Positions 1 to 64,000 of a stretch of DNA of 64,000 bases are shown here, piece by piece. The notes beneath the pieces were generated by a model, which saw only the letters and a list, made by a program, of their open reading frames with translations, was not told the origin of the DNA and did no database searches. Source of the stretch: Rhizobium sp. C1 (lineage in GTDB: Bacteria > Pseudomonadota > Alphaproteobacteria > Rhizobiales > Rhizobiaceae); NCBI RefSeq assembly GCF_021026335.1, contig NZ_JAJNCY010000001.1, forward strand, positions 248,001 through 312,000, written 5' to 3'. The stretch's first letter is position 1. The number at the start of each line of letters is the position of its first letter. Position numbers and translations under genes: made by a program.

Positions 1-59
1 TTGAAGGCAGTCGAGAGGCCGGTATAGATCGACCGGAGCGAGGAGGCATTGATATCCAT
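1..59 (-). CDS. Mu gpT-like major head subunit, 5' end only
   Basis: Only the first 19 codons are inside the window; the protein starts M-D-I-N-A-S-S-L-R and continues past base 1. A start of this form (MDIN-A followed by Leu-Arg and a Thr-Gly-Phe/Leu-Ser pattern) is typical of Mu-like major capsid proteins. The position fits too: in Mu, gene T follows the protease/scaffold gene. The call rests mainly on synteny because so little sequence is visible. Confidence 0.6.
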   Translation of the reverse strand, partial: MDINASSLRSIYTGLSTAF

Positions 60-71
60 GGAAGGTGTCCC

Positions 72-464
72 TTACTTCGGCTGCAGCCAGACGCCGTCAG
101 CATCGACCGCGAAGATCGTGCCGCAGACGAGCTTGCCGCCCGGATTGGTGAGGCTGAAGGTGTTGTCGTCGATCGCGTAGACCGACGCGCCGATGTTTGC
201 GGCCGTAGCGCCGGCGAGAGGAATAAGGATCGGCTTCTTCGAAACACGAACCTGCATGTCACCGGCGATACCGGCCGAATTATCCACCCGGTGCTTGTTC
301 CAGCCGACACAGACGACGGCAGAACCGTTGTCCGGCTTGACGGCGACGCCGGCCGCCGTGACGGCGACGATCGTGCCGCCGTAGTAGAGCGTGGCCGCAG
401 CGGCCGGGAAGCTCAGTTCTTCGCCATTGCGCGTCCGGCGATCGACATCATTGCTGGCGGCCAT
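72..464 (-). CDS. Small capsid-associated protein (head decoration-like)
   Basis: This is a 130-residue protein between the protease/scaffold gene and the major head protein. It is rich in Ala, Gly, Val and Thr with short beta-strand-like stretches (GGTIVAVTAAGVAVK, GASVYAIDD), as in DUF2190-type or other trimeric capsid cement proteins. An AAGGGAG ribosome binding site lies six bases before the ATG, and the start is two bases from the upstream stop. A role in stabilising the capsid lattice is inferred from position and composition; I see no diagnostic motif. Confidence 0.6.
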   Translation of the reverse strand: MAASNDVDRRTRNGEELSFPAAAATLYYGGTIVAVTAAGVAVKPDNGSAVVCVGWNKHRVDNSAGIAGDMQVRVSKKPILIPLAGATAANIGASVYAIDDNTFSLTNPGGKLVCGTIFAVDADGVWLQPK

Positions 465-465
465 G

Positions 466-1035
466 TCAGACTCCCTTCTCCAGCTTGCGGTTCTTGAGGA
501 AGTCTTCCTCCGATACGCCCATCTGGGCGATGACCATGCGATCAGCCTCGGAAAGCTGTCCGTCGCGGCTGTCGTCGGAAGGGTTGCGGCCCTTGAGCGA
601 GCCGGAATGGATCGACGGGAGGAGCTTCAGCTCTTCCTCGACCTCGGTCGGGTTCTTGGCGTGGCGCGCGATGTAGTGGTCGCGCAGCGCCGGGAAGAGC
701 TTGCCGGTCTTTATCGCCTCGTCGATGACGGAGACGGCGCGATCCTGGGCGTGTGAAGCCTTCAGGGTCGCCAGCTCGCTGTTGAGCGTTGCGATCTGGC
801 TGTTCAGCGACTTGACGACTTCGTCGCCGCCGGCTGCGGTAGCCGATGCGAGCCGCGACTGCAGCGCCGTGACGACGGCCATCTCGTCGCCATCCGAAGC
901 GACCAGGCCGCCGACGCGCTTCAGCAGCGTGTCATATTTCGTGCGGGCGGAATGGGCGGAAGAAACCGCCTCGAGGACCTGTTCCTCGGTTGCGGTCTCG
1001 GGAAGGCCAAGAGCCTTCCTCAGCAGCTCCAGCAT
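466..1035 (-). CDS. Scaffold protein from internal in-frame start (gpZ-like)
   Basis: An ATG at 1035 lies in frame inside the protease gene and is preceded by AGGAG with a seven-base spacer, a better ribosome binding site than that of the full gene. Translation from here gives about 189 residues starting MLELLRKALGL, predicted to be helical and rich in Glu, Lys and Ala. In Mu the scaffold Z is made in the same way from an internal start in gene I. The internal start is visible in the sequence; its use is inferred. Confidence 0.6.
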   Translation of the reverse strand: MLELLRKALGLPETATEEQVLEAVSSAHSARTKYDTLLKRVGGLVASDGDEMAVVTALQSRLASATAAGGDEVVKSLNSQIATLNSELATLKASHAQDRAVSVIDEAIKTGKLFPALRDHYIARHAKNPTEVEEELKLLPSIHSGSLKGRNPSDDSRDGQLSEADRMVIAQMGVSEEDFLKNRKLEKGV

Positions 1036-1500
1036 GTCTGGCTCCTGTCTAGAGTTCAGTGATTTCAGAAAGGGAAGATTGGGATCGTTCGTCAGCGCCG
1101 CGCGATCGACGCTGACAATGCGGAAAGGCTTCTGCTTGGTGTGAAAAAAGACCGGCGAGATGAAGCCGTAAGATTTGCCGTCTACAAGCTCGCGACCCTC
1201 GGCAGTCCACTCAACGCGACCGTAGAGACCATCTTCACGCGCTTGCATTTCAACGATCCAGCCTCGGGCCGGTGATGGCTTGCCATTCTTTCCCAAGATG
1301 TCGATGGCGTGGTTCTCGTCGATCGGTAGCTTACGTCCCTCGCTTGCGAACTTCGCGACAAGCATGTTGAGGTCGGGCGCTTCATAGGGGCCGCGCCCAT
1401 CCACGCCAGAGAAGCTGGTGGATGGCAACAGCTGCAGCCAATCCGGAACACCGGAGGCAGCATTAAGCGCGATAACGATGGAAGCGGTCTGGTTCAGCAT
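466..1500 (-). CDS. Mu gpI-like prohead protease with scaffold domain
   Basis: The 344-residue protein has the layout of Mu protein I: an N-terminal protease part (about residues 1-150, with the DENHAIDILG, ARGWIVEM and YGFISPVFFH stretches typical of the family) and a C-terminal, charged, coiled-coil-prone scaffold part (about 156-344). The protease is expected to process the scaffold during head assembly. The gene lies between gpG and the decoration-like gene, as in Mu. An in-frame ATG with a strong ribosome binding site at codon 156 would give the scaffold alone; see the nested entry. A candidate late promoter lies directly upstream. Confidence 0.85.
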   Translation of the reverse strand: MLNQTASIVIALNAASGVPDWLQLLPSTSFSGVDGRGPYEAPDLNMLVAKFASEGRKLPIDENHAIDILGKNGKPSPARGWIVEMQAREDGLYGRVEWTAEGRELVDGKSYGFISPVFFHTKQKPFRIVSVDRAALTNDPNLPFLKSLNSRQEPDMLELLRKALGLPETATEEQVLEAVSSAHSARTKYDTLLKRVGGLVASDGDEMAVVTALQSRLASATAAGGDEVVKSLNSQIATLNSELATLKASHAQDRAVSVIDEAIKTGKLFPALRDHYIARHAKNPTEVEEELKLLPSIHSGSLKGRNPSDDSRDGQLSEADRMVIAQMGVSEEDFLKNRKLEKGV

Positions 1501-1506
1501 GAACCG

Positions 1507-1552
1507 GTTTTAGCAACCGGCCTCATGGCTGTTCATGACCGCAGGGGCGGTC
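1507..1552 (-). promoter_or_regulatory. Candidate Mor-dependent late promoter before protease gene
   Basis: On the minus strand a dyad (GACCGC-N4-GCGGTC, plus-strand 1537-1552) is followed 24 bases later by a -10-like TAAAAC (1512-1507). The same dyad, with flanks TGACCC and ATGAA, occurs before the lysin gene with its -10-like hexamer at exactly the same distance. If the hexamer is the -10, the dyad is centred near -44, about where Mor binds in Mu. In Mu the C-dependent PI promoter occupies this place. Confidence 0.55.
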
Positions 1553-1558
1553 GGGTCA

Positions 1559-2065
1559 TCAACGGGCTTTGGTGAGGCGCATGACGAAGTCCTGCACGGT
1601 GTCGGCAATCATGTCTTCGTCATCTCTCGATATACCCATGAACTTGCGGGACGGCAAGGTGACCTCGTCCGCCTGGATGAACAGGCCCCCCATCCGGAAA
1701 TAGAGGTGATCGGACTTCTTTGGCACAATCGTCACCCCGAAATGCTGCGCGGCGGCGTAAAGAACATTGGTGCCGACCCGCACCCAGCCGTTGCCGGCCT
1801 GGTCGTTGATGGAATTGCGCAGCCGGCCGCTCTCTGTGAGGATTCGCGCATTGCGTTTCCCTTCCGCATAAAGCGGGTTGAGGGGAGCCCACGCCTGCCC
1901 CTCGGGATCTTTCTGCGATACGAAACGCATATGAGTCGAGGCCACGAGGCCAGTGCCGATCGCGGCCATCATGGGCTGCGTGTTACGGAACATCATGAGT
2001 AGGCCGTTCAGCCCGCTCAAGACGCCGCTGTCCTTCAGCTCATAGGTGACGGTTATGCCAGCCAT
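1559..2065 (-). CDS. Mu gpG-like virion morphogenesis protein
   Basis: This 168-residue protein matches the phage virion morphogenesis family (Mu G, Pfam Phage_tail_S): an N-terminal helix, a middle with AWAPLNPLY and ILTESGRLRNSI, then VGTNVLYAAAQHFG and a C-terminal FMGISRDDEDMI segment. In Mu, gpG joins head and tail or assists head morphogenesis. It follows the MuF gene with about 100 non-coding bases between them, and its stop is followed by the candidate late promoter for the protease gene. Confidence 0.8.
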   Translation of the reverse strand: MAGITVTYELKDSGVLSGLNGLLMMFRNTQPMMAAIGTGLVASTHMRFVSQKDPEGQAWAPLNPLYAEGKRNARILTESGRLRNSINDQAGNGWVRVGTNVLYAAAQHFGVTIVPKKSDHLYFRMGGLFIQADEVTLPSRKFMGISRDDEDMIADTVQDFVMRLTKAR

Positions 2066-2168
2066 GCTTGTCTTTCCGGGTGGAATGCCCCATATTCAGG
2101 AAGACGCGCGAGCAGGAAGCACTCCTCATTTGGAGATTGGGACCAGGCGATTTCCGGCCCCCCGCGCG

Positions 2169-3377
2169 TCATTTCCTTTTCAGCTTCTTGGTTTTTCGCT
2201 TCTCAGCGCGGCGCAGCGAGATCAGATAGACTTCGTCATGGTCTTCCTTCGCAACAACCTTGATGGCTGCCTGATAATCCTTGCCTTCAAATTCACCCAC
2301 GAAGGACAGCCGACCGTTCGCATCCTCGACAAGCTCGCCGTTGGTCAGGAGCCATTTCGGAAGGGTGGCGTAGCCGTCGGCCGTGATTTTGTCGTGGTGG
2401 GTGTGACTGCGAATCGTCGAGGCCGATAGCCTGATCTCGGTTTTCGCCGCGACCTGCAGCTTCTCCGCGACCTCGCCACGCGCGACACCGACCGGCGTCC
2501 ATGATCCATCCGGCCACTTGCCGCGCAGCGCCGCCTTGACGAAGTTCGCGATCTGTACCTGGCTTGCCGTCACCGCCTTTGGACCTGGCGCTGTGCGTGC
2601 TAGCCAAGCCGCACCCGGATTGTACGCGAAGGACGGATCGACACCGCGCGGTTGGTCTGTTCCGACCTGGTCGAGGTCAGGGACACTGTCATAGCCGCCC
2701 TTGACCTCGATGGCGCGGAATGAAACCGGCGTCACGAAGCAGCCGCAGCCATAGCCGTTCGGCGGGAAAATCTTCCCCCATATTGGATCTTTCGCTGGCC
2801 AGGTGTTCCCATCCCACGACTTGTGTTCCAGGCGCGGATGTTTCGCCCCAGAGTGATTGTAACGCCATCCGGGATACTGTTTGAGCGTGTCGGGCGCGGT
2901 GAGCTTGGCATAGCGGCCCGCAGAATAAGCCGTGCTCAAATTGGTTTCGAAGATGAGTTTAGACCGCCATCCGCGCGTGCCGTTGTATTGCCAGCCATGG
3001 GTCTGGACGATCTTGTCGAAGTCCTTGCGGAACTCGTCGAGCGTGGTGCCTTTCTCGATGGCCTTGGCCACAGCGCCCTGGAAATCCTTGACCAGCGCTT
3101 CGGTCTGCGCGCCGGCGACCATGAACATTTTGGAATGCGCCGCGTCCCAGACATCGCGATAGGATTTTGTCGGGACCGCTGCCTTCTGGCGGAGGTAACG
3201 GGCGGCTTCTTCGAAGGGCTGATCGAAGACGCTGACAGCCGCCGCCATCAGCGACCGAAGAACGGACCTTACCTTCAAATTTGAAGCCGGTTTGAAGGCC
3301 GTGGACGCGCTCGGCGGGTTTTTCTGCGCCCACCGTCCCAGGAGCGTGCCTGCGGCCGTCCTCGTGGCGCTAGTCAT
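2169..3377 (-). CDS. MuF head morphogenesis protein with C-terminal PBECR-like nuclease domain
   Basis: The start at 3377 overlaps the portal stop by eight bases, the usual overlap in this operon; an upstream start at 3440 would overlap more. Residues about 1-270 of 402 are a Mu F-like minor head protein with the family's RAxxIFETN-type helix (here SKLIFETNLSTAYSAGRY), HPRLEHKSWDG, and the NGYGCGCFVTPVS segment. Residues about 290-402 look like a phage Barnase-EndoU-ColicinE5/D-RelE-like (PBECR) domain: LSASTIRSHTHHDKIT, a central beta sheet, and YLISLRRA, then a lysine-rich tail. Such tails in MuF proteins are thought to be toxins or nucleases injected with the DNA. Confidence 0.85.
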   Translation of the reverse strand: MTSATRTAAGTLLGRWAQKNPPSASTAFKPASNLKVRSVLRSLMAAAVSVFDQPFEEAARYLRQKAAVPTKSYRDVWDAAHSKMFMVAGAQTEALVKDFQGAVAKAIEKGTTLDEFRKDFDKIVQTHGWQYNGTRGWRSKLIFETNLSTAYSAGRYAKLTAPDTLKQYPGWRYNHSGAKHPRLEHKSWDGNTWPAKDPIWGKIFPPNGYGCGCFVTPVSFRAIEVKGGYDSVPDLDQVGTDQPRGVDPSFAYNPGAAWLARTAPGPKAVTASQVQIANFVKAALRGKWPDGSWTPVGVARGEVAEKLQVAAKTEIRLSASTIRSHTHHDKITADGYATLPKWLLTNGELVEDANGRLSFVGEFEGKDYQAAIKVVAKEDHDEVYLISLRRAEKRKTKKLKRK

Positions 3378-4974
3378 CGGTCGAACCAAGGGCGTCAACC
3401 AGTGCCGCTTGCCCCGCAAGATGGGCCAGAACCATGCCACTCGCCATGGCCTTCGCCATGGCTTCAGGATCGAGATCGAGATCCGCGAGCTGGCGGGCGG
3501 CGTCTTCCAGGCTATCGGCCTTTTCGAAGATCGCCCGCACCGTGTCGATCTGTTCGTCGAGCGCCGCAGCCGCGTCCTGTTCCAGGCGAGCCGTCAGTTC
3601 CTCGACGGGATCGGCCGGCAGCGCGAGGCGACGGCTGGAATGGGCCGAGGCGAAGAGCCGGTCCATGGCCTGCTTGGCCGGCGTCGGGTCGTTGCCTGGG
3701 TCTTGGCCTCCGACCTGGCCGCCGCGCGGCCCCATCATCTTGCCGCCGATGATTTCCTCGCCCTCCTGTGGCGCGGGGATGCCCATGCGCTGGCGAATAT
3801 GCGAGGCCGGTGCTGTCAGGCCTTGCGGCGCAAGGCGCGCGAAGGCGTCGGCAAATTCCTTCAGCGGCGGTTCGTCCGGCCGCCCCACGGAAACCGTGGG
3901 GTATTTGTCCTGCGGTCCGAAGTTGAAGGCAATCAGGTTCGGAATGAGCTGCTGATTGAGGGTGTCAGATACATCGAGAGCATCCGATCGCTCGATGTCC
4001 TGCTGAACCTGCCGGTGCTCCTGGCTGACAGCATGGCCTCCTGAGATCGCGTCCGTGGTTGTGGTCTGGCCGAGCACGGCTTTGGAAACTTGCTTGTCAA
4101 ACCAGTCGGCGCGGCGTTCGAACATGTCGGTGGACGCGCTCTTCGAACCGATCTCCTGGAACTCGATCTCCATCGACTTCGGCAGGATCGCCGCGCAATC
4201 GCCCGCGATCCGGGAGACAGCCTTCCAGAGAATGTCCTTTTGCTCTTCGGTCGCATTGTTGTCGTACTTGCCAATACGGATCGGCTGGCCGTAGTTCTGG
4301 ACGAAGATTGCCCAATCCCTGACCGTGAAATGCTTGAACATCCACGACCAGGCGACGATGCGGGCGAGGCCGGAGCGGACCGTCAGACCGGACTTGGCCT
4401 TCGAGCGGTGAACAATGAATTTGTGAGGCGCGAGCGGCACGAGCTGGCCGAGATCGCGCAGCATGACAGTCTCGCCATCCTCGCGATCGAAGTCGAAGAA
4501 GCGCTGCGAGCGCCAGTCGAGGCAACGCGGCATCCATCCCTCGGGCGTTGTCTGCCAATCGACCTCCATGACGGAGAAGCCTTTGCCGATCGCATCCAGC
4601 ATATCGTAGAGACCCGATCGAAGGACACCGCCCTTGATCCATGCCTGGATAAACTCGGCATGCTTCTTGTGCGCCGGATCGTCGGAGGCGGAGTTGACGG
4701 TGATGGGCAGCTGCGCAACCGACCGCTTGCGGGTGTTGAGAACTGCAAGATAGTGCGGATCCCGCTCTTCCATGTCCTCGGCGAGTTCATAATAGGCGAG
4801 CGGATCGCCATGAGCTGCGGCATCGAGGATCCGCGCAAGTCGGACTGGCGTCATGCCGTTGGCGGGCGACGGCGAATGAGGGTCGCGTGTTGTCCCGACC
4901 CTGCCGGCCGCGATCTTTTCAAGCAGCTCCTTCGGATTGCGGATGATGTTGAGGAAGTCGCGAAGACCAGCCAT
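3370..4974 (-). CDS. Portal protein (Mu gp29-like, DUF935)
   Basis: At 534 residues this has the length and content of DUF935 portal proteins: an N-terminal NIIRNPKEL segment, YYELAEDMEERDPHY, LNTRKRSVAQLPITV, and the central VQNYGQPIRIGKYD typical of the family. It forms the ring at the capsid vertex through which DNA is packaged. The ATG overlaps the terminase stop (TGATG), and the 3' end overlaps the MuF start. Confidence 0.92.
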   Translation of the reverse strand: MAGLRDFLNIIRNPKELLEKIAAGRVGTTRDPHSPSPANGMTPVRLARILDAAAHGDPLAYYELAEDMEERDPHYLAVLNTRKRSVAQLPITVNSASDDPAHKKHAEFIQAWIKGGVLRSGLYDMLDAIGKGFSVMEVDWQTTPEGWMPRCLDWRSQRFFDFDREDGETVMLRDLGQLVPLAPHKFIVHRSKAKSGLTVRSGLARIVAWSWMFKHFTVRDWAIFVQNYGQPIRIGKYDNNATEEQKDILWKAVSRIAGDCAAILPKSMEIEFQEIGSKSASTDMFERRADWFDKQVSKAVLGQTTTTDAISGGHAVSQEHRQVQQDIERSDALDVSDTLNQQLIPNLIAFNFGPQDKYPTVSVGRPDEPPLKEFADAFARLAPQGLTAPASHIRQRMGIPAPQEGEEIIGGKMMGPRGGQVGGQDPGNDPTPAKQAMDRLFASAHSSRRLALPADPVEELTARLEQDAAAALDEQIDTVRAIFEKADSLEDAARQLADLDLDPEAMAKAMASGMVLAHLAGQAALVDALGSTDD

Positions 4975-6332
4975 CAGTAGATTTTCCCTTTAAAGCCAAA
5001 GTTTCCGACCAACCCGGAATCTTCATCGTCCTGCGGCCGTGCCCAGGGGCTTGACGGGGCAGTGCTCGCGGGCCTGTAGGCGTATTCGGAGGCGCCATCG
5101 CTCGCGGCATGGATGCCGAGGAATGCTGCCCAGGTGCGGTCTGCATGGTCATCGTCGCGCTCGGCAACAAAGCGGGGCGCGCCTGTGGCGGACGAGACGC
5201 GCCGAAGCTTGTGCAGATCCGCGCGCAGCTTGAGGTCGCCTTCAGGAATGCGGACCTTCCGATCCTCAAACTTGTTCTTTCCTTCCGTCGCCATGACAAG
5301 CTTATTCGGGCCTGTAAAGAGAACGCCTTCTATGGCGCTGCCGTAACGGCGCTGGGCATCCTCGACAACCTTTTCGCCCATGCCGGTCTGGTCAATGCAG
5401 GCGCGGCCGACGCGGTAACGCCGCATGATCTCGTCGAATGCTTCATCCATTTCAAGGAATGTCGCGCCCTTCTGCTCGATGCGTTCGCGGCACCAAAGGA
5501 CATCGCCTACCAGCTCCCACACCCAGATGACATGCAGGTCCTTGCGGCGGCCGATATCGCGACCGACAAAGCATACACCGCCCTGATAACGCGAAGGATC
5601 CCCGGCCGCATCGTCTTCGACTGCGAAGATCAGGTCGTAAGGCAGCCAGGCGCTCGCCTCGTCGAGCCACTTCAGCTCGAATTCCTGTGACCATAGCTCA
5701 TCATCGGCGAGGCCGGCGCGCAGCTCGTCGACATTCCGGGGCAGCCCCTCCGCGACGGCCTGGTAGATATCGACGATATGGCGAGACCATGTGTCGCCCT
5801 CCGACGTCATGATCTCGTAGAACTTGTTTCCCTTGCCCTTCGGCGTCGATGTGACGCGGATTTTCCAGCCCTTTGAGATGACCGGGAAGAGTGCACCCCA
5901 GATTTCACGACTATCTTTGTGGATCGCGAATTCGTCCAGGAAGACGTTGCGAGAGAAGCCCCGCGCCGTGTCCGGGTTGGCCGGCAACGCCATGATCGAA
6001 TTGCCGTATGGAAGGATGACCTCAAGGGCCTTATGAGTGCCCGTCTCTCCCTGCCAGTCGAATTCATTCTCTTCAAAGACCATGCCATAGGCCTTGGCAT
6101 GCGGCTTGATACCCTCGTTCATCGCCTCGCGCGCCTGCCGTTCCCCGCGCGAGAGGATCACCCAGGGCGACCGCCGCTGTTGGACGGCTGCTGTGAAACC
6201 ATCATCGACGACCTCAAGCGATGTCGTGAATGTTTTGCCGGTCTGACGAGCAAACATGCCAGCCTTGAAGCGCGACTTGTCGAGGAACCAGCGGCGCTGG
6301 TAGCCGTAGAGCGGAACTGCCGGTTCAGCCAT
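4974..6332 (-). CDS. Terminase large subunit (Mu gp28-like)
   Basis: The ATG at 6332 is chosen because it overlaps the small-subunit stop by eight bases and gives the MAEPAVPLYGYQRRW start; the longer frame upstream is out-of-frame reading of the small subunit. The 452-residue protein has an ATPase half with Walker A ARQTGKT (28-34) and Walker B FLDE (131-134), and a nuclease half with the RNase H-like strand FVGRDIGRRKD, a second acidic position at CIDQTGMG and a late DDHADRTWA. It drives headful packaging of phage DNA with adjoining host DNA. Confidence 0.92.
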   Translation of the reverse strand: MAEPAVPLYGYQRRWFLDKSRFKAGMFARQTGKTFTTSLEVVDDGFTAAVQQRRSPWVILSRGERQAREAMNEGIKPHAKAYGMVFEENEFDWQGETGTHKALEVILPYGNSIMALPANPDTARGFSRNVFLDEFAIHKDSREIWGALFPVISKGWKIRVTSTPKGKGNKFYEIMTSEGDTWSRHIVDIYQAVAEGLPRNVDELRAGLADDELWSQEFELKWLDEASAWLPYDLIFAVEDDAAGDPSRYQGGVCFVGRDIGRRKDLHVIWVWELVGDVLWCRERIEQKGATFLEMDEAFDEIMRRYRVGRACIDQTGMGEKVVEDAQRRYGSAIEGVLFTGPNKLVMATEGKNKFEDRKVRIPEGDLKLRADLHKLRRVSSATGAPRFVAERDDDHADRTWAAFLGIHAASDGASEYAYRPASTAPSSPWARPQDDEDSGLVGNFGFKGKIY

Positions 6333-6894
6333 TGTCGAAGATCCCGTAAATCTCTTCGCGAATCTTGCGCAGGACTTCCTTGCCGTCCGGTTTCGTTCCC
6401 TCAACCGCGCCCTCAACCTGCGACACGGCCTTCTCCAGCTTCGCCTTCGCCAGCGCCTCGGCCTTCTCGCGCAGTTCAGCCGAGTGGCGCTGCGCCATGA
6501 CGGTGTCCTTATAAGCGCGCGCCAGCTCCATGGCATTCTTCGAATCGAGGCCATCGCCGTCGAGCAGCTCGTCGAGCAGCGTCTTCAGGAACTCGCCCAG
6601 GACGATATCGGCCTTGCCGATCTCCTCCGGCGTCAAGCGCTCGGCGATGCCGGCATAGATATGGCGACGTTCTTCAAGCTGCAGCGTCCGCTTCGCCAGA
6701 CGCATGGCCTTTCGGTTGAAGGCCGAGCGCGAAATCGTCTCGATGCCCTTGGCTTCGAGGCGATCGTTGAACTCGAAATGTATGTCCGCCTGCGTCCGCT
6801 CACGCTTGTTCAGCTCGCCGATCGCCCAGATGAGATCGTCGCGGGCTTCTTCCGGCAAGAGGTCAAGGCTTGAGAGACGTCCGCGGCCAGCCAT
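6325..6894 (-). CDS. Terminase small subunit (Mu gp27-like, DUF3486)
   Basis: The 189-residue protein begins MAGRGRLSSLDLLPEEAR, the typical DUF3486 start, preceded by AGGTGA at suitable spacing; an earlier in-frame start would overlap the previous gene. It is almost all helical with a helix-turn-helix-like segment near residues 45-65. DUF3486 proteins recognise the packaging start and pair with the gp28 ATPase encoded next. Confidence 0.85.
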   Translation of the reverse strand: MAGRGRLSSLDLLPEEARDDLIWAIGELNKRERTQADIHFEFNDRLEAKGIETISRSAFNRKAMRLAKRTLQLEERRHIYAGIAERLTPEEIGKADIVLGEFLKTLLDELLDGDGLDSKNAMELARAYKDTVMAQRHSAELREKAEALAKAKLEKAVSQVEGAVEGTKPDGKEVLRKIREEIYGIFDNG

Positions 6895-6898
6895 TCGA

Positions 6899-7198
6899 TC
6901 ACCTATCCAAGGAGGGCTGATTAACCCCGTCAAGGAAAACGCGGCGCTTGACGTGATCGAGGCCGGGCTGTCTCAGGGTGGCGATCAGGACGGTGCCTGC
7001 CTCGGTAATGGAAACGGCACCAAGTTCGGCCAGCTTCCGCATCTGGGTGCGTACCCATTCGCGCGACTTGTTATAGCCGAAAGTTTCCAGAACCTTCGTC
7101 AAAATGGTCTCGTTGAGGCTGGCATTGGGCTGAGCTGCCAGTTCCTTCAGGATAACCAAGCGCGCATCTTCAGCCAGGTAGTTCTCAAAATCGCTCAT
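6899..7198 (-). CDS. Mu gp26-like winged-helix phage protein
   Basis: This 99-residue protein matches the VpaChn25_0724 family of Mu-like phages: LAEDARLVILKELA, SLNETILTKVLETFG, then RTQMRKLAELGAV, a winged-helix layout. It sits between the DUF2730 gene and the small terminase, as in Mu. Its role in virion assembly or packaging is not known. Start and stop overlap or nearly abut the neighbours. Confidence 0.75.
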   Translation of the reverse strand: MSDFENYLAEDARLVILKELAAQPNASLNETILTKVLETFGYNKSREWVRTQMRKLAELGAVSITEAGTVLIATLRQPGLDHVKRRVFLDGVNQPSLDR

Positions 7199-7551
7199 CG
7201 GTCGCCTCGTTCGCCTCCGTTCTTCAGCAGGAATTCTTCCACGCGAACCACCGTTCGCGACACCGCTGCCATCTTCTCTTCGAAGCGACCAAAGCTCCCT
7301 TTCATATCCGCGAGCGCCAGCTTCAACTCCACCAGTGCCTCCGCGTCAGGCATATGCTTCATATCGGCCTCGATCTTGCCGAGGCGCTTGTCGGTCGCTG
7401 TGGCAAGTTCGGTGACCTTAGTCGTCAGGTCTTTGAGCTCTCTGGAATTGTCGGCCGCGCGCTTGGTTAGCCAGGCATAGATCGCGGTCAGAACCGCAAT
7501 GCAGGTGGAAATCACGCCCAGCCAGTCCTTCATGAGGGAGAGGTCAATCAT
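7195..7551 (-). CDS. DUF2730 membrane/coiled-coil protein (Mu gp25-like)
   Basis: The start at 7551 shares ATGA with the previous stop, giving 118 residues. One N-terminal membrane helix (about residues 8-28, WLGVISTCIAVLTAIYAWL) is followed by a long coiled coil. This is the DUF2730 layout found at the same place in Mu-like phages. Function is unknown; the topology suggests an inner-membrane protein. Confidence 0.75.
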   Translation of the reverse strand: MIDLSLMKDWLGVISTCIAVLTAIYAWLTKRAADNSRELKDLTTKVTELATATDKRLGKIEADMKHMPDAEALVELKLALADMKGSFGRFEEKMAAVSRTVVRVEEFLLKNGGERGDR

Positions 7552-7769
7552 TTGTGGTACTTCTCCGCCTCGATCAGGCTCTGGCATTCGATGCAGCGAC
7601 GCGCGGCCGGCATGGCGGCGCGGCGCTTCGGTTCGATCTCACGGCCGCATTCAATGCACTCGGCCGTTCCGGAGGTAGCAAGGGCAGCGCGCGCCTCGGC
7701 GATCGTGCGGGCGTTCTCAGCCTCGACATAGTGCGCAGCGCGCTCGATCTCGTCGCAACGCTCGTTCAT
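7548..7769 (-). CDS. TraR/DksA-type zinc finger protein
   Basis: A 73-residue protein with the four-cysteine finger CIECGREI ... RRCIECQ (two CxxC pairs) and a preceding helix, as in short TraR-like members of the DksA family. TraR binds RNA polymerase in the secondary channel and alters promoter response without ppGpp. Mu-like phages commonly carry one in the late operon just after the lysis genes. Overlaps both neighbours by four bases. Confidence 0.85.
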   Translation of the reverse strand: MNERCDEIERAAHYVEAENARTIAEARAALATSGTAECIECGREIEPKRRAAMPAARRCIECQSLIEAEKYHK

Positions 7770-8056
7770 TTCGCGGCTCCGGTGATCGCGCGAAGAGCAG
7801 CATGCTTCTGGACTATGCAGGCCTTCAGACCGGAGCGGTCTTCGTTCCAGAAATCAGTCGTTTCCTGCTGACTCAACAGGGCGATGTCGCGCGGCGGATT
7901 GCTCAGCTGCGGGTCGGGTGCTGCTGCTGCCGGTGGCAGATCGGGACTGACAAAGACCGTGCGCACGGTAATATCCGGCTTCGGCTGTTCAGCGGATGAG
8001 CAGGCGGATATGAGCAGCGTCGATGCCGCAAGAACCGCCATTCGGTAGGCTTTCAT
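7766..8056 (-). CDS. Rz1-like outer-membrane spanin lipoprotein
   Basis: The 96-residue protein has a signal peptide ending in a lipobox (LISAC, Cys at about residue 19) and a proline-rich mature part (DLPPAAAAPDPQLSNPP). Its first 68 bases overlap the upstream gene in another frame. A lipoprotein start nested at the end of an Rz-like gene is the classical spanin arrangement, so an o-spanin role in outer-membrane disruption is inferred. Confidence 0.7.
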   Translation of the reverse strand: MKAYRMAVLAASTLLISACSSAEQPKPDITVRTVFVSPDLPPAAAAPDPQLSNPPRDIALLSQQETTDFWNEDRSGLKACIVQKHAALRAITGAAK

Positions 8057-8372
8057 TGTCTTTCCTCGCTGCCGCCCGGTCTCTCTCGATCTCGGCGATC
8101 TTGTCGGTTGCTTCGGCCTGCACCTGGACGATCGCGCGCGACTGCGCGGCGATCCTGGCGTTGGCCTCTGAATTGGATTGCGCGATCTGCGCTTTGCATT
8201 CGGCGCGCATCGCGCCCTCTGCCTTGGTGACGGCCTGGTCGGTGACCGCCTTGAAATTCTCTGATGCCTTGAAGATGAGACTTGCCGCCCCGATCATGAG
8301 ACCGCCGGCGGCGAGGAGGACGAGGGCTATAGCAAGAGCCTTGCCGGATATCCCGGCGAACAACGCGCTCAT
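7989..8372 (-). CDS. Rz-like inner-membrane spanin
   Basis: 127 residues with one N-terminal membrane helix (about residues 10-33) and a long charged coiled coil (about 40-105) with repeated Ala-Glu-Arg patterns. This topology, the place after endolysin and putative holin, and the overlapping lipoprotein gene identify it as the i-spanin. There is no sequence signature beyond topology. Start overlaps the holin-like stop (ATGA). Confidence 0.7.
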   Translation of the reverse strand: MSALFAGISGKALAIALVLLAAGGLMIGAASLIFKASENFKAVTDQAVTKAEGAMRAECKAQIAQSNSEANARIAAQSRAIVQVQAEATDKIAEIERDRAAARKDNESLPNGGSCGIDAAHIRLLIR

Positions 8373-8674
8373 GTCTGGCCCCCGTCCGTTGCGGCTTCCG
8401 GGGACGGCAACGCCGGCTGGTCTCGGGCCAAAGGGCCATGCTTGAGCTGGGTGCGCATATCTAGCGATCCAAAGCCGCGATGGACGCCGAGAAGGGCGAC
8501 GATAAGCGCAAATGTCAGCGGTATGACGAGTGACGCGAATGACGTGAACGCAACCGACGTTTCCGTCTGCGGCCGGAAGATCGCGCCATAGGCCAACAGG
8601 TAGACGAGCCCCCAGGCGGCCACGAGTGAGCCGTAGATCATGCGTTTGGAGGCGGAGTAGCGCGGCTTTTCCAT
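8369..8674 (-). CDS. Putative holin (two membrane segments)
   Basis: A 101-residue protein with two hydrophobic stretches (about residues 12-32 and 42-63) joined by a short loop and a polar C-terminus. It lies between the endolysin and spanin genes and overlaps both. Size, topology and place suit a holin or holin-like protein; no family motif is recognised. Confidence 0.55.
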   Translation of the reverse strand: MEKPRYSASKRMIYGSLVAAWGLVYLLAYGAIFRPQTETSVAFTSFASLVIPLTFALIVALLGVHRGFGSLDMRTQLKHGPLARDQPALPSPEAATDGGQT

Positions 8675-9498
8675 CAGGCGACCGCTCCGATCAACGCGGC
8701 CTTGATCGCGGCGGCTGTGTTTTTCCCGACGACGCCATCGACAAGCAGGCCTTTTGCCATCTGGAAGGCGATCACGGCACCCTCAGTGCCGCCGCCGAAA
8801 TCTTCATCAATGGCGAGATGATAATAACCGAGCTTCTTGAGCTGCTCCTGAAGATCCCCGACGGCATCGCCTTTGCTGCCACGATGGAGCGCGGGCGCGC
8901 CCTGGACAGCGGCGACGGCATCGCCGGCAGCCTTGGCGAAAATCGCCTTGGCGCGCGCGAGCTTGGCGGCCCGGTCGGCATAGCCGTTGTAACCGCCATT
9001 GACGATTTTCGTGACAGCACGCAGATCGTCCCGGTCTGCGACGACATTGAGCCGCTTGACATCCCAGAACCAGATTGCCGACCAGGACGCCCACTCCTTA
9101 TCGTCAACAAGATCGGGTTGCGCCTCGAAGTCAGGAGCATTCGGATTGAACGAACGCATCCAACTCGTAAATGCGCGGTAATTCGCGCGGCCTGTCACCA
9201 TGATCAGGCCGCGACCCTTAAAGCGGACGCCGTCGCCAGGGCGTACATTTCCCAGATCCCCACGACCTTCATAGGCGCGACCGGACGCATATTCCTCCAG
9301 CGCCGCGAAGCTGTCGCTTTCGTGGGCAACCTGGGCAAGGAAATGCTCGATGCGCAGCGGCGTGTTGATCGCGAACTGCTCCATCAGGCCCGGCAGATTG
9401 TCGTCGATCATATCGACATGCTGTCGCGCGGCGACGGTGCTGACGCCGCCAATGGCGAGCAATGTGGCTGCGGTGACGAGGGATGTGAGTTTCGGCAT
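8674..9498 (-). CDS. Endolysin: GH19 chitinase-like domain plus peptidoglycan-binding domain
   Basis: The 274-residue protein has a GH19 lysozyme/chitinase domain (about residues 1-190) with HFLAQVAHESDSF carrying the catalytic His-Glu region (Glu60), RFKGRGLIMVTGRANY, and a C-terminal two-repeat peptidoglycan-binding domain (about 205-270, SKGDAVGDLQEQLKKLGYY). The N-terminus aligns with the usual GH19 start, so it is probably not a secretion signal; release would need the holin. It is the first gene of the late operon, after the candidate Mor-dependent promoter. Confidence 0.88.
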   Translation of the reverse strand: MPKLTSLVTAATLLAIGGVSTVAARQHVDMIDDNLPGLMEQFAINTPLRIEHFLAQVAHESDSFAALEEYASGRAYEGRGDLGNVRPGDGVRFKGRGLIMVTGRANYRAFTSWMRSFNPNAPDFEAQPDLVDDKEWASWSAIWFWDVKRLNVVADRDDLRAVTKIVNGGYNGYADRAAKLARAKAIFAKAAGDAVAAVQGAPALHRGSKGDAVGDLQEQLKKLGYYHLAIDEDFGGGTEGAVIAFQMAKGLLVDGVVGKNTAAAIKAALIGAVA

Positions 9499-9521
9499 GA
9501 TTTAGCTCCGCGATTGGAGCC

Positions 9522-9567
9522 AAACTAGCCGCTATGGCGAGCGCCATTCATGACCGCCCAGGCGGTC
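9522..9567 (-). promoter_or_regulatory. Candidate Mor-dependent late promoter before endolysin
   Basis: A dyad GACCGCC-N2-GGCGGTC occupies 9552-9567, just after the mor stop. Reading leftwards, GCTAG with a -10-like TAGTTT (9527-9522) follows 24 bases after the dyad, the same spacing as in the copy before the protease gene at 1507-1552. Over 27 bases around the dyad the two copies differ only in the three-base centre. This place corresponds to Plys in Mu. Confidence 0.6.
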
Positions 9568-9570
9568 GGG

Positions 9571-9942
9571 TCAAAGGAGATCGAGCTGACGGGGATCTTT
9601 GCGCGATGGCCGCACAATCGGCGCAGCGTGACGGGCTCGCTTGATCAGCTTGTTCACGCCCGTTTCGGTGAGGCCGAGCTTCAGAGCGATCTCGCGGATC
9701 GTCATGCCGCTGGCCACATAGCGGCGCGCACGAAACTCGCGCGCTAGAGGTACTCTTATATATCCGCCCGGATACGCTTTGGCTAGTCGGGCAGCGTGAT
9801 CACGGCCTATCGTTTCGGGAAGATCGGATCGCTCGATGTTTGCGGGAACATAGAGACGAACGCCTGCATAGGCTTCAGTGAGCACGAAAAAACCGTCCTC
9901 GCCGAGGGCAGCCATCAATTCTCCCGTCAGGTCGGCGTTCAT
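9571..9942 (-). CDS. mor: Mor/C-family transcription activator of late genes
   Basis: This 123-residue protein is a Mor/C-family activator: an N-terminal dimerisation part with VLTEAYAGVRLYVP (the family's strand-forming GG-Y/V-P region) and a C-terminal helix-turn-helix, RRYVASGMTIREIALKLGLTETGVNKLI split over residues 73-100. Such proteins bind dyads near -44 and recruit RNA polymerase. It ends the early/middle operon (ATGA overlap with the gene before) and is followed by the late promoter element. It is the only Mor/C protein seen, so it may act on all late promoters. Confidence 0.88.
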   Translation of the reverse strand: MNADLTGELMAALGEDGFFVLTEAYAGVRLYVPANIERSDLPETIGRDHAARLAKAYPGGYIRVPLAREFRARRYVASGMTIREIALKLGLTETGVNKLIKRARHAAPIVRPSRKDPRQLDLL

Positions 9943-10160
9943 CCACGCCCTCCCGCTTGATCCAGCAGCTGCCGGCGCATCAGCTCGGTGGTGACATCAC
10001 AGAGGCGAGCCTGGATCTTCCAGCGGCGATGCGAGCCGGGGCGGGCGTTTTGAAGAGACTTCAAAAGCGCATTTCGGCGCTCTTCAAGCCTCTTCAAAGC
10101 CGCGCGATTTTCGACGGTCTGGAAGAGGTCGAGACCACGATCCGATCGGAGAGCACCCAT
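9939..10160 (-). CDS. Small early phage protein, unknown
   Basis: The 73-residue frame starts at an ATG that overlaps the previous stop (TGATG) and ends in ATGA with mor. It is helical and basic (KRLEERRNALLKSLQ, HRRWKIQARLCDV). No family is recognised. Tight coupling on both sides supports it as a real gene. Confidence 0.6.
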   Translation of the reverse strand: MGALRSDRGLDLFQTVENRAALKRLEERRNALLKSLQNARPGSHRRWKIQARLCDVTTELMRRQLLDQAGGRG

Positions 10161-10378
10161 CAGGCTCCCCCTCGCGTGTGGACGGTCACTACAGTTTCCT
10201 CGCGCAGGACGTATTTGACGCCATCGGTGATCACGGCAGACGCGCCGTAGCGGACGCCGGTTCGGACGCTCTCGCGGATCTGGGCGCGGATGACTTCGAC
10301 ATTGAGGCCGTGGCAGCGCTCCAGGTAGCGGAGCACGGCATGATCGGAGACGATGGGATAAAGGCCGGTTTCCTTCAT
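10160..10378 (-). CDS. Small early phage protein, unknown
   Basis: 72 residues from the ATG overlapping the methyltransferase stop (a GTG one codon earlier is possible). It contains YPIVSDHAVLRYLERCHGL, then VRTGVRYGASAVITDGVKYVL, an alpha-beta pattern known from small hypothetical proteins of Mu-like phages in alphaproteobacteria, with a weak likeness to the HigB/RelE or DUF4258-type beta sheet (SDHALxRYxER). I do not assign a function. Confidence 0.6.
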   Translation of the reverse strand: MKETGLYPIVSDHAVLRYLERCHGLNVEVIRAQIRESVRTGVRYGASAVITDGVKYVLREETVVTVHTRGGA

Positions 10379-11091
10379 CACGCACCTTCCTTTGCTGCGG
10401 CTTTCCGCGCGGCGGCGCGGCGGGCGGCTTCGCCGGGCTTGGCGAGGCGGAGATCGGACAGGCGCGTGTATTTCGCGGCCATGCCGGGCGGGAAGAAGAA
10501 GGTCGGCCGGGGTGCTTCGCCCTTTATCCAGACGAGCCAGATGTAGTCGGTCGCGGTCGAAGCCTCCGGGTCGTAAGCGCCCTCGATGAGAGCGATGCGC
10601 TCGGCAAAGACGCCGACGACGGTTGGCGGCGTGTCACGGTAAATCCGATTGTAACGGCCCTGGCCGGGCAGGGCGTTGATACGGACGAACATCGCGACGC
10701 CGACCGTGGCGATCTCCAGCGCCTTCAGAATGAACTCTTCCAGGAGATTGAAGGGCGGGTTGGTGATGATCCAGTCCGGAACGACCGCGCCCCGTTCAAG
10801 GAGAGAGGCGCGGGTCTGGAATGTGAAGTCGCGGAGTGGTGGCTGGCGGCCCCAATCTTCGACGTCCGAATATTGAACCCAAGCGAAGCTACCGAGCAGA
10901 CCTTCGACCAGGTGCAGCTCTCCACAGGCCGGGTCATCGGCGACCAGATGGGAAACTGGCCCGACGATCGGGATGATCAACTCTTCCATCAGCGCACGGG
11001 CGGCGAATGGCGGCGTGGGGAAATAGTCGAGGCTGGCGGCCGCCTGGTGGCGCTGGTTGGTGACGGCCGGGGAGGCGAGGCGGTGGTTCAT
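10378..11091 (-). CDS. Phage DNA methyltransferase-like protein (NPPF motif)
   Basis: The start at 11091 shares ATGA with the gemA stop; 237 residues. It has motif IV as TNPPF (residues 110-114), typical of N6-adenine methyltransferases, and an SAM-site region DPACG (53-57), but the usual Gly after the DPACGxG pattern is Leu-His here (DPACGELH). The FPTPPFAARALM stretch near residue 24 is the usual substrate-side motif of this phage family. It could protect phage DNA from restriction. The altered SAM motif leaves activity open. Confidence 0.75.
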   Translation of the reverse strand: MNHRLASPAVTNQRHQAAASLDYFPTPPFAARALMEELIIPIVGPVSHLVADDPACGELHLVEGLLGSFAWVQYSDVEDWGRQPPLRDFTFQTRASLLERGAVVPDWIITNPPFNLLEEFILKALEIATVGVAMFVRINALPGQGRYNRIYRDTPPTVVGVFAERIALIEGAYDPEASTATDYIWLVWIKGEAPRPTFFFPPGMAAKYTRLSDLRLAKPGEAARRAAARKAAAKEGA

Positions 11092-11729
11092 TGCGCACCT
11101 GCCTTCTTGGCCGCGCGGATGCGCTTGCCGAGCGCGTTCATGACTTCGATCCATTGCTGGCTCGAAAAATCTCGGTGCAAGACGTCGAAATCAATAAGGT
11201 CCGTCACGACTGGCCAGAAATCTGCCGGGGCACCCCCAAGCTTTCTCCATTGTGCCCTTGCGACCCGATGTCCATCCGTCTGAGTGAAGTCTTGTGCGAG
11301 GTTGTTGACGGTCCAATCCACGCCACCCTCGCGGGCAAGAATTGCCTTGAGCGCCTCGATCGCCTTGCGTGCGTCGACCGCATCTCGGCAGAACCGCACG
11401 GCATCCAGACCGGTCTGACGCTTGACGAAAGCCTCTAGTGCCGCGTCGTCGCGGTGGTCAAATATACCGAGGTTCCAGCCGGCGATCCAAAGCGCCTGGA
11501 GCTTGCCGGCGAACCGGCCGGAGAGTTTCAGCCGGCCGTTTGGACGGCGGTCCGCCTTTGGCTTGAAACCCTCCGACCGGAAGACGTTCAAAACCTTCTC
11601 GCGCTCGGCCTCGGTCATATTCTTGACTGAGGTCTTGCCGGTGATAACTTCCAACTTCGCTCTATAGGTGTCTTCATCCAGGCCAAGCTGCTTTTTAGCG
11701 ACGTGTATGGCGGCAATCGTGCTTTTCAT
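11088..11729 (-). CDS. gemA: GemA-like regulatory protein (Mu gp16, DUF1018)
   Basis: The 213-residue protein begins MKSTIAAIHVAKKQLGLD, the characteristic DUF1018 start, with SGRFAGKLQALWIAGWNLG and a C-terminal DLIDFDVLHRDFSSQQWIE half. In Mu, GemA modulates host genes and DNA gyrase-related supercoiling. A GGAGG site lies before the ATG at 11729. Directly upstream the operon is broken by a gene on the other strand, so gemA may need readthrough over that gene or a promoter of its own. Confidence 0.85.
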   Translation of the reverse strand: MKSTIAAIHVAKKQLGLDEDTYRAKLEVITGKTSVKNMTEAEREKVLNVFRSEGFKPKADRRPNGRLKLSGRFAGKLQALWIAGWNLGIFDHRDDAALEAFVKRQTGLDAVRFCRDAVDARKAIEALKAILAREGGVDWTVNNLAQDFTQTDGHRVARAQWRKLGGAPADFWPVVTDLIDFDVLHRDFSSQQWIEVMNALGKRIRAAKKAGAQ

Positions 11730-11806
11730 GGCACCCGCCTCCGCTGCTCGCTGCAATCCGGCAATTGCAAACGTAGACCTGGAAAAGTTGAAGTGGCGTT
11801 TAGGTT

Positions 11807-12577
11807 ATGTGGTTCAAAAGGTTTCTGACGGTCCAGAACACCGTCGTCATTGTGTTTGTCACTTTCGTCCTGGGCGCGTGTCTCTGGCTCGTTGTTCCCA
11901 CCATTCCGGAAACAAGCCCGTTTTGGAGCAGGGCTCCGGGGGAATTCGTTAGTTGGCTGGGCATGGGGCCGGACAGGTCTACTGCTCGTTGGATCTACAA
12001 ATATCAGGGCATGCTGGCGGGTGTGCTGGCGGTCTTTGCGGCCCTTTGTACTATCATCGTGATGGTTGTGGTGGAGGGGCGCGCCAACCAGCGTCATAGG
12101 GAAGTTATTTCCCTGAGTTTTCGACCGGATTGGCTGCGACTTGAACGAGTTGAACGAGCTGATCTTGCTGGACTTCGCGAAATCTGCACAGCGCTGGCGT
12201 CGAAAGAATTGCCGAACTTGCGTGCTGTCTATGCAAAGGATCGAGAGGCGGAAAAAGTCGTTCGCTCTCTTCGCGGGTGGGCGGCCGCAGCTACCTACAA
12301 TTTGCGTGGATCTCGCTGGGCCGACGCCCAACAGGTCATGGATGCTGATCTGTTGGCAGCCTACACTCGTTTCGACAATGGTATCGGGAAACTTGAGACC
12401 TCGGCTGCTCAGCTTTGCGAGGTTTTCGCTGTAAACATGAATTTCCCGGATGATTTCATCGAAGACAATTACGCCAAGGCCGAAGAAGCACTCCGCGAAT
12501 TGCCGGATCTGATGACGGGATTGGATGATCGTTTTCAGCGGCTTATGCGCAGATATGCTGCTGAAATGTCTCTTTGA
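11807..12577 (+). CDS. Two-helix membrane protein, moron-like insert on opposite strand
   Basis: This 256-residue protein has two membrane helices (about residues 10-33 and 68-92) with a short loop between them and a cytoplasmic helical domain of about 160 residues. No family is recognised. It is the only plus-strand gene inside the phage's minus-strand block, lies between gemA and the DUF3164 gene, and its base composition is less GC-rich than its neighbours. A gene of this kind is usually expressed from the prophage and acts on the host, for example in superinfection exclusion. That role is inference from place and topology. Confidence 0.75.
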   Translation: MWFKRFLTVQNTVVIVFVTFVLGACLWLVVPTIPETSPFWSRAPGEFVSWLGMGPDRSTARWIYKYQGMLAGVLAVFAALCTIIVMVVVEGRANQRHREVISLSFRPDWLRLERVERADLAGLREICTALASKELPNLRAVYAKDREAEKVVRSLRGWAAAATYNLRGSRWADAQQVMDADLLAAYTRFDNGIGKLETSAAQLCEVFAVNMNFPDDFIEDNYAKAEEALRELPDLMTGLDDRFQRLMRRYAAEMSL

Positions 12578-12645
12578 TGTTCGCCGTGTCAGAGTGAAGC
12601 GAGGAGATTTTCTTATACAAGAGGATTGTGCTGTTATCGACCTCA

Positions 12646-13311
12646 TCACGCACCTGCCTTCGCAAGGTCGATCGTGATCGCCTGGAACTGATCGTTGATT
12701 GAGGTGCGGTGGTAGAAGCGGACGTATTCCTTCGAGCCGGTGATGCGGATCGAGTTACGGATCGCGTCCATAGCGCGCTGCCAGCGCTCATCCTCAATGT
12801 CGAGGCGGAGCAGCATGAACAGCTCCGAACGGTTGATCTGGCCTTCCTTGTCGGTGTTGAAGGCGCGGGTGATGATTGACTGGATCTCAGGTCGGCTGTC
12901 TGCGGTCCACTCGATCATGCATTCGTCGAGCAGCGATTTGGCGATATGCAGTTGCGGGCCAAAGTCGATCTGGTCAGCGACCTGCACCTTGACCTGCATG
13001 AGGCCGTCGAAGGACTGATAGGTCCGGTTGCCCTTTTTGCCGCCGATCTTCGCGCCGTATTCTTGTTCCAGCAGGGCGTCGAGACTTCCGAGGTCGAGCA
13101 TCGTGTGCGCCCGGAAGCGGTCGATTTGCGCATTGAGTTCCAAGGCGTAGCGGATGATCTTCCGTACCGTTTCGTCCTGGAGTTTGTCTTCGGCCTTGAT
13201 GTTGGCGAGAGGGACGTGCCGCTCTTTTGCGTCGATCATGAACTCGCGCCCATTGACGAGGAGCACGCCATCTTCACGCGGGCCTTCCAGAATAACAGCT
13301 TCCATTTTCAT
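12646..13311 (-). CDS. DUF3164 family early phage protein
   Basis: 221 residues with the DUF3164 hallmarks: VNGREFMIDAKERHVPL near the start, then KLQDETVRKIIRYA, and a C-terminal SKEYVRFYHR segment. The family is common in Mu-like phages between B and gemA, and is sometimes mislabelled a sulfate transporter. It is expected to be cytoplasmic with unknown function. Start overlaps the previous stop (ATGA). Confidence 0.8.
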   Translation of the reverse strand: MKMEAVILEGPREDGVLLVNGREFMIDAKERHVPLANIKAEDKLQDETVRKIIRYALELNAQIDRFRAHTMLDLGSLDALLEQEYGAKIGGKKGNRTYQSFDGLMQVKVQVADQIDFGPQLHIAKSLLDECMIEWTADSRPEIQSIITRAFNTDKEGQINRSELFMLLRLDIEDERWQRAMDAIRNSIRITGSKEYVRFYHRTSINDQFQAITIDLAKAGA

Positions 13312-13700
13312 GCTCCCTTTAGCGCTGCCTGGAGCGCGTTCAGTCTGAGATTGAGGTTGAGGTAGGCTTGGCGTTCTCCGGCCGTGCCGCGCGCCTGGTC
13401 ATAGGTTTCCCAGGCGCTGGCGAGCGCCTGGATGACGGGGGAGAGGCCTTCGAGGCGGCGGCCGGCGACGATGACGGCCGGTTCGCTGCGGCGCTGGCCC
13501 ACCGCGATCAACCGCCGCGACTGCGCCTGCTGCGAGAGAGCCACTTCGGCTTCCAGCTCGGCGCACATTTCGCCGATCGTGCGGAGTTGCTTGACCAGCT
13601 GGGCGATGTCGCCCGAGCTGAAATGCTTGCCGACGCCGGCGTATGGCAGGAAAGCCGCGCGGAGATTTTCGACATCGGCGGAGGGCTTGAGGTCAGCCAT
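13308..13700 (-). CDS. Small early phage protein, unknown
   Basis: 130 residues, mostly helical, with coiled-coil-like AELEAEVALSQQAQSRRL and a C-terminal RQAYLNLNLRLNALQAAL. It overlaps the genes on both sides (8 and 4 bases), so it is surely part of the early operon. No family recognised. Confidence 0.65.
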   Translation of the reverse strand: MADLKPSADVENLRAAFLPYAGVGKHFSSGDIAQLVKQLRTIGEMCAELEAEVALSQQAQSRRLIAVGQRRSEPAVIVAGRRLEGLSPVIQALASAWETYDQARGTAGERQAYLNLNLRLNALQAALKGA

Positions 13701-13998
13701 CGTCGCGGCCCCCCGTTTTCGGGTGCAACGTCACGATATCGGCTCCCGTCTTGATCGGCCGGAAGTTCGGGTCCGGCATACGGGCCAGGTCGTGCAGGCT
13801 GCGCATCGACTCGGCTTCGAGGCTACGGGCCAGGGCGCGGTTTCGCTCCAGCACGCGGAACGCTTCCACCTCCTGTTCGAGCAGCAGCGCCATTTCCGCC
13901 ATGAGGCGGAGCTGGGCGGAAGCGTAGGCGGGGGAGACATGGCCAGTCATCATGTCGCCGGAGAGCGTGGAGAGGCTGGTGGAAAGGACGGCGCTCAT
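13693..13998 (-). CDS. Small early phage protein, unknown
   Basis: 101 residues with a helical core (SAQLRLMAEMALLLEQEVEA split around residue 30, then RALARSLEAESMRSLHDLA). It starts in ATGA overlap with the MuB stop. Its helical core resembles that of the gene that follows, perhaps an old duplication. No function is assigned. Confidence 0.6.
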   Translation of the reverse strand: MSAVLSTSLSTLSGDMMTGHVSPAYASAQLRLMAEMALLLEQEVEAFRVLERNRALARSLEAESMRSLHDLARMPDPNFRPIKTGADIVTLHPKTGGRDDG

Positions 13999-15026
13999 GC
14001 GAAGTCCTCCACGTTGCGGTTCTTCCAGGCGGCGGAAATGTGCTTGAAGCCGACCGACTCACCCGTCGCCAACGCCAGCATGGTGGCGGCCCGCATTGTC
14101 TTGTCGATCTGGCCGAGCGCGCCGGGCTTTTTGCCGATGCCGGTGAGCAGCTTGACGCATGCGTCGTCCTTGATGCCCCAGGCCGCGATCGAGGCTGCGA
14201 TGTCCTCGGGATAGGGGGTCAGCCGGTCAAGGCGCATGCCGACGCGGCGGCGAAGCTGCGCATAGGTGCGTTTCTTTTCCTTGTTGTCGCGCACCCGGTC
14301 GTAAATCTCGTTGTTGCCGACGAGCGCGATGCCGCATTCGTAGAGATCTGAAAAATGCCGGAGCTGATTGATGGCCTCGGGGATCAGGTGCTGCGCCTCG
14401 TCGATGATGAGCAGAGCATTGCCGGAGGCCTTGAGGCGTTCGCCGATCGCGCGGACAAGCCGCGCCGGGTTGTGTTCATGAATGCCAAGGGTCGCGACGA
14501 TTTCGACCAGCATCGCGTTGACGGTTTTCGTGTATTCCGAAACCGTGGTCATCCAGACGTTGGGCCGACGCGCCTTGTATTCCTTGCAGGACTGCGACTT
14601 GCCCATTCCTGCGCCGAGCGTGATGGTGACGAGATCGCTCGCGACATGTGCCCAGGCGAGCGCTTCCATGACCTCCCGGCTTGTCCTTGTCGGGAAATAG
14701 GGGGGTGATTGCGGGATCGAGGCGAAGAAGCTGGCCTGCTCGTCCTGTTGGTCGATGAATTTCGCGACCTGTGCGTTGGTCGTATCCAGACGGCCGCTGT
14801 ATTTTCCGGAGAACCATTGGCTGAAGGTGCCGTCCGCCATGCCGATGCGGCGGGCGGCTTCGGCCTTCGACCAGCCCTTTTCCTCCGAAAGCTGCTTCAG
14901 CCGCTCGGTCAGACGCCGCCAGTCGGCGATCTGTTCATCCGTGCGGTTGGCCGCGAGTTCGGGCGCGGTCGCCGCCAGTTCCCAGGCGCTGGTGTTGGAT
15001 GTGGTTGTGTTCGCTGCGATGTTCAT
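13995..15026 (-). CDS. muB: MuB-like AAA+ ATPase, DNA transposition target protein
   Basis: 343 residues. An N-terminal helix-turn-helix (about 45-80, GWSKAEAARRIGMADGTFSQ) precedes an AAA+ domain with Walker A GAGMGKS (138-144), Walker B LLIIDE (205-210) and a later arginine-rich RRRVGMRLDRLTPY region. MuB forms ATP-bound filaments on target DNA, delivers it to MuA and provides target immunity. It follows MuA after a 118-base gap that holds a strong hairpin. Confidence 0.92.
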   Translation of the reverse strand: MNIAANTTTSNTSAWELAATAPELAANRTDEQIADWRRLTERLKQLSEEKGWSKAEAARRIGMADGTFSQWFSGKYSGRLDTTNAQVAKFIDQQDEQASFFASIPQSPPYFPTRTSREVMEALAWAHVASDLVTITLGAGMGKSQSCKEYKARRPNVWMTTVSEYTKTVNAMLVEIVATLGIHEHNPARLVRAIGERLKASGNALLIIDEAQHLIPEAINQLRHFSDLYECGIALVGNNEIYDRVRDNKEKKRTYAQLRRRVGMRLDRLTPYPEDIAASIAAWGIKDDACVKLLTGIGKKPGALGQIDKTMRAATMLALATGESVGFKHISAAWKNRNVEDFA

Positions 15027-15068
15027 TTATGGTTCCTTCGTCAAAAGGGGCCGCGAAGCCCTCAATTC

Positions 15069-15096
15069 GGGCGGGTTTTCCCGCCCTTTCTTTTTT
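15069..15096 (+). terminator. Intrinsic terminator-like hairpin between MuA and MuB genes
   Basis: A perfect 7-bp stem GGGCGGG/CCCGCCC with a TTTT loop is followed on the plus strand by TTTCTTTTTT. It thus has terminator form for plus-strand transcription, against the direction of the A and B genes; on the minus strand the hairpin lacks a T tract. It may stop antisense transcripts or structure the leader of the B message. Confidence 0.6.
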
Positions 15097-15144
15097 GGAA
15101 CCGTACGCACTACATGTCGGTCCATCCCCGGCAGGGCCGGGAAT

Positions 15145-17070
15145 TCAGTCGTCGAGGCCGCCGCTGATCACTCTCAGCGCCTGCCCGAATGTCTTGGCAA
15201 AATCGATCTCCTCCGGCTGGTCGGCCAGCATCTGATCAGTGTCGATCGCCGCCGCGAGATTGCCGGTGGCGATGCGGGTGACGGCCGGGCGAACCGGCTG
15301 CGGTTGGGTGGTTTGTTCACCGCGCGCCAGAATGTCGGCGAGTTCCTGGGCGGTGAGCTTCTTGTGGGTTTCGGTTGCGGCCTTGACCGACTTGATATGG
15401 TCGCGGCGCAAACGCGCGTGGTGGCGGGCGGCGTCCGTGTTGTCGAAGCCGGTGTCCTCAATGCAGGCTGCTTCGCAGATCAGGCGGTTCTTCAGATCGT
15501 AGACCTGGATCGGCTGGTGCAGTTTGTCCGGATCGAAGCGGAGCGTCACCTTCTGGCCCGCATGGGCGTTGAGCGCGACGTTCCAGTATCGGTTACCCTG
15601 GAAGTGGATTTCGCCGGAGCCGCGCTGGGCTCTCACGACATCAGAGGCGAGCAGCCAGAGGCTCTTCTGGCCTTCGGTCGGCCAACGAACCACCCAGGAC
15701 AGGTCTTCCATGGAGGCGCTGAAGGTCTCGTCGAAGGACCGGCCCTTGCAGGCGACGGCCTTGCGGCCGGTGCGGGCATTGTGGCGGGCGATTTCGCGGG
15801 CGACATGGTCGCGGAAGCCATCGAGAGGCACAGCGGCGTTGCCGTAGTTCTCGGGCTTGGCCATCGGGTTGTTGCCGGTATAGGCCCCGTCGCAATAGGG
15901 GTGCTTGGAAATCTCCTCGGCCAGGTCGCGCCAGGCACGCTCGATCGGCTTGGACTGCCCGGAATAGGGCGTTGTCCAGATCGTCTCGACGCCGAGCGTC
16001 GTCAGAAGCCCGCGCGGGTCTTCTTCGCGGATCTTGAAGCGGAAGCGCGTGCGGCTGCCGCCCGTGATCCATTTGGAGGCAAAGGCCCGGCCGTTATCGA
16101 GGAAAATCTTGTCGGGGATGCCGAACTGCTCGACCATGTCGCCGATGACCAGACGCACGGCCTCCCAGGTTTCGGCGTCGGTCAAGCGCCATGCCAGCAC
16201 CTTGCCGGAATGGAGATCCTGGATGCCGATGAGATAGAGGCGCACCGGCTTGTCGGACCATGGCACGCGGACGAAGACGTCCAGCTTGTGGCCGTCCATG
16301 TTGACGGCCTGCATGGCATGAAGGTGGGTGCGGCTGCGGCGCTGGGCAGGGAAGAGTTTCTTTGCTTTTTCCTCGCCGTCGCGGGCGAGAATAACGACGC
16401 TGTCCGGCACCTCGGCGTCGAAGCGACGGCGGAGTGACCGCTCGTTGGGGATTGGTGCCCATTTCTGCTTCTCGGCAGCGTCCAGCATGCGGCGATAGCA
16501 GCTGGAGAAGCCGGACTTGCTGTTGCGGAGGAAGTCGGACTTCAGGAAATCCCAAGCGTCCGGATGGCAATCGGCGCGTTTGGCCGTGGCGGCGTAGTTT
16601 GGAGCGAGCGCAGGCAGCCAGTCGGCGCGCTGGATGTTCACCACCATGCCGAACCAATTGTAGATCGTGGCGAGGCTCACATCGTGGCGGCTTGCGGAGA
16701 GCTGCATGGCGGCGGTCTGTGAAAGGCCTGCGGCTTCCAGTTCGAGGGCTTCCTGAAGTGCCTTCAACCGGCCTTCGCACATGATTTTATGTGCTTCCGG
16801 AAGGGCATTGTAGCGCGCCCAGAGCGCCTCACGGACTGGATTGGCGGTGCGATCGGTCTTTGCCTGATCCACGGCCATGATCTGCAGCTTCAGGCGGGCG
16901 GCGGCGGGCAGTGCGTTGATGTGGTATTCCATGCCGCCGCCGCGACCAGAGCGCTTCCGGGCGTGGGCATCCCAGGCCTTGGCCGCGCGGGCGAGTTGGC
17001 GCTCTGATGGCGGCAGGTCGGGCAGGTTGAGGCCGGCCAGCTCGGCTATGGTGAACCACTCGCGCGTCAT
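15145..17070 (-). CDS. muA: MuA-like DDE transposase
   Basis: 641 residues, close to Mu A (663). Order: N-terminal helix-turn-helix (about 1-70, REWFTIAELAG then RQLARAAKAWDAHARK), end-binding helical domains, RNase H-like catalytic core with D259 (NMDG), D325 (FLDNG) and E377 (PIERAW), a beta-barrel domain (RYWNVALNAHAGQKVTLRF), and a C-terminal part that would contact MuB and ClpX. It cuts and joins phage ends for integration and replicative transposition. Confidence 0.95.
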   Translation of the reverse strand: MTREWFTIAELAGLNLPDLPPSERQLARAAKAWDAHARKRSGRGGGMEYHINALPAAARLKLQIMAVDQAKTDRTANPVREALWARYNALPEAHKIMCEGRLKALQEALELEAAGLSQTAAMQLSASRHDVSLATIYNWFGMVVNIQRADWLPALAPNYAATAKRADCHPDAWDFLKSDFLRNSKSGFSSCYRRMLDAAEKQKWAPIPNERSLRRRFDAEVPDSVVILARDGEEKAKKLFPAQRRSRTHLHAMQAVNMDGHKLDVFVRVPWSDKPVRLYLIGIQDLHSGKVLAWRLTDAETWEAVRLVIGDMVEQFGIPDKIFLDNGRAFASKWITGGSRTRFRFKIREEDPRGLLTTLGVETIWTTPYSGQSKPIERAWRDLAEEISKHPYCDGAYTGNNPMAKPENYGNAAVPLDGFRDHVAREIARHNARTGRKAVACKGRSFDETFSASMEDLSWVVRWPTEGQKSLWLLASDVVRAQRGSGEIHFQGNRYWNVALNAHAGQKVTLRFDPDKLHQPIQVYDLKNRLICEAACIEDTGFDNTDAARHHARLRRDHIKSVKAATETHKKLTAQELADILARGEQTTQPQPVRPAVTRIATGNLAAAIDTDQMLADQPEEIDFAKTFGQALRVISGGLDD

Positions 17071-17264
17071 GCCTGACCTGTCTTTCTGGCTGTCATGTAG
17101 GCGCGGAAGGCGTCCTGGTGGGTCTTGACGAAACGGAGCGTTTCGAGGGCGGCTTTCATGTGGTCGATATGCAGCTCGCCGCGCGCGCCGGCATCAATGC
17201 GGACGTTCAGCCGGAGGAAGGTTTCCAGCGCGCCGATCTGGCTGTCGATCGAGACCTTGCTCAT
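17067..17264 (-). CDS. Small early phage protein, unknown
   Basis: 65 residues, helical (SQIGALETFLRLNVRIDAG, HMKAALETLRFVKTHQDAF). It overlaps the transposase start and the gene before it by four bases each. No family recognised. Confidence 0.6.
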   Translation of the reverse strand: MSKVSIDSQIGALETFLRLNVRIDAGARGELHIDHMKAALETLRFVKTHQDAFRAYMTARKTGQA

Positions 17265-17722
17265 CGGCGCACGTCCTTCACGTTGATGCGCGTCGCCATC
17301 AGCGCCTTCAGCTGCTTGCCGAGTTCGGCGCGTTCCTTCTGGATTTCGCCGATCTGGGCGAGCAGCGCCTCCTCACCGGCGAGCAGCGTCAGGCCGTCAT
17401 CCTTGATGACCTCGTCCCAGAGCCAGTAAGCGCCGGTGGCGCGCACAAAGGCTTTGAAGCGGGAGAGGGAAGGATCATGCGGCTTGCTCTCGGCCGTGTA
17501 GGCATCGAGCGTGGCGCGGCTGACCGAGGGCAGGCCGAGATATTGCGCCATGCGGGCGGCGATGACGCTGCGGTCATGCGGGCATTCGCGGATGGCGCGG
17601 GCCATGGCGCGCTTGATGCGGCTGCGGAACTTGTCGATGTCGAGCTGGTCAACGGCAGAGCGGACGGGAAAGCTCGCCTTGTCCTGGTCGAAGAGTTCGA
17701 ACTGGAGCGGGTTGCGGGACAT
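17261..17722 (-). CDS. Early phage protein with N-terminal LFDQD motif
   Basis: 153 residues from the ATG overlapping the ParB-like stop (TGATG). The protein starts MSRNPLQFELFDQDKAS, followed by a helix-turn-helix-like MAQYLGLPSVSRATLDAY, a WDEV tryptophan segment and a C-terminal coiled coil (LAQIGEIQKERAELGKQL). A DNA-binding role upstream of muA is possible. Similar proteins are seen in Mu-like phages of alphaproteobacteria; function unknown. Confidence 0.65.
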   Translation of the reverse strand: MSRNPLQFELFDQDKASFPVRSAVDQLDIDKFRSRIKRAMARAIRECPHDRSVIAARMAQYLGLPSVSRATLDAYTAESKPHDPSLSRFKAFVRATGAYWLWDEVIKDDGLTLLAGEEALLAQIGEIQKERAELGKQLKALMATRINVKDVRR

Positions 17723-18528
17723 CAGGCGGCCTCGTCGATGTCGGGCTGGATGTGCTCGACGAACTTCGCCTTGGTCTCGGCACTGGCGCGCCGCCAAGTG
17801 TCGATGAGACGGGAGAAAAGGACGGTTTGAGCGTCGGGCTTCGGCTTGGGGTCGCTGACGGCCTTCAGGGCGGTCTCCAGATCGGCACCGAATTGCAGCC
17901 CGACGGAGATATCGGCCTGCTTTTTTGGCTCCAATTTCGCGAGCTTCAGGAGCGTGGACTGGTTGTCCGCATGGGGAGTGCCGCGAAGCTTGGCGCGCAG
18001 GTTCGAATTGAGGTTTTGGGCGATCTGGTTCAGGCGCTCGTAGGAGCGCGTGGAAAGGCCCATCCGGTCGGCGACATGTTGGGCAAAGGTCGTCTTCTCG
18101 GCTTCTGCGCCGATTAATTCCGCCAAGTTGGCGGAATTACCGGGGCGGCCGGGCTCGATCTTGCCGTGCTTTCGCTCCCAAATCTCTCGGTAGGATTGGA
18201 CAAAGATGGCGCGGTCGATGACGGAAAGCTCGTTGCGGAAGAGGTTTTCCGTGATCTCAAGCAACTGGCCTTCGGCGGCATCGGCCTTGAAGACAAGGGC
18301 TTCAATCTCGGTCTCGTCATTGATCTCGAAGGCGCGCATGCGGTGAGCGCCGGCGATCAGCGTAAACTTGAAGCCTGTTTTGGCAGGCGTCGCGCGGACC
18401 GAGATCGGGTTGATGAGGCCGTGCTCGACGATGCTCTGCGCGATGATCAGCGCTTGCTCTTCTTCGACCTCGCGGAGGCGCTCCGGAACGAAGATGTCTT
18501 TGAGAGGGATGATCTTGAACTCGGTCAT
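17722..18528 (-). CDS. ParB/Srx-domain protein with helix-turn-helix
   Basis: 268 residues. The N-terminal ParB/Srx fold shows VEHGLINPISVRA, then AGAHRMRAFE in place of the ParB GERRxRA box, and ENLFRNELSVIDRAIF in place of ENLQREDLSPIE. Next is a helix-turn-helix (FAQHVADRMGLSTRSYERL). In ParB this fold binds CTP and loads a clamp on DNA; whether this protein does so is unknown. It lies between ner and muA, a place where Mu itself has no such gene. Confidence 0.82.
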   Translation of the reverse strand: MTEFKIIPLKDIFVPERLREVEEEQALIIAQSIVEHGLINPISVRATPAKTGFKFTLIAGAHRMRAFEINDETEIEALVFKADAAEGQLLEITENLFRNELSVIDRAIFVQSYREIWERKHGKIEPGRPGNSANLAELIGAEAEKTTFAQHVADRMGLSTRSYERLNQIAQNLNSNLRAKLRGTPHADNQSTLLKLAKLEPKKQADISVGLQFGADLETALKAVSDPKPKPDAQTVLFSRLIDTWRRASAETKAKFVEHIQPDIDEAA

Positions 18529-18881
18529 GCTGCATTCCTTGCGTCGGTCATTTTCTGGCCGAAAAACTCGCGGGCGCGGGTCTGTATGAGCCGGTAAATG
18601 GATGCGAATTCGGGGCTATCGAGGCGCTCATCGATGGTGCGAAGTGCGCGGTTGACCGCTTCGCGAGAGCGTTGCTGCAGCTCGACGACGCGGCGCTTTG
18701 GGACATGGAAGGTGCGGATGGTGATGTGGAGGGCGATCTGGCGCGCCAGCATCGCATCGAACTGCTGATGCGGCGGCTCGATGATGTCGCGCAGAGGAAG
18801 CCAGGCGAAAATGGTTTTGACGGCCGCGAAGCTGGCGGCCATTTGGGCGTCGAGGCGATCCTGAGCCGAGTACGGGTTCAC
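18525..18881 (-). CDS. Helix-turn-helix protein with DnaA domain IV-like pattern
   Basis: 118 residues from a GTG start that overlaps the previous stop as GTGA. The middle (DAMLARQIALHITIRTFHVP, RRVVELQQRSREAVNRALR) resembles the domain IV DNA-binding helices of DnaA, where RxIAMYL and DHSTVxxAVRxIE patterns occur, but the match is loose. It may be a DNA-binding early regulator. Confidence 0.6.
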   Translation of the reverse strand: MNPYSAQDRLDAQMAASFAAVKTIFAWLPLRDIIEPPHQQFDAMLARQIALHITIRTFHVPKRRVVELQQRSREAVNRALRTIDERLDSPEFASIYRLIQTRAREFFGQKMTDARNAA

Positions 18882-19027
18882 AGATAGGCCCTCGCGAAGG
18901 CTGCGATGGCCGCAACCAGCCCCGCCACCGCGACCGACCAAACGCAGAACAAATCGGCGGCGCGGCAAAGGGCAGGGCTCGTTGCGGGTATGAACGGCTT
19001 GACGATTTCAGACTTCAGTTTGGACAT
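18878..19027 (-). CDS. 49-residue membrane peptide in early operon
   Basis: An ATG frame of 49 codons starting MSKLKSEIVKPFIPATSPAL with one membrane helix (about residues 24-47, CVWSVAVAGLVAAIAAF). Its TGA is shared with the GTG start of the next gene (GTGA), the same coupling seen in the rest of the operon, which supports it as a gene. No clear ribosome binding site. Function unknown. Confidence 0.5.
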   Translation of the reverse strand: MSKLKSEIVKPFIPATSPALCRAADLFCVWSVAVAGLVAAIAAFARAYL

Positions 19028-19157
19028 GTGCGGGCTTTCGATTTCTGCTTTTCTCGTCTCAGCGGCGGGGTGACAGCCGGGCGACCTTTTCCTGGGCTAA
19101 AGGGGAGGATCGGCCTGCCGGAATGGACACCTGAAGGGCTAGAGCACCCCGCCGCAG

Positions 19158-19499
19158 TCAGGCCGCCGCCTGGATGGGGTCGATCGGCTCAACAGCGCGC
19201 TGGCGCTTCTTGCGAGTGAGTGGGCGATGGTAGTTTTCCATCGGCTGCGGATCCTTGCGGCGGCCATCGGCGTGGTAGCGCTCGCGCCACAGGAGGTGCG
19301 GGTGGGTCTTGAGGGCCGCGGCGATAGCGCGTTCTCCGGCCAGGTTGGGCTCCTGCAGAGTGCGGGAGGCCGTGCAACGGGCGAGGCCGTAACGGCGGTC
19401 AATGTCGCGGAAGGTGATGCCGGCCAGGACGAGCCGGGCCTTAATCTTCGCGATGGCGTCGAGCCGGCGCTGCATGGACTTGTCTATGCGCATATGCAT
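19158..19499 (-). CDS. ner: Ner-like transcriptional regulator
   Basis: 113 residues with the Ner/Nlp helix-turn-helix: IKARLVLAGITFRDIDRRYG, then IAAALKTHPHLLWRERY, where the last part is the family's ALxxxPxxLWPxRY signature. Ner shuts down early and repressor transcription in Mu. The ATG at 19499 has AAGGG before it (two more ATGs follow within nine codons). It is the first gene of the early operon, divergent from the repressor. Confidence 0.88.
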   Translation of the reverse strand: MHMRIDKSMQRRLDAIAKIKARLVLAGITFRDIDRRYGLARCTASRTLQEPNLAGERAIAAALKTHPHLLWRERYHADGRRKDPQPMENYHRPLTRKKRQRAVEPIDPIQAAA

Positions 19500-19514
19500 A
19501 ATCGCCCTTCGATC

Positions 19515-19548
19515 TTGAAAGGGAGGCCTGCAACGCCTCCCTTTTCAA
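19515..19548. promoter_or_regulatory. Hairpin in leader between repressor and ner
   Basis: GGGAGGC (19521-19527) pairs with GCCTCCC (19535-19541) around a seven-base loop; AAA/TTT and TTG/CAA extend the stem with one bulge. It ends about 15 bases before ner. It could act as an attenuator in the ner leader or as a weak bidirectional terminator, or be bound by a regulator. No direct evidence decides. Confidence 0.5.
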
Positions 19549-19581
19549 TGGGTTTGTGTTCGGTATCTATCGAAAGGACTA

Positions 19582-19620
19582 ACCCAAAATGGGTGTGTTG
19601 TAAACACCCAAAATGGGTGC
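19582..19620. promoter_or_regulatory. Twin palindromic operators of phage repressor/Ner
   Basis: Two copies of ACCCAAAATGGGTG, an imperfect palindrome (ACCCA-AAA-TGGGT), lie at 19582 and 19606, repeating every 24 bases. The second ends at the base before the repressor ATG, so bound protein would block translation start and transcription. A TTTACA-N17-TAGTCC early promoter can be read leftwards across copy one. Confidence 0.7.
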
Positions 19621-19995
19621 ATGGCGATGGTTGACGAAAAGGATATCTGGAAGGCGGCGGGAAAGCGGCTTGCAGAGGCTCGCGCACGAGCCGGCTACGC
19701 CTCTCGAAAGCAGTTTGCCGAGGCTTTTGGCAAACCGGAGCCGACACTTGCGAAGTACGAACAGGGTGCTCGCGAAATCCCTATGGCCCTTCTGGTTTGG
19801 CTGTCGGACACGCACCGGATCGATGTCGGATGGATCGTGACAGGGATCGGGGATGTGCTGCGGTCCGATGCCTCCGACCTCACGGTTGAAGAGGCATCAC
19901 TCTTGTCCGTTTTTCGTCGACTGCCCAAAGAGCGGCAGGACATCGTTCAGGAACACGCTGAATTCAATCTCGTGGTTTCCAAGCCTGCACCATGA
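19621..19995 (+). CDS. XRE-family phage repressor (c-like)
   Basis: 124 residues with an N-terminal helix-turn-helix (about 13-60: RLAEARARAGYASRKQFAEA, TLAKYEQGAREIP), then DTHRIDVGWIVTG and a short C-terminal helical part (SVFRRLPKERQDIV). It is divergent from ner and placed like Mu c. The ATG directly abuts an operator with no good ribosome binding site; a second in-frame ATG two codons later is possible. Its end overlaps the convergent gene by 32 bases. Confidence 0.8.
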   Translation: MAMVDEKDIWKAAGKRLAEARARAGYASRKQFAEAFGKPEPTLAKYEQGAREIPMALLVWLSDTHRIDVGWIVTGIGDVLRSDASDLTVEEASLLSVFRRLPKERQDIVQEHAEFNLVVSKPAP

Positions 19996-20161
19996 GCGGT
20001 GCGCGCTTATTCTCGTCGAGTGAGACCTCAAACCGCACATCGCCGAAGGTGGCTCGGGCCGCCTTTTCCAACTCGTCGAGTGCTCCCTTGAGCCTATCGG
20101 ATGCAATGCTTTTCACCGGCGCCGAGGCCAGAACGAACCCTAGAAATACTCGTCTTTTCAT
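19964..20161 (-). CDS. Small exported protein, unknown
   Basis: 65 residues: a short signal peptide (MKRRVFLGFVLASAPVKSIA) and an alpha-beta mature part (DELEKAARATFGDVRFEVSL). GGGAG sits six bases before the ATG, a strong site. It converges on the repressor gene. It could be phage cargo near the left end or flanking DNA. No family recognised. Confidence 0.55.
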   Translation of the reverse strand: MKRRVFLGFVLASAPVKSIASDRLKGALDELEKAARATFGDVRFEVSLDENKRAPLMVQAWKPRD

Positions 20162-20310
20162 GATGTCTCCCTTCGCGCCAAGCGCGTGATCAAACGTTTA
20201 ACATTCGGTTCGGTTGCGCAAGGATCGGCGGCAAAAGTGCTTGTTTATCAACACTATACACAGGCTTGAAACCCCACTTGCAGGCCCGCTTGACTCCAGT
20301 AACCATACGT

Positions 20311-20325
20311 GAACAAAATAGGAAC
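20311..20325 (+). promoter_or_regulatory. LexA/SOS box (GAAC-N7-GAAC)
   Basis: GAACAAAATAGGAAC fits the alphaproteobacterial LexA operator GAAC-N7-GAAC exactly. It lies 30 bases before a tiny plus-strand ORF with an AAGGAG ribosome binding site. The box predicts DNA-damage-induced transcription to the right. Confidence 0.7.
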
Positions 20326-20354
20326 ATAAACCTATCGTCAAGGAGAAAGTTCCT

Positions 20355-20459
20355 ATGTTCGCCGAGCCAAAGTTTATCGTCCTCCCATTCCGCCGCGCCC
20401 GTACCCGGACGGTTCACGGAAGGGCCGTTCGCTGGCAGCTTTCTCACAGTCGGCAATAG
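20355..20459 (+). CDS. 34-codon ORF behind SOS box, possibly truncated host gene
   Basis: ATG after AAGGAG with nine-base spacing gives MFAEPKFIVLPFRRARTRTV followed by 14 more residues and TAG. Start signals are good but the product is short and basic, and the HEPN-like gene begins (on the other strand) right behind it. It may be the 5' remnant of an SOS-controlled host gene cut by an insertion, or a true small peptide. Confidence 0.45.
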   Translation: MFAEPKFIVLPFRRARTRTVHGRAVRWQLSHSRQ

Positions 20460-20472
20460 ATGGTTGCAGAGC

Positions 20473-21825
20473 TTAGATTCGCTGCCTGCGGTGTTTCACC
20501 CAATTCAAAAACGTTTGCGTATCGTCCGCCGCTGCCGAACTTTGAAAATAGAGTTCGAGTTCTTGTGCTGTGGATCGAACGAGAGTTCTAGCCAGATCTG
20601 CCAAGCTATCACGACTACCGCTCAATCTTACGCTCAAGGTGGACCACGTGCCGTGCAGAACCCTAGATCTGTCTCGTACGAATCTCTTTGCAAATGCTTT
20701 TGTCGTAATCGGACTGGAAGGGGTAATTGGGTCGTCCGGCTTAAGAGAATAAAATGTGTCCATGGCAGCCAGAATTCGGCCCTCACTTCCGGCTGAGCTT
20801 TCAGCATGGAGCAGAACTTCGATCGCGGTTTCGAGTTTTGCTACGGCAATCGAATCGATGGGCTCCGCCAATCCTTGATGAAGCCAATAGGCCGCATCGC
20901 ACCATGCTTGCTCAAGCTTAGGGAGGCGAAAGTTTCCCGTCGCAAAGGATTGAACGCACTTTCCAACCGCTGAAATCACCGTGTTCGTTTCGCGTATGAT
21001 GTGTCCAAGATAGCCGTTGCCAATGGAAAGTCCTGGCTCCGTGTTCGAGAAGCCGCCAGTTTCACGACCGGCAGATACGGATAGAAAAACCTTCATTCCG
21101 GGTCCCCGCCTCGTCGCAAGCCGCGAAATGTTTCGCGTATCTAATCCGGGGGCCGCAAGTTGGAGAGCGACGAGCGCGAGATCAACTGCGAGGTCGCCGA
21201 TTTCGTACCCTCGCTCTCGGTCACAGTCGTCGATATTCACGACTGCTAGCCAGTGGGCGCGCTCCTTCCCCATGGCTTCAATTAGACGATCCAAGCCGCC
21301 CGCGGATGGCGATTGCGCTCTAAGGTCCAAATAGTATTCGCTCTTCACGACGTCTTCTATGAATAGGAACGTGACGGGACCAATTGAAAAACGCGGCGAA
21401 GGCCAGGGCGAAATCATGCAGGGAACGAAAATGGTCCGCTTAGCTGCTCGTTCTTTGAACCAAAATGCGAGGCGTTCTTGTAACGCTAGAACATCAGCTT
21501 CGCCAATTTGCATTGGGTCTCGGCCCAAATAATCTGACGTGAGAATTACAAAGAGTTCCTCCTGGAACGCAGAAAAAGATGTCCCACGTTCCATTTTTGG
21601 CGAACTCGAAAATAGTTTCTCAGCAAACTCATTGAACGGTTCGTTGCCGGGCCGAAGTATGCCGCACAAGCCATCGGGGCTTTGCCGTGCCCAAAAGAAC
21701 CCTCCGGCGCGAAGATCGTCTTCAGTGATCCGGCTTCGTTTCTGCGGTGCTGGCTTGGTTGCAACATTCTCCGCTATGCGGCGCAAAAGTCCAATTTCAT
21801 TTGCAAGACTAGGTGGTGTCGACAT
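20473..21825 (-). CDS. HEPN-like protein, possible defence or toxin gene
   Basis: Start at 21825 (MSTPPSLANEIGLL) after AAAGGGA; 450 residues. An alpha-beta N-terminal part is followed by a helical C-terminal domain (about 290-450) with FVRDRSRVLHGTW, which fits the HEPN Rx4-6H motif (Arg-x4-His). ApeA-like and related defence proteins combine a poorly conserved N-terminus with such a domain and act as RNases on infection. The gene is less GC-rich than the chromosome and stands alone near the phage end. The HEPN call is from one motif and helix content only. Confidence 0.55.
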   Translation of the reverse strand: MSTPPSLANEIGLLRRIAENVATKPAPQKRSRITEDDLRAGGFFWARQSPDGLCGILRPGNEPFNEFAEKLFSSSPKMERGTSFSAFQEELFVILTSDYLGRDPMQIGEADVLALQERLAFWFKERAAKRTIFVPCMISPWPSPRFSIGPVTFLFIEDVVKSEYYLDLRAQSPSAGGLDRLIEAMGKERAHWLAVVNIDDCDRERGYEIGDLAVDLALVALQLAAPGLDTRNISRLATRRGPGMKVFLSVSAGRETGGFSNTEPGLSIGNGYLGHIIRETNTVISAVGKCVQSFATGNFRLPKLEQAWCDAAYWLHQGLAEPIDSIAVAKLETAIEVLLHAESSAGSEGRILAAMDTFYSLKPDDPITPSSPITTKAFAKRFVRDRSRVLHGTWSTLSVRLSGSRDSLADLARTLVRSTAQELELYFQSSAAADDTQTFLNWVKHRRQRI

Positions 21826-22752
21826 TAATTCTGATCCCTTTGCACGCCGCATAAGCCTCAATATATCAAATTTGCTTTGAAACGCAGCGACTCGCCAGGG
21901 CACTTTCAGATCGCTTATCTCTTACCCCCGATCGCCCCGCCTGCCGAGTTTTCTTGGTTTTATTGCCACACTGATCCAGCTGGCTGAAGCGATTGATGTG
22001 CGAGTGGACGCATTAACGATGCCGGTTCTGAGCGGTCTACGGGTCATTGCCGAGCCCGCCAAAAGCTTAGAGGATTTGCTGGTCCGATGGCAAAGTTACG
22101 GACTGGTATTTTCAGCTAAAAATCGCGTGCCGATGCCTAGAACTCGGCGCTTCGGAACGTGCGAAAGCCAACTTTGTCAAAATGGCAAAGTTCGAATTGG
22201 AAACGGTGGTGTTGCAGGTGCCTGGTCTATGGTCTCTCACAGAGAGGGGGCAAAGCCTAAGGCCTTACTCAAAGGCGTTTGAGGGCAATTTTGAAGCGCG
22301 GACTGATAATTTGAAGGCGACTATTCAAAACGCGGAGCCCGTTTACTGCCTTCGTTTTTTGAGCCGCCGCGCCATGCTGGTGGTGTCAAGCCAACTCGCC
22401 CACGCTACGTCGGTCGAACGTGCTGAAAGCCCCAGGTTCCCGGTACTTCCCACTTGTTCCCGGATAATCCCGGCTTTGCCCGTCAATTCCAGAACTGGGT
22501 GTCAAACAACACTTCGCCCGTGTGGGCTTCGCGGCCATTCTAAATGGCCTTGACTGCGAGGCGGCGGGACGCAGGCCGCGGAATAGAACTTGGGGGGGAA
22601 TCCCACCGCGCTGCCCGACCCAGTATGGAACCCTTACCCCACCTTTCCCGTTTCCTTCCCTAAGCCCCGCGGACTTCCGTGTCCCGTTGACGCGGCGCGG
22701 CGAGGGTTTGTGTCGGGTCGTTTCAATTTTTCTCATCTATTTCAAAGGTACC
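21826..22752. other. 927-base stretch without a convincing gene; phage/host junction zone
   Basis: Composition is less GC-rich to about 22.4 kb. An open frame on the plus strand reads LIQLAEAIDVRVDAL near 21.97-22.01 kb, like the end of an XRE helix-turn-helix, then loses sense; it may be a decayed regulator. A perfect inverted repeat AACTTTG/CAAAGTT lies at 22170-22192. GAAGG/GCGGA-like words repeat near 22.29-22.35 kb. From 22.45 kb the sequence looks like an ordinary intergenic region leading to the oxidoreductase. I could not place the phage end. Confidence 0.5.
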
Positions 22753-23982
22753 ATGGCAAAGCACAAGGCGGAAACGCGGAAAGACAGGCTTCGGATCGGA
22801 ACGCCGCTTTGGGTTCGGACCCCGCATTCAACCGTCGATGCAGCGACGCAGCTCGTTCGTGACCGGTATGATGTCATCGTGGTCGGGGCGGGGATATCGG
22901 GTGCGCTCATGGCGGAGGCGTTGACGCGGGACGGGCGGTCGGTGCTGGTCCTGGATCGCCGCGCGCCGGTGCGCGGTTCGACGCCGGCCTCTACCGCGAT
23001 GATCCAGCATGAGATCGATGTTCCCTTGACGAGATTGCGCAGGAAGGTGGGGGCGGATCGTGCGGATCGGGCCTGGTTACGCTCTGCGGCGTCGGTCGAG
23101 GCGCTCGAAACGCTCGTCACGAAGCTTCAGATCGATTGCCAGATGCGGCCGAGACCCGTGCTTTATCTGGCCGGAGACGTGACGGGCGCGCGCGGACTGG
23201 CTGTAGAGGCGAAGGCGCGGCAGGATATCGGAATTGCGGCTGCGTATCTGAACCGCGCTGACCTTGTGGATGGCTTTGGGATGGAAAGAGACGGAGCCAT
23301 TCTTTCGCAGGCCTCGGCTTCGGCCAATCCTGCGCAGCTTGCTGCGGGTCTCCTGCGTGTTGCGATGTCGCGGGGCGCCCGGGTTGTTTCGCCGATCGAG
23401 ATCACCGACATGGCAGAGCTCTCTAGCGGCATTGCGCTTGCCACCGCCAAGGGGGAGGTCCTGGTGGCTGATCATGCAGTGTTCTGCACAGGCTATGAGT
23501 ATCTTGCGCAGATGAAATCGGCATTCCATCGGGTGACATCCACCTGGGCGCTGGCTTCTGAGCCTATGACCGGGCTGCCCAGATGGCTGCGGGACGTGAT
23601 GGTCTGGGAAGCTTCCGATCCGTATCTCTACTTCCGCACCGACGAGGCAGGTCGGGTGATTGCCGGCGGCGAGGATGAGAATACGTCCGACAGCAGTTCC
23701 GATCCGGGCAAACTTTCGAGCAAGGCGAAGGTGATTGCCCGCAAGCTTGAGGCGCTGACCGGCGTCAACATCGGCAAACCCGCCTATCGGTGGTCTGCGC
23801 CCTTCAGCGTGACCCGCGACGGATTGCCGATCATCGATCGGGTTCCCGGCTTCGACAGGGTTTTCACAGTCATGGGGTTCGGCGGAAACGGTATCACCTT
23901 CTCCATGATCGGCGCAGAGATCGTTTCAGCCCTGATTGCTGGCAGATCCGATCCGGATGCGGATCTTTTTCATTTCCGATGA
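22753..23982 (+). CDS. FAD-dependent oxidoreductase of the DAO family
   Basis: The 409-residue protein has an FAD-binding GxGxxG site (VIVVGAGISGALMAEAL, about residue 42), a second acidic end at LVLDRRAPVRGSTPAST, and the C-terminal DAO strand PVFTVMGFGGNGITFSMIGA-type segment (here RVFTVMGFGGNGITFSM). DAO members oxidise amines, amino acids or glycerol-3-phosphate; gamma-glutamylputrescine oxidase PuuB is one. The substrate is not visible. The ATG at 22753 is preferred over an upstream start because the added 77 residues lack sense. Confidence 0.8.
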   Translation: MAKHKAETRKDRLRIGTPLWVRTPHSTVDAATQLVRDRYDVIVVGAGISGALMAEALTRDGRSVLVLDRRAPVRGSTPASTAMIQHEIDVPLTRLRRKVGADRADRAWLRSAASVEALETLVTKLQIDCQMRPRPVLYLAGDVTGARGLAVEAKARQDIGIAAAYLNRADLVDGFGMERDGAILSQASASANPAQLAAGLLRVAMSRGARVVSPIEITDMAELSSGIALATAKGEVLVADHAVFCTGYEYLAQMKSAFHRVTSTWALASEPMTGLPRWLRDVMVWEASDPYLYFRTDEAGRVIAGGEDENTSDSSSDPGKLSSKAKVIARKLEALTGVNIGKPAYRWSAPFSVTRDGLPIIDRVPGFDRVFTVMGFGGNGITFSMIGAEIVSALIAGRSDPDADLFHFR

Positions 23983-24022
23983 TCATGGCCTGAGCGTCCG
24001 CCGGTAGAAGCAATGCTGTCAA

Positions 24023-24055
24023 CCTTCGGCACGCTGTTTGGGCAGGTGCCGAAGG
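24023..24055. terminator. Perfect hairpin between convergent genes
   Basis: CCTTCGGCAC pairs with GTGCCGAAGG, a 10-bp stem with a 13-base loop, between the convergent oxidoreductase and caspase-fold genes. There is no T tract on either side, so termination is uncertain. Confidence 0.4.
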
Positions 24056-24168
24056 CATGTCGGCAGGTTTGTCGGTCCCGACGCGGGCTCCGGGGAGGCG
24101 ATAGCGGGCCGCCCCGGCATGGCGCAATTGCTGGCGCCACGCCCGCCACTGCTGTGGTTGCCTCGACC

Positions 24169-26457
24169 CTAGTGGCACTCATGGCCAGCGTGGCATTTCT
24201 TCTTTTTCTTCGGCGGCTTGGGAGGCTTTGGCGGTTTCGGTGCCTTAGGGGGCTTGGGTGCCGAGACATGTGCAGGCTTTGCGTCCTGACGCGCCATTTT
24301 CGGCGGGGGTGCGGGTCTTGGGTCTTCCGCGCGCTGTGGCGCGGCGGCGCGCCTGTCGGGGCGCGGGGGCAGGGCCTGCGGATCTGGCTGATGTTTCGGC
24401 GGGGCGGGGGCGGCATCCGTCTGGTCGAGCGGGCGCGGCCTGTGGTGATCCGCGCTGCGCGCGGGTACTTCCATGATGTCGGGCGTGGGGCGGCTGGAGC
24501 CGTTCGCCGGCAGGTTTCGTTGCTGAGCTTCAGGTGCCGGCGGCTGCGGTGCAGCCATCTGATGGGCGGCGGCCCGGGGTGGCTCCTGCCGGGTCTCGTT
24601 CTTGAGCGGCGGCATGTTGGCGATCGGCGGCAGCGCCTTGCCGTTCTCGCCCGGGAGTGCGTGTGTGTCTGCCGGCGTTTGAACTATCGCCTTGTTGTCC
24701 ATGAGCGGGGCGGGTGCCGCCTGCGGCGCCGCAGGCTGGCCGGCGTTTTGCAGATGCTGAACCTTCCTTTGCAGCGATGGCGGCAGTGCCACATGCATGG
24801 CGGCCGCGCCTGCGCCTGCAGCGAGCGCGGTGCCCGCAAGCTTTTGGCCCAGGGGAGTGCCCGCGGGCGCTGCTGGAGCTTGTGCCGGGGGCGCAGGCGG
24901 GGCCTGTGCGGATCCGGGCTCGGTGGTCATTGTGTTGGTGGTGTTGTTGTTGACGACCGTGTTGTTCACGACCGTATTGTGGATGTTTCGGAAGATGAAG
25001 TTGTCATGCGGCGGCTCCACATAGGCAGGTGGTTCGACCCAGGCGGGCACGGGCACATAGGCTGGTGTCGGCAGTGCATAGAGGCTGACCGGCGGCGGGG
25101 GCGGCGCAAGTTCGATGAAGGCGCGCTGCGGCGGGGCCAGAAAGACGGGCGGTGGCGGCGGCGCATAGCCGAAATCTGCATCGTCGAAATAGAGGACATG
25201 GCGGTCCACGAAGACGATTTCCGTGGGCGGCGGCGGCGGAACGTCATATTCGATGACCGTGAAGGTCGGCGGCGGTTCGAGCGCGGCTTCGAGATGGGCA
25301 AGGCGGCGACGCGCGTCCCACATATGCGGACCATGCGGATAGCGCCGCAGGTATGACCAATAGGCCTGCGGGGTGTCGGCCAGCCAGGTTTCGCGCCAGG
25401 TGATCGCCTCGCGCCGGGCGGCAACAATGGCGCGGACGCGTCTTGCCATGGCGTCGTTCGGGTAGGCGGCGAGGAAGTCCTCATAGCCGGCGAGTGTGTC
25501 GCGGTAGAGCGCGGCGAAATAGGCGTCGCGCTCGTCGAAATCGCGGATCGGCTTGCTGCGGATATTGGCAGCGTCATAGGCCGGCACGTCGGCCGCCGGT
25601 GCGTTCGGTGCGCGGTTGAAGAAGGTGAAGGGCCCCTTGAACTTGTCGGCGTCCCAGGAGATTTCCGCGCCCTTCGTCAATTCGCCGACTCGCAGCCGCG
25701 TGCGGTCGAAGACATCGGCAAGCGAGAGGCCGCCGGTGCGGATGGTTTCGGCCAGCGCATGGGCGTAAGCGCCGTAAGGCCCGCTTTCCGGTGGGGCGAC
25801 GGTTCCGGGCGTGGCATTGAAGGCGATCAGCTGGCTGGCGTCGGGCTCGACCAGAGCGAGGCCGCCGGCAAGCGGCTGGCCGTTCGCCACGAAAGGATTG
25901 GCGCGTGCGCCATCCAGCACGACGATGCTGCCGCGATTGTTGATCGCGGCGAGTGCCTTGGTGAAATCGGAGAGCCTGAGCGTCTGGACCGGCACGTCGG
26001 CGGCGTTAGCGATCTGGGCGTCGACGGGCGCGAAATAGTTATCGCCCTGATATTGCAGCCCGTAGCCCGAAAGGTAAACGAAGGCGACCGCATTGGGCCC
26101 GGCAGCGGTGACCTTGGTGAGAAAGTCACGCATCGCATCATGCAGGGCGTTGTCGTCAAGATCGCGGGCGCCCACCACATCGAAGCCGGCGGCCTGCAGG
26201 GTCTGGGCGATCAGGCCGGCGTCATTGGCGGGTGTGGGGAGCGGGCCTGCCTTGTAGGCGGCGTTGCCGACCACGAAAGCCAGCCGCTTTTCGGGCGCGG
26301 TTTGCGCGAGCGCCGGGTCGGCGGCGACAAAGCCTGCGAGCATGAGGGCGGCGGCCAGAACCAGGCTGACGGCCTTGCGATAGGTGTCGATATAGGGTGA
26401 AAAACCAAGGGACATTGTGAGGTCTCGCGCAAATGTCTTGTCGAAAGTCTGCTGCAT
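24169..26457 (-). CDS. Exported caspase-fold pseudoenzyme with proline-rich tail
   Basis: 762 residues: signal peptide (about 15-52), caspase/C14 p20-like domain (about 57-270), a linker with WRETWLADTPQAYWSYL, then about 350 residues rich in Pro and Ala ending in Lys-rich KPPKPPKPPKKKKK and CHAGHECH. In active members SGHG and DACR carry the catalytic dyad; here they read SGYG (Tyr132) and LDGAR (Ala184 where Cys belongs). So it should not cleave by the caspase mechanism. The fold and signal peptide suggest a periplasmic binding or scaffolding role; the His/Cys tail could bind metal. The start at 26415 (MSLGFSPY) is an equal choice. Confidence 0.8.
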   Translation of the reverse strand: MQQTFDKTFARDLTMSLGFSPYIDTYRKAVSLVLAAALMLAGFVAADPALAQTAPEKRLAFVVGNAAYKAGPLPTPANDAGLIAQTLQAAGFDVVGARDLDDNALHDAMRDFLTKVTAAGPNAVAFVYLSGYGLQYQGDNYFAPVDAQIANAADVPVQTLRLSDFTKALAAINNRGSIVVLDGARANPFVANGQPLAGGLALVEPDASQLIAFNATPGTVAPPESGPYGAYAHALAETIRTGGLSLADVFDRTRLRVGELTKGAEISWDADKFKGPFTFFNRAPNAPAADVPAYDAANIRSKPIRDFDERDAYFAALYRDTLAGYEDFLAAYPNDAMARRVRAIVAARREAITWRETWLADTPQAYWSYLRRYPHGPHMWDARRRLAHLEAALEPPPTFTVIEYDVPPPPPTEIVFVDRHVLYFDDADFGYAPPPPPVFLAPPQRAFIELAPPPPPVSLYALPTPAYVPVPAWVEPPAYVEPPHDNFIFRNIHNTVVNNTVVNNNTTNTMTTEPGSAQAPPAPPAQAPAAPAGTPLGQKLAGTALAAGAGAAAMHVALPPSLQRKVQHLQNAGQPAAPQAAPAPLMDNKAIVQTPADTHALPGENGKALPPIANMPPLKNETRQEPPRAAAHQMAAPQPPAPEAQQRNLPANGSSRPTPDIMEVPARSADHHRPRPLDQTDAAPAPPKHQPDPQALPPRPDRRAAAPQRAEDPRPAPPPKMARQDAKPAHVSAPKPPKAPKPPKPPKPPKKKKKCHAGHECH

Positions 26458-26762
26458 CGCCGCGCGTCGGCATCTATGACAGCGCCGCGCGATTTCATTT
26501 GTCCCTTGCGATCACACCTCTCCTGCCACTTGAGCTTTTTTGTGACGGAACATTTTCCGCCGCGTAAACGCTTTTTTCGCTCGGTTCGCCCGAAATCTCC
26601 CGGTGTTGACATTTGCGTTTCGTGGCGTAGAGATAAATTTATCAGGTCCGCAATCAATCCGCATTAAGTCGCTGAAATCCCTCAATTCGATGGTGAGCCA
26701 GACTGGTGTAGAGTCCTGCATCGGACCGCCATTCACATGCGCATGACAGGAAATTTGCGGCA
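26458..26762. promoter_or_regulatory. Divergent intergenic region before Rrf2 gene
   Basis: 305 bases between the divergent caspase-fold and Rrf2 genes. TTGACA at 26606 and an AT-rich -10 candidate near 26628-26634 can serve the Rrf2 gene. A perfect 12-bp palindrome GATAAATTTATC (26632-26643) overlaps the -10 and may be an autoregulatory Rrf2 operator. The leader from there to the ATG would be about 120 bases. Confidence 0.5.
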
Positions 26763-27221
26763 ATGTTGTCGATGAAGGGTAAGTATGGGCTGAAGGCCCT
26801 GTTCCATCTGGCGGGTCTGCCGGCGGGCGAGGTGATACAGTCGAGCGAAATTGCCACCGCGCACGGGATGTCGAAGAAGTTCCTCGACGCCATTCTGGCT
26901 GACCTGCGCAACGGTGGCTTCGTCTATGCGAAGAAGGGGCGTTCAGGCGGTTACTGTCTGTCGCGCTCGGCAGACGAGATCATGGTCGGGCAGGCGCTGC
27001 GGGTGCTCGACGGGCCGCTGGCGCCGATTGCCTGCGCTAGCCGCACCGCCTATCATCGCTGCCAGGATTGCGTCGACGAGACGGTGTGCCCCGTGCGGCT
27101 CACCATGCTGGAAGTGCGCGAGGCGATTGCCTCCGTGCTCGACAACAAATCCCTGTCGGACATGCGGGAGATGGTTGAGCGCGAAGGCTCTGGTTTCGAA
27201 CATCTGCTCGACGCGTCCTGA
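26763..27221 (+). CDS. Rrf2-family transcriptional regulator
   Basis: 152 residues. A winged helix-turn-helix (YGLKALFHLAGLPAGE, HGMSKKFLDAILADLRNGGF, GRSGGYCLSR as the wing) is followed by a cysteine set CASRTAYHRCQDC...VC near residues 81-101, like that of Fe-S or cysteine-sensing members (IscR, CymR-like). It converges on the sulfate uptake operon, so control of sulfur supply is a fair guess. A weak AGGA site lies before the ATG. Confidence 0.85.
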   Translation: MLSMKGKYGLKALFHLAGLPAGEVIQSSEIATAHGMSKKFLDAILADLRNGGFVYAKKGRSGGYCLSRSADEIMVGQALRVLDGPLAPIACASRTAYHRCQDCVDETVCPVRLTMLEVREAIASVLDNKSLSDMREMVEREGSGFEHLLDAS

Positions 27222-27231
27222 AGCCGGCTCG

Positions 27232-27251
27232 GGCCGGGGAGGACCCCGGCC
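27232..27251. terminator. Hairpin between rrf2-like gene and cysA
   Basis: GGCCGGGG-AGGA-CCCCGGCC forms an 8-bp stem with a four-base loop in the 36-base gap between the convergent genes. No T tract; it may end transcription from both sides. Confidence 0.45.
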
Positions 27252-27257
27252 GCTTCC

Positions 27258-28289
27258 TCAGAAGATGGCGAAACGGTGGGGGAGGAAGCGGATCAGGCTG
27301 CCCTGTTCCGCCGGTACACCGAGCGGCAGTTCGATTTCCACGCGTTCAGCACCTTCTCCCAGACCCGCATCGATTTCGGCGATCCGCGCGCCGGCCAGAC
27401 GTCGCATGGAGAGGATACGCCCTTCAAATGCGGGACCTTCGCTTTTCAGCTGGATATCGCCGGGGCGGAAGAAGATGTGTCTCGCGCCATTGGCGGCCTT
27501 CGTGCGCAGGCCGGTTCCGGAGCCCCTGAAGATCACGTCCCCATCTGTGATCGTGACCGGAAGCCTGGCGCTGTCGCCGACGAAGGAAAAGACGAAGGCG
27601 GATTGCGGACGGTCGTAGATGTCGTCGGCCGAGCCGACCTGTTCGATCTTGCCCTGGCTCATGACGACGACGCGGTCGGCAAGCTCGAGGGCCTCTTCCT
27701 GGTCGTGGGTGACGAAGAGGGTGGTGTGGCCGGTGCGGTCGTGGAATTCGCGCAGCCACTTGCGCAGGTCCTTGCGAACCTTGGCGTCGAGTGCGCCGAA
27801 GGGCTCGTCGAGCAGCAGGACACGGGGCTCAATCGCCATGGCGCGGGCAAGCGCGACGCGCTGACGCTGGCCGCCGGAGAGCTGTCCGGGATAGCGGCCT
27901 TCCATGCCGGAGAGCTGCACCATGTCGATCAGTTCCTCGACCCGGCGGCGTATTTCAGCCTTCGGCGGGCGCGTTTCGGAGCCGCGCACCCGGAGGCCAA
28001 AGGCGACATTGTCGAAGACGGTCATGTGCTTGAAAAGCGCGTAATGCTGGAAGACGAAGCCGACATTACGCTCCTGCACGCTCTTCCACGAGGCATCCTC
28101 CTCGCCGAAGAGGATGCGGCCCTGGGTCGGATATTCGAGGCCGGCGACGAGGCGCAGAAGCGTCGTCTTGCCGGAGCCGGAGGGGCCGAGAAGCGCAATG
28201 AGTTCGCCGGAGCGGATGTTCAGCGAAACATCGTGTAGGGCCGGGAAGTCGCCGAATTCCTTGCGGATCTTGTCGATGCGGATATCCAT
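27258..28289 (-). CDS. cysA: Sulfate ABC transporter ATP-binding protein CysA
   Basis: 343 residues from an ATG with AGGAA before it ([15 protein letters not shown]). Walker [10 protein letters not shown], signature [14 protein letters not shown], Walker [12 protein letters not shown] and a C-terminal TOBE-like domain. It energises sulfate/thiosulfate import. Last gene of the operon sbp-cysT-cysW-cysA, 10 bases after cysW. Confidence 0.92.
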
Positions 28290-28299
28290 GAATGTATTC

Positions 28300-29169
28300 C
28301 TATTTGTGCCGGCCGTTGCCGACTTCGGCACCGAATTTCATTTCGAGCAGGGTGCGCAGTATGAGGGTGACGAGGGCGAGTGCGGCCAGCAGCGAGGCGA
28401 CGGCAAAGGCGCTGTCGGTCGCATAGTCGTTGTATAGGGCCTCGATCTGCAGCGGCATGGTGAGCGTCTTGCCGCGCACATGGCCTGATACGACCGAGAC
28501 GGCCCCGAATTCGCCCATGGCGCGGGCGTTACAGAGAAGAACGCCGTAAAGCAGCGCCCATTTGATATTGGGAAGCGTGACGCGAACGAATGTTTGCCAG
28601 CCGGAGGCGCCAAGCGAGATTGCCGCTTCCTCGTCTGCGGTCCCTTGCGCCTGCATCAGCGGGATCAGCTCGCGCGCGATAAAGGGGAATGTTACGAAGA
28701 CGGTGGCGAGGAAAATACCGGGGAAGGCGAAGATGATCGGGAATCCCATGGACTTCAGCTGTGGCCCGAGCCATGTGTCCGCGCCAAAGAGCAGGACATA
28801 GACGAGACCCGAAATGACCGGCGAAACCGAAAAGGGCAGGTCGATCAGCGTGGTCAGAAAGGTCTTTCCCTTGAACTCGAACTTGGCGATCGCCCAGGCG
28901 GTCGCAATACCGAAGACAAGGTTGAACGGCACTGCCAATGCTGCGACCGACAGCGTCAGCCAGATCGCCGATTTGGTGTCGCTGTCTGTGAGCGTCTCGG
29001 CAAAACTGTCCCAGCCGGCCGCGAAGACGCGTCCGATGACGGTGCCGAGCGGCAGGACCAGAAACAGCGCCAGGAAAAGCGCGCAGATGCCGATAAGCAG
29101 CCAGCGGACGAGGACGGGTTCGCTGACCGGATTGCGGCGGCGAGAGGGTGTGGCGGATTGATCAACCAT
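28300..29169 (-). CDS. cysW: Sulfate ABC transporter permease CysW
   Basis: 289 residues from the ATG overlapping the cysT stop by eight bases. Six membrane segments; the ABC permease loop [15 protein letters not shown]; typical CysW start region [20 protein letters not shown]. It pairs with CysT to form the sulfate channel. Confidence 0.9.
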
Positions 29170-30019
29170 GGCCAAACCTCTTCTGGCTCCAGCTCTGGAT
29201 GCCGTTGATGACGAATAGCATCAGGAACGAGATCGCCAGCATGACGGCAGCAATGGCTGTGGCGCCCGCGTAGTTGAACTCTTCCAGCTTGATGACGATG
29301 AGCAGCGGTGCGATCTCCGATTTGAACGGCAGGTTGCCGGCAATGAAGATGACCGAGCCGTATTCGCCCACACCGCGCGCGAGCGCCAGCGCGAAGCCGG
29401 TGAGGATCGCCGGAATGAGAGGCGGGAGCACGACGAAGAAGATCGTCTGGAAGCGGTTTGCACCGAGTGTGGCGGATACTTCCTCCGTCTCGCGGTTGAT
29501 CTCTTCGAGAACCGGCTGCACCGTGCGCACGACAAAGGGGAAGCCGACCGCGATCAGTGCGACAATAATGCCGAGCGGCGTATAAGCCACCTGAATGCCG
29601 AGAGGGGCGAGGTATTGGCCGATGAGACCCTTCGGCGAATAGACCGCTGTCAGCGCGATGCCGGCCACGGCGGTCGGCATGGCGAAGGGCAGGTCGATCA
29701 GCGCATCGAAGATGCGACGACCATAGAAGTCATAGCGGACCAGAACCCAGGCGGTCAACGTGCCGAAAACCGCATTGGCGAGTGCTGCGGCAAGGGCTGT
29801 GAGGAAACTGATCTTGAGCGCCGCGAAGACGCGCGGATCGAGAACCAGTTCGTAAAGTCCGGCCGGACCGAGCGCTGCCGCCCGAAGCGCGAGCGCTGCG
29901 AGCGGGATCAGAACGATCAGGGTCAGCATGGTCAATGAAAGGCCGAGCGCCATTCCAAATCCTGGAATGACGCTCGGGTGCTTCCACTGCCATCCTTGGG
30001 AGGATTGCGTTGATGCCAT
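29162..30019 (-). CDS. cysT: Sulfate ABC transporter permease CysT
   Basis: 285 residues with six membrane segments, the permease loop EVSATLGANRFQTI and the CysT-typical SFLTALAAALANAVFGTLTA-type second helix (here FLTALAAALANAVFGTLTA). Sits 9 bases after the binding-protein gene. Forms the membrane channel with CysW. Confidence 0.92.
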   Translation of the reverse strand: MASTQSSQGWQWKHPSVIPGFGMALGLSLTMLTLIVLIPLAALALRAAALGPAGLYELVLDPRVFAALKISFLTALAAALANAVFGTLTAWVLVRYDFYGRRIFDALIDLPFAMPTAVAGIALTAVYSPKGLIGQYLAPLGIQVAYTPLGIIVALIAVGFPFVVRTVQPVLEEINRETEEVSATLGANRFQTIFFVVLPPLIPAILTGFALALARGVGEYGSVIFIAGNLPFKSEIAPLLIVIKLEEFNYAGATAIAAVMLAISFLMLFVINGIQSWSQKRFGHG

Positions 30020-30028
30020 GTATCAGTA

Positions 30029-31048
30029 TCACTTCGCCGGCTTGTAGAGCTGATCGAAGACGCCGCCGTCGCCGAAGAACTCGGGTTGTGCCTTCTTCCA
30101 GCCGCCGAAATCTTCAATCGTCGCTAGGTTGATCTTCGCAAAGCGGGCAATATCAGCCGGGTCTGCCTTGGTCGGGTCGTTCGGACGGTAGTAGTTCTTG
30201 GCGATCAGCTTCTGGGCTTCGGGCGAGTATAGATACTCGAGGTACGCCTGGGCAACCTTGGTCGTGCCATGGGCGTCCGCATTGCCCTTTACGAGGGCGA
30301 CCGGCGGTTCGGCCTTGATCGAGATGGAAGGCGAAATGATCTCGAACTTGTCTGCGCCAAGTTCGTCACCGGCGAGGTAGGCTTCGTTTTCCCAGGCAAT
30401 CAGCACGTCGCCGAGGCCACGTTCTGCGAAGGTCTGTGTTGCGCCGCGGGCGCCGGTGTCGAGAACCGGAACATGCTGGAAGAGCTTGGTGATGTAGTCG
30501 CGGATCTTCGCGTCATCGCCGCCGTAAGTCTTCTTGGCCCAGGCCCAGGCGGCGAGGAAGTTCCAGCGTGCGCCGCCGGAGGTCTTCGGGTTCGGCGTGA
30601 TGACCTGGACGCCGTCCTTGATCAGGTCGTTCCAGTCCTTGATGCCCTTCGGATTGCCCTTGCGCACGAGGAAGACGATGGTGGACGTATAGGGCGAGCT
30701 GTTGGCCGGCAGCAGCGTCTTCCAGTCAGCCGGGATCTTCTTCGTCTTTTCGGCGATCGCGTCGATGTCGGCTTCGATTGCCAGCGTCACGACGTCGGCT
30801 TCCAGACCGTCGATGACCGAACGGGCCTGCTTGCCCGAGCCGCCATGCGACTGATTGATCTTGATGTCCTCGCCGGCCGTGGCTTTCCAGTGCTTGGCGA
30901 AGAGTGCGTTATACTGCTTGTAGAACTCGCGGGTAGGGTCGTAGGAGACGTTCAGGATTTCCTGTCCAGCAAAAGCCGGCAATGCCGGGCCCGCGGCAAG
31001 CGCAAGCGAAAGGACAACAAGTCCGGCTTTGAAAGATTTGAGAACCAT
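30029..31048 (-). CDS. sbp: Periplasmic sulfate-binding protein
   Basis: 339 residues from an ATG with a GGAGG site. Signal peptide of about 26 residues ([19 protein letters not shown]...FAG), then [16 protein letters not shown] and [18 protein letters not shown], the sulfate-site segments of the Sbp/CysP family, and [18 protein letters not shown]. It delivers sulfate or thiosulfate to CysTWA. Probably first gene of the operon. Confidence 0.92.
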
Positions 31049-31076
31049 GCAGACCTCCATTGGGTTGATGGTTAAA

Positions 31077-31095
31077 GTCTATAAAAGAAATAGAC
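31077..31095. promoter_or_regulatory. Inverted repeat in sulfate operon promoter region
   Basis: GTCTAT-N7-ATAGAC lies 29 bases upstream of the sbp start in an AT-rich region with TTGACT further upstream on the minus strand. It may be an operator for the nearby Rrf2 regulator or a CysB-like factor; the word is unlike the palindrome before the Rrf2 gene. Confidence 0.35.
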
Positions 31096-31298
31096 ATAGT
31101 CAATTTCGAATTATGCAAACGCAAAACTCATTCCTTTGCGCATCCGATGGCGACGCGCTTGTTCTGAGAAGTGTGTGATTGTTGGAACGAAGCCTGTGTG
31201 ACTTTCCCTGTGAAGGGAAATATTCTTTCAGGCGTTGCCTCGCGGGGGCGGGGCGGATATAGGGGGCGCGCAGGAAGACGCATGCCGAGGAGCCTCCG

Positions 31299-33071
31299 GT
31301 GTCAGTGCCCTCTCAGACAGCATCCGGATATGTATTGAACCTCCGGGAAAAGCTCGTCCGGTTCCGCGAAGTCTGGCTTCTGGGGCTCGCAGCTCTTGCC
31401 GGCGTGTTTGCGGGCGCTGTCGTCACGGCCATGAGCTGGGTGACGAACCATGCGCACAGCATTCTTTTCCAGATTCCCTTGAATGAGCGGCTGAGCGGGC
31501 AGGTCAGCCTTGCTTCCCCGTGGCTGGCGCTGGTTCCCGTTGTTGGCGGCGTGCTCATGGCGGTGCTGGCGGCTCTGTCACGGCGGCTGTTCACCCGCCC
31601 GCCCGTGGACCCCATCGAAGCCAATGCGCTGCATGGCGGACGCATGTCGGTGCGCGAAAGTCTCATGGTGTCGATCCAGACCATGGTGTCGAGCAGTTAT
31701 GGCGCATCGGTCGGTCTTGAGGCCGGTTATACGCAGGCGAGTTCCGGTCTGGTCTCGCATGTTGCGGGCCGTCTCGGGCTGCGCCGGGCGGAAATCCGCA
31801 CCCTGGTCGGCTGCGCCTCTGCCGGCGCTATCTCCGCCGCCTTTGGCGCGCCGCTGACGGGGGCCTTCTACGGGTTCGAGCTGATCATCGGCACCTATAC
31901 CGTGGCCGCCGTCGCGCCGGTCATGACAGCATCGCTGGCCGCCAGCCTCACGGCAAGCTGGCTGGGTGCAGAACAGAACCCGATCGAGATCGGCCTCACG
32001 CAGACGATGAGCGCAGCAGCGCTTGCGCCTTATCTGTTTCTCGGCATTCTCGGGGCGCTGGCGGCGGTCACCGTCATGCAGTTGGTGACCTCGACCGAAA
32101 ATCTCTTCCGGCTGTCGCGCTGCCCGGTCTGGTTGCGCCCGATTGTCGGCGGAGGCATTGTCGGACTGCTCGGCCTCATTTCTCCGCATGTGCTGTCGTC
32201 CGGGCACGGCGCGCTGCATCTCGATCTGGTTGGCTCGACAACCTGGCAGGCGCTGGCGCTTCTCTTTGCGCTGAAGCTGCTGGCCTCCGCCGTGTCGCTC
32301 GGCTCCGGTTTCCGTGGCGGCCTGTTCTTCGCCTCGCTTTATCTGGGGGCCATCCTCGGCAAATCGGTCGCGCTGGCGCTGGGCGAACTCGGGCTCGTCC
32401 ACGGTTTTTCGCCGCTCTACGCCTCGCTGGTCGGCATGGCCTCACTGGCGGTGGGCGTGGTCGGCGGGCCGCTCACCATGTCCTTCCTGGTGCTGGAGAC
32501 GACACGCGATCTCGGGATTACCGGGGCGGTCCTCGTCGCCTCCATCGTCTCGGCGGTCGTCGTTCGCGAAACCTTCGGCTATTCGTTCTCGACCTGGCGT
32601 CTGCACTTGCGCGGCGAAACGATCCGCAGCGCGCATGATGTCGGGTGGATGCGCAACCTGACGGTGGGGCGGATGATGCGTCCTGACGTCAAGACCGCGC
32701 CCGTCGGTCTTTCGCTTGCCGAGTTCCGGGCGCAGTTTCCGCTCGGCGCGTCCCAGCGCGTGATCGCTGTCGATGAAAACGGCGGCTATGCCGGAATGGT
32801 GATCGTGGCGGATGCCTATGCGCCGGAGATCGACCAGTCGGGCAAGACCACGGTGGCCGATCTCGCGCGCAACCGCGACACGATGCTCATGCCGTTCATG
32901 AACGCGCGAGAAGCTGCGCAGACCTTCCAGATCGCCTATGCCGAAGAACTTGCCGTGGTCGACAGTCTCTCAAGCAAGAAGGTCATGGGCCTTCTGACCG
33001 AACAACATCTGCTGCGCCGCTATGCCGAAGAGCTGGACAAGGCCCGACGCGATCTGACGGGCGAGGGGTGA
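31299..33071 (+). CDS. ClC-family chloride channel/transporter with CBS region
   Basis: 590 residues from a GTG with GAGGAG before it. About 11 hydrophobic helices (to about residue 430), then a cytoplasmic part of about 150 residues with CBS-like repeats (MMRPDVKTAPVGLSLAEF; MLMPFMNAREAA). ClC motifs are recognisable but altered: GLEAGYTQ where GREGP is usual (the gating Glu is kept), SAAFGAPLTGAFYGFE, and GFRGGLFFASLYLGA for GxFxP. Whether it is a channel or H+/Cl- exchanger is open. Confidence 0.85.
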   Translation: MSVPSQTASGYVLNLREKLVRFREVWLLGLAALAGVFAGAVVTAMSWVTNHAHSILFQIPLNERLSGQVSLASPWLALVPVVGGVLMAVLAALSRRLFTRPPVDPIEANALHGGRMSVRESLMVSIQTMVSSSYGASVGLEAGYTQASSGLVSHVAGRLGLRRAEIRTLVGCASAGAISAAFGAPLTGAFYGFELIIGTYTVAAVAPVMTASLAASLTASWLGAEQNPIEIGLTQTMSAAALAPYLFLGILGALAAVTVMQLVTSTENLFRLSRCPVWLRPIVGGGIVGLLGLISPHVLSSGHGALHLDLVGSTTWQALALLFALKLLASAVSLGSGFRGGLFFASLYLGAILGKSVALALGELGLVHGFSPLYASLVGMASLAVGVVGGPLTMSFLVLETTRDLGITGAVLVASIVSAVVVRETFGYSFSTWRLHLRGETIRSAHDVGWMRNLTVGRMMRPDVKTAPVGLSLAEFRAQFPLGASQRVIAVDENGGYAGMVIVADAYAPEIDQSGKTTVADLARNRDTMLMPFMNAREAAQTFQIAYAEELAVVDSLSSKKVMGLLTEQHLLRRYAEELDKARRDLTGEG

Positions 33072-33157
33072 GAGCGTTCACCGCCGAAAGGAACCCGTTG
33101 CGTCATCGCGCCGTTTCAGGCTTTTGATAACGAGAACACTTGGCGAGGCATCAGCGT

Positions 33158-34030
33158 ATGAAAGACGGACTGACCGACGTGATCGATTACACCAAAATCG
33201 GCTATGCGCAGATCGAGGCGCTGGTGGTGCAATATGCCTTCTCGGTCGTCGGCGCCTTGATCATTCTCTTCATCGGCTGGCTGTTGACCCATGCTCTGGG
33301 GCGCTGGAGCCAGTCGGCCTTGTCGAGGGTGCGCGGGCTCGATGCCACCGTTGCGGGCTTTGTTTCCAACTTCCTGCGCTATGCACTGCTGGCGATTGTC
33401 ATCGTCATGGTGCTCGGCCAGTTTGGGGTGCAGACGACCTCCATCGTCGCGGCCCTCGGCGCGGTCGGTCTGGCGATCGGTCTGGCGCTGCAGGGCACGT
33501 TGCAGAACATTGCCGCCGGGATCATGCTTCTGGTGCTTCGGCCATTCCGGGTCGGAGATGCGATCGAGACGAGCGCGATTTCCGGCACCGTTCGCTTCAT
33601 CGGGATTTTTACGACCGAGCTGGAAACGGCTGACGGTCTCTATCGCATGACGCCGAATTCGCTGTTGTGGAACGTGCCGATCACCAATTTCAGCCGATTG
33701 CCAACGCGGCGTTTCGAGTTGAACATGAAGGTTGGCTACGAAGAAAACATCGAAAGCGTGAGCGTTGCGCTCCTTTCGCTCGTTTCCTCTGACGCGCGCG
33801 TTCTGAAGGCTCCGGCTCCGGAGACATTCGTTGCCGATCTGACGGATGCGGCAGTCGTTGTCACGCTGCGTTACTGGACCACGGCAGGCGACTACTGGGC
33901 GACGAGCAGAGACGTTGTGAAACAGGTGAAAAAGACCTTCGAGGCCGCAGGCATCACCATTCCGGTGGCGCCGCTTGCAGCAGAGGCGGTTCATCATGCC
34001 GGCCCGGCCGAGGCTCAGCAAGAGGCCTGA
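33158..34030 (+). CDS. Small-conductance mechanosensitive channel (MscS family)
   Basis: 290 residues from ATG (a TTG six codons upstream is less likely). Three membrane helices; TM3 with GAVGLAIGLALQGTLQNIAAG, the Gly/Ala-packed pore helix of MscS, then the beta domain start LLVLRPFRVGDAIE and a conserved TPNSLLWNVPITNFSR segment. It releases solutes under hypoosmotic shock. It follows the ClC gene on the same strand. Confidence 0.9.
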   Translation: MKDGLTDVIDYTKIGYAQIEALVVQYAFSVVGALIILFIGWLLTHALGRWSQSALSRVRGLDATVAGFVSNFLRYALLAIVIVMVLGQFGVQTTSIVAALGAVGLAIGLALQGTLQNIAAGIMLLVLRPFRVGDAIETSAISGTVRFIGIFTTELETADGLYRMTPNSLLWNVPITNFSRLPTRRFELNMKVGYEENIESVSVALLSLVSSDARVLKAPAPETFVADLTDAAVVVTLRYWTTAGDYWATSRDVVKQVKKTFEAAGITIPVAPLAAEAVHHAGPAEAQQEA

Positions 34031-34038
34031 ACGGCAAA

Positions 34039-34058
34039 CGCCCGCCATGCGGCGGGCG
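34039..34058. terminator. Hairpin between convergent mscS-like and ABC genes
   Basis: CGCCCGCC-ATGC-GGCGGGCG, an 8-bp stem and four-base loop in the 51-base gap between convergent genes. Probably a shared terminator although T tracts are poor. Confidence 0.5.
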
Positions 34059-34081
34059 CGCGGACAGACGGCTTCAAATTC

Positions 34082-35146
34082 TCAGTTCGGAATGACGAGA
34101 ACATCCGACGCCTTGAAATGCGCGGTCGCCATCTCCCCGATCTGCGGCGGCTGGAGGCCCGGATTGTTGAACATGTCGAACGAGACCTGCTGACCGTCCA
34201 CATCCATGCGCGTGCGGATGACCGAACCGAGGAAGTTGACGCTGGTCACGCGGCCGTCGAGAGTGACGTCGGAGGAGGGGGACTTGGAGAGCGACAGCGC
34301 TTCCGGGCGCAGCGCCACGGTAATCGCCGCGCCATCGCCCGAACCGTTGAGCTGCGAAGGCGGAATGCTGACGCTACGGCTGCCGAGGCGGACGGTGCCG
34401 GCATCGCGGTTTTCCACCTTGGCTTCCAGAATGTTGAGCGTGCCGACAAAACCCGCGACGAAGCGCGTGGCCGGGCGGTTGTAGATGTCCGAGGGCGTAC
34501 CGATCTGGTCGGCGATGCCGGCGTTCATGACGACGATGCGATCGGAGATGGAGAGTGCTTCTTCCTGGTCGTGGGTCACGAAGATGGTGGTGATGCCGAG
34601 CTTGCGCTGGATGGCGCGGATTTCCTCGCGGAGGGACACGCGGATCTTGGCGTCAAGTGCGGAGAGGGGTTCGTCGAGGAGGAGCACCTTCGGTTTGTTG
34701 GCGAGCGCACGGGCAAGGGCCACGCGCTGCTGCTGGCCGCCCGACATCTGGTAGGGATACCGGTCTTCCAGATGACCGAGATGGATGAGGTCCAGCATTT
34801 CCTTGACGCGCGCGTCAATCTCCGCCTTGGAGGCGCCGGCGACCTTGAGGCCGAAGGCGACGTTTTGCGCGACCGTCATATTCGGGAAGAGGGCATAGGC
34901 CTGGAAAACCATGCCGATATTGCGCTTGTTGGGCTTGAGACCGTTCTGGTTGACGCCGCCGATGGTGATCGTGCCGCCGGTCGGGGTCTCGAAGCCGGCG
35001 ATCATGCGCAGGACGGTTGTCTTGCCGCAGCCGGATGGCCCGAGGAAGGAAACGAATTCGCCTTCCTCGATCGACATGTTGAAATCATGGACGACCTTGA
35101 CCGGGCCGAAGGACTTCTGGACGTGGGAGAGTTCAAGATAGGACAT
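34082..35146 (-). CDS. ABC transporter ATP-binding protein, polyamine/Fe3+/AEP type
   Basis: 354 residues, GAGG before the ATG. Walker A GPSGCGKTT, signature [14 protein letters not shown], Walker B LLLDEPLSALD, and a C-terminal TOBE_2 domain (VALRPEALSLSKS) as in PotA, FbpC and PhnT. Encoded after two permeases and a binding protein. The substrate is not fixed by sequence; an amine or amino-phosphonate is suggested by the neighbouring catabolic genes. Confidence 0.85.
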   Translation of the reverse strand: MSYLELSHVQKSFGPVKVVHDFNMSIEEGEFVSFLGPSGCGKTTVLRMIAGFETPTGGTITIGGVNQNGLKPNKRNIGMVFQAYALFPNMTVAQNVAFGLKVAGASKAEIDARVKEMLDLIHLGHLEDRYPYQMSGGQQQRVALARALANKPKVLLLDEPLSALDAKIRVSLREEIRAIQRKLGITTIFVTHDQEEALSISDRIVVMNAGIADQIGTPSDIYNRPATRFVAGFVGTLNILEAKVENRDAGTVRLGSRSVSIPPSQLNGSGDGAAITVALRPEALSLSKSPSSDVTLDGRVTSVNFLGSVIRTRMDVDGQQVSFDMFNNPGLQPPQIGEMATAHFKASDVLVIPN

Positions 35147-35153
35147 TTGGACC

Positions 35154-35942
35154 TCAACGCGCGCCAGCGGCGCCCTTTTGCAGGCGGGTGGTGATATTAA
35201 TGAGAATGATCGAAACCCAGGTCATGGCAAAGGCGATCATGGCGAGCGCCGGCGGCTCATAGGCCTTGTTCGCGCCGATGAGCGCGAGATAGGGGCCGAA
35301 GGCGGGCCGGTTGAGGAGCGACGGCATGGTGAACTCGCCGACCGCGATCGCAAACGTGATGAAGGCGCCGGAAAGCACACCGGTCAGCACGTTCGGAAAG
35401 ATGCAGCGGAAGAGGATGGTCGTCCAGCTTGCGCCAAGGCTTTCCGCTGCTTCGGTCAAGACGGCCACATCGATCGTGCGCATGGCGGTGTCGACGGCCC
35501 GGTACATGTAGGGCAGCGACATTGTCATGAAACCGAAGACGAGAAGGATGTTGGTGCCTGTGTCGGAATTGGTGAGCGGCAGCACGGAGGAGGAGTTATA
35601 GAGCCGCAGATAGCCGAAGACGATGACGATGGCGGGCACGACGAGCGGCAGCAGCGTCACGAATTCGACGACCGGGCGGAGATAAGGCATGCGCAGCCGC
35701 ACCCAGTAGGCGGTTGGCACGATCAGCAGCGCGCCGACGACGATGGTGATCAACGCCATCACGACCGAATAGCTGAATGTCTCGGCGAAGCGCTGGTCGG
35801 AAAAGACCGAGCGATAGGCGTCGAAGGAATAGGTTCCGCGCCGCATGCGCATGGAGAATTCCATCGTCGCCGCCAGCGGCACGATGAAATAGACGGCGGC
35901 AACAGCAACGGCGAGCCAGGACCAGAATTTTTTGGCCGTCAT
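35154..35942 (-). CDS. ABC transporter permease (PotC-like)
   Basis: 262 residues from the ATG shared with the previous stop (ATGA). Six membrane helices and the EAAESLGASWTTILFRCIFP permease loop. The long frame upstream of this ATG reads the first permease out of frame and is not coding. Works with the permease, ATPase and binding protein of the operon. Confidence 0.88.
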   Translation of the reverse strand: MTAKKFWSWLAVAVAAVYFIVPLAATMEFSMRMRRGTYSFDAYRSVFSDQRFAETFSYSVVMALITIVVGALLIVPTAYWVRLRMPYLRPVVEFVTLLPLVVPAIVIVFGYLRLYNSSSVLPLTNSDTGTNILLVFGFMTMSLPYMYRAVDTAMRTIDVAVLTEAAESLGASWTTILFRCIFPNVLTGVLSGAFITFAIAVGEFTMPSLLNRPAFGPYLALIGANKAYEPPALAMIAFAMTWVSIILINITTRLQKGAAGAR

Positions 35943-36811
35943 TTCTGCCACCTTTCGGCGCGCATACGCAGCCAGATGTAGATGAAGTTGGAAATGCCGG
36001 TGATGACCACCATGCCGAAGGCGACTGCGTAGCCGAGGTTCGGATTGTGCAGCACGTCGCCCCGGATCTGCGCGAAGAGTACGATCGGCACGATGTTGAG
36101 CGAGGAGCCGGTCAGCGCCACGGCGGTTGCGACGGCTCCGAAGGCATTCGCGAAGAGAAGCAGAAGAGTGCCGAAAACGCTCGGCCAGAGGATGGGGATG
36201 ACGACCATGCGCCAATACTGCCAGGGCGTTGCGCCCAGAACGCTGGCGGCTTCCGACCATTCGCGCTTGAGCCCGTCCAGCGCCGGCGTGATGATCAACA
36301 CCATGAGCGGGATCTGGAAATACATGTAGGTCAGCGTCAGCCCGAGGAAACTCAGGAGGTTGAAGCCGGCCCCGTAGAGATTGAAGCCGAAGACGTCGCG
36401 GAGCAGGATGGTGACCAGGCCGAGACGGCCGAGCGTCGCCAGAAAGGCGAAGGCGAGCGGCACACCGGCGAAGTTCGAGGCGACGCCGCAAAAGGTCAGC
36501 ACCGCCGAGCGCAACCAGGAGGGCAGGCCACCCAGCGAGATAGCGGCTGCGAGCGCAAAGCCGATGATGGCGCCGCCGATTGCGGAGGCTGCGGACACCT
36601 TGATGGAGATGATATAGGCGGCGAGGATGCTCGGCTGGAACAGGTCGACCAGATTCTTCAGCGTCAGATTGCCGTTCGGATCGACGAAGGCGCCGCTGAT
36701 CAAATAGACGGTCGGCGCGATCAGAAACATGACCGAGAAAATGGCGAAGGGCGCTATGCCGAGCCAATCGGTAATCATGCGTCTGTTCAGGAGCGGTTGC
36801 GTTGCAGCCAT
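35939..36811 (-). CDS. ABC transporter permease (PotB-like)
   Basis: 290 residues, six membrane helices, permease loop EAASVLGATPWQYWRMVVIP. Starts about 90 bases after the binding-protein gene; a hairpin lies in the gap. Forms the heterodimeric channel with the next permease. Confidence 0.88.
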   Translation of the reverse strand: MAATQPLLNRRMITDWLGIAPFAIFSVMFLIAPTVYLISGAFVDPNGNLTLKNLVDLFQPSILAAYIISIKVSAASAIGGAIIGFALAAAISLGGLPSWLRSAVLTFCGVASNFAGVPLAFAFLATLGRLGLVTILLRDVFGFNLYGAGFNLLSFLGLTLTYMYFQIPLMVLIITPALDGLKREWSEAASVLGATPWQYWRMVVIPILWPSVFGTLLLLFANAFGAVATAVALTGSSLNIVPIVLFAQIRGDVLHNPNLGYAVAFGMVVITGISNFIYIWLRMRAERWQK

Positions 36812-36861
36812 GCGGTCCCCGGTCTTTTCGTTCTTGAGCCCTTTGCGGGCCGCTTCGGGTC

Positions 36862-36886
36862 GGCTCCCCCGGTGTCCGGGGAAGCC
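36862..36886 (-). promoter_or_regulatory. Intercistronic hairpin after binding-protein gene
   Basis: On the minus strand GGCTTCCCCGG pairs with CCGGGGGAGCC with one T/G bulge pair and a three-base loop. Hairpins in this place often stabilise the message for the binding protein, which is needed in excess over the membrane parts. Confidence 0.5.
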
Positions 36887-36904
36887 GTATGCGAATGGTT
36901 CGCC

Positions 36905-38008
36905 TTACTTGACGTTGGCGCCGACGACCTTGTCCCAGCCCTCGGTGATCGTCTTCTTGTAGGCGGCCTGTTCTTCGAGCGTCGGGAAGACAGCCTCCTT
37001 GTAGGCTTCTGCCGGCGGCAGCTTTGCGAGCAGATCAGCCGGGATCTTGCCGGCCTTTGCCATGGCGTTGAAGCGGATCGGGTGGCAGAAGCCCTTCAGC
37101 CATTCGATCTGGCCTTCGTCGGAATAGAGGTATTCCATCCAGAGCTTGGCGGCGTTCGGGTGCGGCGCGAAAGCAGAGATCGCCTGGACGTAAACGCCGG
37201 CGACGACGCCCGAAGCCGGAACGACGACCTGGTAGGGCGGATTGCCCTTGAGGCTTTCACCCCAGCTCATGGCGTTATAGTCCCATGCAGCGACGATCGG
37301 CGTTGTGCCCTGCGCGAACGGAGCGGCCTTGCCGATGACCGGAACGAAGTTGCCGGCAGCGTTGAGGCTCTTGAAGAATTCGAGGCCGGCCTCGCCTGCC
37401 TTCGTAACGTCACCCTTGGCGGCGGAGAGGCCAGCGGCGAAGACGCCGGAGATGGCCTGGTTTGCCTGGCGCGGGTCACCGGCCAGCGCTACCATGTTGG
37501 CATATTCCGGCTTCTGCAGGTCGGCCCAGTCCTTCGGAATGTTCTTCACGAGGTCCTTGTTCACGAGCAGCGACATGACGCCGTAATAGTCGCCATACCA
37601 GTAGCCTTCGGCATCCTTGGCGTTATCCGGAATTTCGCCCCAGGTGGAGACCTTGTAAGGCTGGATCAGGCCGTCCTTCTTGGCCTGCGGGCCGAAGGAG
37701 AGACCGACGTCGATCACGTCGGGAGCCTGCGGGCCGGTATTGCCCTTGTTGGCCTTGATGGCTTCGATTTCGTCGCCTGAGCCGGCATCGGGGTTCAGTT
37801 CGTTGACGGCAATGCCGTACTTCTTCTTGAAGCCTTCGATTGCGCCGCCATAGTTGCACCAGTCGTGCGGAAGCGCGATCGTGGTCAGCGTGCCTTCCTT
37901 CTTGGCTGCGGCAACGAGATCTTCCATTGCGCCGGCCCGTGCGACGCCGGAAGCTGCAATGGCAATCGCTGTCGTCAGCGACAGGACTTTGAGAGACGTC
38001 TCGATCAT
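36905..38008 (-). CDS. ABC transporter substrate-binding protein (PotD/Fbp-like)
   Basis: 367 residues from ATG with GGAG six bases ahead. Signal peptide about 25 residues, then MEDLVAAAKKEGTLTTIALP (the usual opening of Fe3+/AEP/polyamine binding proteins), LVNKDLVKNIPKDWADL and PHPNAAKLWMEYLYSDEGQ. Periplasmic receptor of the operon. Ligand unknown. Confidence 0.85.
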   Translation of the reverse strand: MIETSLKVLSLTTAIAIAASGVARAGAMEDLVAAAKKEGTLTTIALPHDWCNYGGAIEGFKKKYGIAVNELNPDAGSGDEIEAIKANKGNTGPQAPDVIDVGLSFGPQAKKDGLIQPYKVSTWGEIPDNAKDAEGYWYGDYYGVMSLLVNKDLVKNIPKDWADLQKPEYANMVALAGDPRQANQAISGVFAAGLSAAKGDVTKAGEAGLEFFKSLNAAGNFVPVIGKAAPFAQGTTPIVAAWDYNAMSWGESLKGNPPYQVVVPASGVVAGVYVQAISAFAPHPNAAKLWMEYLYSDEGQIEWLKGFCHPIRFNAMAKAGKIPADLLAKLPPAEAYKEAVFPTLEEQAAYKKTITEGWDKVVGANVK

Positions 38009-38108
38009 GTTCTTCTCCTCTAGGTGCCGGCGGTCTGCCCGCACGGTTGTCGGTCGAATATTGGTAATGCGTAACGTTTGTGTGACAGGCTGAAAGCCTG
38101 GTCTTCGA

Positions 38109-39023
38109 TCAGGTCTGCTGCTTCCCCCGCTTTTCTCGTCTGAGTGGTCTCCTGAACAGGCTGGTGGTGTCGAAAAGTTCCTCCAGATCGCTCATGCGCT
38201 CGCGGGTGGAGTCCCAGTTTGCGCTCTGCACTGCCTCGATCAGCGCCTCCACCAGAAGCAGCGTCATGACGGAGGAATCCCAGGCTGACGGCACTTCGAT
38301 ATTAAGGCGGAAGACCACTTTGGCATGCTTGACGATGGGCGAGCCCCAGGTGTCGGTAAAGAGGATGATGAAAATGCCGCGTTCGGCGGCGATCTTCGCC
38401 ATGGTCTCCATCTCCTGCTCGTAGCGGCGGATGTCGAACAGCACGAGAATATTGCCCGGCCGCATGTTGAGAACATATTGCGGCCATGTGCTGCGGTTGG
38501 TCGAAATCAGCGTCACGCCGGAGCGAATGACCTGCAGATGGGTGAAGAAATAATCCGCCAGCGCGTGGGTGATGCGTCCGCCGGCGAGATAGACCGGCTT
38601 CTTGCGATTGGAAAGCTCGGCTGCCGCCCGGTCGAAATCCGGTATCGAGATATTGGAGAGGCTGTCGCGCATATTGGCGACCACCGCGTCGGCGAAGCGG
38701 TTGAGAATATGGGTTCCGGGCGCATTGGTCGCCCAGCGGTCATGTTTTGAAATCGGGTTGGAGATCGTCTCTTCCAGCTCCTGATGCAGGCGCGACTGGA
38801 AATCGGGAAAGCCGGAAAAGCCAAGCTTCTGCACCATGCGCACGACGGTCGGCGTCGACACGTGCGCATTTTCAGCCAGCGCCGTAATCGATACGAGGCC
38901 GGAGACGGGATAGTTGTCGAGAAGCGTTTCCGCCAATTGCCTCTCGGCCCGCGTGAGCGTGTCATAGCTCGCGCCGATAATGTCCGAAACTGTTTTCAAG
39001 TTTCCGGTCAAAACTATGCTCAC
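38109..39023 (-). CDS. RpiR-family regulator (HTH plus SIS domain)
   Basis: 304 residues. Helix-turn-helix about residues 20-85 (TRAERQLAETLLDNYPV, LAENAHVSTPTVVRMVQKLG, GFPDFQSRLHQEL) and a SIS domain about 125-270 (PVYLAGGRITHALADYF, ILVLFDIRRYEQE). RpiR proteins bind small ligands, usually phosphorylated, in the SIS domain. It lies between the ABC operon and the divergent catabolic operon, whose promoter holds two matching palindromes. One ligand could control both units. Confidence 0.88.
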   Translation of the reverse strand: MSIVLTGNLKTVSDIIGASYDTLTRAERQLAETLLDNYPVSGLVSITALAENAHVSTPTVVRMVQKLGFSGFPDFQSRLHQELEETISNPISKHDRWATNAPGTHILNRFADAVVANMRDSLSNISIPDFDRAAAELSNRKKPVYLAGGRITHALADYFFTHLQVIRSGVTLISTNRSTWPQYVLNMRPGNILVLFDIRRYEQEMETMAKIAAERGIFIILFTDTWGSPIVKHAKVVFRLNIEVPSAWDSSVMTLLLVEALIEAVQSANWDSTRERMSDLEELFDTTSLFRRPLRREKRGKQQT

Positions 39024-39191
39024 CCTCTGGCAAAGCGCGCCGCAAAGGATTGCGGTCCGATCCCCACCGTTCTTCTGCGTTTCGCGGGTTTGTCCGGTTC
39101 GTCTTGTCCGTCAAACATCGCCCGCCGATCTGATGCCGGCATTGTCACAATTCTAAGCGCAGGAACCGAGGGCGAGTCAACGCGCATTTTT

Positions 39192-39249
39192 TGAAAAGAT
39201 AATTTCAGAACCGAATTGACATGCGCGAGTTTTTGAAGAACATTTTTCA
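39192..39249 (+). promoter_or_regulatory. Promoter with twin TGAA-N8-TTCA operators
   Basis: Two 16-base sites of the form TGAA-N8-TTCA (39192-39207 and 39234-39249) lie 42 bases apart, about four helical turns. Between them TTGACA (39216-39221) and AACATT (39239-39244) make a promoter with 17-base spacing, so site two covers the -10. RpiR-type regulators often bind TGAA/TTCA palindromes. This would control the catabolic operon that starts at 39275. Confidence 0.65.
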
Positions 39250-39274
39250 GAAATAAACATGCTGGGAACAGACG

Positions 39275-40084
39275 ATGCGCAAGTGGGAAGGCGTACTTTC
39301 GCCCGAGGAGGGCGAACCGTTTGGCGTGGAGCTGGGGGAGGGGCGGGGACCTTTCGTCATCGTCTGCGAGCATGCGTCATTCACGCTGCCGCAATCCATG
39401 GGCGATATGGGCCTGAGTGAAGAGGCCCGGCGTTCACACATCGCCTGGGATCCGGGGGCGCTTGCTGTCGCTCGGCGTCTTTCTGCCGGCTTTGACAGCC
39501 CGTTGGTGTTTCAGCGATTTTCCCGACTCGTCTACGATTGCAACCGCCCGCCGGAATCGCCTGCGGCCATGCCGGCCAAGAGCGAAGTCTACGCTGTGCC
39601 GGCCAATGAGAACCTCGGCGGCGAGGCGCGACTTGCGCGGACGGACGCACTTTACCGACCGTTTCACACGGCTGTTTCCAGACTGATCGATCGCCGCACC
39701 GCTGCGGGTCTGCCGACATCCGTGCTGACCGTTCACAGTTTCACGCCGGTCTATTTCGGAGTGCCGCGCGCCGTGGAGGTCGGCATTCTGCACGATGCCG
39801 ACAGCCGGCTTGCCGATGCCATGCTCTCGGCAGCCTCCGCGGACAAGCGTTACATCGTGCGCCGCAACGAACCCTATGGTCCCGCCGACGGTGTGACGCA
39901 CAGCCTTATCCTCCACGGGATTTCTCGCGGAATCCCGAATGTCATGATCGAGGTCAGAAACGACCTCGTTGCAGATCAAGCCGGCCAAGAGGTCATGGCC
40001 GGATACCTGTCTGAACTGCTTGCACAAGCGATCGGGAGCCAGGTGAATAATAACAAGACCTTCGTGAATGTCAGAAGCCAGTAA
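39275..40084 (+). CDS. N-formylglutamate amidohydrolase-like enzyme
   Basis: 269 residues. FVIVCEHASFTLPQSMG carries the family's EHAS/N motif (metal-site Glu-His), followed by LSEEARRSHIAWDPGALAVA, FSRLVYDCNRPPESP, VLTVHSFTPVYFG and VMIEVRNDL, all typical of FGase/HutG-type zinc amidohydrolases. In the histidine pathway these cut N-formylglutamate; here no hut genes are near. Next to a gamma-glutamyl ligase it more likely frees glutamate from a gamma-glutamyl amide (inference). Confidence 0.8.
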   Translation: MRKWEGVLSPEEGEPFGVELGEGRGPFVIVCEHASFTLPQSMGDMGLSEEARRSHIAWDPGALAVARRLSAGFDSPLVFQRFSRLVYDCNRPPESPAAMPAKSEVYAVPANENLGGEARLARTDALYRPFHTAVSRLIDRRTAAGLPTSVLTVHSFTPVYFGVPRAVEVGILHDADSRLADAMLSAASADKRYIVRRNEPYGPADGVTHSLILHGISRGIPNVMIEVRNDLVADQAGQEVMAGYLSELLAQAIGSQVNNNKTFVNVRSQ

Positions 40085-40136
40085 ATTCAAACGGACGACA
40101 TTGGCGCCGCAAGGCGTGAACAGGGGAACTTCAACG

Positions 40137-41705
40137 ATGAGTGACTACTCTGAAACAGACAAGAAGCAGGATCTCGCGATCCTGCATTCCATGGGCTATG
40201 CCCAGGAACTGGAACGGCGGATGAGTTCGTTTTCGAACTTCGCCATTTCCTTCTCCATCATCTGCATTCTTTCGGGCGGCATCAATTCGCTCGCGCAGGC
40301 GACGGCCGGCGCGGGTGGTGCCGCCATCGGTATCGGCTGGCCGCTGGGCTGCGTGATTTCGGGCGTCTTCGCGCTCGCCATGGCGCAGATTTCCTCGGCC
40401 TATCCGACGGCCGGCGGGCTCTATCACTGGGGTTCGATCCTCGGCAACCGCTTCACCGGCTGGGTGACGGCCTGGTTCAACCTGCTTGGCCTTGTGACCG
40501 TTCTCGGCGCCATCAATGCCGGCACCTGGGGCTTCTTCTCGGGTTCGATCGGTCCGTGGCTCGGCATCAATGTTGATGCAACGACCTCCGCCGGCTTTGC
40601 CAACCAGATCATCTTCGTGGCGCTGATCACCGCGCTTCAGGCGCTGATCAACCATTTCGGCATCAAGCTGACCGCCAAACTCACCGACATGTCGGGCTAT
40701 CTCATCTTCGTGACCGCGATCGCCCTGACGCTCGTGTGCTTCTTTGGTGCGGCGCATTGGGATTTCAGCCGTCTTTGGACCTTCACCAACTATTCCGGCC
40801 AGCCCGACGCTTCTGCCGTATGGCCGAAGAGCGACAGCATCTGGTACATTTTCGCGCTCGGCCTGCTGCTGCCGATCTACACGATCACCGGCTATGACGC
40901 CTCGGCGCATACCTCGGAAGAGACCGTCAAGGCTGCCGAATCCGTGCCGCGCGGCATGATCTCTTCGGTCTGGTGGTCGGCCTTCTTCGGCTACATCATG
41001 CTCATCGCCTTCCTGCTTGCTATCCCGAACATGGATGATGCTGCCAAGCAGGGTTGGAACGTGTTCTTCTGGACGATGGACAGCGTGGCCAATCCGGTCG
41101 TGAAGAACATTCTCTACGTCGCGATCTTCATCTCGCAGTTCCTGTGCGGTCTTGCGACGGTGACCTCGGTGTCGCGCATGATCTTCGCCTTCTCGCGTGA
41201 CGGCGGTCTGCCGTTGTCGAAGACGCTGGCCAGCGTCAGCCGCAAGTTCCGTACGCCGTCCACGGCCATCTGGGTAGGCAGCACCTTGTCCGTTCTCTTC
41301 GTCTGGGGTGCCTCGCTGATCGAGATTGCCGGTTCGACCGCCTACACGATCGTCGTCTCGTGCACCGTCATCTTCCTGTTCCTCTCCTTCGCTATCCCGA
41401 TCGCGCTCGGCATCTTTGCCATCGGCACAAGCAAGTGGCCGCAGATGGGACCGTGGAACATGGGGGCAGGGCTCTACAAGCTGGTGGCGGTTCTTGCCGT
41501 GATCGCGATGGTCGTGATCTTCGTCATCGGCGTTCAGCCGCCAAACCAGTACGCCGCCTATATCACGGTTGGCTTCCTGATCCTGACGGGCATCGTGTGG
41601 CTGGTGTTCGAAAACAAGCGCTTCAAGGGCCCGCCGATCGGCGAGGAAGTCGCGAAGCGTCAGGCGGAAATTGCAGCCGCCGAACATGCCGTAGGCGAGG
41701 CCTAA
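40137..41705 (+). CDS. APC-family amino acid/amine permease
   Basis: 522 residues from ATG after GGGGA. About 12 membrane helices; the APC start MGYAQELERRMSSFSNFAIS, FSIICILSGGINSLA and the GYDASAHTSEET motif typical of the GABA/choline/ethanolamine permease branch (as in EutP/EatA, Uga4-like). Imports an amine or amino acid. Second gene of the catabolic operon. Confidence 0.87.
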   Translation: MSDYSETDKKQDLAILHSMGYAQELERRMSSFSNFAISFSIICILSGGINSLAQATAGAGGAAIGIGWPLGCVISGVFALAMAQISSAYPTAGGLYHWGSILGNRFTGWVTAWFNLLGLVTVLGAINAGTWGFFSGSIGPWLGINVDATTSAGFANQIIFVALITALQALINHFGIKLTAKLTDMSGYLIFVTAIALTLVCFFGAAHWDFSRLWTFTNYSGQPDASAVWPKSDSIWYIFALGLLLPIYTITGYDASAHTSEETVKAAESVPRGMISSVWWSAFFGYIMLIAFLLAIPNMDDAAKQGWNVFFWTMDSVANPVVKNILYVAIFISQFLCGLATVTSVSRMIFAFSRDGGLPLSKTLASVSRKFRTPSTAIWVGSTLSVLFVWGASLIEIAGSTAYTIVVSCTVIFLFLSFAIPIALGIFAIGTSKWPQMGPWNMGAGLYKLVAVLAVIAMVVIFVIGVQPPNQYAAYITVGFLILTGIVWLVFENKRFKGPPIGEEVAKRQAEIAAAEHAVGEA

Positions 41706-41726
41706 GCGCGCTCTGCCAGCTATATT

Positions 41727-41752
41727 GGCTCCGGCTGCTCACGGCCGGAGCC
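41727..41752 (+). terminator. Hairpin between permease and synthetase genes
   Basis: GGCTCCGGC pairs with GCCGGAGCC, nine bases and an eight-base loop, in the 111-base gap. There is no good T tract, so it may only attenuate or stabilise the message. Confidence 0.45.
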
Positions 41753-41816
41753 CCTTCAAACCAATAAAGACAACGAGGCCGTCCAAGCGGCCAATAGGGA
41801 ACAGGGACAGCTTCTG

Positions 41817-43184
41817 ATGAGCGCCAGATACGATTTCGAGACCTTGAAGACGGACGTTGCTGAGGGCCGGATTGATACGGTTCTGGCCGTACAGGTCGAC
41901 ATGCAGGGACGGCTCATGGGTAAGCGCTTCCACGCGCAATATTTCATCGACAGTGCCTGGCATGAGACGCATAGCTGCAACTATCTGCTGGCGACCGATA
42001 TCGAGATGGAGACGGTTCCGGGCTACAAGGCCACGAGCTGGGAGGCCGGCTACGGCGACTACACGATGAAGCCGGACCTTTCGACGCTTCGGCGCATTCC
42101 CTGGCTCGAAGGCACGGCCATGGTCATCTGCGACGTGCTCGATCATCATACGCATGAAGAGGTTCCCCATTCGCCGCGCGCGATCCTGAAGAAACAGGTC
42201 AAGCGGCTCGAGGCCATGGGTCTCAAGGCCTATATGGCCACCGAACTCGAATTCTTCCTCTTCGACCAGACCTATGACGACGCGCGCGAGAGCGGCTATC
42301 GCGACCTGCGTCTCTGCTCGGGCTATAACGAGGACTATCACATCTTCCAGACCTCCAAGGAAGAAGACGTGATGCGCGCCATCCGCAACGGGCTCTACGG
42401 CGCCGGCATCACGGTCGAGAATTCCAAGGGCGAGGCCTCCGCCGGGCAGGAAGAGATCAACGTCAAGTATGACGAGGCGGTCGTCACCGCCGACCAGCAT
42501 TCGATCGTCAAGAATGGCGCCAAGGAAATCGCCTGGGCGCGCGGCAAGGCGATCACCTTCCTGGCCAAGTGGAGTAACGCCGCTGCCGGCAGTTCGTCCC
42601 ATATCCACCAGTCGCTCTGGTCGCTCGACGGCAAACCGATGTTCTACGATCCGAACGGCCGCTACGGCATGTCGAAGATGATGGAGCATTATGTGGCGGG
42701 CCTGCTCGCACATGCCGAGGAAGTGACCTATTTCCTCGCGCCCTATATCAACTCCTACAAGCGCTTCGTCGCCGGCACGTTCGCGCCGACCAAGGCGATC
42801 TGGTCGAAGGACAACCGCACCGCCGGCTATCGCCTTTGCGGCGAGGGCTTGAAGTCCATCCGCATCGAATGCCGTGTCGGTGGCTCCGACCTCAACCCAT
42901 ATCTCGCCCTCGCAGCCCTTCTGGCTGCCGGGATCGACGGCATCGAAAAGCAGATGCCGCTCGAAGATCCCTTCACCGGCGATGCTTACAAGGCCGGCGA
43001 AATCCGCGAGGTGCCGAAGACGCTGCGTGCCGCGACGGATGCACTCAACAAGTCTGAGCTTCTGCGTTCCGCTTTCGGCAATGGCGTGGTCGATCACTAT
43101 GTCCGTGCGGCGGAGTGGGAACAGGAAGAATACGACCGCAAGATCACGGATTGGGAAGTGGCGCGCGGGTTCGAAAGGGCGTAA
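41817..43184 (+). CDS. Glutamine synthetase-like gamma-glutamyl ligase (GlnT/PuuA type)
   Basis: 455 residues with the GS fold: an N-terminal beta-grasp (about 1-110), then the catalytic ATELEFFLF metal site, NSKGEASAGQEEINVKY, the SSSHIHQSLW nucleotide/His loop, and KRFVAGTFAPTKAIW, RIECRVGGSDLNPYLALAA. The NRTAGYR and IECR positions match GS-like ligases of amines (PuuA, GlnA4) better than true GlnA. It would join glutamate to an amine with ATP. Directly followed by dehydrogenases. Confidence 0.85.
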   Translation: MSARYDFETLKTDVAEGRIDTVLAVQVDMQGRLMGKRFHAQYFIDSAWHETHSCNYLLATDIEMETVPGYKATSWEAGYGDYTMKPDLSTLRRIPWLEGTAMVICDVLDHHTHEEVPHSPRAILKKQVKRLEAMGLKAYMATELEFFLFDQTYDDARESGYRDLRLCSGYNEDYHIFQTSKEEDVMRAIRNGLYGAGITVENSKGEASAGQEEINVKYDEAVVTADQHSIVKNGAKEIAWARGKAITFLAKWSNAAAGSSSHIHQSLWSLDGKPMFYDPNGRYGMSKMMEHYVAGLLAHAEEVTYFLAPYINSYKRFVAGTFAPTKAIWSKDNRTAGYRLCGEGLKSIRIECRVGGSDLNPYLALAALLAAGIDGIEKQMPLEDPFTGDAYKAGEIREVPKTLRAATDALNKSELLRSAFGNGVVDHYVRAAEWEQEEYDRKITDWEVARGFERA

Positions 43185-43331
43185 ACCGGCCTCAAATTTT
43201 GCTTCGATGGTGTGGACGGCTTCACTCGAGGCCGGTCGACTGAACGTCGGAGCGATCGGTCTCAAGAGAGGAATTCCGATCCCGCCACCGGCGGGATGGA
43301 TATTTTGGAAAACAAGATCAGGAAAAAGATC

Positions 43332-44714
43332 ATGACGATGATCCGATGCATTTCGCCGGTTGACGGTTCGGTCTATGCCGAACGTCCGGCGATGAGTTAC
43401 GACGATGCGGCTGCAGCGGTTGCGCGTGCCCGCAAGGCGCAGAAGTCCTGGGCGAAGCGTCCGCTGGAAGAGCGCGTGCAGCTGGTTTTGAAAGGTGTTG
43501 CGCGGCTCAACGAGATGGCCGATGTCGTGGTTGAGGAGCTGGCCTGGCAGATGGGCCGTCCGGTGCGCTATGGCGGCGAGTTCAAGGGCTTCAACGAGCG
43601 CTCCAATTATGTCGCGACGATTGCCGCCGATGCGCTGGCGCCACTGAAGGTCGAAAGCTCGGACAAGTTCGAACGCTATATCGAGCGCGAGCCGCATGGC
43701 GTCGTCTTCGTCATCGCGCCGTGGAACTATCCCTACATGACCGCGCTCAACACGATTGCGCCGGCGCTGATGGCGGGCAACACCGTCGTGCTCAAGCATG
43801 CATCGCAGACGCTGCTGGTCGGCGAGCGCTTCGTGCAGGCCTTCAACCAGGCGGGCGTGCCTGAAGACGTGTTCATGAACGTCTTCCTCGACCATGACAC
43901 GACGACGAAGCTGATTGCGGCCGGCTCGTTCAACTTCATCAACTTCACCGGCTCCGTCGAAGGCGGGCGCAATATCGAGCGCGCCGCTGCCGGCACGTTC
44001 ACCGGCACGGGTCTTGAGCTCGGCGGCAAGGATCCGGGCTATGTCATGGAAGACGCCGATCTCGATGCGGCCGTCGACACGCTGATGGATGGCGCGACCT
44101 ACAATTCCGGCCAGTGCTGCTGCGGCATCGAGCGCATCTATGTGAACGAAAATCTCTATGACGAATTCGTCGAGAAGTCGGTCGCCTGGGTGTCCAACTA
44201 CAAGCTCGGCAACCCGCTCGACAAGGAAACGACGCTCGGCCCGATGGCGCACAAGCGCTTTGCCGCGACCGTGCGCGAACAGATCGCTCAGGCCGTTTCG
44301 AAGGGGGCGAAGGCATTGGTCGATCCCAAGCTCTTCCCGGCGGACGATGGTGGCGCCTATATCGCCCCGCAGATCCTCGTCGATGTCGATCATTCGATGG
44401 AAATCATGCGCGAGGAGACCTTCGGTCCGGCTGTCGGCATCATGAAGGTCAAGAACGACGCCGAAGCGCTCGAACTGATGAACGATTGCAAATACGGTCT
44501 CACCGTGTCGCTGTGGACCAAGGATGCGGAGCGCGCCGCCCGTCTCGGTCGCGATCTGGAGACCGGCACGGTGTTCATGAACCGCGCCGACTATGTCGAT
44601 CCGGGCCTCTGCTGGACCGGCTGCAAGGACACGGGCCGCGGCGGCTCGCTCTCCATCATCGGCTTCCACAACCTGACCCGTCCGAAATCCTATCACCTCA
44701 AGAAGGCACTCTAA
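43332..44714 (+). CDS. Aldehyde dehydrogenase
   Basis: 460 residues from ATG with AGGA before it; an earlier ATG at 43296 is possible. NAD-binding FVIAPWNYPYMTALNTIAPALMAGN region (residues about 126-150), TGSVEGGRNI, Glu229 in LELGGK, and the catalytic region GQCCCG around Cys263. Oxidises an aldehyde to the acid; here probably a gamma-glutamyl-amino-aldehyde made by the following alcohol dehydrogenase. A hairpin ATCCCGCC/GGCGGGAT lies before the gene. Confidence 0.9.
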   Translation: MTMIRCISPVDGSVYAERPAMSYDDAAAAVARARKAQKSWAKRPLEERVQLVLKGVARLNEMADVVVEELAWQMGRPVRYGGEFKGFNERSNYVATIAADALAPLKVESSDKFERYIEREPHGVVFVIAPWNYPYMTALNTIAPALMAGNTVVLKHASQTLLVGERFVQAFNQAGVPEDVFMNVFLDHDTTTKLIAAGSFNFINFTGSVEGGRNIERAAAGTFTGTGLELGGKDPGYVMEDADLDAAVDTLMDGATYNSGQCCCGIERIYVNENLYDEFVEKSVAWVSNYKLGNPLDKETTLGPMAHKRFAATVREQIAQAVSKGAKALVDPKLFPADDGGAYIAPQILVDVDHSMEIMREETFGPAVGIMKVKNDAEALELMNDCKYGLTVSLWTKDAERAARLGRDLETGTVFMNRADYVDPGLCWTGCKDTGRGGSLSIIGFHNLTRPKSYHLKKAL

Positions 44715-44715
44715 G

Positions 44716-45861
44716 ATGTCGATTACTGCAAACTGGAGCTACCCGACCCTCGTCAAGATGGGGGCAGGGCGCATCAAGGAACTCGCCGATCACTGCAAGT
44801 CGCTTGGCATGAAGAAGCCGCTTCTGGTCACTGACCGTGGTCTCTCGACCATGCCGATCACGAAGCAGGCGCTCGACATTCTGGAAGCCGGCGGCCTTGG
44901 CCGAGCGATCTTCGCCGATGTTGATCCGAACCCGAACGAGAAGAACCTCGAAGCCGGCGTGAAGGCTTTCAAGGATGGCGGTCATGACGGCGTCGTCGCG
45001 TTTGGCGGTGGCTCGGGCCTCGACCTCGGCAAGTGCGTGGCTTTCATGGCCGGCCAGACCCGCCCGGTCTGGGATTTCGAGGATATCGGCGACTGGTGGA
45101 CCCGCGCTTCCGTTGAGGGCATTGCGCCGATCGTGGCCGTGCCGACGACGGCCGGCACCGGCTCGGAAGTCGGCCGCGCTTCGGTCATCACCAATTCGGT
45201 GACGGAAACGAAGAAGATCATCTTCCATCCGAAGTTCCTGCCCGGCGTGACGATCTGCGATCCGGAACTGACCGTCGGCATGCCGAAGCACATCACCGCC
45301 GGCACGGGCATGGATGCGTTTGCGCATTGCCTGGAAGCCTATTCCTCGCCCTTCTACCATCCGATGAGCCAGGGCATTGCGCTCGAAGGCATGCGGCTGG
45401 TGAAGGAATACCTGCCGCGCGCCTATGCCGACGGAACGGATATCGAAGCTCGCACCCACATGATGTCGGCGGCCGCCATGGGCGCGGTGGCCTTCCAGAA
45501 GGGCCTCGGCGCGATCCATTCGCTTTCGCACCCGGTCGGCGCGATCTACCATACGCATCACGGCACCACGAATGCCGTCGTCATGCCGCCGGTCCTGCGC
45601 TTCAACCGGCCCGCGATTGAGGACCGGATTGCCGCGGCTGCGGCCTATCTCGGCATCGCCGGTGGCTTCAACGGCTTCTACGATTTCGTTCTGGGCCTGC
45701 GCGAGACGCTTGGCATTCCCGACAAGCTCGCAGCGCTCGGCGTGAAGACGGATCGCATCGACGAAATGTCGGTCATGGCTGTTGCCGACCCGTCGACGGG
45801 CGGCAATCCGGTCGAACTGACGGTCGAGGCTGCGAAGACGCTCTTCCTCGAATCGATCTGA
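44716..45861 (+). CDS. Iron-containing (group III) alcohol dehydrogenase
   Basis: 381 residues. NAD site GGGSGLDLGK (about residue 95), PTTAGTGSEVGRASVIT, and metal ligands in the DPELTVGMPKHITAGTGMDA, AFAHCLEAYSSPFYHP and HSLSHPVGAIYHTHHGTTNA segments (Asp and three His). It starts one base after the ALDH stop. Predicted to turn an alcohol, likely a gamma-glutamyl amino alcohol, into the aldehyde for its partner. Confidence 0.92.
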   Translation: MSITANWSYPTLVKMGAGRIKELADHCKSLGMKKPLLVTDRGLSTMPITKQALDILEAGGLGRAIFADVDPNPNEKNLEAGVKAFKDGGHDGVVAFGGGSGLDLGKCVAFMAGQTRPVWDFEDIGDWWTRASVEGIAPIVAVPTTAGTGSEVGRASVITNSVTETKKIIFHPKFLPGVTICDPELTVGMPKHITAGTGMDAFAHCLEAYSSPFYHPMSQGIALEGMRLVKEYLPRAYADGTDIEARTHMMSAAAMGAVAFQKGLGAIHSLSHPVGAIYHTHHGTTNAVVMPPVLRFNRPAIEDRIAAAAAYLGIAGGFNGFYDFVLGLRETLGIPDKLAALGVKTDRIDEMSVMAVADPSTGGNPVELTVEAAKTLFLESI

Positions 45862-45886
45862 TCGCTGCTCATTCCAGCGCCTCATG

Positions 45887-45914
45887 ACGCCCGTGCTCAC
45901 GCGCGGGCGTTTTT
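45887..45914 (+). terminator. Intrinsic terminator of catabolic operon
   Basis: ACGCCCG pairs with CGGGCGT, followed by TTTT, 26 bases after the alcohol dehydrogenase stop. It ends the operon that starts at 39275. Confidence 0.7.
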
Positions 45915-46175
45915 CGTTGTGGATGGCTGAACTTGCGTGCCGCATCCGCGATGTCGCTCAAGCTTTGCGTAAGCCAGTCCGCACAAACTTTCCCCACTGA
46001 GTTCAGATTCGCATGTTTTGTTGGCGTTCCGTTGGCGGATCGTTAATTGCTGCAATCAGCTTTAAGCCTCCGTTAACCATGATTTACGCATTGTGTACCT
46101 GTCGCGAAGCAGCGAACGACATGCATGGTCCTTCAAGCCGGATGGGGTTCCGGCGGGCCGATTAGGGGGTTTGGA
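45915..46175 (+). promoter_or_regulatory. Promoter region of orphan parA with CtrA-like half site
   Basis: The gap before the ParA gene holds TTAACCAT at 46073-46080, followed by GATTTAC so that a TTAA-N7-TTAC pattern is formed, close to the CtrA consensus TTAA-N7-TTAA. It sits 96 bases upstream of the start. No other gene is seen in this gap. Confidence 0.4.
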
Positions 46176-46892
46176 ATGCCAGTCATTTCACTTGCAAATA
46201 CAAAAGGCGGCGCAGGGAAGACGACGGCGGCTCTGCTGCTGGCGTCCGAATATGTCCGCCAGGGCTACCGCGTCGCCGTCCTCGACGCCGATCCTCAGAA
46301 GTGGATCACCAACTGGTACGAGACCGGTGGCCGGGATCCGAGCCTCACCGTGATCTCGGAAGTGACGGTTGCGTCGCTTCAGACGCATATCCGTGAAATG
46401 CGCGACCAGATCGATTTCTTCATCATTGATCTTCCCGGCCAGCGCGATCCATTGCTGGCAACGGCTCTCGGCCTTTCCGACCACGTTCTCATCCCGGTTC
46501 AGGGCTGTGCGATGGACGCCAAGGGCGCGGCGCAGGTCATCGAGCTTCTGACGCATATGAAGACCCAGGCGAAGATTTCCATCCCGCATTCTGTCGTGCT
46601 CACCCGTGTCAGTTCCATTGCAACGACCAGAGCGCTTTCGGCGATCAAGGATCTGCTCGTCTCGCGCGGCGTCAACGTTCTCGAAACGCCGATCTTCGAA
46701 CGGTCGGCCTTCCGCGACATTTTCGACCTCGGCACGATGCTGCACAACGCAGACCCCGCCCGCATCACCAATCTCGACAAGGCGCGTGAGAATGCCCGCG
46801 TGCTGGCTCTGGAGCTGAAGCGCCTGTTACCGGCCAAGCGCCGCGAACAGCCGATGGGTCTTGCCGCACGGCTTCGTGCGCGGGCGGCCTGA
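46176..46892 (+). CDS. Orphan ParA/MinD-family ATPase
   Basis: 238 residues from ATG with AGGGGG six bases ahead. Deviant Walker A KGGAGKTT (about residues 10-17), Walker A' VAVLDADPQ, and FFIIDLPGQRDPL in place of the B motif. No parB or parS is adjacent, so it may position another cargo or act like VirC1-type ParA proteins. The C-terminus is Arg-rich. Confidence 0.85.
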   Translation: MPVISLANTKGGAGKTTAALLLASEYVRQGYRVAVLDADPQKWITNWYETGGRDPSLTVISEVTVASLQTHIREMRDQIDFFIIDLPGQRDPLLATALGLSDHVLIPVQGCAMDAKGAAQVIELLTHMKTQAKISIPHSVVLTRVSSIATTRALSAIKDLLVSRGVNVLETPIFERSAFRDIFDLGTMLHNADPARITNLDKARENARVLALELKRLLPAKRREQPMGLAARLRARAA

Positions 46893-46944
46893 ACCGCGTA
46901 TCTCGACGCGGCCGGTGATCCTCCTGCCGCGTCTCTTGTACGCC

Positions 46945-47427
46945 TCAGCCTGAAGCCGGGTCACTTCCCTTGGCGACCTTCGTCAGCCAGGACTTGATCG
47001 TGGCGCGCGCCTCCGGCGGAACATCCGCCAGCATGACATCTTCCAAAGCATAGACCCGTTTCTTGGCTTCGATCAGCAATTGACCGCCATGGTCGGTGAG
47101 AGCCAGATGCTGAATACGCCCATGAACTTCATGGGCGCGTCTCTCGACTATTCCCGACTTCAGGAGATTGGCGACGATCACGCTCATCGTCTGCGGTGTC
47201 AGCAATGCCAGTCGCGCCAGATCGGCGTTGGAATGGCCGGGATAGGCATCGAGCATGGTCATGACCGAGAATTGCGGATGGGTGATCTGGAGATCGCCAA
47301 GCGCCTGGTCGACGCGTGTGCGATGCGCATTGGCGGCCTGTCGCAGCAGATATCCGAAATGTCCGTCTTCTCCGCGCTTGCCTTCTCCCGGTTCCGGGAG
47401 AGGTGGTGGCGTTGCTGTCTTGCTCAA
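46945..47427 (-). CDS. MarR-family regulator
   Basis: 160 residues from a TTG start (no in-frame ATG fits; the ribosome binding site is poor). MarR winged helix: LQITHPQFSVMTMLDAYPG, DLARLALLTPQTMSVIVANL, ERRAHEVHGRIQHLALTDHG. Divergent from the AhpD-like gene with a perfect palindrome between them, so it probably represses both. Confidence 0.85.
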   Translation of the reverse strand: MSKTATPPPLPEPGEGKRGEDGHFGYLLRQAANAHRTRVDQALGDLQITHPQFSVMTMLDAYPGHSNADLARLALLTPQTMSVIVANLLKSGIVERRAHEVHGRIQHLALTDHGGQLLIEAKKRVYALEDVMLADVPPEARATIKSWLTKVAKGSDPASG

Positions 47428-47429
47428 TG

Positions 47430-47460
47430 TAAGAACTCTGATATTTTGTTCGAGTTCTTA
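47430..47460. promoter_or_regulatory. MarR operator: 9-bp inverted repeat
   Basis: TAAGAACTC (47430-47438) and GAGTTCTTA (47452-47460) form a perfect inverted repeat in the 62-base divergent gap. It reaches to within three bases of the MarR start. Typical of MarR autoregulation. Confidence 0.7.
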
Positions 47461-47489
47461 TATTATCGCGTTCACGAAGGGATTGGAAG

Positions 47490-47972
47490 ATGCATTCAGA
47501 GGCGATGCCGCATGCGGGTGGATTGTCCTATGATGAGTTTGAGCGCATCGCGCCAGGTGCGCGAAACGCCCTGCTGGCGATGGGAAAGGCGGTGGACGAG
47601 TCCGGCCTGGAGAAGAGCCTGACGGAACTGGTCAAGCTTCGGGTCTCGCAGGTCAATGGTTGCGCGTTTTGTATCCAGCTCCACCTGAACGTCGCCCGGC
47701 GGCTGGATGTTGCGGCTCCAAAGCTGGATCTGATTGCGGCGTGGCGCGATGCCGGGGTCTATACGCCACGAGAGCTTGCGGCGCTCGGCTGGGCTGACGC
47801 GGTCACGAAGCTTGGGGAAGGCGAGGCGAGGGGACCGCTGCGTGCGGCGCTTGATCCGCATTTCTCGGAAGATGAAATCGTGCACCTGACGGTCGCGATT
47901 GCCAATATCAACGCATGGAACCGCATTGCGGCAACCTTGCATTTTCCGCCGCCCATCCCGCGCAGTGCTTGA
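47490..47972 (+). CDS. AhpD-like carboxymuconolactone decarboxylase family protein
   Basis: 160 residues with the CMD/AhpD core LVKLRVSQVNGCAFCIQLH: CxxC and a His four residues on, the redox triad of AhpD. It probably reduces peroxides or another oxidant through these cysteines. Partner of the divergent MarR gene. Confidence 0.85.
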   Translation: MHSEAMPHAGGLSYDEFERIAPGARNALLAMGKAVDESGLEKSLTELVKLRVSQVNGCAFCIQLHLNVARRLDVAAPKLDLIAAWRDAGVYTPRELAALGWADAVTKLGEGEARGPLRAALDPHFSEDEIVHLTVAIANINAWNRIAATLHFPPPIPRSA

Positions 47973-47998
47973 GTCTGCGCGGTCGGATGCTTGCTTCG

Positions 47999-49471
47999 TC
48001 AGTCGACGAATTGAACAATCGTGCCGGGCTTGACCATCTTCGCAAGCTCCTGGGCATCCCAGTTGGTCAGGCGTACGCAGCCGTGGCTCTGGGTTTTGCC
48101 GATCATCGATGGATCGGGCGTACCGTGAATGCCGTAGGTCGGCTTGTCGAGCGCGATCCAGACATTGCCGACCGGGCCATTCGGGCCCGGCGGAATGGTC
48201 AGGACCTTGTCATTGTTACCCTGCTTGAAGTTGATCTTCGGATTATAGGTGTAGTTCGGATTGAACGCGATGCGTGCCACGGCATGCGTGCCCGATGGCG
48301 AGGGCGTGTCGGCGGAACCGATCGAGGCCGGGAAGGCGGCGATGAGATTGCCCTTGGCATCGAAGGCCTGCACTTGCTTGATCGCCTTGTTGGCAATGAT
48401 GCGTGTCACCTGACCGGTGATCGGCGGGCCGGGATTGGCGACCTTGACGATGGTGCCCGGAATGTTGAAGTCGACGCCCGGGTTCAGTTCCTTCAGGTAG
48501 TTCTCGTCCATGTGGAAACGCTCGGCCAGCATTTCCGTGACCGATGTATAGCCCATTGAAGGCATGGCTGCCTTCTGCGCGTAGTCGGTCGGGATCGATG
48601 CCACATAGGGGCCTGCCGCGTCGGAGGAGGTGATCGTGTAGTCCATGAAGGGCAGGCCGCCGCCGGCGGCCAGACGATTCATGATTTCCTCGGAATTACG
48701 CGGATCAAGCTTGTCGCCCGTGGCCATCTCATAGGTATGCAGGGCCTTGTCGAGATTGGAGCCCTTCTTGCCGTCAATGGCGCCCGGCGACATACCCGAC
48801 CGGTCAAGATAAACCTGCAGTGCCGCAATCTCGGCGCGCGACTTGCCCGTCAGGTTGAGTTTCGGCGCCGGGCTTTCCAGCGCTTCCGGCAGATCGTTCG
48901 TCGGCGTGTCATTGGGGCCGATCGATGCCGTCTGGGTGTCGTCCGGAATATTGTTGAAGTTTCCGGCCGGCTGGCGCGGTGCAGGGCTGGGATTGCCGTT
49001 TGCCGTGTCTGCCGGGTTGTCGGGCAGGGGCTGGCGCATGACGTCGGCGTCGTCGCCGAAGCGCCCGCGCGGAATCGTGCCCGTGGCGTAATTGTCGTCG
49101 CCGGGGCCGCCATTGTAGCGTCGGTTTTCATCGTAATTCGGATCCCACGGAGCCGCATCCATGCCGAAGCCGCGGTCCCGGGAGGCGTAGTTGCCACCGT
49201 CCACACGTGATGCCGGCATCTCGGTTGCGATCACTGTTCCGTCGCGATCGACCAGCACACGACGTCCATAGGCGTCGCGCCGGAATGTCACCGAGCCGCG
49301 CTCGGGAATGTAATCGAGAATATCGCCGTCGGGCGTCACCAGAACGGTTTCACCCCTCCCATAGGCCTGTTGGGCATGCGCCGGGATGGCGCCGAAGCTC
49401 GCGAGCGAGAGTGCTGAAATTGCGAAGGCGAGGGGGATGAAGCGCACAGAAAACACCGTGAATCGTGACAT
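47999..49471 (-). CDS. Exported L,D-transpeptidase (YkuD domain)
   Basis: 490 residues: signal peptide (about 1-33, ending AHAQ), a long Pro/Asp-rich linker, a peptidoglycan-binding-like domain (about 215-265, ALQVYLDRSGMSPGAIDG), a LysM-like stretch (MLAERFHMDENYLKELNPG), and a C-terminal YkuD domain with YGIHGTPDP and SHGCVRL holding the catalytic His and Cys. It makes 3-3 cross-links or attaches proteins in peptidoglycan. Confidence 0.9.
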   Translation of the reverse strand: MSRFTVFSVRFIPLAFAISALSLASFGAIPAHAQQAYGRGETVLVTPDGDILDYIPERGSVTFRRDAYGRRVLVDRDGTVIATEMPASRVDGGNYASRDRGFGMDAAPWDPNYDENRRYNGGPGDDNYATGTIPRGRFGDDADVMRQPLPDNPADTANGNPSPAPRQPAGNFNNIPDDTQTASIGPNDTPTNDLPEALESPAPKLNLTGKSRAEIAALQVYLDRSGMSPGAIDGKKGSNLDKALHTYEMATGDKLDPRNSEEIMNRLAAGGGLPFMDYTITSSDAAGPYVASIPTDYAQKAAMPSMGYTSVTEMLAERFHMDENYLKELNPGVDFNIPGTIVKVANPGPPITGQVTRIIANKAIKQVQAFDAKGNLIAAFPASIGSADTPSPSGTHAVARIAFNPNYTYNPKINFKQGNNDKVLTIPPGPNGPVGNVWIALDKPTYGIHGTPDPSMIGKTQSHGCVRLTNWDAQELAKMVKPGTIVQFVD

Positions 49472-49603
49472 TATTGGGGCGGACTACCAGAAGATTTCGG
49501 CCTTTATATGGTATTTTCAACATGTTAAGGGAAGGTTTACCATGAATTTTAATCTGGCCCGTTTGCTTGGCCTGCTCTTTGGCTTATCAAGGATGTCTCA
49601 TCC

Positions 49604-50515
49604 TTGTCTCACGCCTATGTAAACGGAGAACCGCCTCAAACGGTTCCGGGGAACGCTCTGGAGAGTATCGCCATGTTGGAACTCTACGCCGCGCGGGGGC
49701 CGCGCCTCTTTCTGGACGAAAGCTCCGTCTTTGACATTGGCAGCCTGATCGTGGGCGGGGCCGATCTTTCGCCCGGACGCGCCATTCCCGACGATGGCGA
49801 CCCGCGCATCGATCATTCGCTGGAGGGCTTCCTCTTTACCTGCGGTCCCGACCATATCCGCCATCCCGACACCGTCGACGATGGCAAGGAGGGAGAGGGG
49901 CGGAAATATCCGCTGCACGGCTCCTTCTCCTCCAGCCCGGCGCAGGTGACCGAGTTCGTCAACGGCGCGCTGTCCTCGGTCGCGCGCGCCGTCGTGATGG
50001 TCAAGCTTGCCGATGGCGGTCTGGCCCGCCTCGAGCGGCACTGGCACATCGATGGCGTGACGGGCGCGGTATCCCTCAACGACCGGGTGACCAATGCCGG
50101 ATCGAAGCCGTTTGCGCCGATGCTGATGTATCACATGAATATCGGGGCGAAGAATTTCGACGCCAAGACACAGCTCTCCGGCGCCATGGTCGGCAAGGTG
50201 CCGCTTTCCTGGCAGTTCGGTGAGGGCGACAATTATGTCTTCTGCGTACCGGCGGGGGGCGAAGAAGGGCATGCATCGGTGCGGCTCGGGCCGATCGCCG
50301 GGGCGGGCGGTCTGACGCTGAGGGTCGATTTCGACACGGCGACGCTGCCCTATCTGCAGATGTGGCGCAATGAGAGCCGGCCGGCCTATGTGGTGGGTAT
50401 AGAGCCCGCTTCGCACGACTGGAAGCCACGCGCCGAACTTGCGGCCGCGGGCGCGCTGACGCCGATCCAGCCCGGCGAGTTCCGCGATTACGCCTTGCGT
50501 TTCGTCTTCGCGTAA
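49604..50515 (+). CDS. DUF4432 aldose epimerase-like protein
   Basis: 303 residues from a TTG with AAGGA upstream; an ATG at 49673 is the other choice. It shows the galactose mutarotase-like beta sandwich pattern with LEGFLFTCGPDHIRHP, YPLHGSFSSSPA, VTNAGSKPFAPMLMYHMNIG and VVGIEPASH, matching DUF4432. Likely a carbohydrate epimerase; substrate unknown. Confidence 0.8.
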   Translation: MSHAYVNGEPPQTVPGNALESIAMLELYAARGPRLFLDESSVFDIGSLIVGGADLSPGRAIPDDGDPRIDHSLEGFLFTCGPDHIRHPDTVDDGKEGEGRKYPLHGSFSSSPAQVTEFVNGALSSVARAVVMVKLADGGLARLERHWHIDGVTGAVSLNDRVTNAGSKPFAPMLMYHMNIGAKNFDAKTQLSGAMVGKVPLSWQFGEGDNYVFCVPAGGEEGHASVRLGPIAGAGGLTLRVDFDTATLPYLQMWRNESRPAYVVGIEPASHDWKPRAELAAAGALTPIQPGEFRDYALRFVFA

Positions 50516-50601
50516 CGGTTCGGCGTCAGGTGCGGTTGACGCCGGACGGAAGGAAGGCTAGGCCCTCTCGCATTCCTTTTTTGCATTCAGGAGAGATCCC
50601 C

Positions 50602-50943
50602 ATGACCATCAAGCGTATCGAGCCCGGCAAGCGCATGAGCGCCGCCGTCGTTCACGGCAACACTGTCTATCTGGCAGGTCAGGTTGGCGAGGGTTCAACC
50701 GTCACCGAACAGTCGAAGTCGGCGCTGGCGGAAGTCGATCGTCTGCTGGCTGCTGCCGGCTCCGACAAGTCGAAGATCCTGCAGACGATCATCTACCTCT
50801 CCGACATGTCGACCTTCGGCGAAATGAACGCCGTCTGGGAAGCCTGGATCGATCCGGCCAATCCGCCGGCTCGTGCGACCAGCGAAGCTGCTCTGGCAAC
50901 GCCGGACTACAAGGTCGAGTTCATCGTCACGGCTGCGATCTGA
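50602..50943 (+). CDS. RidA-family enamine/imine deaminase
   Basis: 113 residues after GGAG. The family segments IEPGKRMSAAVVHGNTVYLAG, SKSALAEVDRLLAAAGSDKS and PPARATSEAALATPDYKVEF (carrying the Arg and Glu of the active site) are present, split here. It removes reactive enamine/imine side products of PLP enzymes. Confidence 0.88.
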   Translation: MTIKRIEPGKRMSAAVVHGNTVYLAGQVGEGSTVTEQSKSALAEVDRLLAAAGSDKSKILQTIIYLSDMSTFGEMNAVWEAWIDPANPPARATSEAALATPDYKVEFIVTAAI

Positions 50944-51074
50944 GCGGGCCTGCGCTCCGGTTCGCCGGAGCGGTCATGATTTTGCCAGCCGCAGAAGATC
51001 TATTGCGGCTCGGCGTGTCACAATTCGATCGCCCTCAGGTGGCTTTACCAATCGGTAGGCAAGGAGAGTTCGCA

Positions 51075-51413
51075 ATGGATATCAGGCAGATCAACGACGA
51101 ATATTCGGTCACGGGTCAGATTTCTGTCGAGGACCTCGATGACATCAAGGCGCAGGGCTTCCAGTCCATCGTGTGCCATCGCCCCGATCACGAGCAGCCG
51201 GACCAGCCGGAATTCGCCGATATCGCGGCGCGCGCTGACGAGCTGGGCCTGATGATCGCCCATATTCCGGTCGGCCCTGCCGGGGTCACCGCCGATGCAG
51301 TACGCATGATGGTTGATGCGCTCGATGAGTTTCCGCGTCCCATGCTCGGCTATTGCAGGTCCGGCGCGCGTTCCACCGCTGTCTATCAACAGACGCAGCA
51401 TCTGCGCGGCTGA
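51075..51413 (+). CDS. TIGR01244/DUF442 phosphatase-like sulfur transferase domain protein
   Basis: 112 residues after AAGGAG. FQSIVCHRPDHEQPDQPEF and the loop GYCRSGARST identify the beta-lactamase-hydrolase-like phosphatase (BLH) family; Cys and Arg of the loop form the active site. In BigR operons such domains act in sulfide detoxification. It stands alone here. Confidence 0.85.
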   Translation: MDIRQINDEYSVTGQISVEDLDDIKAQGFQSIVCHRPDHEQPDQPEFADIAARADELGLMIAHIPVGPAGVTADAVRMMVDALDEFPRPMLGYCRSGARSTAVYQQTQHLRG

Positions 51414-51554
51414 CGCTTTTCTTTCGAAATCCGCATCTTCGGCTTGGTTGATGAAGTTTTAATCAAGCCGTTGCATGATGTCCCGTGGGGTTCGCCGTGC
51501 CTCGCCGGTCGGCTGTGCCCTTCGTTGCCGGTTTCTCCGGCTTAGGGGCTTCGG

Positions 51555-52109
51555 GTGATTTCGGCTATTACTTCCGTGTTGAATTCCGTTTCTGTACAGC
51601 GCGCGCAGGGCGTCGATACGTCCGCCGTCTCGCCGCGCGAACGCGAAGAGAAACAGAAAAAGGCCGTCATTCCCTCGGTCGAGGTCACCGCTGCGCAGAT
51701 GCTGGGTGTTTCGGCGCGCGTGGGCGATTTCCTGGTCAACAAGGCGTCTCAATCCAGTGACGGCGGTTCAGGCATTTCCGGGCCAACCGGTGCAGATGGT
51801 ATGCTGCCCGCCGGTATGCCTGTCGGCGGCCCGCCTCCCGGTCCGCCTGCCGGCAGTATGCAGGGCGAAGGTCATAATGGCGGAGGCGCTTCCGGAAGTG
51901 CGGCCTCGATCCTTTCGTTGCTTTCTGGCGAAGACAGTTCGTCCGAGGCTGAAAATGACGGCGACGCGGACGATTCCGGCTTCTCCCCATCATCCAGACC
52001 AAATCAGGGTGCAAATACACAATTCGCCCGCCAGCAAAGCGGCGACGGGGTCTTCGGCGTCCAATTCGACGAAATCGGCGCCTATCAGTTTGCCGCCTCC
52101 GGCTTTTGA
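51555..52109 (+). CDS. Gly/Ser/Pro-rich hypothetical protein
   Basis: 184 residues from a GTG start. A charged N-terminus (SPREREEKQKKAVIPS), then a low-complexity Gly/Pro/Ser middle (about 65-160) and a C-terminal VFGVQFDEIGAYQFAASGF. No signal peptide or membrane helix. Not recognised. Confidence 0.55.
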   Translation: MISAITSVLNSVSVQRAQGVDTSAVSPREREEKQKKAVIPSVEVTAAQMLGVSARVGDFLVNKASQSSDGGSGISGPTGADGMLPAGMPVGGPPPGPPAGSMQGEGHNGGGASGSAASILSLLSGEDSSSEAENDGDADDSGFSPSSRPNQGANTQFARQQSGDGVFGVQFDEIGAYQFAASGF

Positions 52110-52251
52110 ACGCCGCCACGCAGTTTTAATTCAGTAATAACTTAAGCAATAGTTCGGACGCCGACTTTCCCGCATATTCGTGGAAATATATTCTTGATTT
52201 CGGTCAGAAAATACACCACATCTCGTTAAGTGTTCCGCGAGTGCCTCACTT

Positions 52252-53241
52252 ATGTCGACGTCCATTGAAAACGAACGGTTCGTGAAGGCGGCGCTGGCTG
52301 CGTCCGAGGACTGCATCAAGATTGTCGGTCTTGACGGTGCGTTGCTGTTCATGAGCGAGGGCGGCCAGCGGGTGATGGATGTCGATGATTTCCAGGCCAT
52401 CAAGGGTTGCTCCTGGCCTTCCTTCTGGCCCGAAGAGTCTCAGCATGACATAGCAGTCGGTCTCGAAGAGGCGCGGGCGGGTCGCAGCCATCGCTTCACT
52501 GGCTATGCCAATACTGCCAAGGGCCGGACGCGCTACTGGGATGTGAAGATCTCGCCGATCTTCGCAGAGGATGGCACGGTCGAGAATATTCTCTCGGTGT
52601 CGCGTGACATCACGAAGACCAAGGAATTCGAGGAGCAGCAGCTTCTGTTGCGGCAGGAGCTTTCGCATCGCATCAAGAATATCCTGACGCTCGTGCAGGC
52701 GGCGGCGAACCAGACGCTGAAACCGGGCGATGATATCATGACGGCCAAGTCGGCTTTGATTGCCCGGCTTCAGAGCCTCGGCCGTGCGCATGAAATCCTT
52801 CTGAAGACCGATCATCATCTGGCGACCTTGCAGGCCATCGTCGAGGCCGCCTTCGACGGTCACGCTGGCAGCCGTTTCTCGATCGAGGGGCCGCAGGTTG
52901 CGCTTTCGCCGAAATGCGGTCTCGCTCTCGCGCTCACCTTCCATGAACTCGTCACCAATGCGGTCAAATACGGCGCGCTGTCGAACGAAAGTGGTCATGT
53001 GGCCGTTGCATGGACGACCCGGTGTGACGGCGGGCGGGAATTGCTGGAATTGAGCTGGATTGAAAAGGACGGTCCTATCGTGGCCGTGCCCAAACATTCG
53101 GGCTTCGGCACCAAGATGATCAACCGCGCGCTTTCAGGCTATATCGATGGCGATGCTGATTTGCAGTTTGAAGAGGGTGGCCTGCGTTTCCGCATGATCG
53201 CGTCGCTCGTAGCACTCAGCCGGCTGCCGGCGAAAGCCTGA
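52252..53241 (+). CDS. HWE-family sensor histidine kinase with PAS domain
   Basis: 329 residues. PAS domain about 12-120 (CIKIVGLDGALLFMSEGG, ILSVSRDITK), H box ELSHRIKNILTLVQAAANQT, N box HELVTNAVKYGALS, the WxE element LSWIEKDG that defines HWE kinases, and GFGTKMINRALSG. No membrane helix: cytoplasmic sensing. No response regulator is adjacent. Confidence 0.9.
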   Translation: MSTSIENERFVKAALAASEDCIKIVGLDGALLFMSEGGQRVMDVDDFQAIKGCSWPSFWPEESQHDIAVGLEEARAGRSHRFTGYANTAKGRTRYWDVKISPIFAEDGTVENILSVSRDITKTKEFEEQQLLLRQELSHRIKNILTLVQAAANQTLKPGDDIMTAKSALIARLQSLGRAHEILLKTDHHLATLQAIVEAAFDGHAGSRFSIEGPQVALSPKCGLALALTFHELVTNAVKYGALSNESGHVAVAWTTRCDGGRELLELSWIEKDGPIVAVPKHSGFGTKMINRALSGYIDGDADLQFEEGGLRFRMIASLVALSRLPAKA

Positions 53242-53348
53242 GCTCTCGTTTTCCTGCCTTGCTCTTTTCGACGTCCTGAACAAATCTGACGCAAAAGGCC
53301 GCTATCGTTTCCTTTGGCGAAGAGATTCGGTTCAAGAGGAAGAGGGGC

Positions 53349-53705
53349 ATGAGCGCGACATTTGCGGAATTGAGCGAGCGGATCGGCGCGGTGGGCGAGC
53401 TGTATGCCCGCGCGCATAACATCACGCGCACACCGGAATGGTATCTCCTGAAGCTGACGGAAGAGCTCGGCGAGTTGACCGCCGAGCATCTGATGCTCAA
53501 TGGTCAGGCGCGGCCGAACAAGGATGGCTCCGGCGGTACGCGCGAGGCGCTGGAGAACGAAGCGGCCGATCTGTTCGGCCAGTTCGTGCTCTATCTGCGC
53601 GCCAATGAAATCGACATCGAGGCAGCGATCGAGCGCAAGTGGCTGCGTCATCTCGATGCCTACCGGGAGAGTGAGGGCGGCGATCCGTCTGTCCCTGCTT
53701 CCTGA
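53349..53705 (+). CDS. MazG-like nucleotide pyrophosphohydrolase
   Basis: 118 residues after an AGAGGGG site. LKLTEELGELTAE (EExxE) and ENEAADLFGQFV (ExxD) form the MazG/all-alpha NTP pyrophosphatase metal site. Likely hydrolyses non-canonical NTPs; specificity unknown. Confidence 0.8.
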   Translation: MSATFAELSERIGAVGELYARAHNITRTPEWYLLKLTEELGELTAEHLMLNGQARPNKDGSGGTREALENEAADLFGQFVLYLRANEIDIEAAIERKWLRHLDAYRESEGGDPSVPAS

Positions 53706-53707
53706 AA

Positions 53708-55354
53708 TCACTGTCCCCTGATTTCGCTCAGCGTCCGGGTCGGCGTGATCGCTTCCGGATTCTGGATGATCTCGATGATCGATGGCTTGCCGCTGGCGCG
53801 AGCGCGTTCGAAGGCGGCGGCGAAGTCTTGCGTCTTCGTCACCTTCTCGCCATGGCCGCCATAGGCGCGGGCCAGCTCCGCGAAATCAGGATTCGTCAGG
53901 CCCGTGCCGCTGACACGGCCGGGATATTCGCGCTCCTGATGCATGCGGATCGTGCCGTACATGGAGTTGTTCACCAGCACGGTGATGATTGGCAGATTGT
54001 AGCGCACGGCGGTGGCGAATTCCTGTCCGTGCATCATGAAGCAGCCGTCGCCGGCAAAGCAGATGACTTCGCGGCTCGGATGCAGCGCCTTCGCGGCCAC
54101 CGCAGCGGGCAGGCCGTAGCCCATCGTGCCGGAGGCGGGGGCGGATTGCGTACCGAACTTGCGGAAGCGGTGGAAGCGGTGAACCCAGGTGGCGTAGTTG
54201 CCGGCGCCATTGGTGAAGATCGTGTCGGCGGCGGTGTTTTCTTCGAGATAGGACATGATCGCGCCCATATGGACGCCCTCTGGGCCGGAGGTCGGCGGGG
54301 TCGACCAAGTGAGATAGGCGGCATGCATCTCCTCGGTGCGCGAGGACCATGCGGGGGCGGCCACGGGTTCGATATCGCGGATAGCTGCGACGAAGTCCGC
54401 CGGCGCGGCGCAGATGGCCAGGTCCGGACGATAGACGCGGCCGAGTTCCGCCGGGTCTGGATGGATATGGATCAGCGACTGCGCCGGATAGGGGATATCC
54501 ATCACCGTATAGCCGGAGGAGGGGGATTCCGAGAAGCGGCCGCCGAGCAGGACGATCAGATCGGCTTCTTTTACGGCCTTGGAGAGTGCCGGGTTGATGC
54601 CGAGGCCGATATCGCCGGCATAGCAAGGATGCATGTGGTCGAACAGCATCTGGCGGCGGAAGGAGCAGCCGACCGGGACGGCCCAATGTTCGGCGAAACC
54701 GGCAAAGGCTTCGACGGAGGCCTCATCCCAGCGCGTGCCGCCGAGGATGAAGAAGGGACGTTCCGCCTTGGCGAGCCGGTTGCTGAAGTCTTCGATCTGG
54801 GCAGCGCCGGGGAAGGCCGGGACCGGCGTTGCGGGGCGGGCGGCAACCGCCTCGACCGTGTCCGTCAGCATGTCTTCCGGCAATGCCAGAACGACCGGGC
54901 CGGGGCGGCCGGAGGTGGCGACGGCGAAGGCGCGGGTGACGAATTCCGGGATGCGGCGGGCGTCGTCGATCTCGGCGACCCATTTGGCGACTTCCGTGAA
55001 GGCGCGGCGATATTCGATTTCCTGGAAGGCCTCGCGCTCGCGGGCGTCACGCTGGACCTGTCCGATGAAGAGGATCATGGGAATAGAGTCCTGCCGCGCG
55101 ACATGGAGGCCAGCCGAGGCATTGGTCGCGCCCGGTCCACGCGTGACAAAGCAGATGCCTGGCTTGCCGGTCAGGCGGCCCCAGGTGTCGGCCATCATCG
55201 CGGCGCCGCCTTCCTGGCGGCAGATGATCTGCTCGATCTTGCTATCGGCCAGTGCATCGAGCACGGCGAGGAAGCTTTCGCCCGGCACGAGGCTCACGCG
55301 CTCGACGCCATTCGCCTCCAGCGCTTCGACAATCAACTGGCCGCCCGTCTTCAT
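53708..55354 (-). CDS. Thiamine diphosphate-dependent enzyme (acetolactate synthase-like)
   Basis: 548 residues from ATG (MKTGGQLIVEALEANG). Three-domain ThDP layout: N-terminal PYR domain with VPGESFLAVLDAL (the catalytic Glu region) and RQEGGAAMMADTWGRLTG, a central domain, and a C-terminal PP domain with GDGCFMMHGQEFATAV and VNNSMYGT, the ThDP-binding GDG-N motif. No regulatory subunit gene is near, so an oxalyl-CoA, sulfo- or other 2-oxoacid decarboxylase role is as likely as acetolactate synthesis. Confidence 0.87.
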   Translation of the reverse strand: MKTGGQLIVEALEANGVERVSLVPGESFLAVLDALADSKIEQIICRQEGGAAMMADTWGRLTGKPGICFVTRGPGATNASAGLHVARQDSIPMILFIGQVQRDAREREAFQEIEYRRAFTEVAKWVAEIDDARRIPEFVTRAFAVATSGRPGPVVLALPEDMLTDTVEAVAARPATPVPAFPGAAQIEDFSNRLAKAERPFFILGGTRWDEASVEAFAGFAEHWAVPVGCSFRRQMLFDHMHPCYAGDIGLGINPALSKAVKEADLIVLLGGRFSESPSSGYTVMDIPYPAQSLIHIHPDPAELGRVYRPDLAICAAPADFVAAIRDIEPVAAPAWSSRTEEMHAAYLTWSTPPTSGPEGVHMGAIMSYLEENTAADTIFTNGAGNYATWVHRFHRFRKFGTQSAPASGTMGYGLPAAVAAKALHPSREVICFAGDGCFMMHGQEFATAVRYNLPIITVLVNNSMYGTIRMHQEREYPGRVSGTGLTNPDFAELARAYGGHGEKVTKTQDFAAAFERARASGKPSIIEIIQNPEAITPTRTLSEIRGQ

Positions 55355-55449
55355 TCCCGGTCTCCGCTTCAATTCGTTTCGAGAGATCAATAGCAATCCT
55401 CGCGCTTTGCGTGAAGCGTCGAGCGGCGGATATCAGGAAATTTGATGGC

Positions 55450-56382
55450 TCATCGCGTTGGGCAGATGCTGTCGGCCCAAGTGACAAAGTCAGCGGTTGC
55501 CTTGTCAGCGACGATATCGTTCAGGGTTTCATGCCGCGCTTCCGGATAGACCAGCTTTGAAATTTGGACAAAGCCAAGGTTGTTCATGTGGGTCTCCATC
55601 CAGTGCATCCCCTTCGCCCCACGCGTTGCCGGGTCCTTGCCTCCTCCGACGAGCATGATCGGCTTGTCCTTCGGGATGCGGGAGAGGTTTGCCTTGTTCG
55701 CACCGCGGACGACGCCCTCGGCCACATCAAACCAGAGCGAGACCGTGCAGGGGAAGCCGCAGAGCGGGTCGGCGATATAGGCGTCCACCTCCGCCGGGAT
55801 GTTCGAGAGCCAGTCGAGGAGGGTGCGGTGGTCGGGGATTGCCTTGCCCCAGGCGTCGAATGTCATGCGCGGCAGGATGCTGCTCGGTACGTCCGAACCC
55901 TTGAGCCATTTCTCAACGCCGAGCAGAAGGCGCATCAGCGGAACGGAAGACGCTGTGCCGAAGTCGAAATTCCAGACGGCGAAACCGGCGAAGCTGTCAG
56001 GATGCTTGAGCGCCGTGTTCAGGCAGATCATCGCGCCCATGGAATGGCCAAAGAGCAGGATGGGCAGGCCGGGATGGTTGGCAGCGGCCATGTCGCGGAT
56101 TGCCATCGTGTCGGTAATCACCGTGTCCAGCCCGTCGCGGCGCGCGAACTGGCCTTGCACGGCATCGGGGGCGGTCGTCTCGCCATGGCCGCGATGGTCC
56201 CAGGCGTAGGCGTGATAGCCCTGTGCGGCGAGATGGGCGGCGAAGCGGGCATAGCGTTTCGAGTGCTCCGACATGCCATGGGCGATCAGGACGATGCCAC
56301 GGGGTGAGGTTACAGCCTCGGTGAAATGGTAGGCCAGCGTCGCGCCGGTCGGGCTTTTGAGGAATTGTGTCGTCTCGAACAT
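55450..56382 (-). CDS. Alpha/beta hydrolase, lysophospholipase/monoacylglycerol lipase-like
   Basis: 310 residues. LIAHGMSEHSKRYARFA (oxyanion HG), AYAWDHRGHGETT, nucleophile elbow LFGHSMGAM (Ser), late Asp in the PIMLVGGGKDPAT region and YPEARHETLND with the catalytic His. Serine_hydrolase_4 family. Likely hydrolyses lipid esters. Confidence 0.88.
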   Translation of the reverse strand: MFETTQFLKSPTGATLAYHFTEAVTSPRGIVLIAHGMSEHSKRYARFAAHLAAQGYHAYAWDHRGHGETTAPDAVQGQFARRDGLDTVITDTMAIRDMAAANHPGLPILLFGHSMGAMICLNTALKHPDSFAGFAVWNFDFGTASSVPLMRLLLGVEKWLKGSDVPSSILPRMTFDAWGKAIPDHRTLLDWLSNIPAEVDAYIADPLCGFPCTVSLWFDVAEGVVRGANKANLSRIPKDKPIMLVGGGKDPATRGAKGMHWMETHMNNLGFVQISKLVYPEARHETLNDIVADKATADFVTWADSICPTR

Positions 56383-56702
56383 GGCGGGCGTCCTCCCTGA
56401 CGCAGCAATGCGCGGATCGGGGCCGTCCGCAGCCTCCTCATTGTCGTCATCCCGGACTTGATCCGGGATCCAGCCAGCCCGCGTCTACGGGCTGAGAGGA
56501 CTCTTCAACTAAGCGAGTCTTTTCGCGCGATGGACATCGCGCGGCTGGATGCCGGATCAAGTCCGGCATGACGGAGAGGTTAAGCGCTAACAAATACGGT
56601 GGGTCTTGGAAACCCCGCCCGCGCGCATTGCCCCTGAGCGCGAATTCGCCTACATAGGCGCCAATTCGAAATTTCCGGCATTTTTTGCAAGCGAGCACGA
56701 CC
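56383..56702. other. Intergenic region with mosaic repeat before ettA
   Basis: The 320 bases hold the inverted-repeat element listed next and, after it, about 130 bases with GCGCGAATT-containing sequence that must carry the ettA promoter. No coding frame of merit. Confidence 0.5.
56445..56573. repeat. RIME-like palindromic intergenic mosaic element
   Basis: Two 31-base arms (56445-56475 and 56543-56573) are inverted copies with two differences. Each arm also holds its own hairpin (CCGGACTTGATCCGG type), and the two differences are a matched pair that keeps that inner hairpin. The arms read CGTCATxCCGGACTTGATCC and reverse. Such elements are spread in rhizobial genomes. Between the arms are further small palindromes. 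Confidence 0.75.
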
Positions 56703-58352
56703 ATGGCGCGACAGTTCATCTATCACATGTCCGGCCTCAACAAGGCCTTTGGCAACAAGAAGATCCTCGAAAACGTTCATCTCTCCTTCTATCCTGACGC
56801 CAAGATCGGCATTCTCGGCCCCAACGGCGCCGGTAAGTCGACCATCCTGAAGATCATGGCCGGCCTCGACAAGGAATGGACGGGTGAGGCCTGGCTCGCC
56901 GAAGGCGCAACGCTCGGCTACCTGCCGCAGGAGCCGCAGCTCGATCCGACGAAGACCGTGTTCGAGAACGTGATGGAAGGCGTTGCCGACAAGACGGCGA
57001 TCCTCAATCGCTACAACGAACTGATGATGAACTATTCCGACGAGACGGCGGATGAAGGCGCGAAGCTTCAGGACATCATCGACAGCCAGAACCTCTGGGA
57101 TCTGGAACAGCAGGTCGAGATGGCCATGAGCGCGCTGGCCTGCCCTCCGGGCGATTCCCCGATCGACGGCCTCTCGGGCGGTGAGCGCCGCCGTGTGGCG
57201 CTCTGCCAGCTGCTACTGCGCAAGCCGGACCTGCTCCTCCTCGACGAACCAACCAACCACCTGGACGCCGAGACGATTGCCTGGCTCGAACAGCATCTGC
57301 GCGAATATCCGGGCGCCATCCTGATGGTCACCCACGACCGCTACTTCCTCGACAACGTGACGGGCTGGATCCTCGAGCTCGACCGTGGTCGCGGCATCCC
57401 CTACGAAGGCAACTACTCGGCCTATCTGGAAGCCAAGGCCAAGCGCATGGCGCAGGAAGAGCGCGAAGAAGGCAGCCGCCGCAAGGCGCTTTCGCGCGAA
57501 CAGGCCTGGATTGCGTCCAGCCCCAAGGCCCGTCAGGCCAAGTCCAAGGCCCGTATCCGCGCCTATGACGAACTGGTGGCCGCGGCCGAAAACCGCCGTC
57601 CCGGCGAAGCGCAGATCATCATCCCGATCGCCGAGCGCCTGGGTCAGGTGGTCATCGAGGCCGACAATATCTCGAAGTCCTATGACGGCCGCGTTCTCTT
57701 CGAAAACCTCTCCTTCAAGCTGCCCCCGGGCGGCATTGTCGGCGTCATCGGTCCGAACGGTGCGGGTAAGTCGACACTGTTCCGCCTGATCACCGGCCAG
57801 GAAAAGCCGGACACGGGTTCGATCCGCATCGGTGACACCGTGCAGCTCAGCTATGTCGACCAGAGCCGCGACTCGCTCGACGGTTCCAAGAACGTCTGGG
57901 AAGAAATTTCCGGCGGCACCGACATCGTCAAGCTGGGCAAGTTCGAGATGAACTCGCGCGCCTATTGCGGCGCGTTCAACTTCAAGGGCACGGATCAGCA
58001 GAACAAGGTCGGCAACCTCTCGGGCGGCCAGCGCAACCGCGTGCACCTTGCCAAGATGCTGAAGTCCGGCGGCAACGTGCTGCTGCTCGACGAACCGACC
58101 AACGACCTCGACACCGAAACGCTCGGCGCGCTTGAGGATGCACTGGAAGATTTCGCCGGCTGCGCCGTCATCATCTCGCACGACCGCATGTTCCTCGACC
58201 GTCTCGCCACCCACATCCTCGCCTTCGAGGGCGACAGCCATGTGGAATGGTTCGAAGGCAACTTCGAAGACTACGAAGAAGACAAGATCCGCCGTCTGGG
58301 CGCCGAAGCGGCCAACCCGAAGCGTGCGACGTATAAGCGCCTTACGCGGTAA
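56703..58352 (+). CDS. ettA: ABC-F translation factor EttA
   Basis: 549 residues, MARQFIYHMSGLNKAFGNKK start. Two ABC domains with Walker A GPNGAGKST twice, signatures LSGGERRRVAL and LSGGQRNRVHL, and no membrane part. The linker KRMAQEEREEGSRRKALSRE is the arm/linker of EttA. It binds the ribosomal E site and gates elongation by ATP/ADP ratio. The start has only a weak ribosome binding site. Confidence 0.95.
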   Translation: MARQFIYHMSGLNKAFGNKKILENVHLSFYPDAKIGILGPNGAGKSTILKIMAGLDKEWTGEAWLAEGATLGYLPQEPQLDPTKTVFENVMEGVADKTAILNRYNELMMNYSDETADEGAKLQDIIDSQNLWDLEQQVEMAMSALACPPGDSPIDGLSGGERRRVALCQLLLRKPDLLLLDEPTNHLDAETIAWLEQHLREYPGAILMVTHDRYFLDNVTGWILELDRGRGIPYEGNYSAYLEAKAKRMAQEEREEGSRRKALSREQAWIASSPKARQAKSKARIRAYDELVAAAENRRPGEAQIIIPIAERLGQVVIEADNISKSYDGRVLFENLSFKLPPGGIVGVIGPNGAGKSTLFRLITGQEKPDTGSIRIGDTVQLSYVDQSRDSLDGSKNVWEEISGGTDIVKLGKFEMNSRAYCGAFNFKGTDQQNKVGNLSGGQRNRVHLAKMLKSGGNVLLLDEPTNDLDTETLGALEDALEDFAGCAVIISHDRMFLDRLATHILAFEGDSHVEWFEGNFEDYEEDKIRRLGAEAANPKRATYKRLTR

Positions 58353-58394
58353 TGGTCGACAGGCCCGCCTGTCTTCCGTTTAAGAATATTAAAG

Positions 58395-58422
58395 CCGGGC
58401 GTCTCGTTTCGCCCGGTTTTTT
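58395..58422 (+). terminator. Intrinsic terminator after ettA
   Basis: CCGGGCG pairs with CGCCCGG around an eight-base loop, followed by TTTTTT. Confidence 0.85.
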
Positions 58423-58540
58423 GCATGCCTTGTGAAGGTTTTGTGAAATTTACCTCATGCTAACTTTTGCAATCGCCCCTTTACCCGTTTTTTAATCAAA
58501 TTGCGCATGCTTCCCCTGAATTTCACTGGGGAATTTGGCC

Positions 58541-60766
58541 TTGTCGATCCGAAACATTCTTGTTGCAGCCTTGTTTGTGGTCAGCTTCGTGCTGGCGGTG
58601 ATGGTCGGGAACTCGACCTATAGAGCGTATCGCCAGTTCCAGAGCTCGGATCGGGTGGAAATACTGGCGCGCTATGACAAGGCGCTGTTCACGGCGCTTT
58701 TGAATTTCCGCAGCGAGCGCGGCGACAGTGCGACCGCGCTGACGCTGGCGCCGGAGAAGGCGGCGGCTTCGATCGCGAGCTTCAAGGGCATGCGCGCCAA
58801 GGTGCAGGCGGCGATGACCGAGGCTGCGACGCTGGCTGCGAGCTTCGACGATGCCGGGCTCACCAAGGCGGTCAGCGATTTGAATGCCGTGTATGGCGGT
58901 TTCGATGCGCTTCGCAAAAAGGTGGACGCCAATGTCGATCTTCCGCTCGACAAGCGCGAGGTCGGGTTCGACAAGACGGTTCTGTCGCAGGGCAACGATC
59001 TGATCGCCAGCCTTGAAAAGACGTCTACGATCGTCGAAGGCGCCATCCGCAGCCTTGATGAAACGAAGCTTGCGCTCATCCAGACACGTTCCTATGCCTG
59101 GTCCGCCCGCTCGCTTGGCGGTTCTGCTGCCGTCATTCTCAATGGCGTGATCGTACAGAACCGCAAGCCGGATGCGACCGAGGCGACGAACCTGACGTCT
59201 CTGGACGCGGGTGCGGCTTTCGCATGGCGCGCTGTCGAGACGCTGGTCAATCATCCTGCCACGCCGGCCGCGCTCAAGGAACGTTACCTCAAGGCCAACG
59301 AGGGCTATTTCAAGGGCGACTTCGCCACCTGGCGTTCGGGCATCATTGCGAAGCTGAACGCGGGTGAGGGCTCCCCGGTGACGATCGACGAATGGCGTCC
59401 CAAGATCACGGCGGCTCTTGGTCAGATCGCCGATGTCGCGTCGCTGGCCATGGACAGCCTCAACGAAAGTGCTGCAGCCAGCCGTTCGAGCGCCCAGCTT
59501 GAGCTGATAGGTTTCTCGGTTCTCTTCGTCGTGGTTGTCGCGATCGGTGCCGGTGGCATGGCGACCGTCGTCCTCCGCGTTGTTCGACCGGTTGGCCGCC
59601 TGACCAGCTGCATGAACAGCCTTGCCGAGGGCAATCGCGATGTCGTGGTGCCGGGTGCCGCCCGTCATGACGAAATCGGCGAGATGGCGCGTGCAGTCGA
59701 GGTTTTTCGGCAGGCCGCCATTCGCAATGCGGAGCTTGAGGCAGAGGCGGAAGCCAGCCGCCGCCGCTCGGAGGCTGAGCGGGTCGAGCTGCAGCGCCGT
59801 GCGGAGGAAGATGCCAACGATCGCCTGAACAGGGCAACAAGCTCTCTCGCCTCGGGCCTGAAGCGCCTGGCATCTGGCGACATGCTCTGCGAAATCCATG
59901 ACGAGTTCGCGCCGCAGTTCGAGGCGCTTCGTCACGACTTCAACACGTCCGTTTCGCAGCTGCGGGACGTGCTGCTGTCGGTCGGCCATTCTGCTTCGGC
60001 CGTGAGCGGCGGATCGCACGAAATCTCCGGTGCTTCGGATAATCTCGCCAAGCGCACCGAGCAGCAGGCTGCCTCGCTCGAGGAAACTGCCGCCGCGCTT
60101 GAAGAGATCACGGCCAACGTGAAGATGACCTCGCGGCGGACCGTCGAGGCGCGCGATCTGGTGCGGGATGCGCGCGGCAAGGCGGACCAGTCCGGCGTGG
60201 TTGTCGACAACGCGGTCAAGGCCATGCAGCGCATAGAGCATTCCTCCGGCCAGATCAGCCAGATTATCGGTGTGATCGACGAGATCGCCTTCCAGACCAA
60301 CCTTCTGGCGCTGAACGCCGGCGTCGAAGCGGCGCGCGCGGGCGAGGCAGGCAAGGGCTTTGCGGTGGTGGCACAGGAAGTGCGTGAACTGGCGCAGCGC
60401 TCTGCCAATGCGGCCAAGGAGATCAAGGCGCTGATCGGCAATTCTGCCACGGCGGTCAATGAGGGTGTTAAGTTGGTCAGCGAGACCGGTTCGGGTCTTG
60501 CGGCGATTGCAGACGTGGTGCAGTCGATTAGCGGTCATATGGATGCGATTGCCACTGCCGCGCACGAGCAGTCCTCGGGTCTTGCCGAAGTGAACACGGC
60601 CGTCAACCACATGGACCAGGCGACGCAGCAGAACGCCGCCATGGTTGAGGAGATGAATGCTGCCTCTGCCGGGCTTGCGCAGGAGGCAGGAAATCTCGCG
60701 ACGCTGCTCAGCCAGTTCCGCACCGGAGAGCCCTCGCGTTCGCAAGCGCGGAGCCGGGCGGCCTGA
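58541..60766 (+). CDS. Methyl-accepting chemotaxis protein
   Basis: 741 residues from TTG with GGGGA eight bases ahead (a TTG six bases earlier is too near that site). TM1 about 6-26, a large helical periplasmic sensor, TM2 about 322-345, HAMP ([17 protein letters not shown]), long coiled coil, and signalling tip with [20 protein letters not shown], then [18 protein letters not shown]. No CheR-type pentapeptide at the end. Sensor ligand unknown. Confidence 0.92.
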
Positions 60767-60813
60767 TCATGCCCGACGGGGCTTGAGCTCTGAGGCTAAA
60801 TCCCGCAAATAAG

Positions 60814-60843
60814 GCCAGTGGCATCCGTGCCGCTGGCTTTTGA
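60814..60843 (+). terminator. Terminator after chemotaxis receptor gene
   Basis: GCCAGTGGCA pairs with TGCCGCTGGC (one mismatch), loop TCCG, followed by TTTTGATTTTT. Confidence 0.75.
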
Positions 60844-60887
60844 TTTTTATCAGCCGCGATTTTTCCTTGCGTGAGCATCGGCATCTA

Positions 60888-60905
60888 TATAAAGATATCT
60901 TTATA
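60888..60905. promoter_or_regulatory. Operator TATAAAGATATCTTTATA of ArsR-methyltransferase regulator
   Basis: A perfect 18-base palindrome ends 16 bases before the regulator start and overlaps its likely promoter. ArsR-type regulators of methionine/SAH metabolism (SahR group) bind palindromes of the ATAAAGATATCTTTAT kind. Autoregulation and control of metF are predicted. Confidence 0.75.
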
Positions 60906-60921
60906 TCTTGATGGAGAGCCG

Positions 60922-61923
60922 ATGTCGCTGGGTCTGGACCAATTGGTGGAAACGTTGAAGGCTGCGGGGGAGACGACCCGCATGCGGCTCATCGCGTTGC
61001 TGTCGGCCGGCGACCTGACGGTGACAGACCTGACGGACATTCTCGGTCAATCGCAGCCGCGCATTTCGCGGCATCTCAAGCTGCTTCTCGAAGCCGGACT
61101 GATCGAGCGTTATCAGGAAGGCGCGTGGGCCTATTTCCGGCTTAAGCGCGAGGGGGAGGAGGCTGGTGTTGCCAATGGTCTTCTTGCTGTCCTGTCGTTC
61201 GGCGATGCCGTCATTGCCCGCGACGCTGAGCGTCTGGCCGCCGTCAAGCGCGAGCGCGCGGCTCAGGCGAGCGAATATTTCAGTCGCAATGCCGCTGAGT
61301 GGGATGAAATCCGCCGGCTGCATGTGAGCGAGGAAAAGGTCGAGGCGGCTCTCGTCGACTTGATCGGCGAAAAGCAGATCGACTCGCTGCTTGATCTCGG
61401 AACCGGCACGGGCCGCATCCTGCAGCTTCTGGACGGCAAGTATCGCAAGGCTGTCGGCGTGGATGCGAGCCGGGACATGCTTTCCGTGGCGCGCACAAAT
61501 CTCGACAAGACCGGCACATCGCGGGCGAGTGTTCGCCATGGCGATATCTTCAATCTGCCGCTCGAGGGGCAGGACTTTGATCTGATCACCGTTCATCAGG
61601 TCCTGCACTTCCTCGATGATCCCAAAGCGGCCATTGCCGAGGCGGCGCGGGTTCTGCGTCCCGGCGGGCGGCTGGCGATCATCGATTTTGCCCCGCACGA
61701 ACTGGAATATCTGCGCGAAGCCCATGCGCACCGGCGTCTTGGCTTCTCGCATGAAACGATGGCCTCGTGGCTCGCCAAGGCGGGTCTCGAGGTTGAAAAG
61801 GCCGTCGATCTGACCGACGAGGCTGCTGGCAAGGGCGCGTTGACCGTCACCTTGTGGCTGGCGCGCGACCCCCGCCTGCTGATGGCGGCGCAGGGCGGCC
61901 TGAATGAAGCAAGGAGAGCGTGA
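60922..61923 (+). CDS. ArsR-type regulator fused to SAM methyltransferase domain
   Basis: 333 residues after GGAG. N-terminal winged helix (about 1-85: TRMRLIALLSAGDLTVTDL, GQSQPRISRHLKLLLEAGL) and a C-terminal class I methyltransferase fold (SLLDLGTGTGRILQLL, GVDASRDMLSVAR, LPLEGQDFDLITVHQVLHF). The methyltransferase part probably serves as a SAH/SAM sensor. Translationally tight with metF (next ATG directly after the stop). An upstream start would run through the operator and is rejected. Confidence 0.85.
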   Translation: MSLGLDQLVETLKAAGETTRMRLIALLSAGDLTVTDLTDILGQSQPRISRHLKLLLEAGLIERYQEGAWAYFRLKREGEEAGVANGLLAVLSFGDAVIARDAERLAAVKRERAAQASEYFSRNAAEWDEIRRLHVSEEKVEAALVDLIGEKQIDSLLDLGTGTGRILQLLDGKYRKAVGVDASRDMLSVARTNLDKTGTSRASVRHGDIFNLPLEGQDFDLITVHQVLHFLDDPKAAIAEAARVLRPGGRLAIIDFAPHELEYLREAHAHRRLGFSHETMASWLAKAGLEVEKAVDLTDEAAGKGALTVTLWLARDPRLLMAAQGGLNEARRA

Positions 61924-62838
61924 ATGACCGTCAACCCCACGATCGGCGCCAAAGGCGTCCGCCTGTCCTTCGAATTCTTCCCGCCCAAGAATGCCGAGAT
62001 GGAAGGCCAGCTTTGGGAGACGCTTGACGATCTTTGCGCCTGGGATCCGGATTTCGTCTCCGTGACCTATGGCGCAGGCGGTTCGACACGTGCGCCGACG
62101 TTGGCGACCGTCAAGGGAATCCTTCAGCGCTCCCATCTGCCGGCCGCCTCGCATCTGACTTGCGTCGGCGCGACGAAGGACGAGACGCATGCGATCGTGG
62201 AGGAGTTTCACGCCGCCGGCATTCGTCATTTCGTGGCGCTGCGCGGTGACCCGCAAGGCGGCATCGGCACGGTCTATCAGCCGCATCCGGGTGGCTACGC
62301 CAATGCGGCAGAGCTGACGGCCGGCCTGAAAGCGTTGGGCGATTTCGAGATCAGCGTTTCGGCCTATCCGGAAAAGCATCCCGAGAGCGCCGATGTTGCC
62401 GCCGACATCGAGATGCTGAAGCGCAAGATGGATGCGGGCGCCACGCGCGCGCTGACGCAGTTCTTTTTCGAGAATGACCAGTATGAGCGCTATCTCGAGC
62501 GGGTACGCGCTGCCGGTATCACTATTCCGATCGTGCCTGGCATCCTGCCGATCCACAATCTGGCGCAGGTGCGCAAGTTTGCCGGCATGTGCGGCGCCAG
62601 CGTTCCCGACTATGTGATTGCCCGGCTCGGCACGATTGATGATCTGCCGGAGGAGCGGTTCAAGGCGGCTTCGCAGCTCGCTGCGGAACAGGTGCGCGAC
62701 CTTATCCATCGCGGTGTGAGCGAATTCCACTTCTACACGATGAACCGGTCGGCCCTGGTCGATCGTGTGCTGGAGCTTTCCGGCTTCCAGCGTGTCGAGA
62801 TCGAGGCCCGCAAGGCGCAGAACGGTGCCGCGGCCTGA
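61924..62838 (+). CDS. metF: Methylenetetrahydrofolate reductase MetF
   Basis: 304 residues. SFEFFPPKN (with the Glu of the active site), FVSVTYGAGGSTR, HLTCVGATKDE, LRGDPQGG, and QFFFENDQYERYLERVRAAG are all typical of MetF. FAD enzyme making 5-methyl-THF for methionine synthesis. AAGGAG precedes the ATG inside the end of the regulator gene. Confidence 0.95.
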   Translation: MTVNPTIGAKGVRLSFEFFPPKNAEMEGQLWETLDDLCAWDPDFVSVTYGAGGSTRAPTLATVKGILQRSHLPAASHLTCVGATKDETHAIVEEFHAAGIRHFVALRGDPQGGIGTVYQPHPGGYANAAELTAGLKALGDFEISVSAYPEKHPESADVAADIEMLKRKMDAGATRALTQFFFENDQYERYLERVRAAGITIPIVPGILPIHNLAQVRKFAGMCGASVPDYVIARLGTIDDLPEERFKAASQLAAEQVRDLIHRGVSEFHFYTMNRSALVDRVLELSGFQRVEIEARKAQNGAAA

Positions 62839-62880
62839 ACGGCTGACCGCGTATCAACATTCCGGAATTAAAAAGAAAAA

Positions 62881-62912
62881 CGCGCGGAAGTTTCTCCACT
62901 TCCGCGCGTTTT
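62881..62912. terminator. Terminator after metF
   Basis: CGCGCGGAAGT pairs perfectly with ACTTCCGCGCG around TTTCTC-type loop, followed by TTTT on the plus strand and flanked by AAAA before it, so it may work in both directions. Confidence 0.85.
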
Positions 62913-62981
62913 CAATCTTTTTCTTAGAGCCTCAAGCTCGATCCCGGCCTTTACCCGAAGCCGGACAGGCGTCCTGTCATC

Positions 62982-63059
62982 TCAGATGAACAGCATCGAC
63001 GCCACAAACAAAAACGCTGCACCGATCATCAGGACATTGAGCGATTGCGTAAGTCCCAT
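62982..63059 (-). CDS. 25-residue membrane peptide
   Basis: MGLTQSLNVLMIGAAFLFVA followed by SMLFI and TGA: a single membrane helix over almost the whole length. AAGGAGGT lies at best spacing before the ATG, among the strongest ribosome binding sites in the window. Convergent with metF. Probably a small inner-membrane protein; function unknown. Confidence 0.65.
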   Translation of the reverse strand: MGLTQSLNVLMIGAAFLFVASMLFI

Positions 63060-63457
63060 GGCTGACCTCCTTCGCGTTAACGAGCATCATCATAGGCAGC
63101 ACTCGCGCCGTTTGAAAAGCGAAACTTGTGCTGCGGTGCCGTAGACACAGTTCTGAAGAGTGCGCCTAAATTCCGTATCTCATTGGAATATAATCGGTTT
63201 TTAAGTCGAGAAAATTTGTGGGCGAATTAATTCCAGGTTAACGGTGATGTTGCGGTGCATCATTTTGAAGCAATGTGACAAATTCTTGAAAGTGTTGGTC
63301 TTTCCGAAATCTTGAAACATCCGTTCCGTTTCTGGACGAGTTGCCTGTTACGTTTTGACTGGCGACGGCACTGTTTCTGCTGCGCTGCGGTTGGCACGGC
63401 GGCGTGAATCGGCGCATAGTTGCCGGCAGTGTAGGCAGGCAAGGCAGGCAGGAACGA
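63060..63457. other. 398-base AT-rich intergenic region
   Basis: No frame of merit. It is clearly richer in A and T than the surroundings up to about 63.3 kb and includes AATTAATTCC and TTTTTAAG runs; it should hold the divergent promoters of the small peptide gene and the antiporter gene. No clear operator seen. Confidence 0.5.
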
Positions 63458-64000
63458 TGGAGGCGGGGCTGGACGAGATCATCACGCGTTCTATCGAAGC
63501 CTCGCCGGGCAACCATGGGTCGGCGCTTACGGCGATTGCGCTGGTGATTGCCGTTGCGGCCATTCTCGGGCTTTGCTTCATGCGGCTGAGGCAGCCGCCA
63601 CTGGTCGGTTTCATCGTGGCGGGCGTTGCGCTGGGACCGACGGGGCTTGGCCTCATATCGAACAACGAGTCCGTGTCGCTGCTCGCCGAAATGGGCGTCG
63701 TCGTCCTCCTGTTTTTCATAGGCATGGAACTGTCGATCAAGGCCTTCATCCTCACGCTGCGGCAGGCGCTGACGGTGGCGGGCGGACAGCTCGTTGCGGC
63801 CATGGTGGCCGGCGGGGTGATCGTGCTGGTCACCGGTGCGGGGCCGGAGGAGGCCGTGATCATGGGCTTCATCATCGCGCTGTCGTCTACCGTGGTGGCG
63901 ATGAAGATGCTGGAGGATATGGGCGTCTTGCGCGGGGAGGCCGGGCGGATCGCCGTCGGCGTCCTCATCGCGCAGGACATTGCCGTGGTGCCGATGCTGA
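63458..64000 (+). CDS. CPA2 cation:proton antiporter (KefB-like), N-terminal part
   Basis: 181 codons are inside the window, running off the end. After AGGAACG the ATG starts MEAGLDEIITRSIEASPGN; membrane helices follow with RLRQPPLVGFIVAGVALGPTG-type first motif (RQPPLVGFIVAGVALGP), FFIGMELSIKAF, and LSSTVVAMKMLED with AQDIAVVPML, all typical of the Kef/CPA2 family. K+/H+ or Na+/H+ exchange is likely. Confidence 0.9.

Follow-up and report, generated by a model that had tools for sequence, protein, structure and literature searches.

A probable gamma-glutamyl-ethanolamide operon in Rhizobium sp. C1, with a changing set of transporters and a predicted RpiR operator pair

We analyzed a plus-strand catabolic operon within a stretch of 64,000 nucleotides (the window) from the 4.53-Mb genome of Rhizobium sp. 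C1, and conclude that it is very probably a rhizobial version of the established gamma-glutamyl-ethanolamide pathway, with ethanolamine as its substrate and glycine as its product. Ethanolamine is a building block of membrane lipids and, coming from phosphatidylethanolamine, a common nutrient. Gene content, gene order, conservation and an operator pair are observed in the sequence, and from these we infer each reaction, the substrate, the inducer and the role of an adjoining ABC transporter. The pathway cannot be presented as new, a claim ruled out by the available passages of three papers (PMC10132767, PMC6529630, PMC9397018), since the enzyme families of C. salexigens match the set in the window and the steps proposed for Streptomyces are the same (PMC9397018, PMC6529630). 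The less charted part, and the one that holds the interest, is the changing transporter set and its regulation.

In the proposed route, ethanolamine would enter through the APC permease, perhaps also through the ABC transporter, and would be joined to glutamate by the PF00120 ligase with ATP. The iron alcohol dehydrogenase would convert gamma-glutamyl-ethanolamide to gamma-glutamyl-acetaldehyde, the aldehyde dehydrogenase would carry this to gamma-glutamyl-glycine, and the FGase-type amidohydrolase would release glycine and glutamate. The RpiR protein probably represses the operon via two operators flanking its promoter.

Gene content and the published pathway

Every gene of the operon is an intact open frame of its stated family by Pfam profiles. 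The frames and profiles confirm the gene set of the initial annotation, with FGase, APC permease, PF00120 ligase, aldehyde dehydrogenase and iron alcohol dehydrogenase on the plus strand and RpiR and ABC genes on the minus strand. The ABC operon reaches past 36905 down to 34082, adding an ATPase and two permeases, and the probable starts are 40137 (APC permease), 43332 (aldehyde dehydrogenase), 38008 (solute-binding protein) and 35942 (permease B). The features are as follows.

34082..35146, minus: ABC transporter ATPase (PhnT2/PotA-like), from its frame and profile matches
35154..35942, minus: ABC transporter permease B, its start overlapping the end of permease A, from its reading frame and relatives, without a Pfam scan
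35939..36811, minus: ABC transporter permease A, from its frame and profile matches
36905..38008, minus: ABC solute-binding protein (SBP; SBP_bac_6), from profiles; nearest solved structure 5t1p
38109..39023, minus: RpiR-family regulator, HTH_6 and SIS domains
39192..39207, no strand: predicted operator 1, TGAAAAGATAATTTCA, from motif comparison
39216..39221, plus: TTGACA, predicted -35 element of the catabolic operon
39234..39249, no strand: predicted operator 2, TGAAGAACATTTTTCA, overlapping the expected -10 element, from motif comparison
39275..40084, plus: FGase-family amidohydrolase (PF05013, 143 bits), predicted gamma-glutamylglycine amidohydrolase
40137..41705, plus: APC permease, TIGR00907-like (AA_permease_2 PF13520, 175 bits)
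41817..43184, plus: PF00120 ligase (Gln-synt_C, 348 bits), predicted gamma-glutamyl-ethanolamide synthetase
43332..44714, plus: aldehyde dehydrogenase (Aldedh PF00171, 408 bits), predicted gamma-glutamyl-acetaldehyde dehydrogenase
44716..45861, plus: iron alcohol dehydrogenase (Fe-ADH PF00465, 157 bits), predicted gamma-glutamyl-ethanolamide dehydrogenase

The Pfam scan finds PF00120, PF00465, PF00171 and PF05013 together in the operon. The ligase is 64.1% identical over 446 positions to structure 5dm3, which we take to be the ligase of the C. salexigens pathway, and 60.9% identical to structure 11zs. Vetting et al. 2015 is reportedly the primary source for that pathway. The amidohydrolase is 58.5% identical to 2odf (Atu2144) and, at 18.6 bits, does not reach the model of the N-formylglutamate deformylase HutG (TIGR02017, cut-off 278.75).

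Ligases of the PF00120 family span many amines, and the best NCBIfam matches of the window ligase are to GlnA (TIGR00653, 274.2 bits) and type III glutamine synthetase (TIGR03105, 245.4 bits), as might be said in favor of a set directed at diamines or plain amines, in a puu-like or isopropylamine-like manner, or of a ligase that is an ordinary glutamine synthetase. We consider this very improbable, as both scores lie far under the cut-offs (429.15 and 469.6), as does the score to the puu ligase model NF045547 (208.7 bits against 650), and a gene with a stronger PF00120 match stands elsewhere in the host genome, at G000:C1:927646 (468.6 bits). The E. coli puu pathway proceeds by ligation to glutamate, oxidation by the FAD oxidase PuuB, aldehyde oxidation and hydrolysis by the class I amidase PuuD. 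Glutamate ligation, aldehyde oxidation and amide hydrolysis are common to both systems, but the window has an iron alcohol dehydrogenase and an FGase-type hydrolase for PuuB and PuuD, and neither a PuuB-type FAD oxidase nor a PuuD-type class I amidase is found among the operon proteins scanned. The contrast with puu that had been drawn from the sequence at the outset is thereby upheld, and that with eut microcompartments stands.

Comparison with published systems places the window operon within the gamma-glutamyl-ethanolamide pathway, whose families in C. salexigens, according to the available part of PMC9397018, are PF00120, PF00465, PF00171 and PF05013, the same four as in the window. The passages available from PMC10132767 place the pathway in C. 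salexigens, A. tumefaciens C58 and Phaeobacter and give the order of Phaeobacter sp. MED193_10021-10056 as RpiR-GGAH-EtoVWX-ETAGA-GAADDH-GETADH, its products being RpiR, a gamma-glutamylglycine amidohydrolase, the TRAP transporter EtoVWX, an ethanolamine gamma-glutamylase and two dehydrogenases. The window agrees with MED193 in the order RpiR, amidohydrolase, transporter, ligase, aldehyde dehydrogenase and iron alcohol dehydrogenase, but its transporter slot holds an APC permease rather than the EtoVWX TRAP genes, and it has linked ABC genes, of which the MED193 cluster legend names none (PMC10132767). In C. salexigens, by the same passages, ethanolamine is bound by a protein of the TRAP type, where the window has its APC permease and linked ABC transporter (PMC10132767). 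They further report that phosphorylethanolamine raises the abundance of the MED193 pathway enzymes and EtoX, and that EtoX binds ethanolamine, at about 8 uM, and not phosphorylethanolamine (PMC10132767). For Streptomyces GlnA4, the available text of PMC6529630 proposes the same steps, and the S. coelicolor GlnA4 cluster shares with the window the gamma-glutamylation of ethanolamine and a proposed FGase-family last step; unlike the window, its legend has EtuRI as the regulator, names no RpiR, and includes a glutamine amidotransferase and a short-chain dehydrogenase. In both enzyme set and gene order, the full route that the initial annotation had proposed, from import to the release of glutamate and an amino acid, matches the published pathway.

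The arrangement of the cluster is not due to chance, as 50 of the 72 order-level loci keep all three partner enzymes (FGase, aldehyde dehydrogenase and iron alcohol dehydrogenase), with one or two at 14 and none at 8, calls that rest on set identity thresholds. These 72 loci, each around a ligase relative, were fetched from 87 places found; at the eight without partner enzymes in the fetched stretch, the ligase relatives are 49 to 70% identical, and their occurrence without partners counts against the pathway reading.

Ethanolamine as the substrate

By far the likeliest substrate, judged from sequence comparison, is ethanolamine, although the same genome also encodes EutB and EutC, with a TIGR00908 permease (600.7 bits) near a QhpR-like regulator. 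EutBC performs ammonia-lyase chemistry on ethanolamine to give acetaldehyde, a route to the same nutrient without a glutamyl intermediate. With EutBC and an ethanolamine permease present, the glutamyl pathway would be redundant here if its substrate is ethanolamine. Possibly, then, EutBC takes the ethanolamine and the operon serves a different small amino alcohol, for instance 2-amino-1-propanol (alaninol) or 1-amino-2-propanol; the pathway chemistry suits other amino alcohols, and structure 4xf5, a second entry with the same sequence as 4uab, is presumably an alaninol complex. We regard this as improbable, as the window ligase shares a clade with EtoX-linked ligases, falling in the tree within a set of five rows, four from APC clusters and one from a TRAP cluster (SH-aLRT 97), and as G212 and G312, two genomes of the same genus, have the cluster and lack EutB.

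The distribution of the two routes further argues for ethanolamine. The ligase of the glutamyl route is much more widespread than EutB in the genomes sampled from the window's family (86 of 121 genomes versus 23), and the two are seldom found in one genome, the ligase being present in 5 of 23 EutB genomes versus 81 of 98 others (Fisher 5e-8, kinship ignored). The order sample of 199 genomes, which overlaps slightly with the family sample of 121, gives 4 of 49 versus 83 of 150 (1.5e-9, kinship again ignored). Ligase and EutB tend to exclude each other, so that the host genome, with both, is unusual, and such mutual exclusion is the pattern expected of two routes for one nutrient.

Glycine as the end product is consistent with the surroundings of related clusters. 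On the Aminobacter plasmids pMET3 and pAA03 and one Paracoccus pantotrophus plasmid, the genes RpiR-FGase-ligase-ALDH-Fe-ADH are followed by bhc genes (for the Paracoccus plasmid, only bhcBCD are listed), an association seen in three of six plasmid regions opened, from 35 matching records. Glycine and glyoxylate are both consumed in the bhc cycle, which condenses one with the other, and the adjoining genes fit a pathway that ends in glycine, which also speaks against another amino alcohol as substrate. The ligases of the three clusters are 76 to 78% identical to that of the window, and the clusters may share one origin. In the open-licence literature, three papers mention both glutamyl-ethanolamine and the beta-hydroxyaspartate cycle, none of them, judged by title, about a link between the two.

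Transporter exchange and the linked ABC genes

The transporter encoded between amidohydrolase and ligase has been exchanged repeatedly among relatives, an observation that is new here. In the 50 complete order-level loci, the slot holds TRAP genes in 32 and a window-type APC permease in 8, while 3 have a TIGR00908-like permease and 7 no recognized transporter; the family loci (20 fetched from a longer list) have at least 10 APC, at least 4 TRAP, at least 5 TIGR00908-like and at least 1 with none recognized. Among 80 named loci, 61 have the ligase, two of these duplicating loci of the other set, and the slot there is APC in 51, TIGR00908-like in 7 and TRAP in 3. Exchange is apparent even within S. 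meliloti, with TRAP in record 4H41 and the window-type permease in record Ak57, and relatives with ligases 78 to 82% identical to the window's have either TRAP or a near-TIGR00908 permease. The TRAP binding protein of one close cluster is 71.8% identical to 4uab, which we take to be the C. salexigens TRAP protein with bound ethanolamine, and the slot permease of a close relative scores 359 bits to the TIGR00908 ethanolamine permease model, just below the cut-off of 381.75. These ethanolamine-type transporters in the same slot bear out the amino-alcohol class of substrate that had been proposed for the operon.

The window operon has no DctP, DctQ or DctM (EtoVWX TRAP) genes, its slot being PF13520, and its APC permease has no match to TIGR00908 (cut-off 381.75 bits), the best model being TIGR00907 at 209.9 bits against a cut-off of 598.3. 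A permease that takes the place of an ethanolamine transporter while the rest of the cluster stays the same would most simply carry ethanolamine itself. The initial annotation gave the pathway its own transporters; the APC and ABC genes are indeed present, but they are the least certain part of the pathway, as the APC permease falls outside the curated model of ethanolamine permeases and the substrate of the ABC transporter is a prediction.

The ABC transporter had been called amine-type, a loose description of a system whose presence is clear, as its SBP and ATPase favor 2-aminoethylphosphonate models. Neither protein reaches a cut-off of the PhnS/PhnT transporter models: the SBP is far below for its best models (NF011620, 68 bits of 310; PhnS, 62.8 of 395.3), and the ATPase scores 425.7 of 457.7 for PhnT2 and 313.6 of 499.15 for PhnT. 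Of the 121 family genomes, 69 have the SBP, at 73 places in all. The ligase is no more than 7 kb away at 48 of these places, with the SBP upstream and divergent at 23, downstream on the same strand at 24 and otherwise placed at 1, and the ABC genes are found alike with APC, TRAP and TIGR00908-like clusters. The order sample has the SBP in 37 of 199 genomes, and its TRAP clusters outside the family show no SBP in the fetched stretch. The closest SBP relatives are mostly from Rhizobium or "Rhizobiales bacterium," with Sinorhizobium, Neorhizobium, Kaistia, Agrobacterium and others.

At 4 of 19 named loci without the ligase, a TIGR00908-like permease adjoins the ABC genes, and genome G239 has such a permease, together with EutC, some 6 kb away from them. 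In ligase-free family genomes, the SBP is present in 14 of 18 with EutB versus 2 of 17 without (p 1.3e-4); in the ligase-free genomes of the order sample, the link is not significant (6 of 45 versus 5 of 67, p 0.34), and the association is valid at the family level only. We regard this PhnS/AfuA-like transporter as a candidate for ethanolamine import, with a probability slightly below one half. The fuller reading, held with slightly less than even confidence, is that the ABC genes at 34082-38008 may be dedicated to the import of ethanolamine, or an ethanolamine ester, beside a second permease, supplying the glutamyl route of some rhizobia and the EutBC of others. If true, transport rather than enzymology would be the fast-evolving side of ethanolamine use. 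An uncharacterised ABC family is nominated as a candidate ethanolamine binder; among the open-licence matches listed, there was no paper on an ABC ethanolamine transporter, rhizobial or other.

Two other approaches to the ABC substrate, the neighbors of unlinked copies and the structure, gave none. The few neighbors scanned and the recurrent ones listed (an efflux pump, TerC, 6PGD and others) show no common theme. A structure model of the SBP (mean pLDDT 85.3) is closest in fold to the C. jejuni structure 5t1p (Z 35.3, 36% identity), with AfuA, 3pu5, MctA and others next at Z 23 to 25, and the fold search points to no ligand.

RpiR and the operator pair

The predicted paired operator TGAA-N8-TTCA, with 42-bp spacing around the promoter, is new here and offers a testable prediction for RpiR. 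The motif lies in the gap between RpiR and amidohydrolase in 80 of 87 family-type regions, or 77 of 84 once duplicates are removed, the exceptions being L247, L157, L248, L232, L229, L243 and L236, compared with 8 of 1740 letter-shuffled control regions. Two sites are present in 26 of the 80, with 24 pairs exactly 42 bp apart, and the sites keep fixed offsets around TTGACA; the window holds both, bracketing its predicted promoter. Outside the family-type group, a site is present in just 9 of 46 order-level regions, which makes the motif a feature of this group. The RpiR assignment made at the outset is sound, with both HTH_6 and SIS domains, and the operator pair points to the plus-strand operon as its target.

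Direct control of the ABC genes by RpiR was also considered and rejected, as no TGAA-N8-TTCA site lies within 400 bp upstream of the SBP at any of the 146 loci covered, 141 of which differ in their DNA. Cotranscription of the ABC genes with rpiR is possible in the divergent arrangement. When two mismatches are tolerated, a similar pattern is at least as frequent in the window as in shuffled sequence (10 matches; shuffle mean 4.78, with 7 of 100 shuffles reaching 10). The stricter pattern TGAARARNNNNTTTCA occurs at five places in the host genome, two of them at the window operon, against one for the backward control. One of the other TGAARARNNNNTTTCA places (one of three others viewed) precedes a gene that by eye resembles HldE.

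Ethanolamine genes elsewhere in the genome

The genome of Rhizobium sp. C1 has two predicted ethanolamine routes, an uncommon combination among the sampled genomes. Genes for EutB, EutC and an ethanolamine permease lie outside the window (L109:5514-9116, G000:C20), where they adjoin a QhpR-like AraC regulator gene.

Gene neighborhoods at other loci

At two loci, L113:8498-13368 and L173, a window-type APC permease gene stands opposite the ABC operon, together with a more distant Fe-ADH (59-64%), and ligase, ALDH and amidohydrolase genes are absent next to this set. On the Aminobacter and Paracoccus plasmids (L252, L253 and L262), bhc (beta-hydroxyaspartate cycle) genes directly follow the enzyme cluster, and the amidohydrolase-ligase interval is without a transporter gene.

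Other genes in the window

29162-31060, minus strand: binding protein and permease genes resembling a sulfate ABC system, as judged by eye
46125-46892: ParA-like gene, immediately after the operon's Fe-ADH gene

The sulfate-like genes are unrelated to the catabolic operon. The position of the ParA-like gene is conserved in several relatives, and it is annotated as such in loci L254 and L255; by eye, it also occupies the same place in L130, a locus without the ligase cluster.
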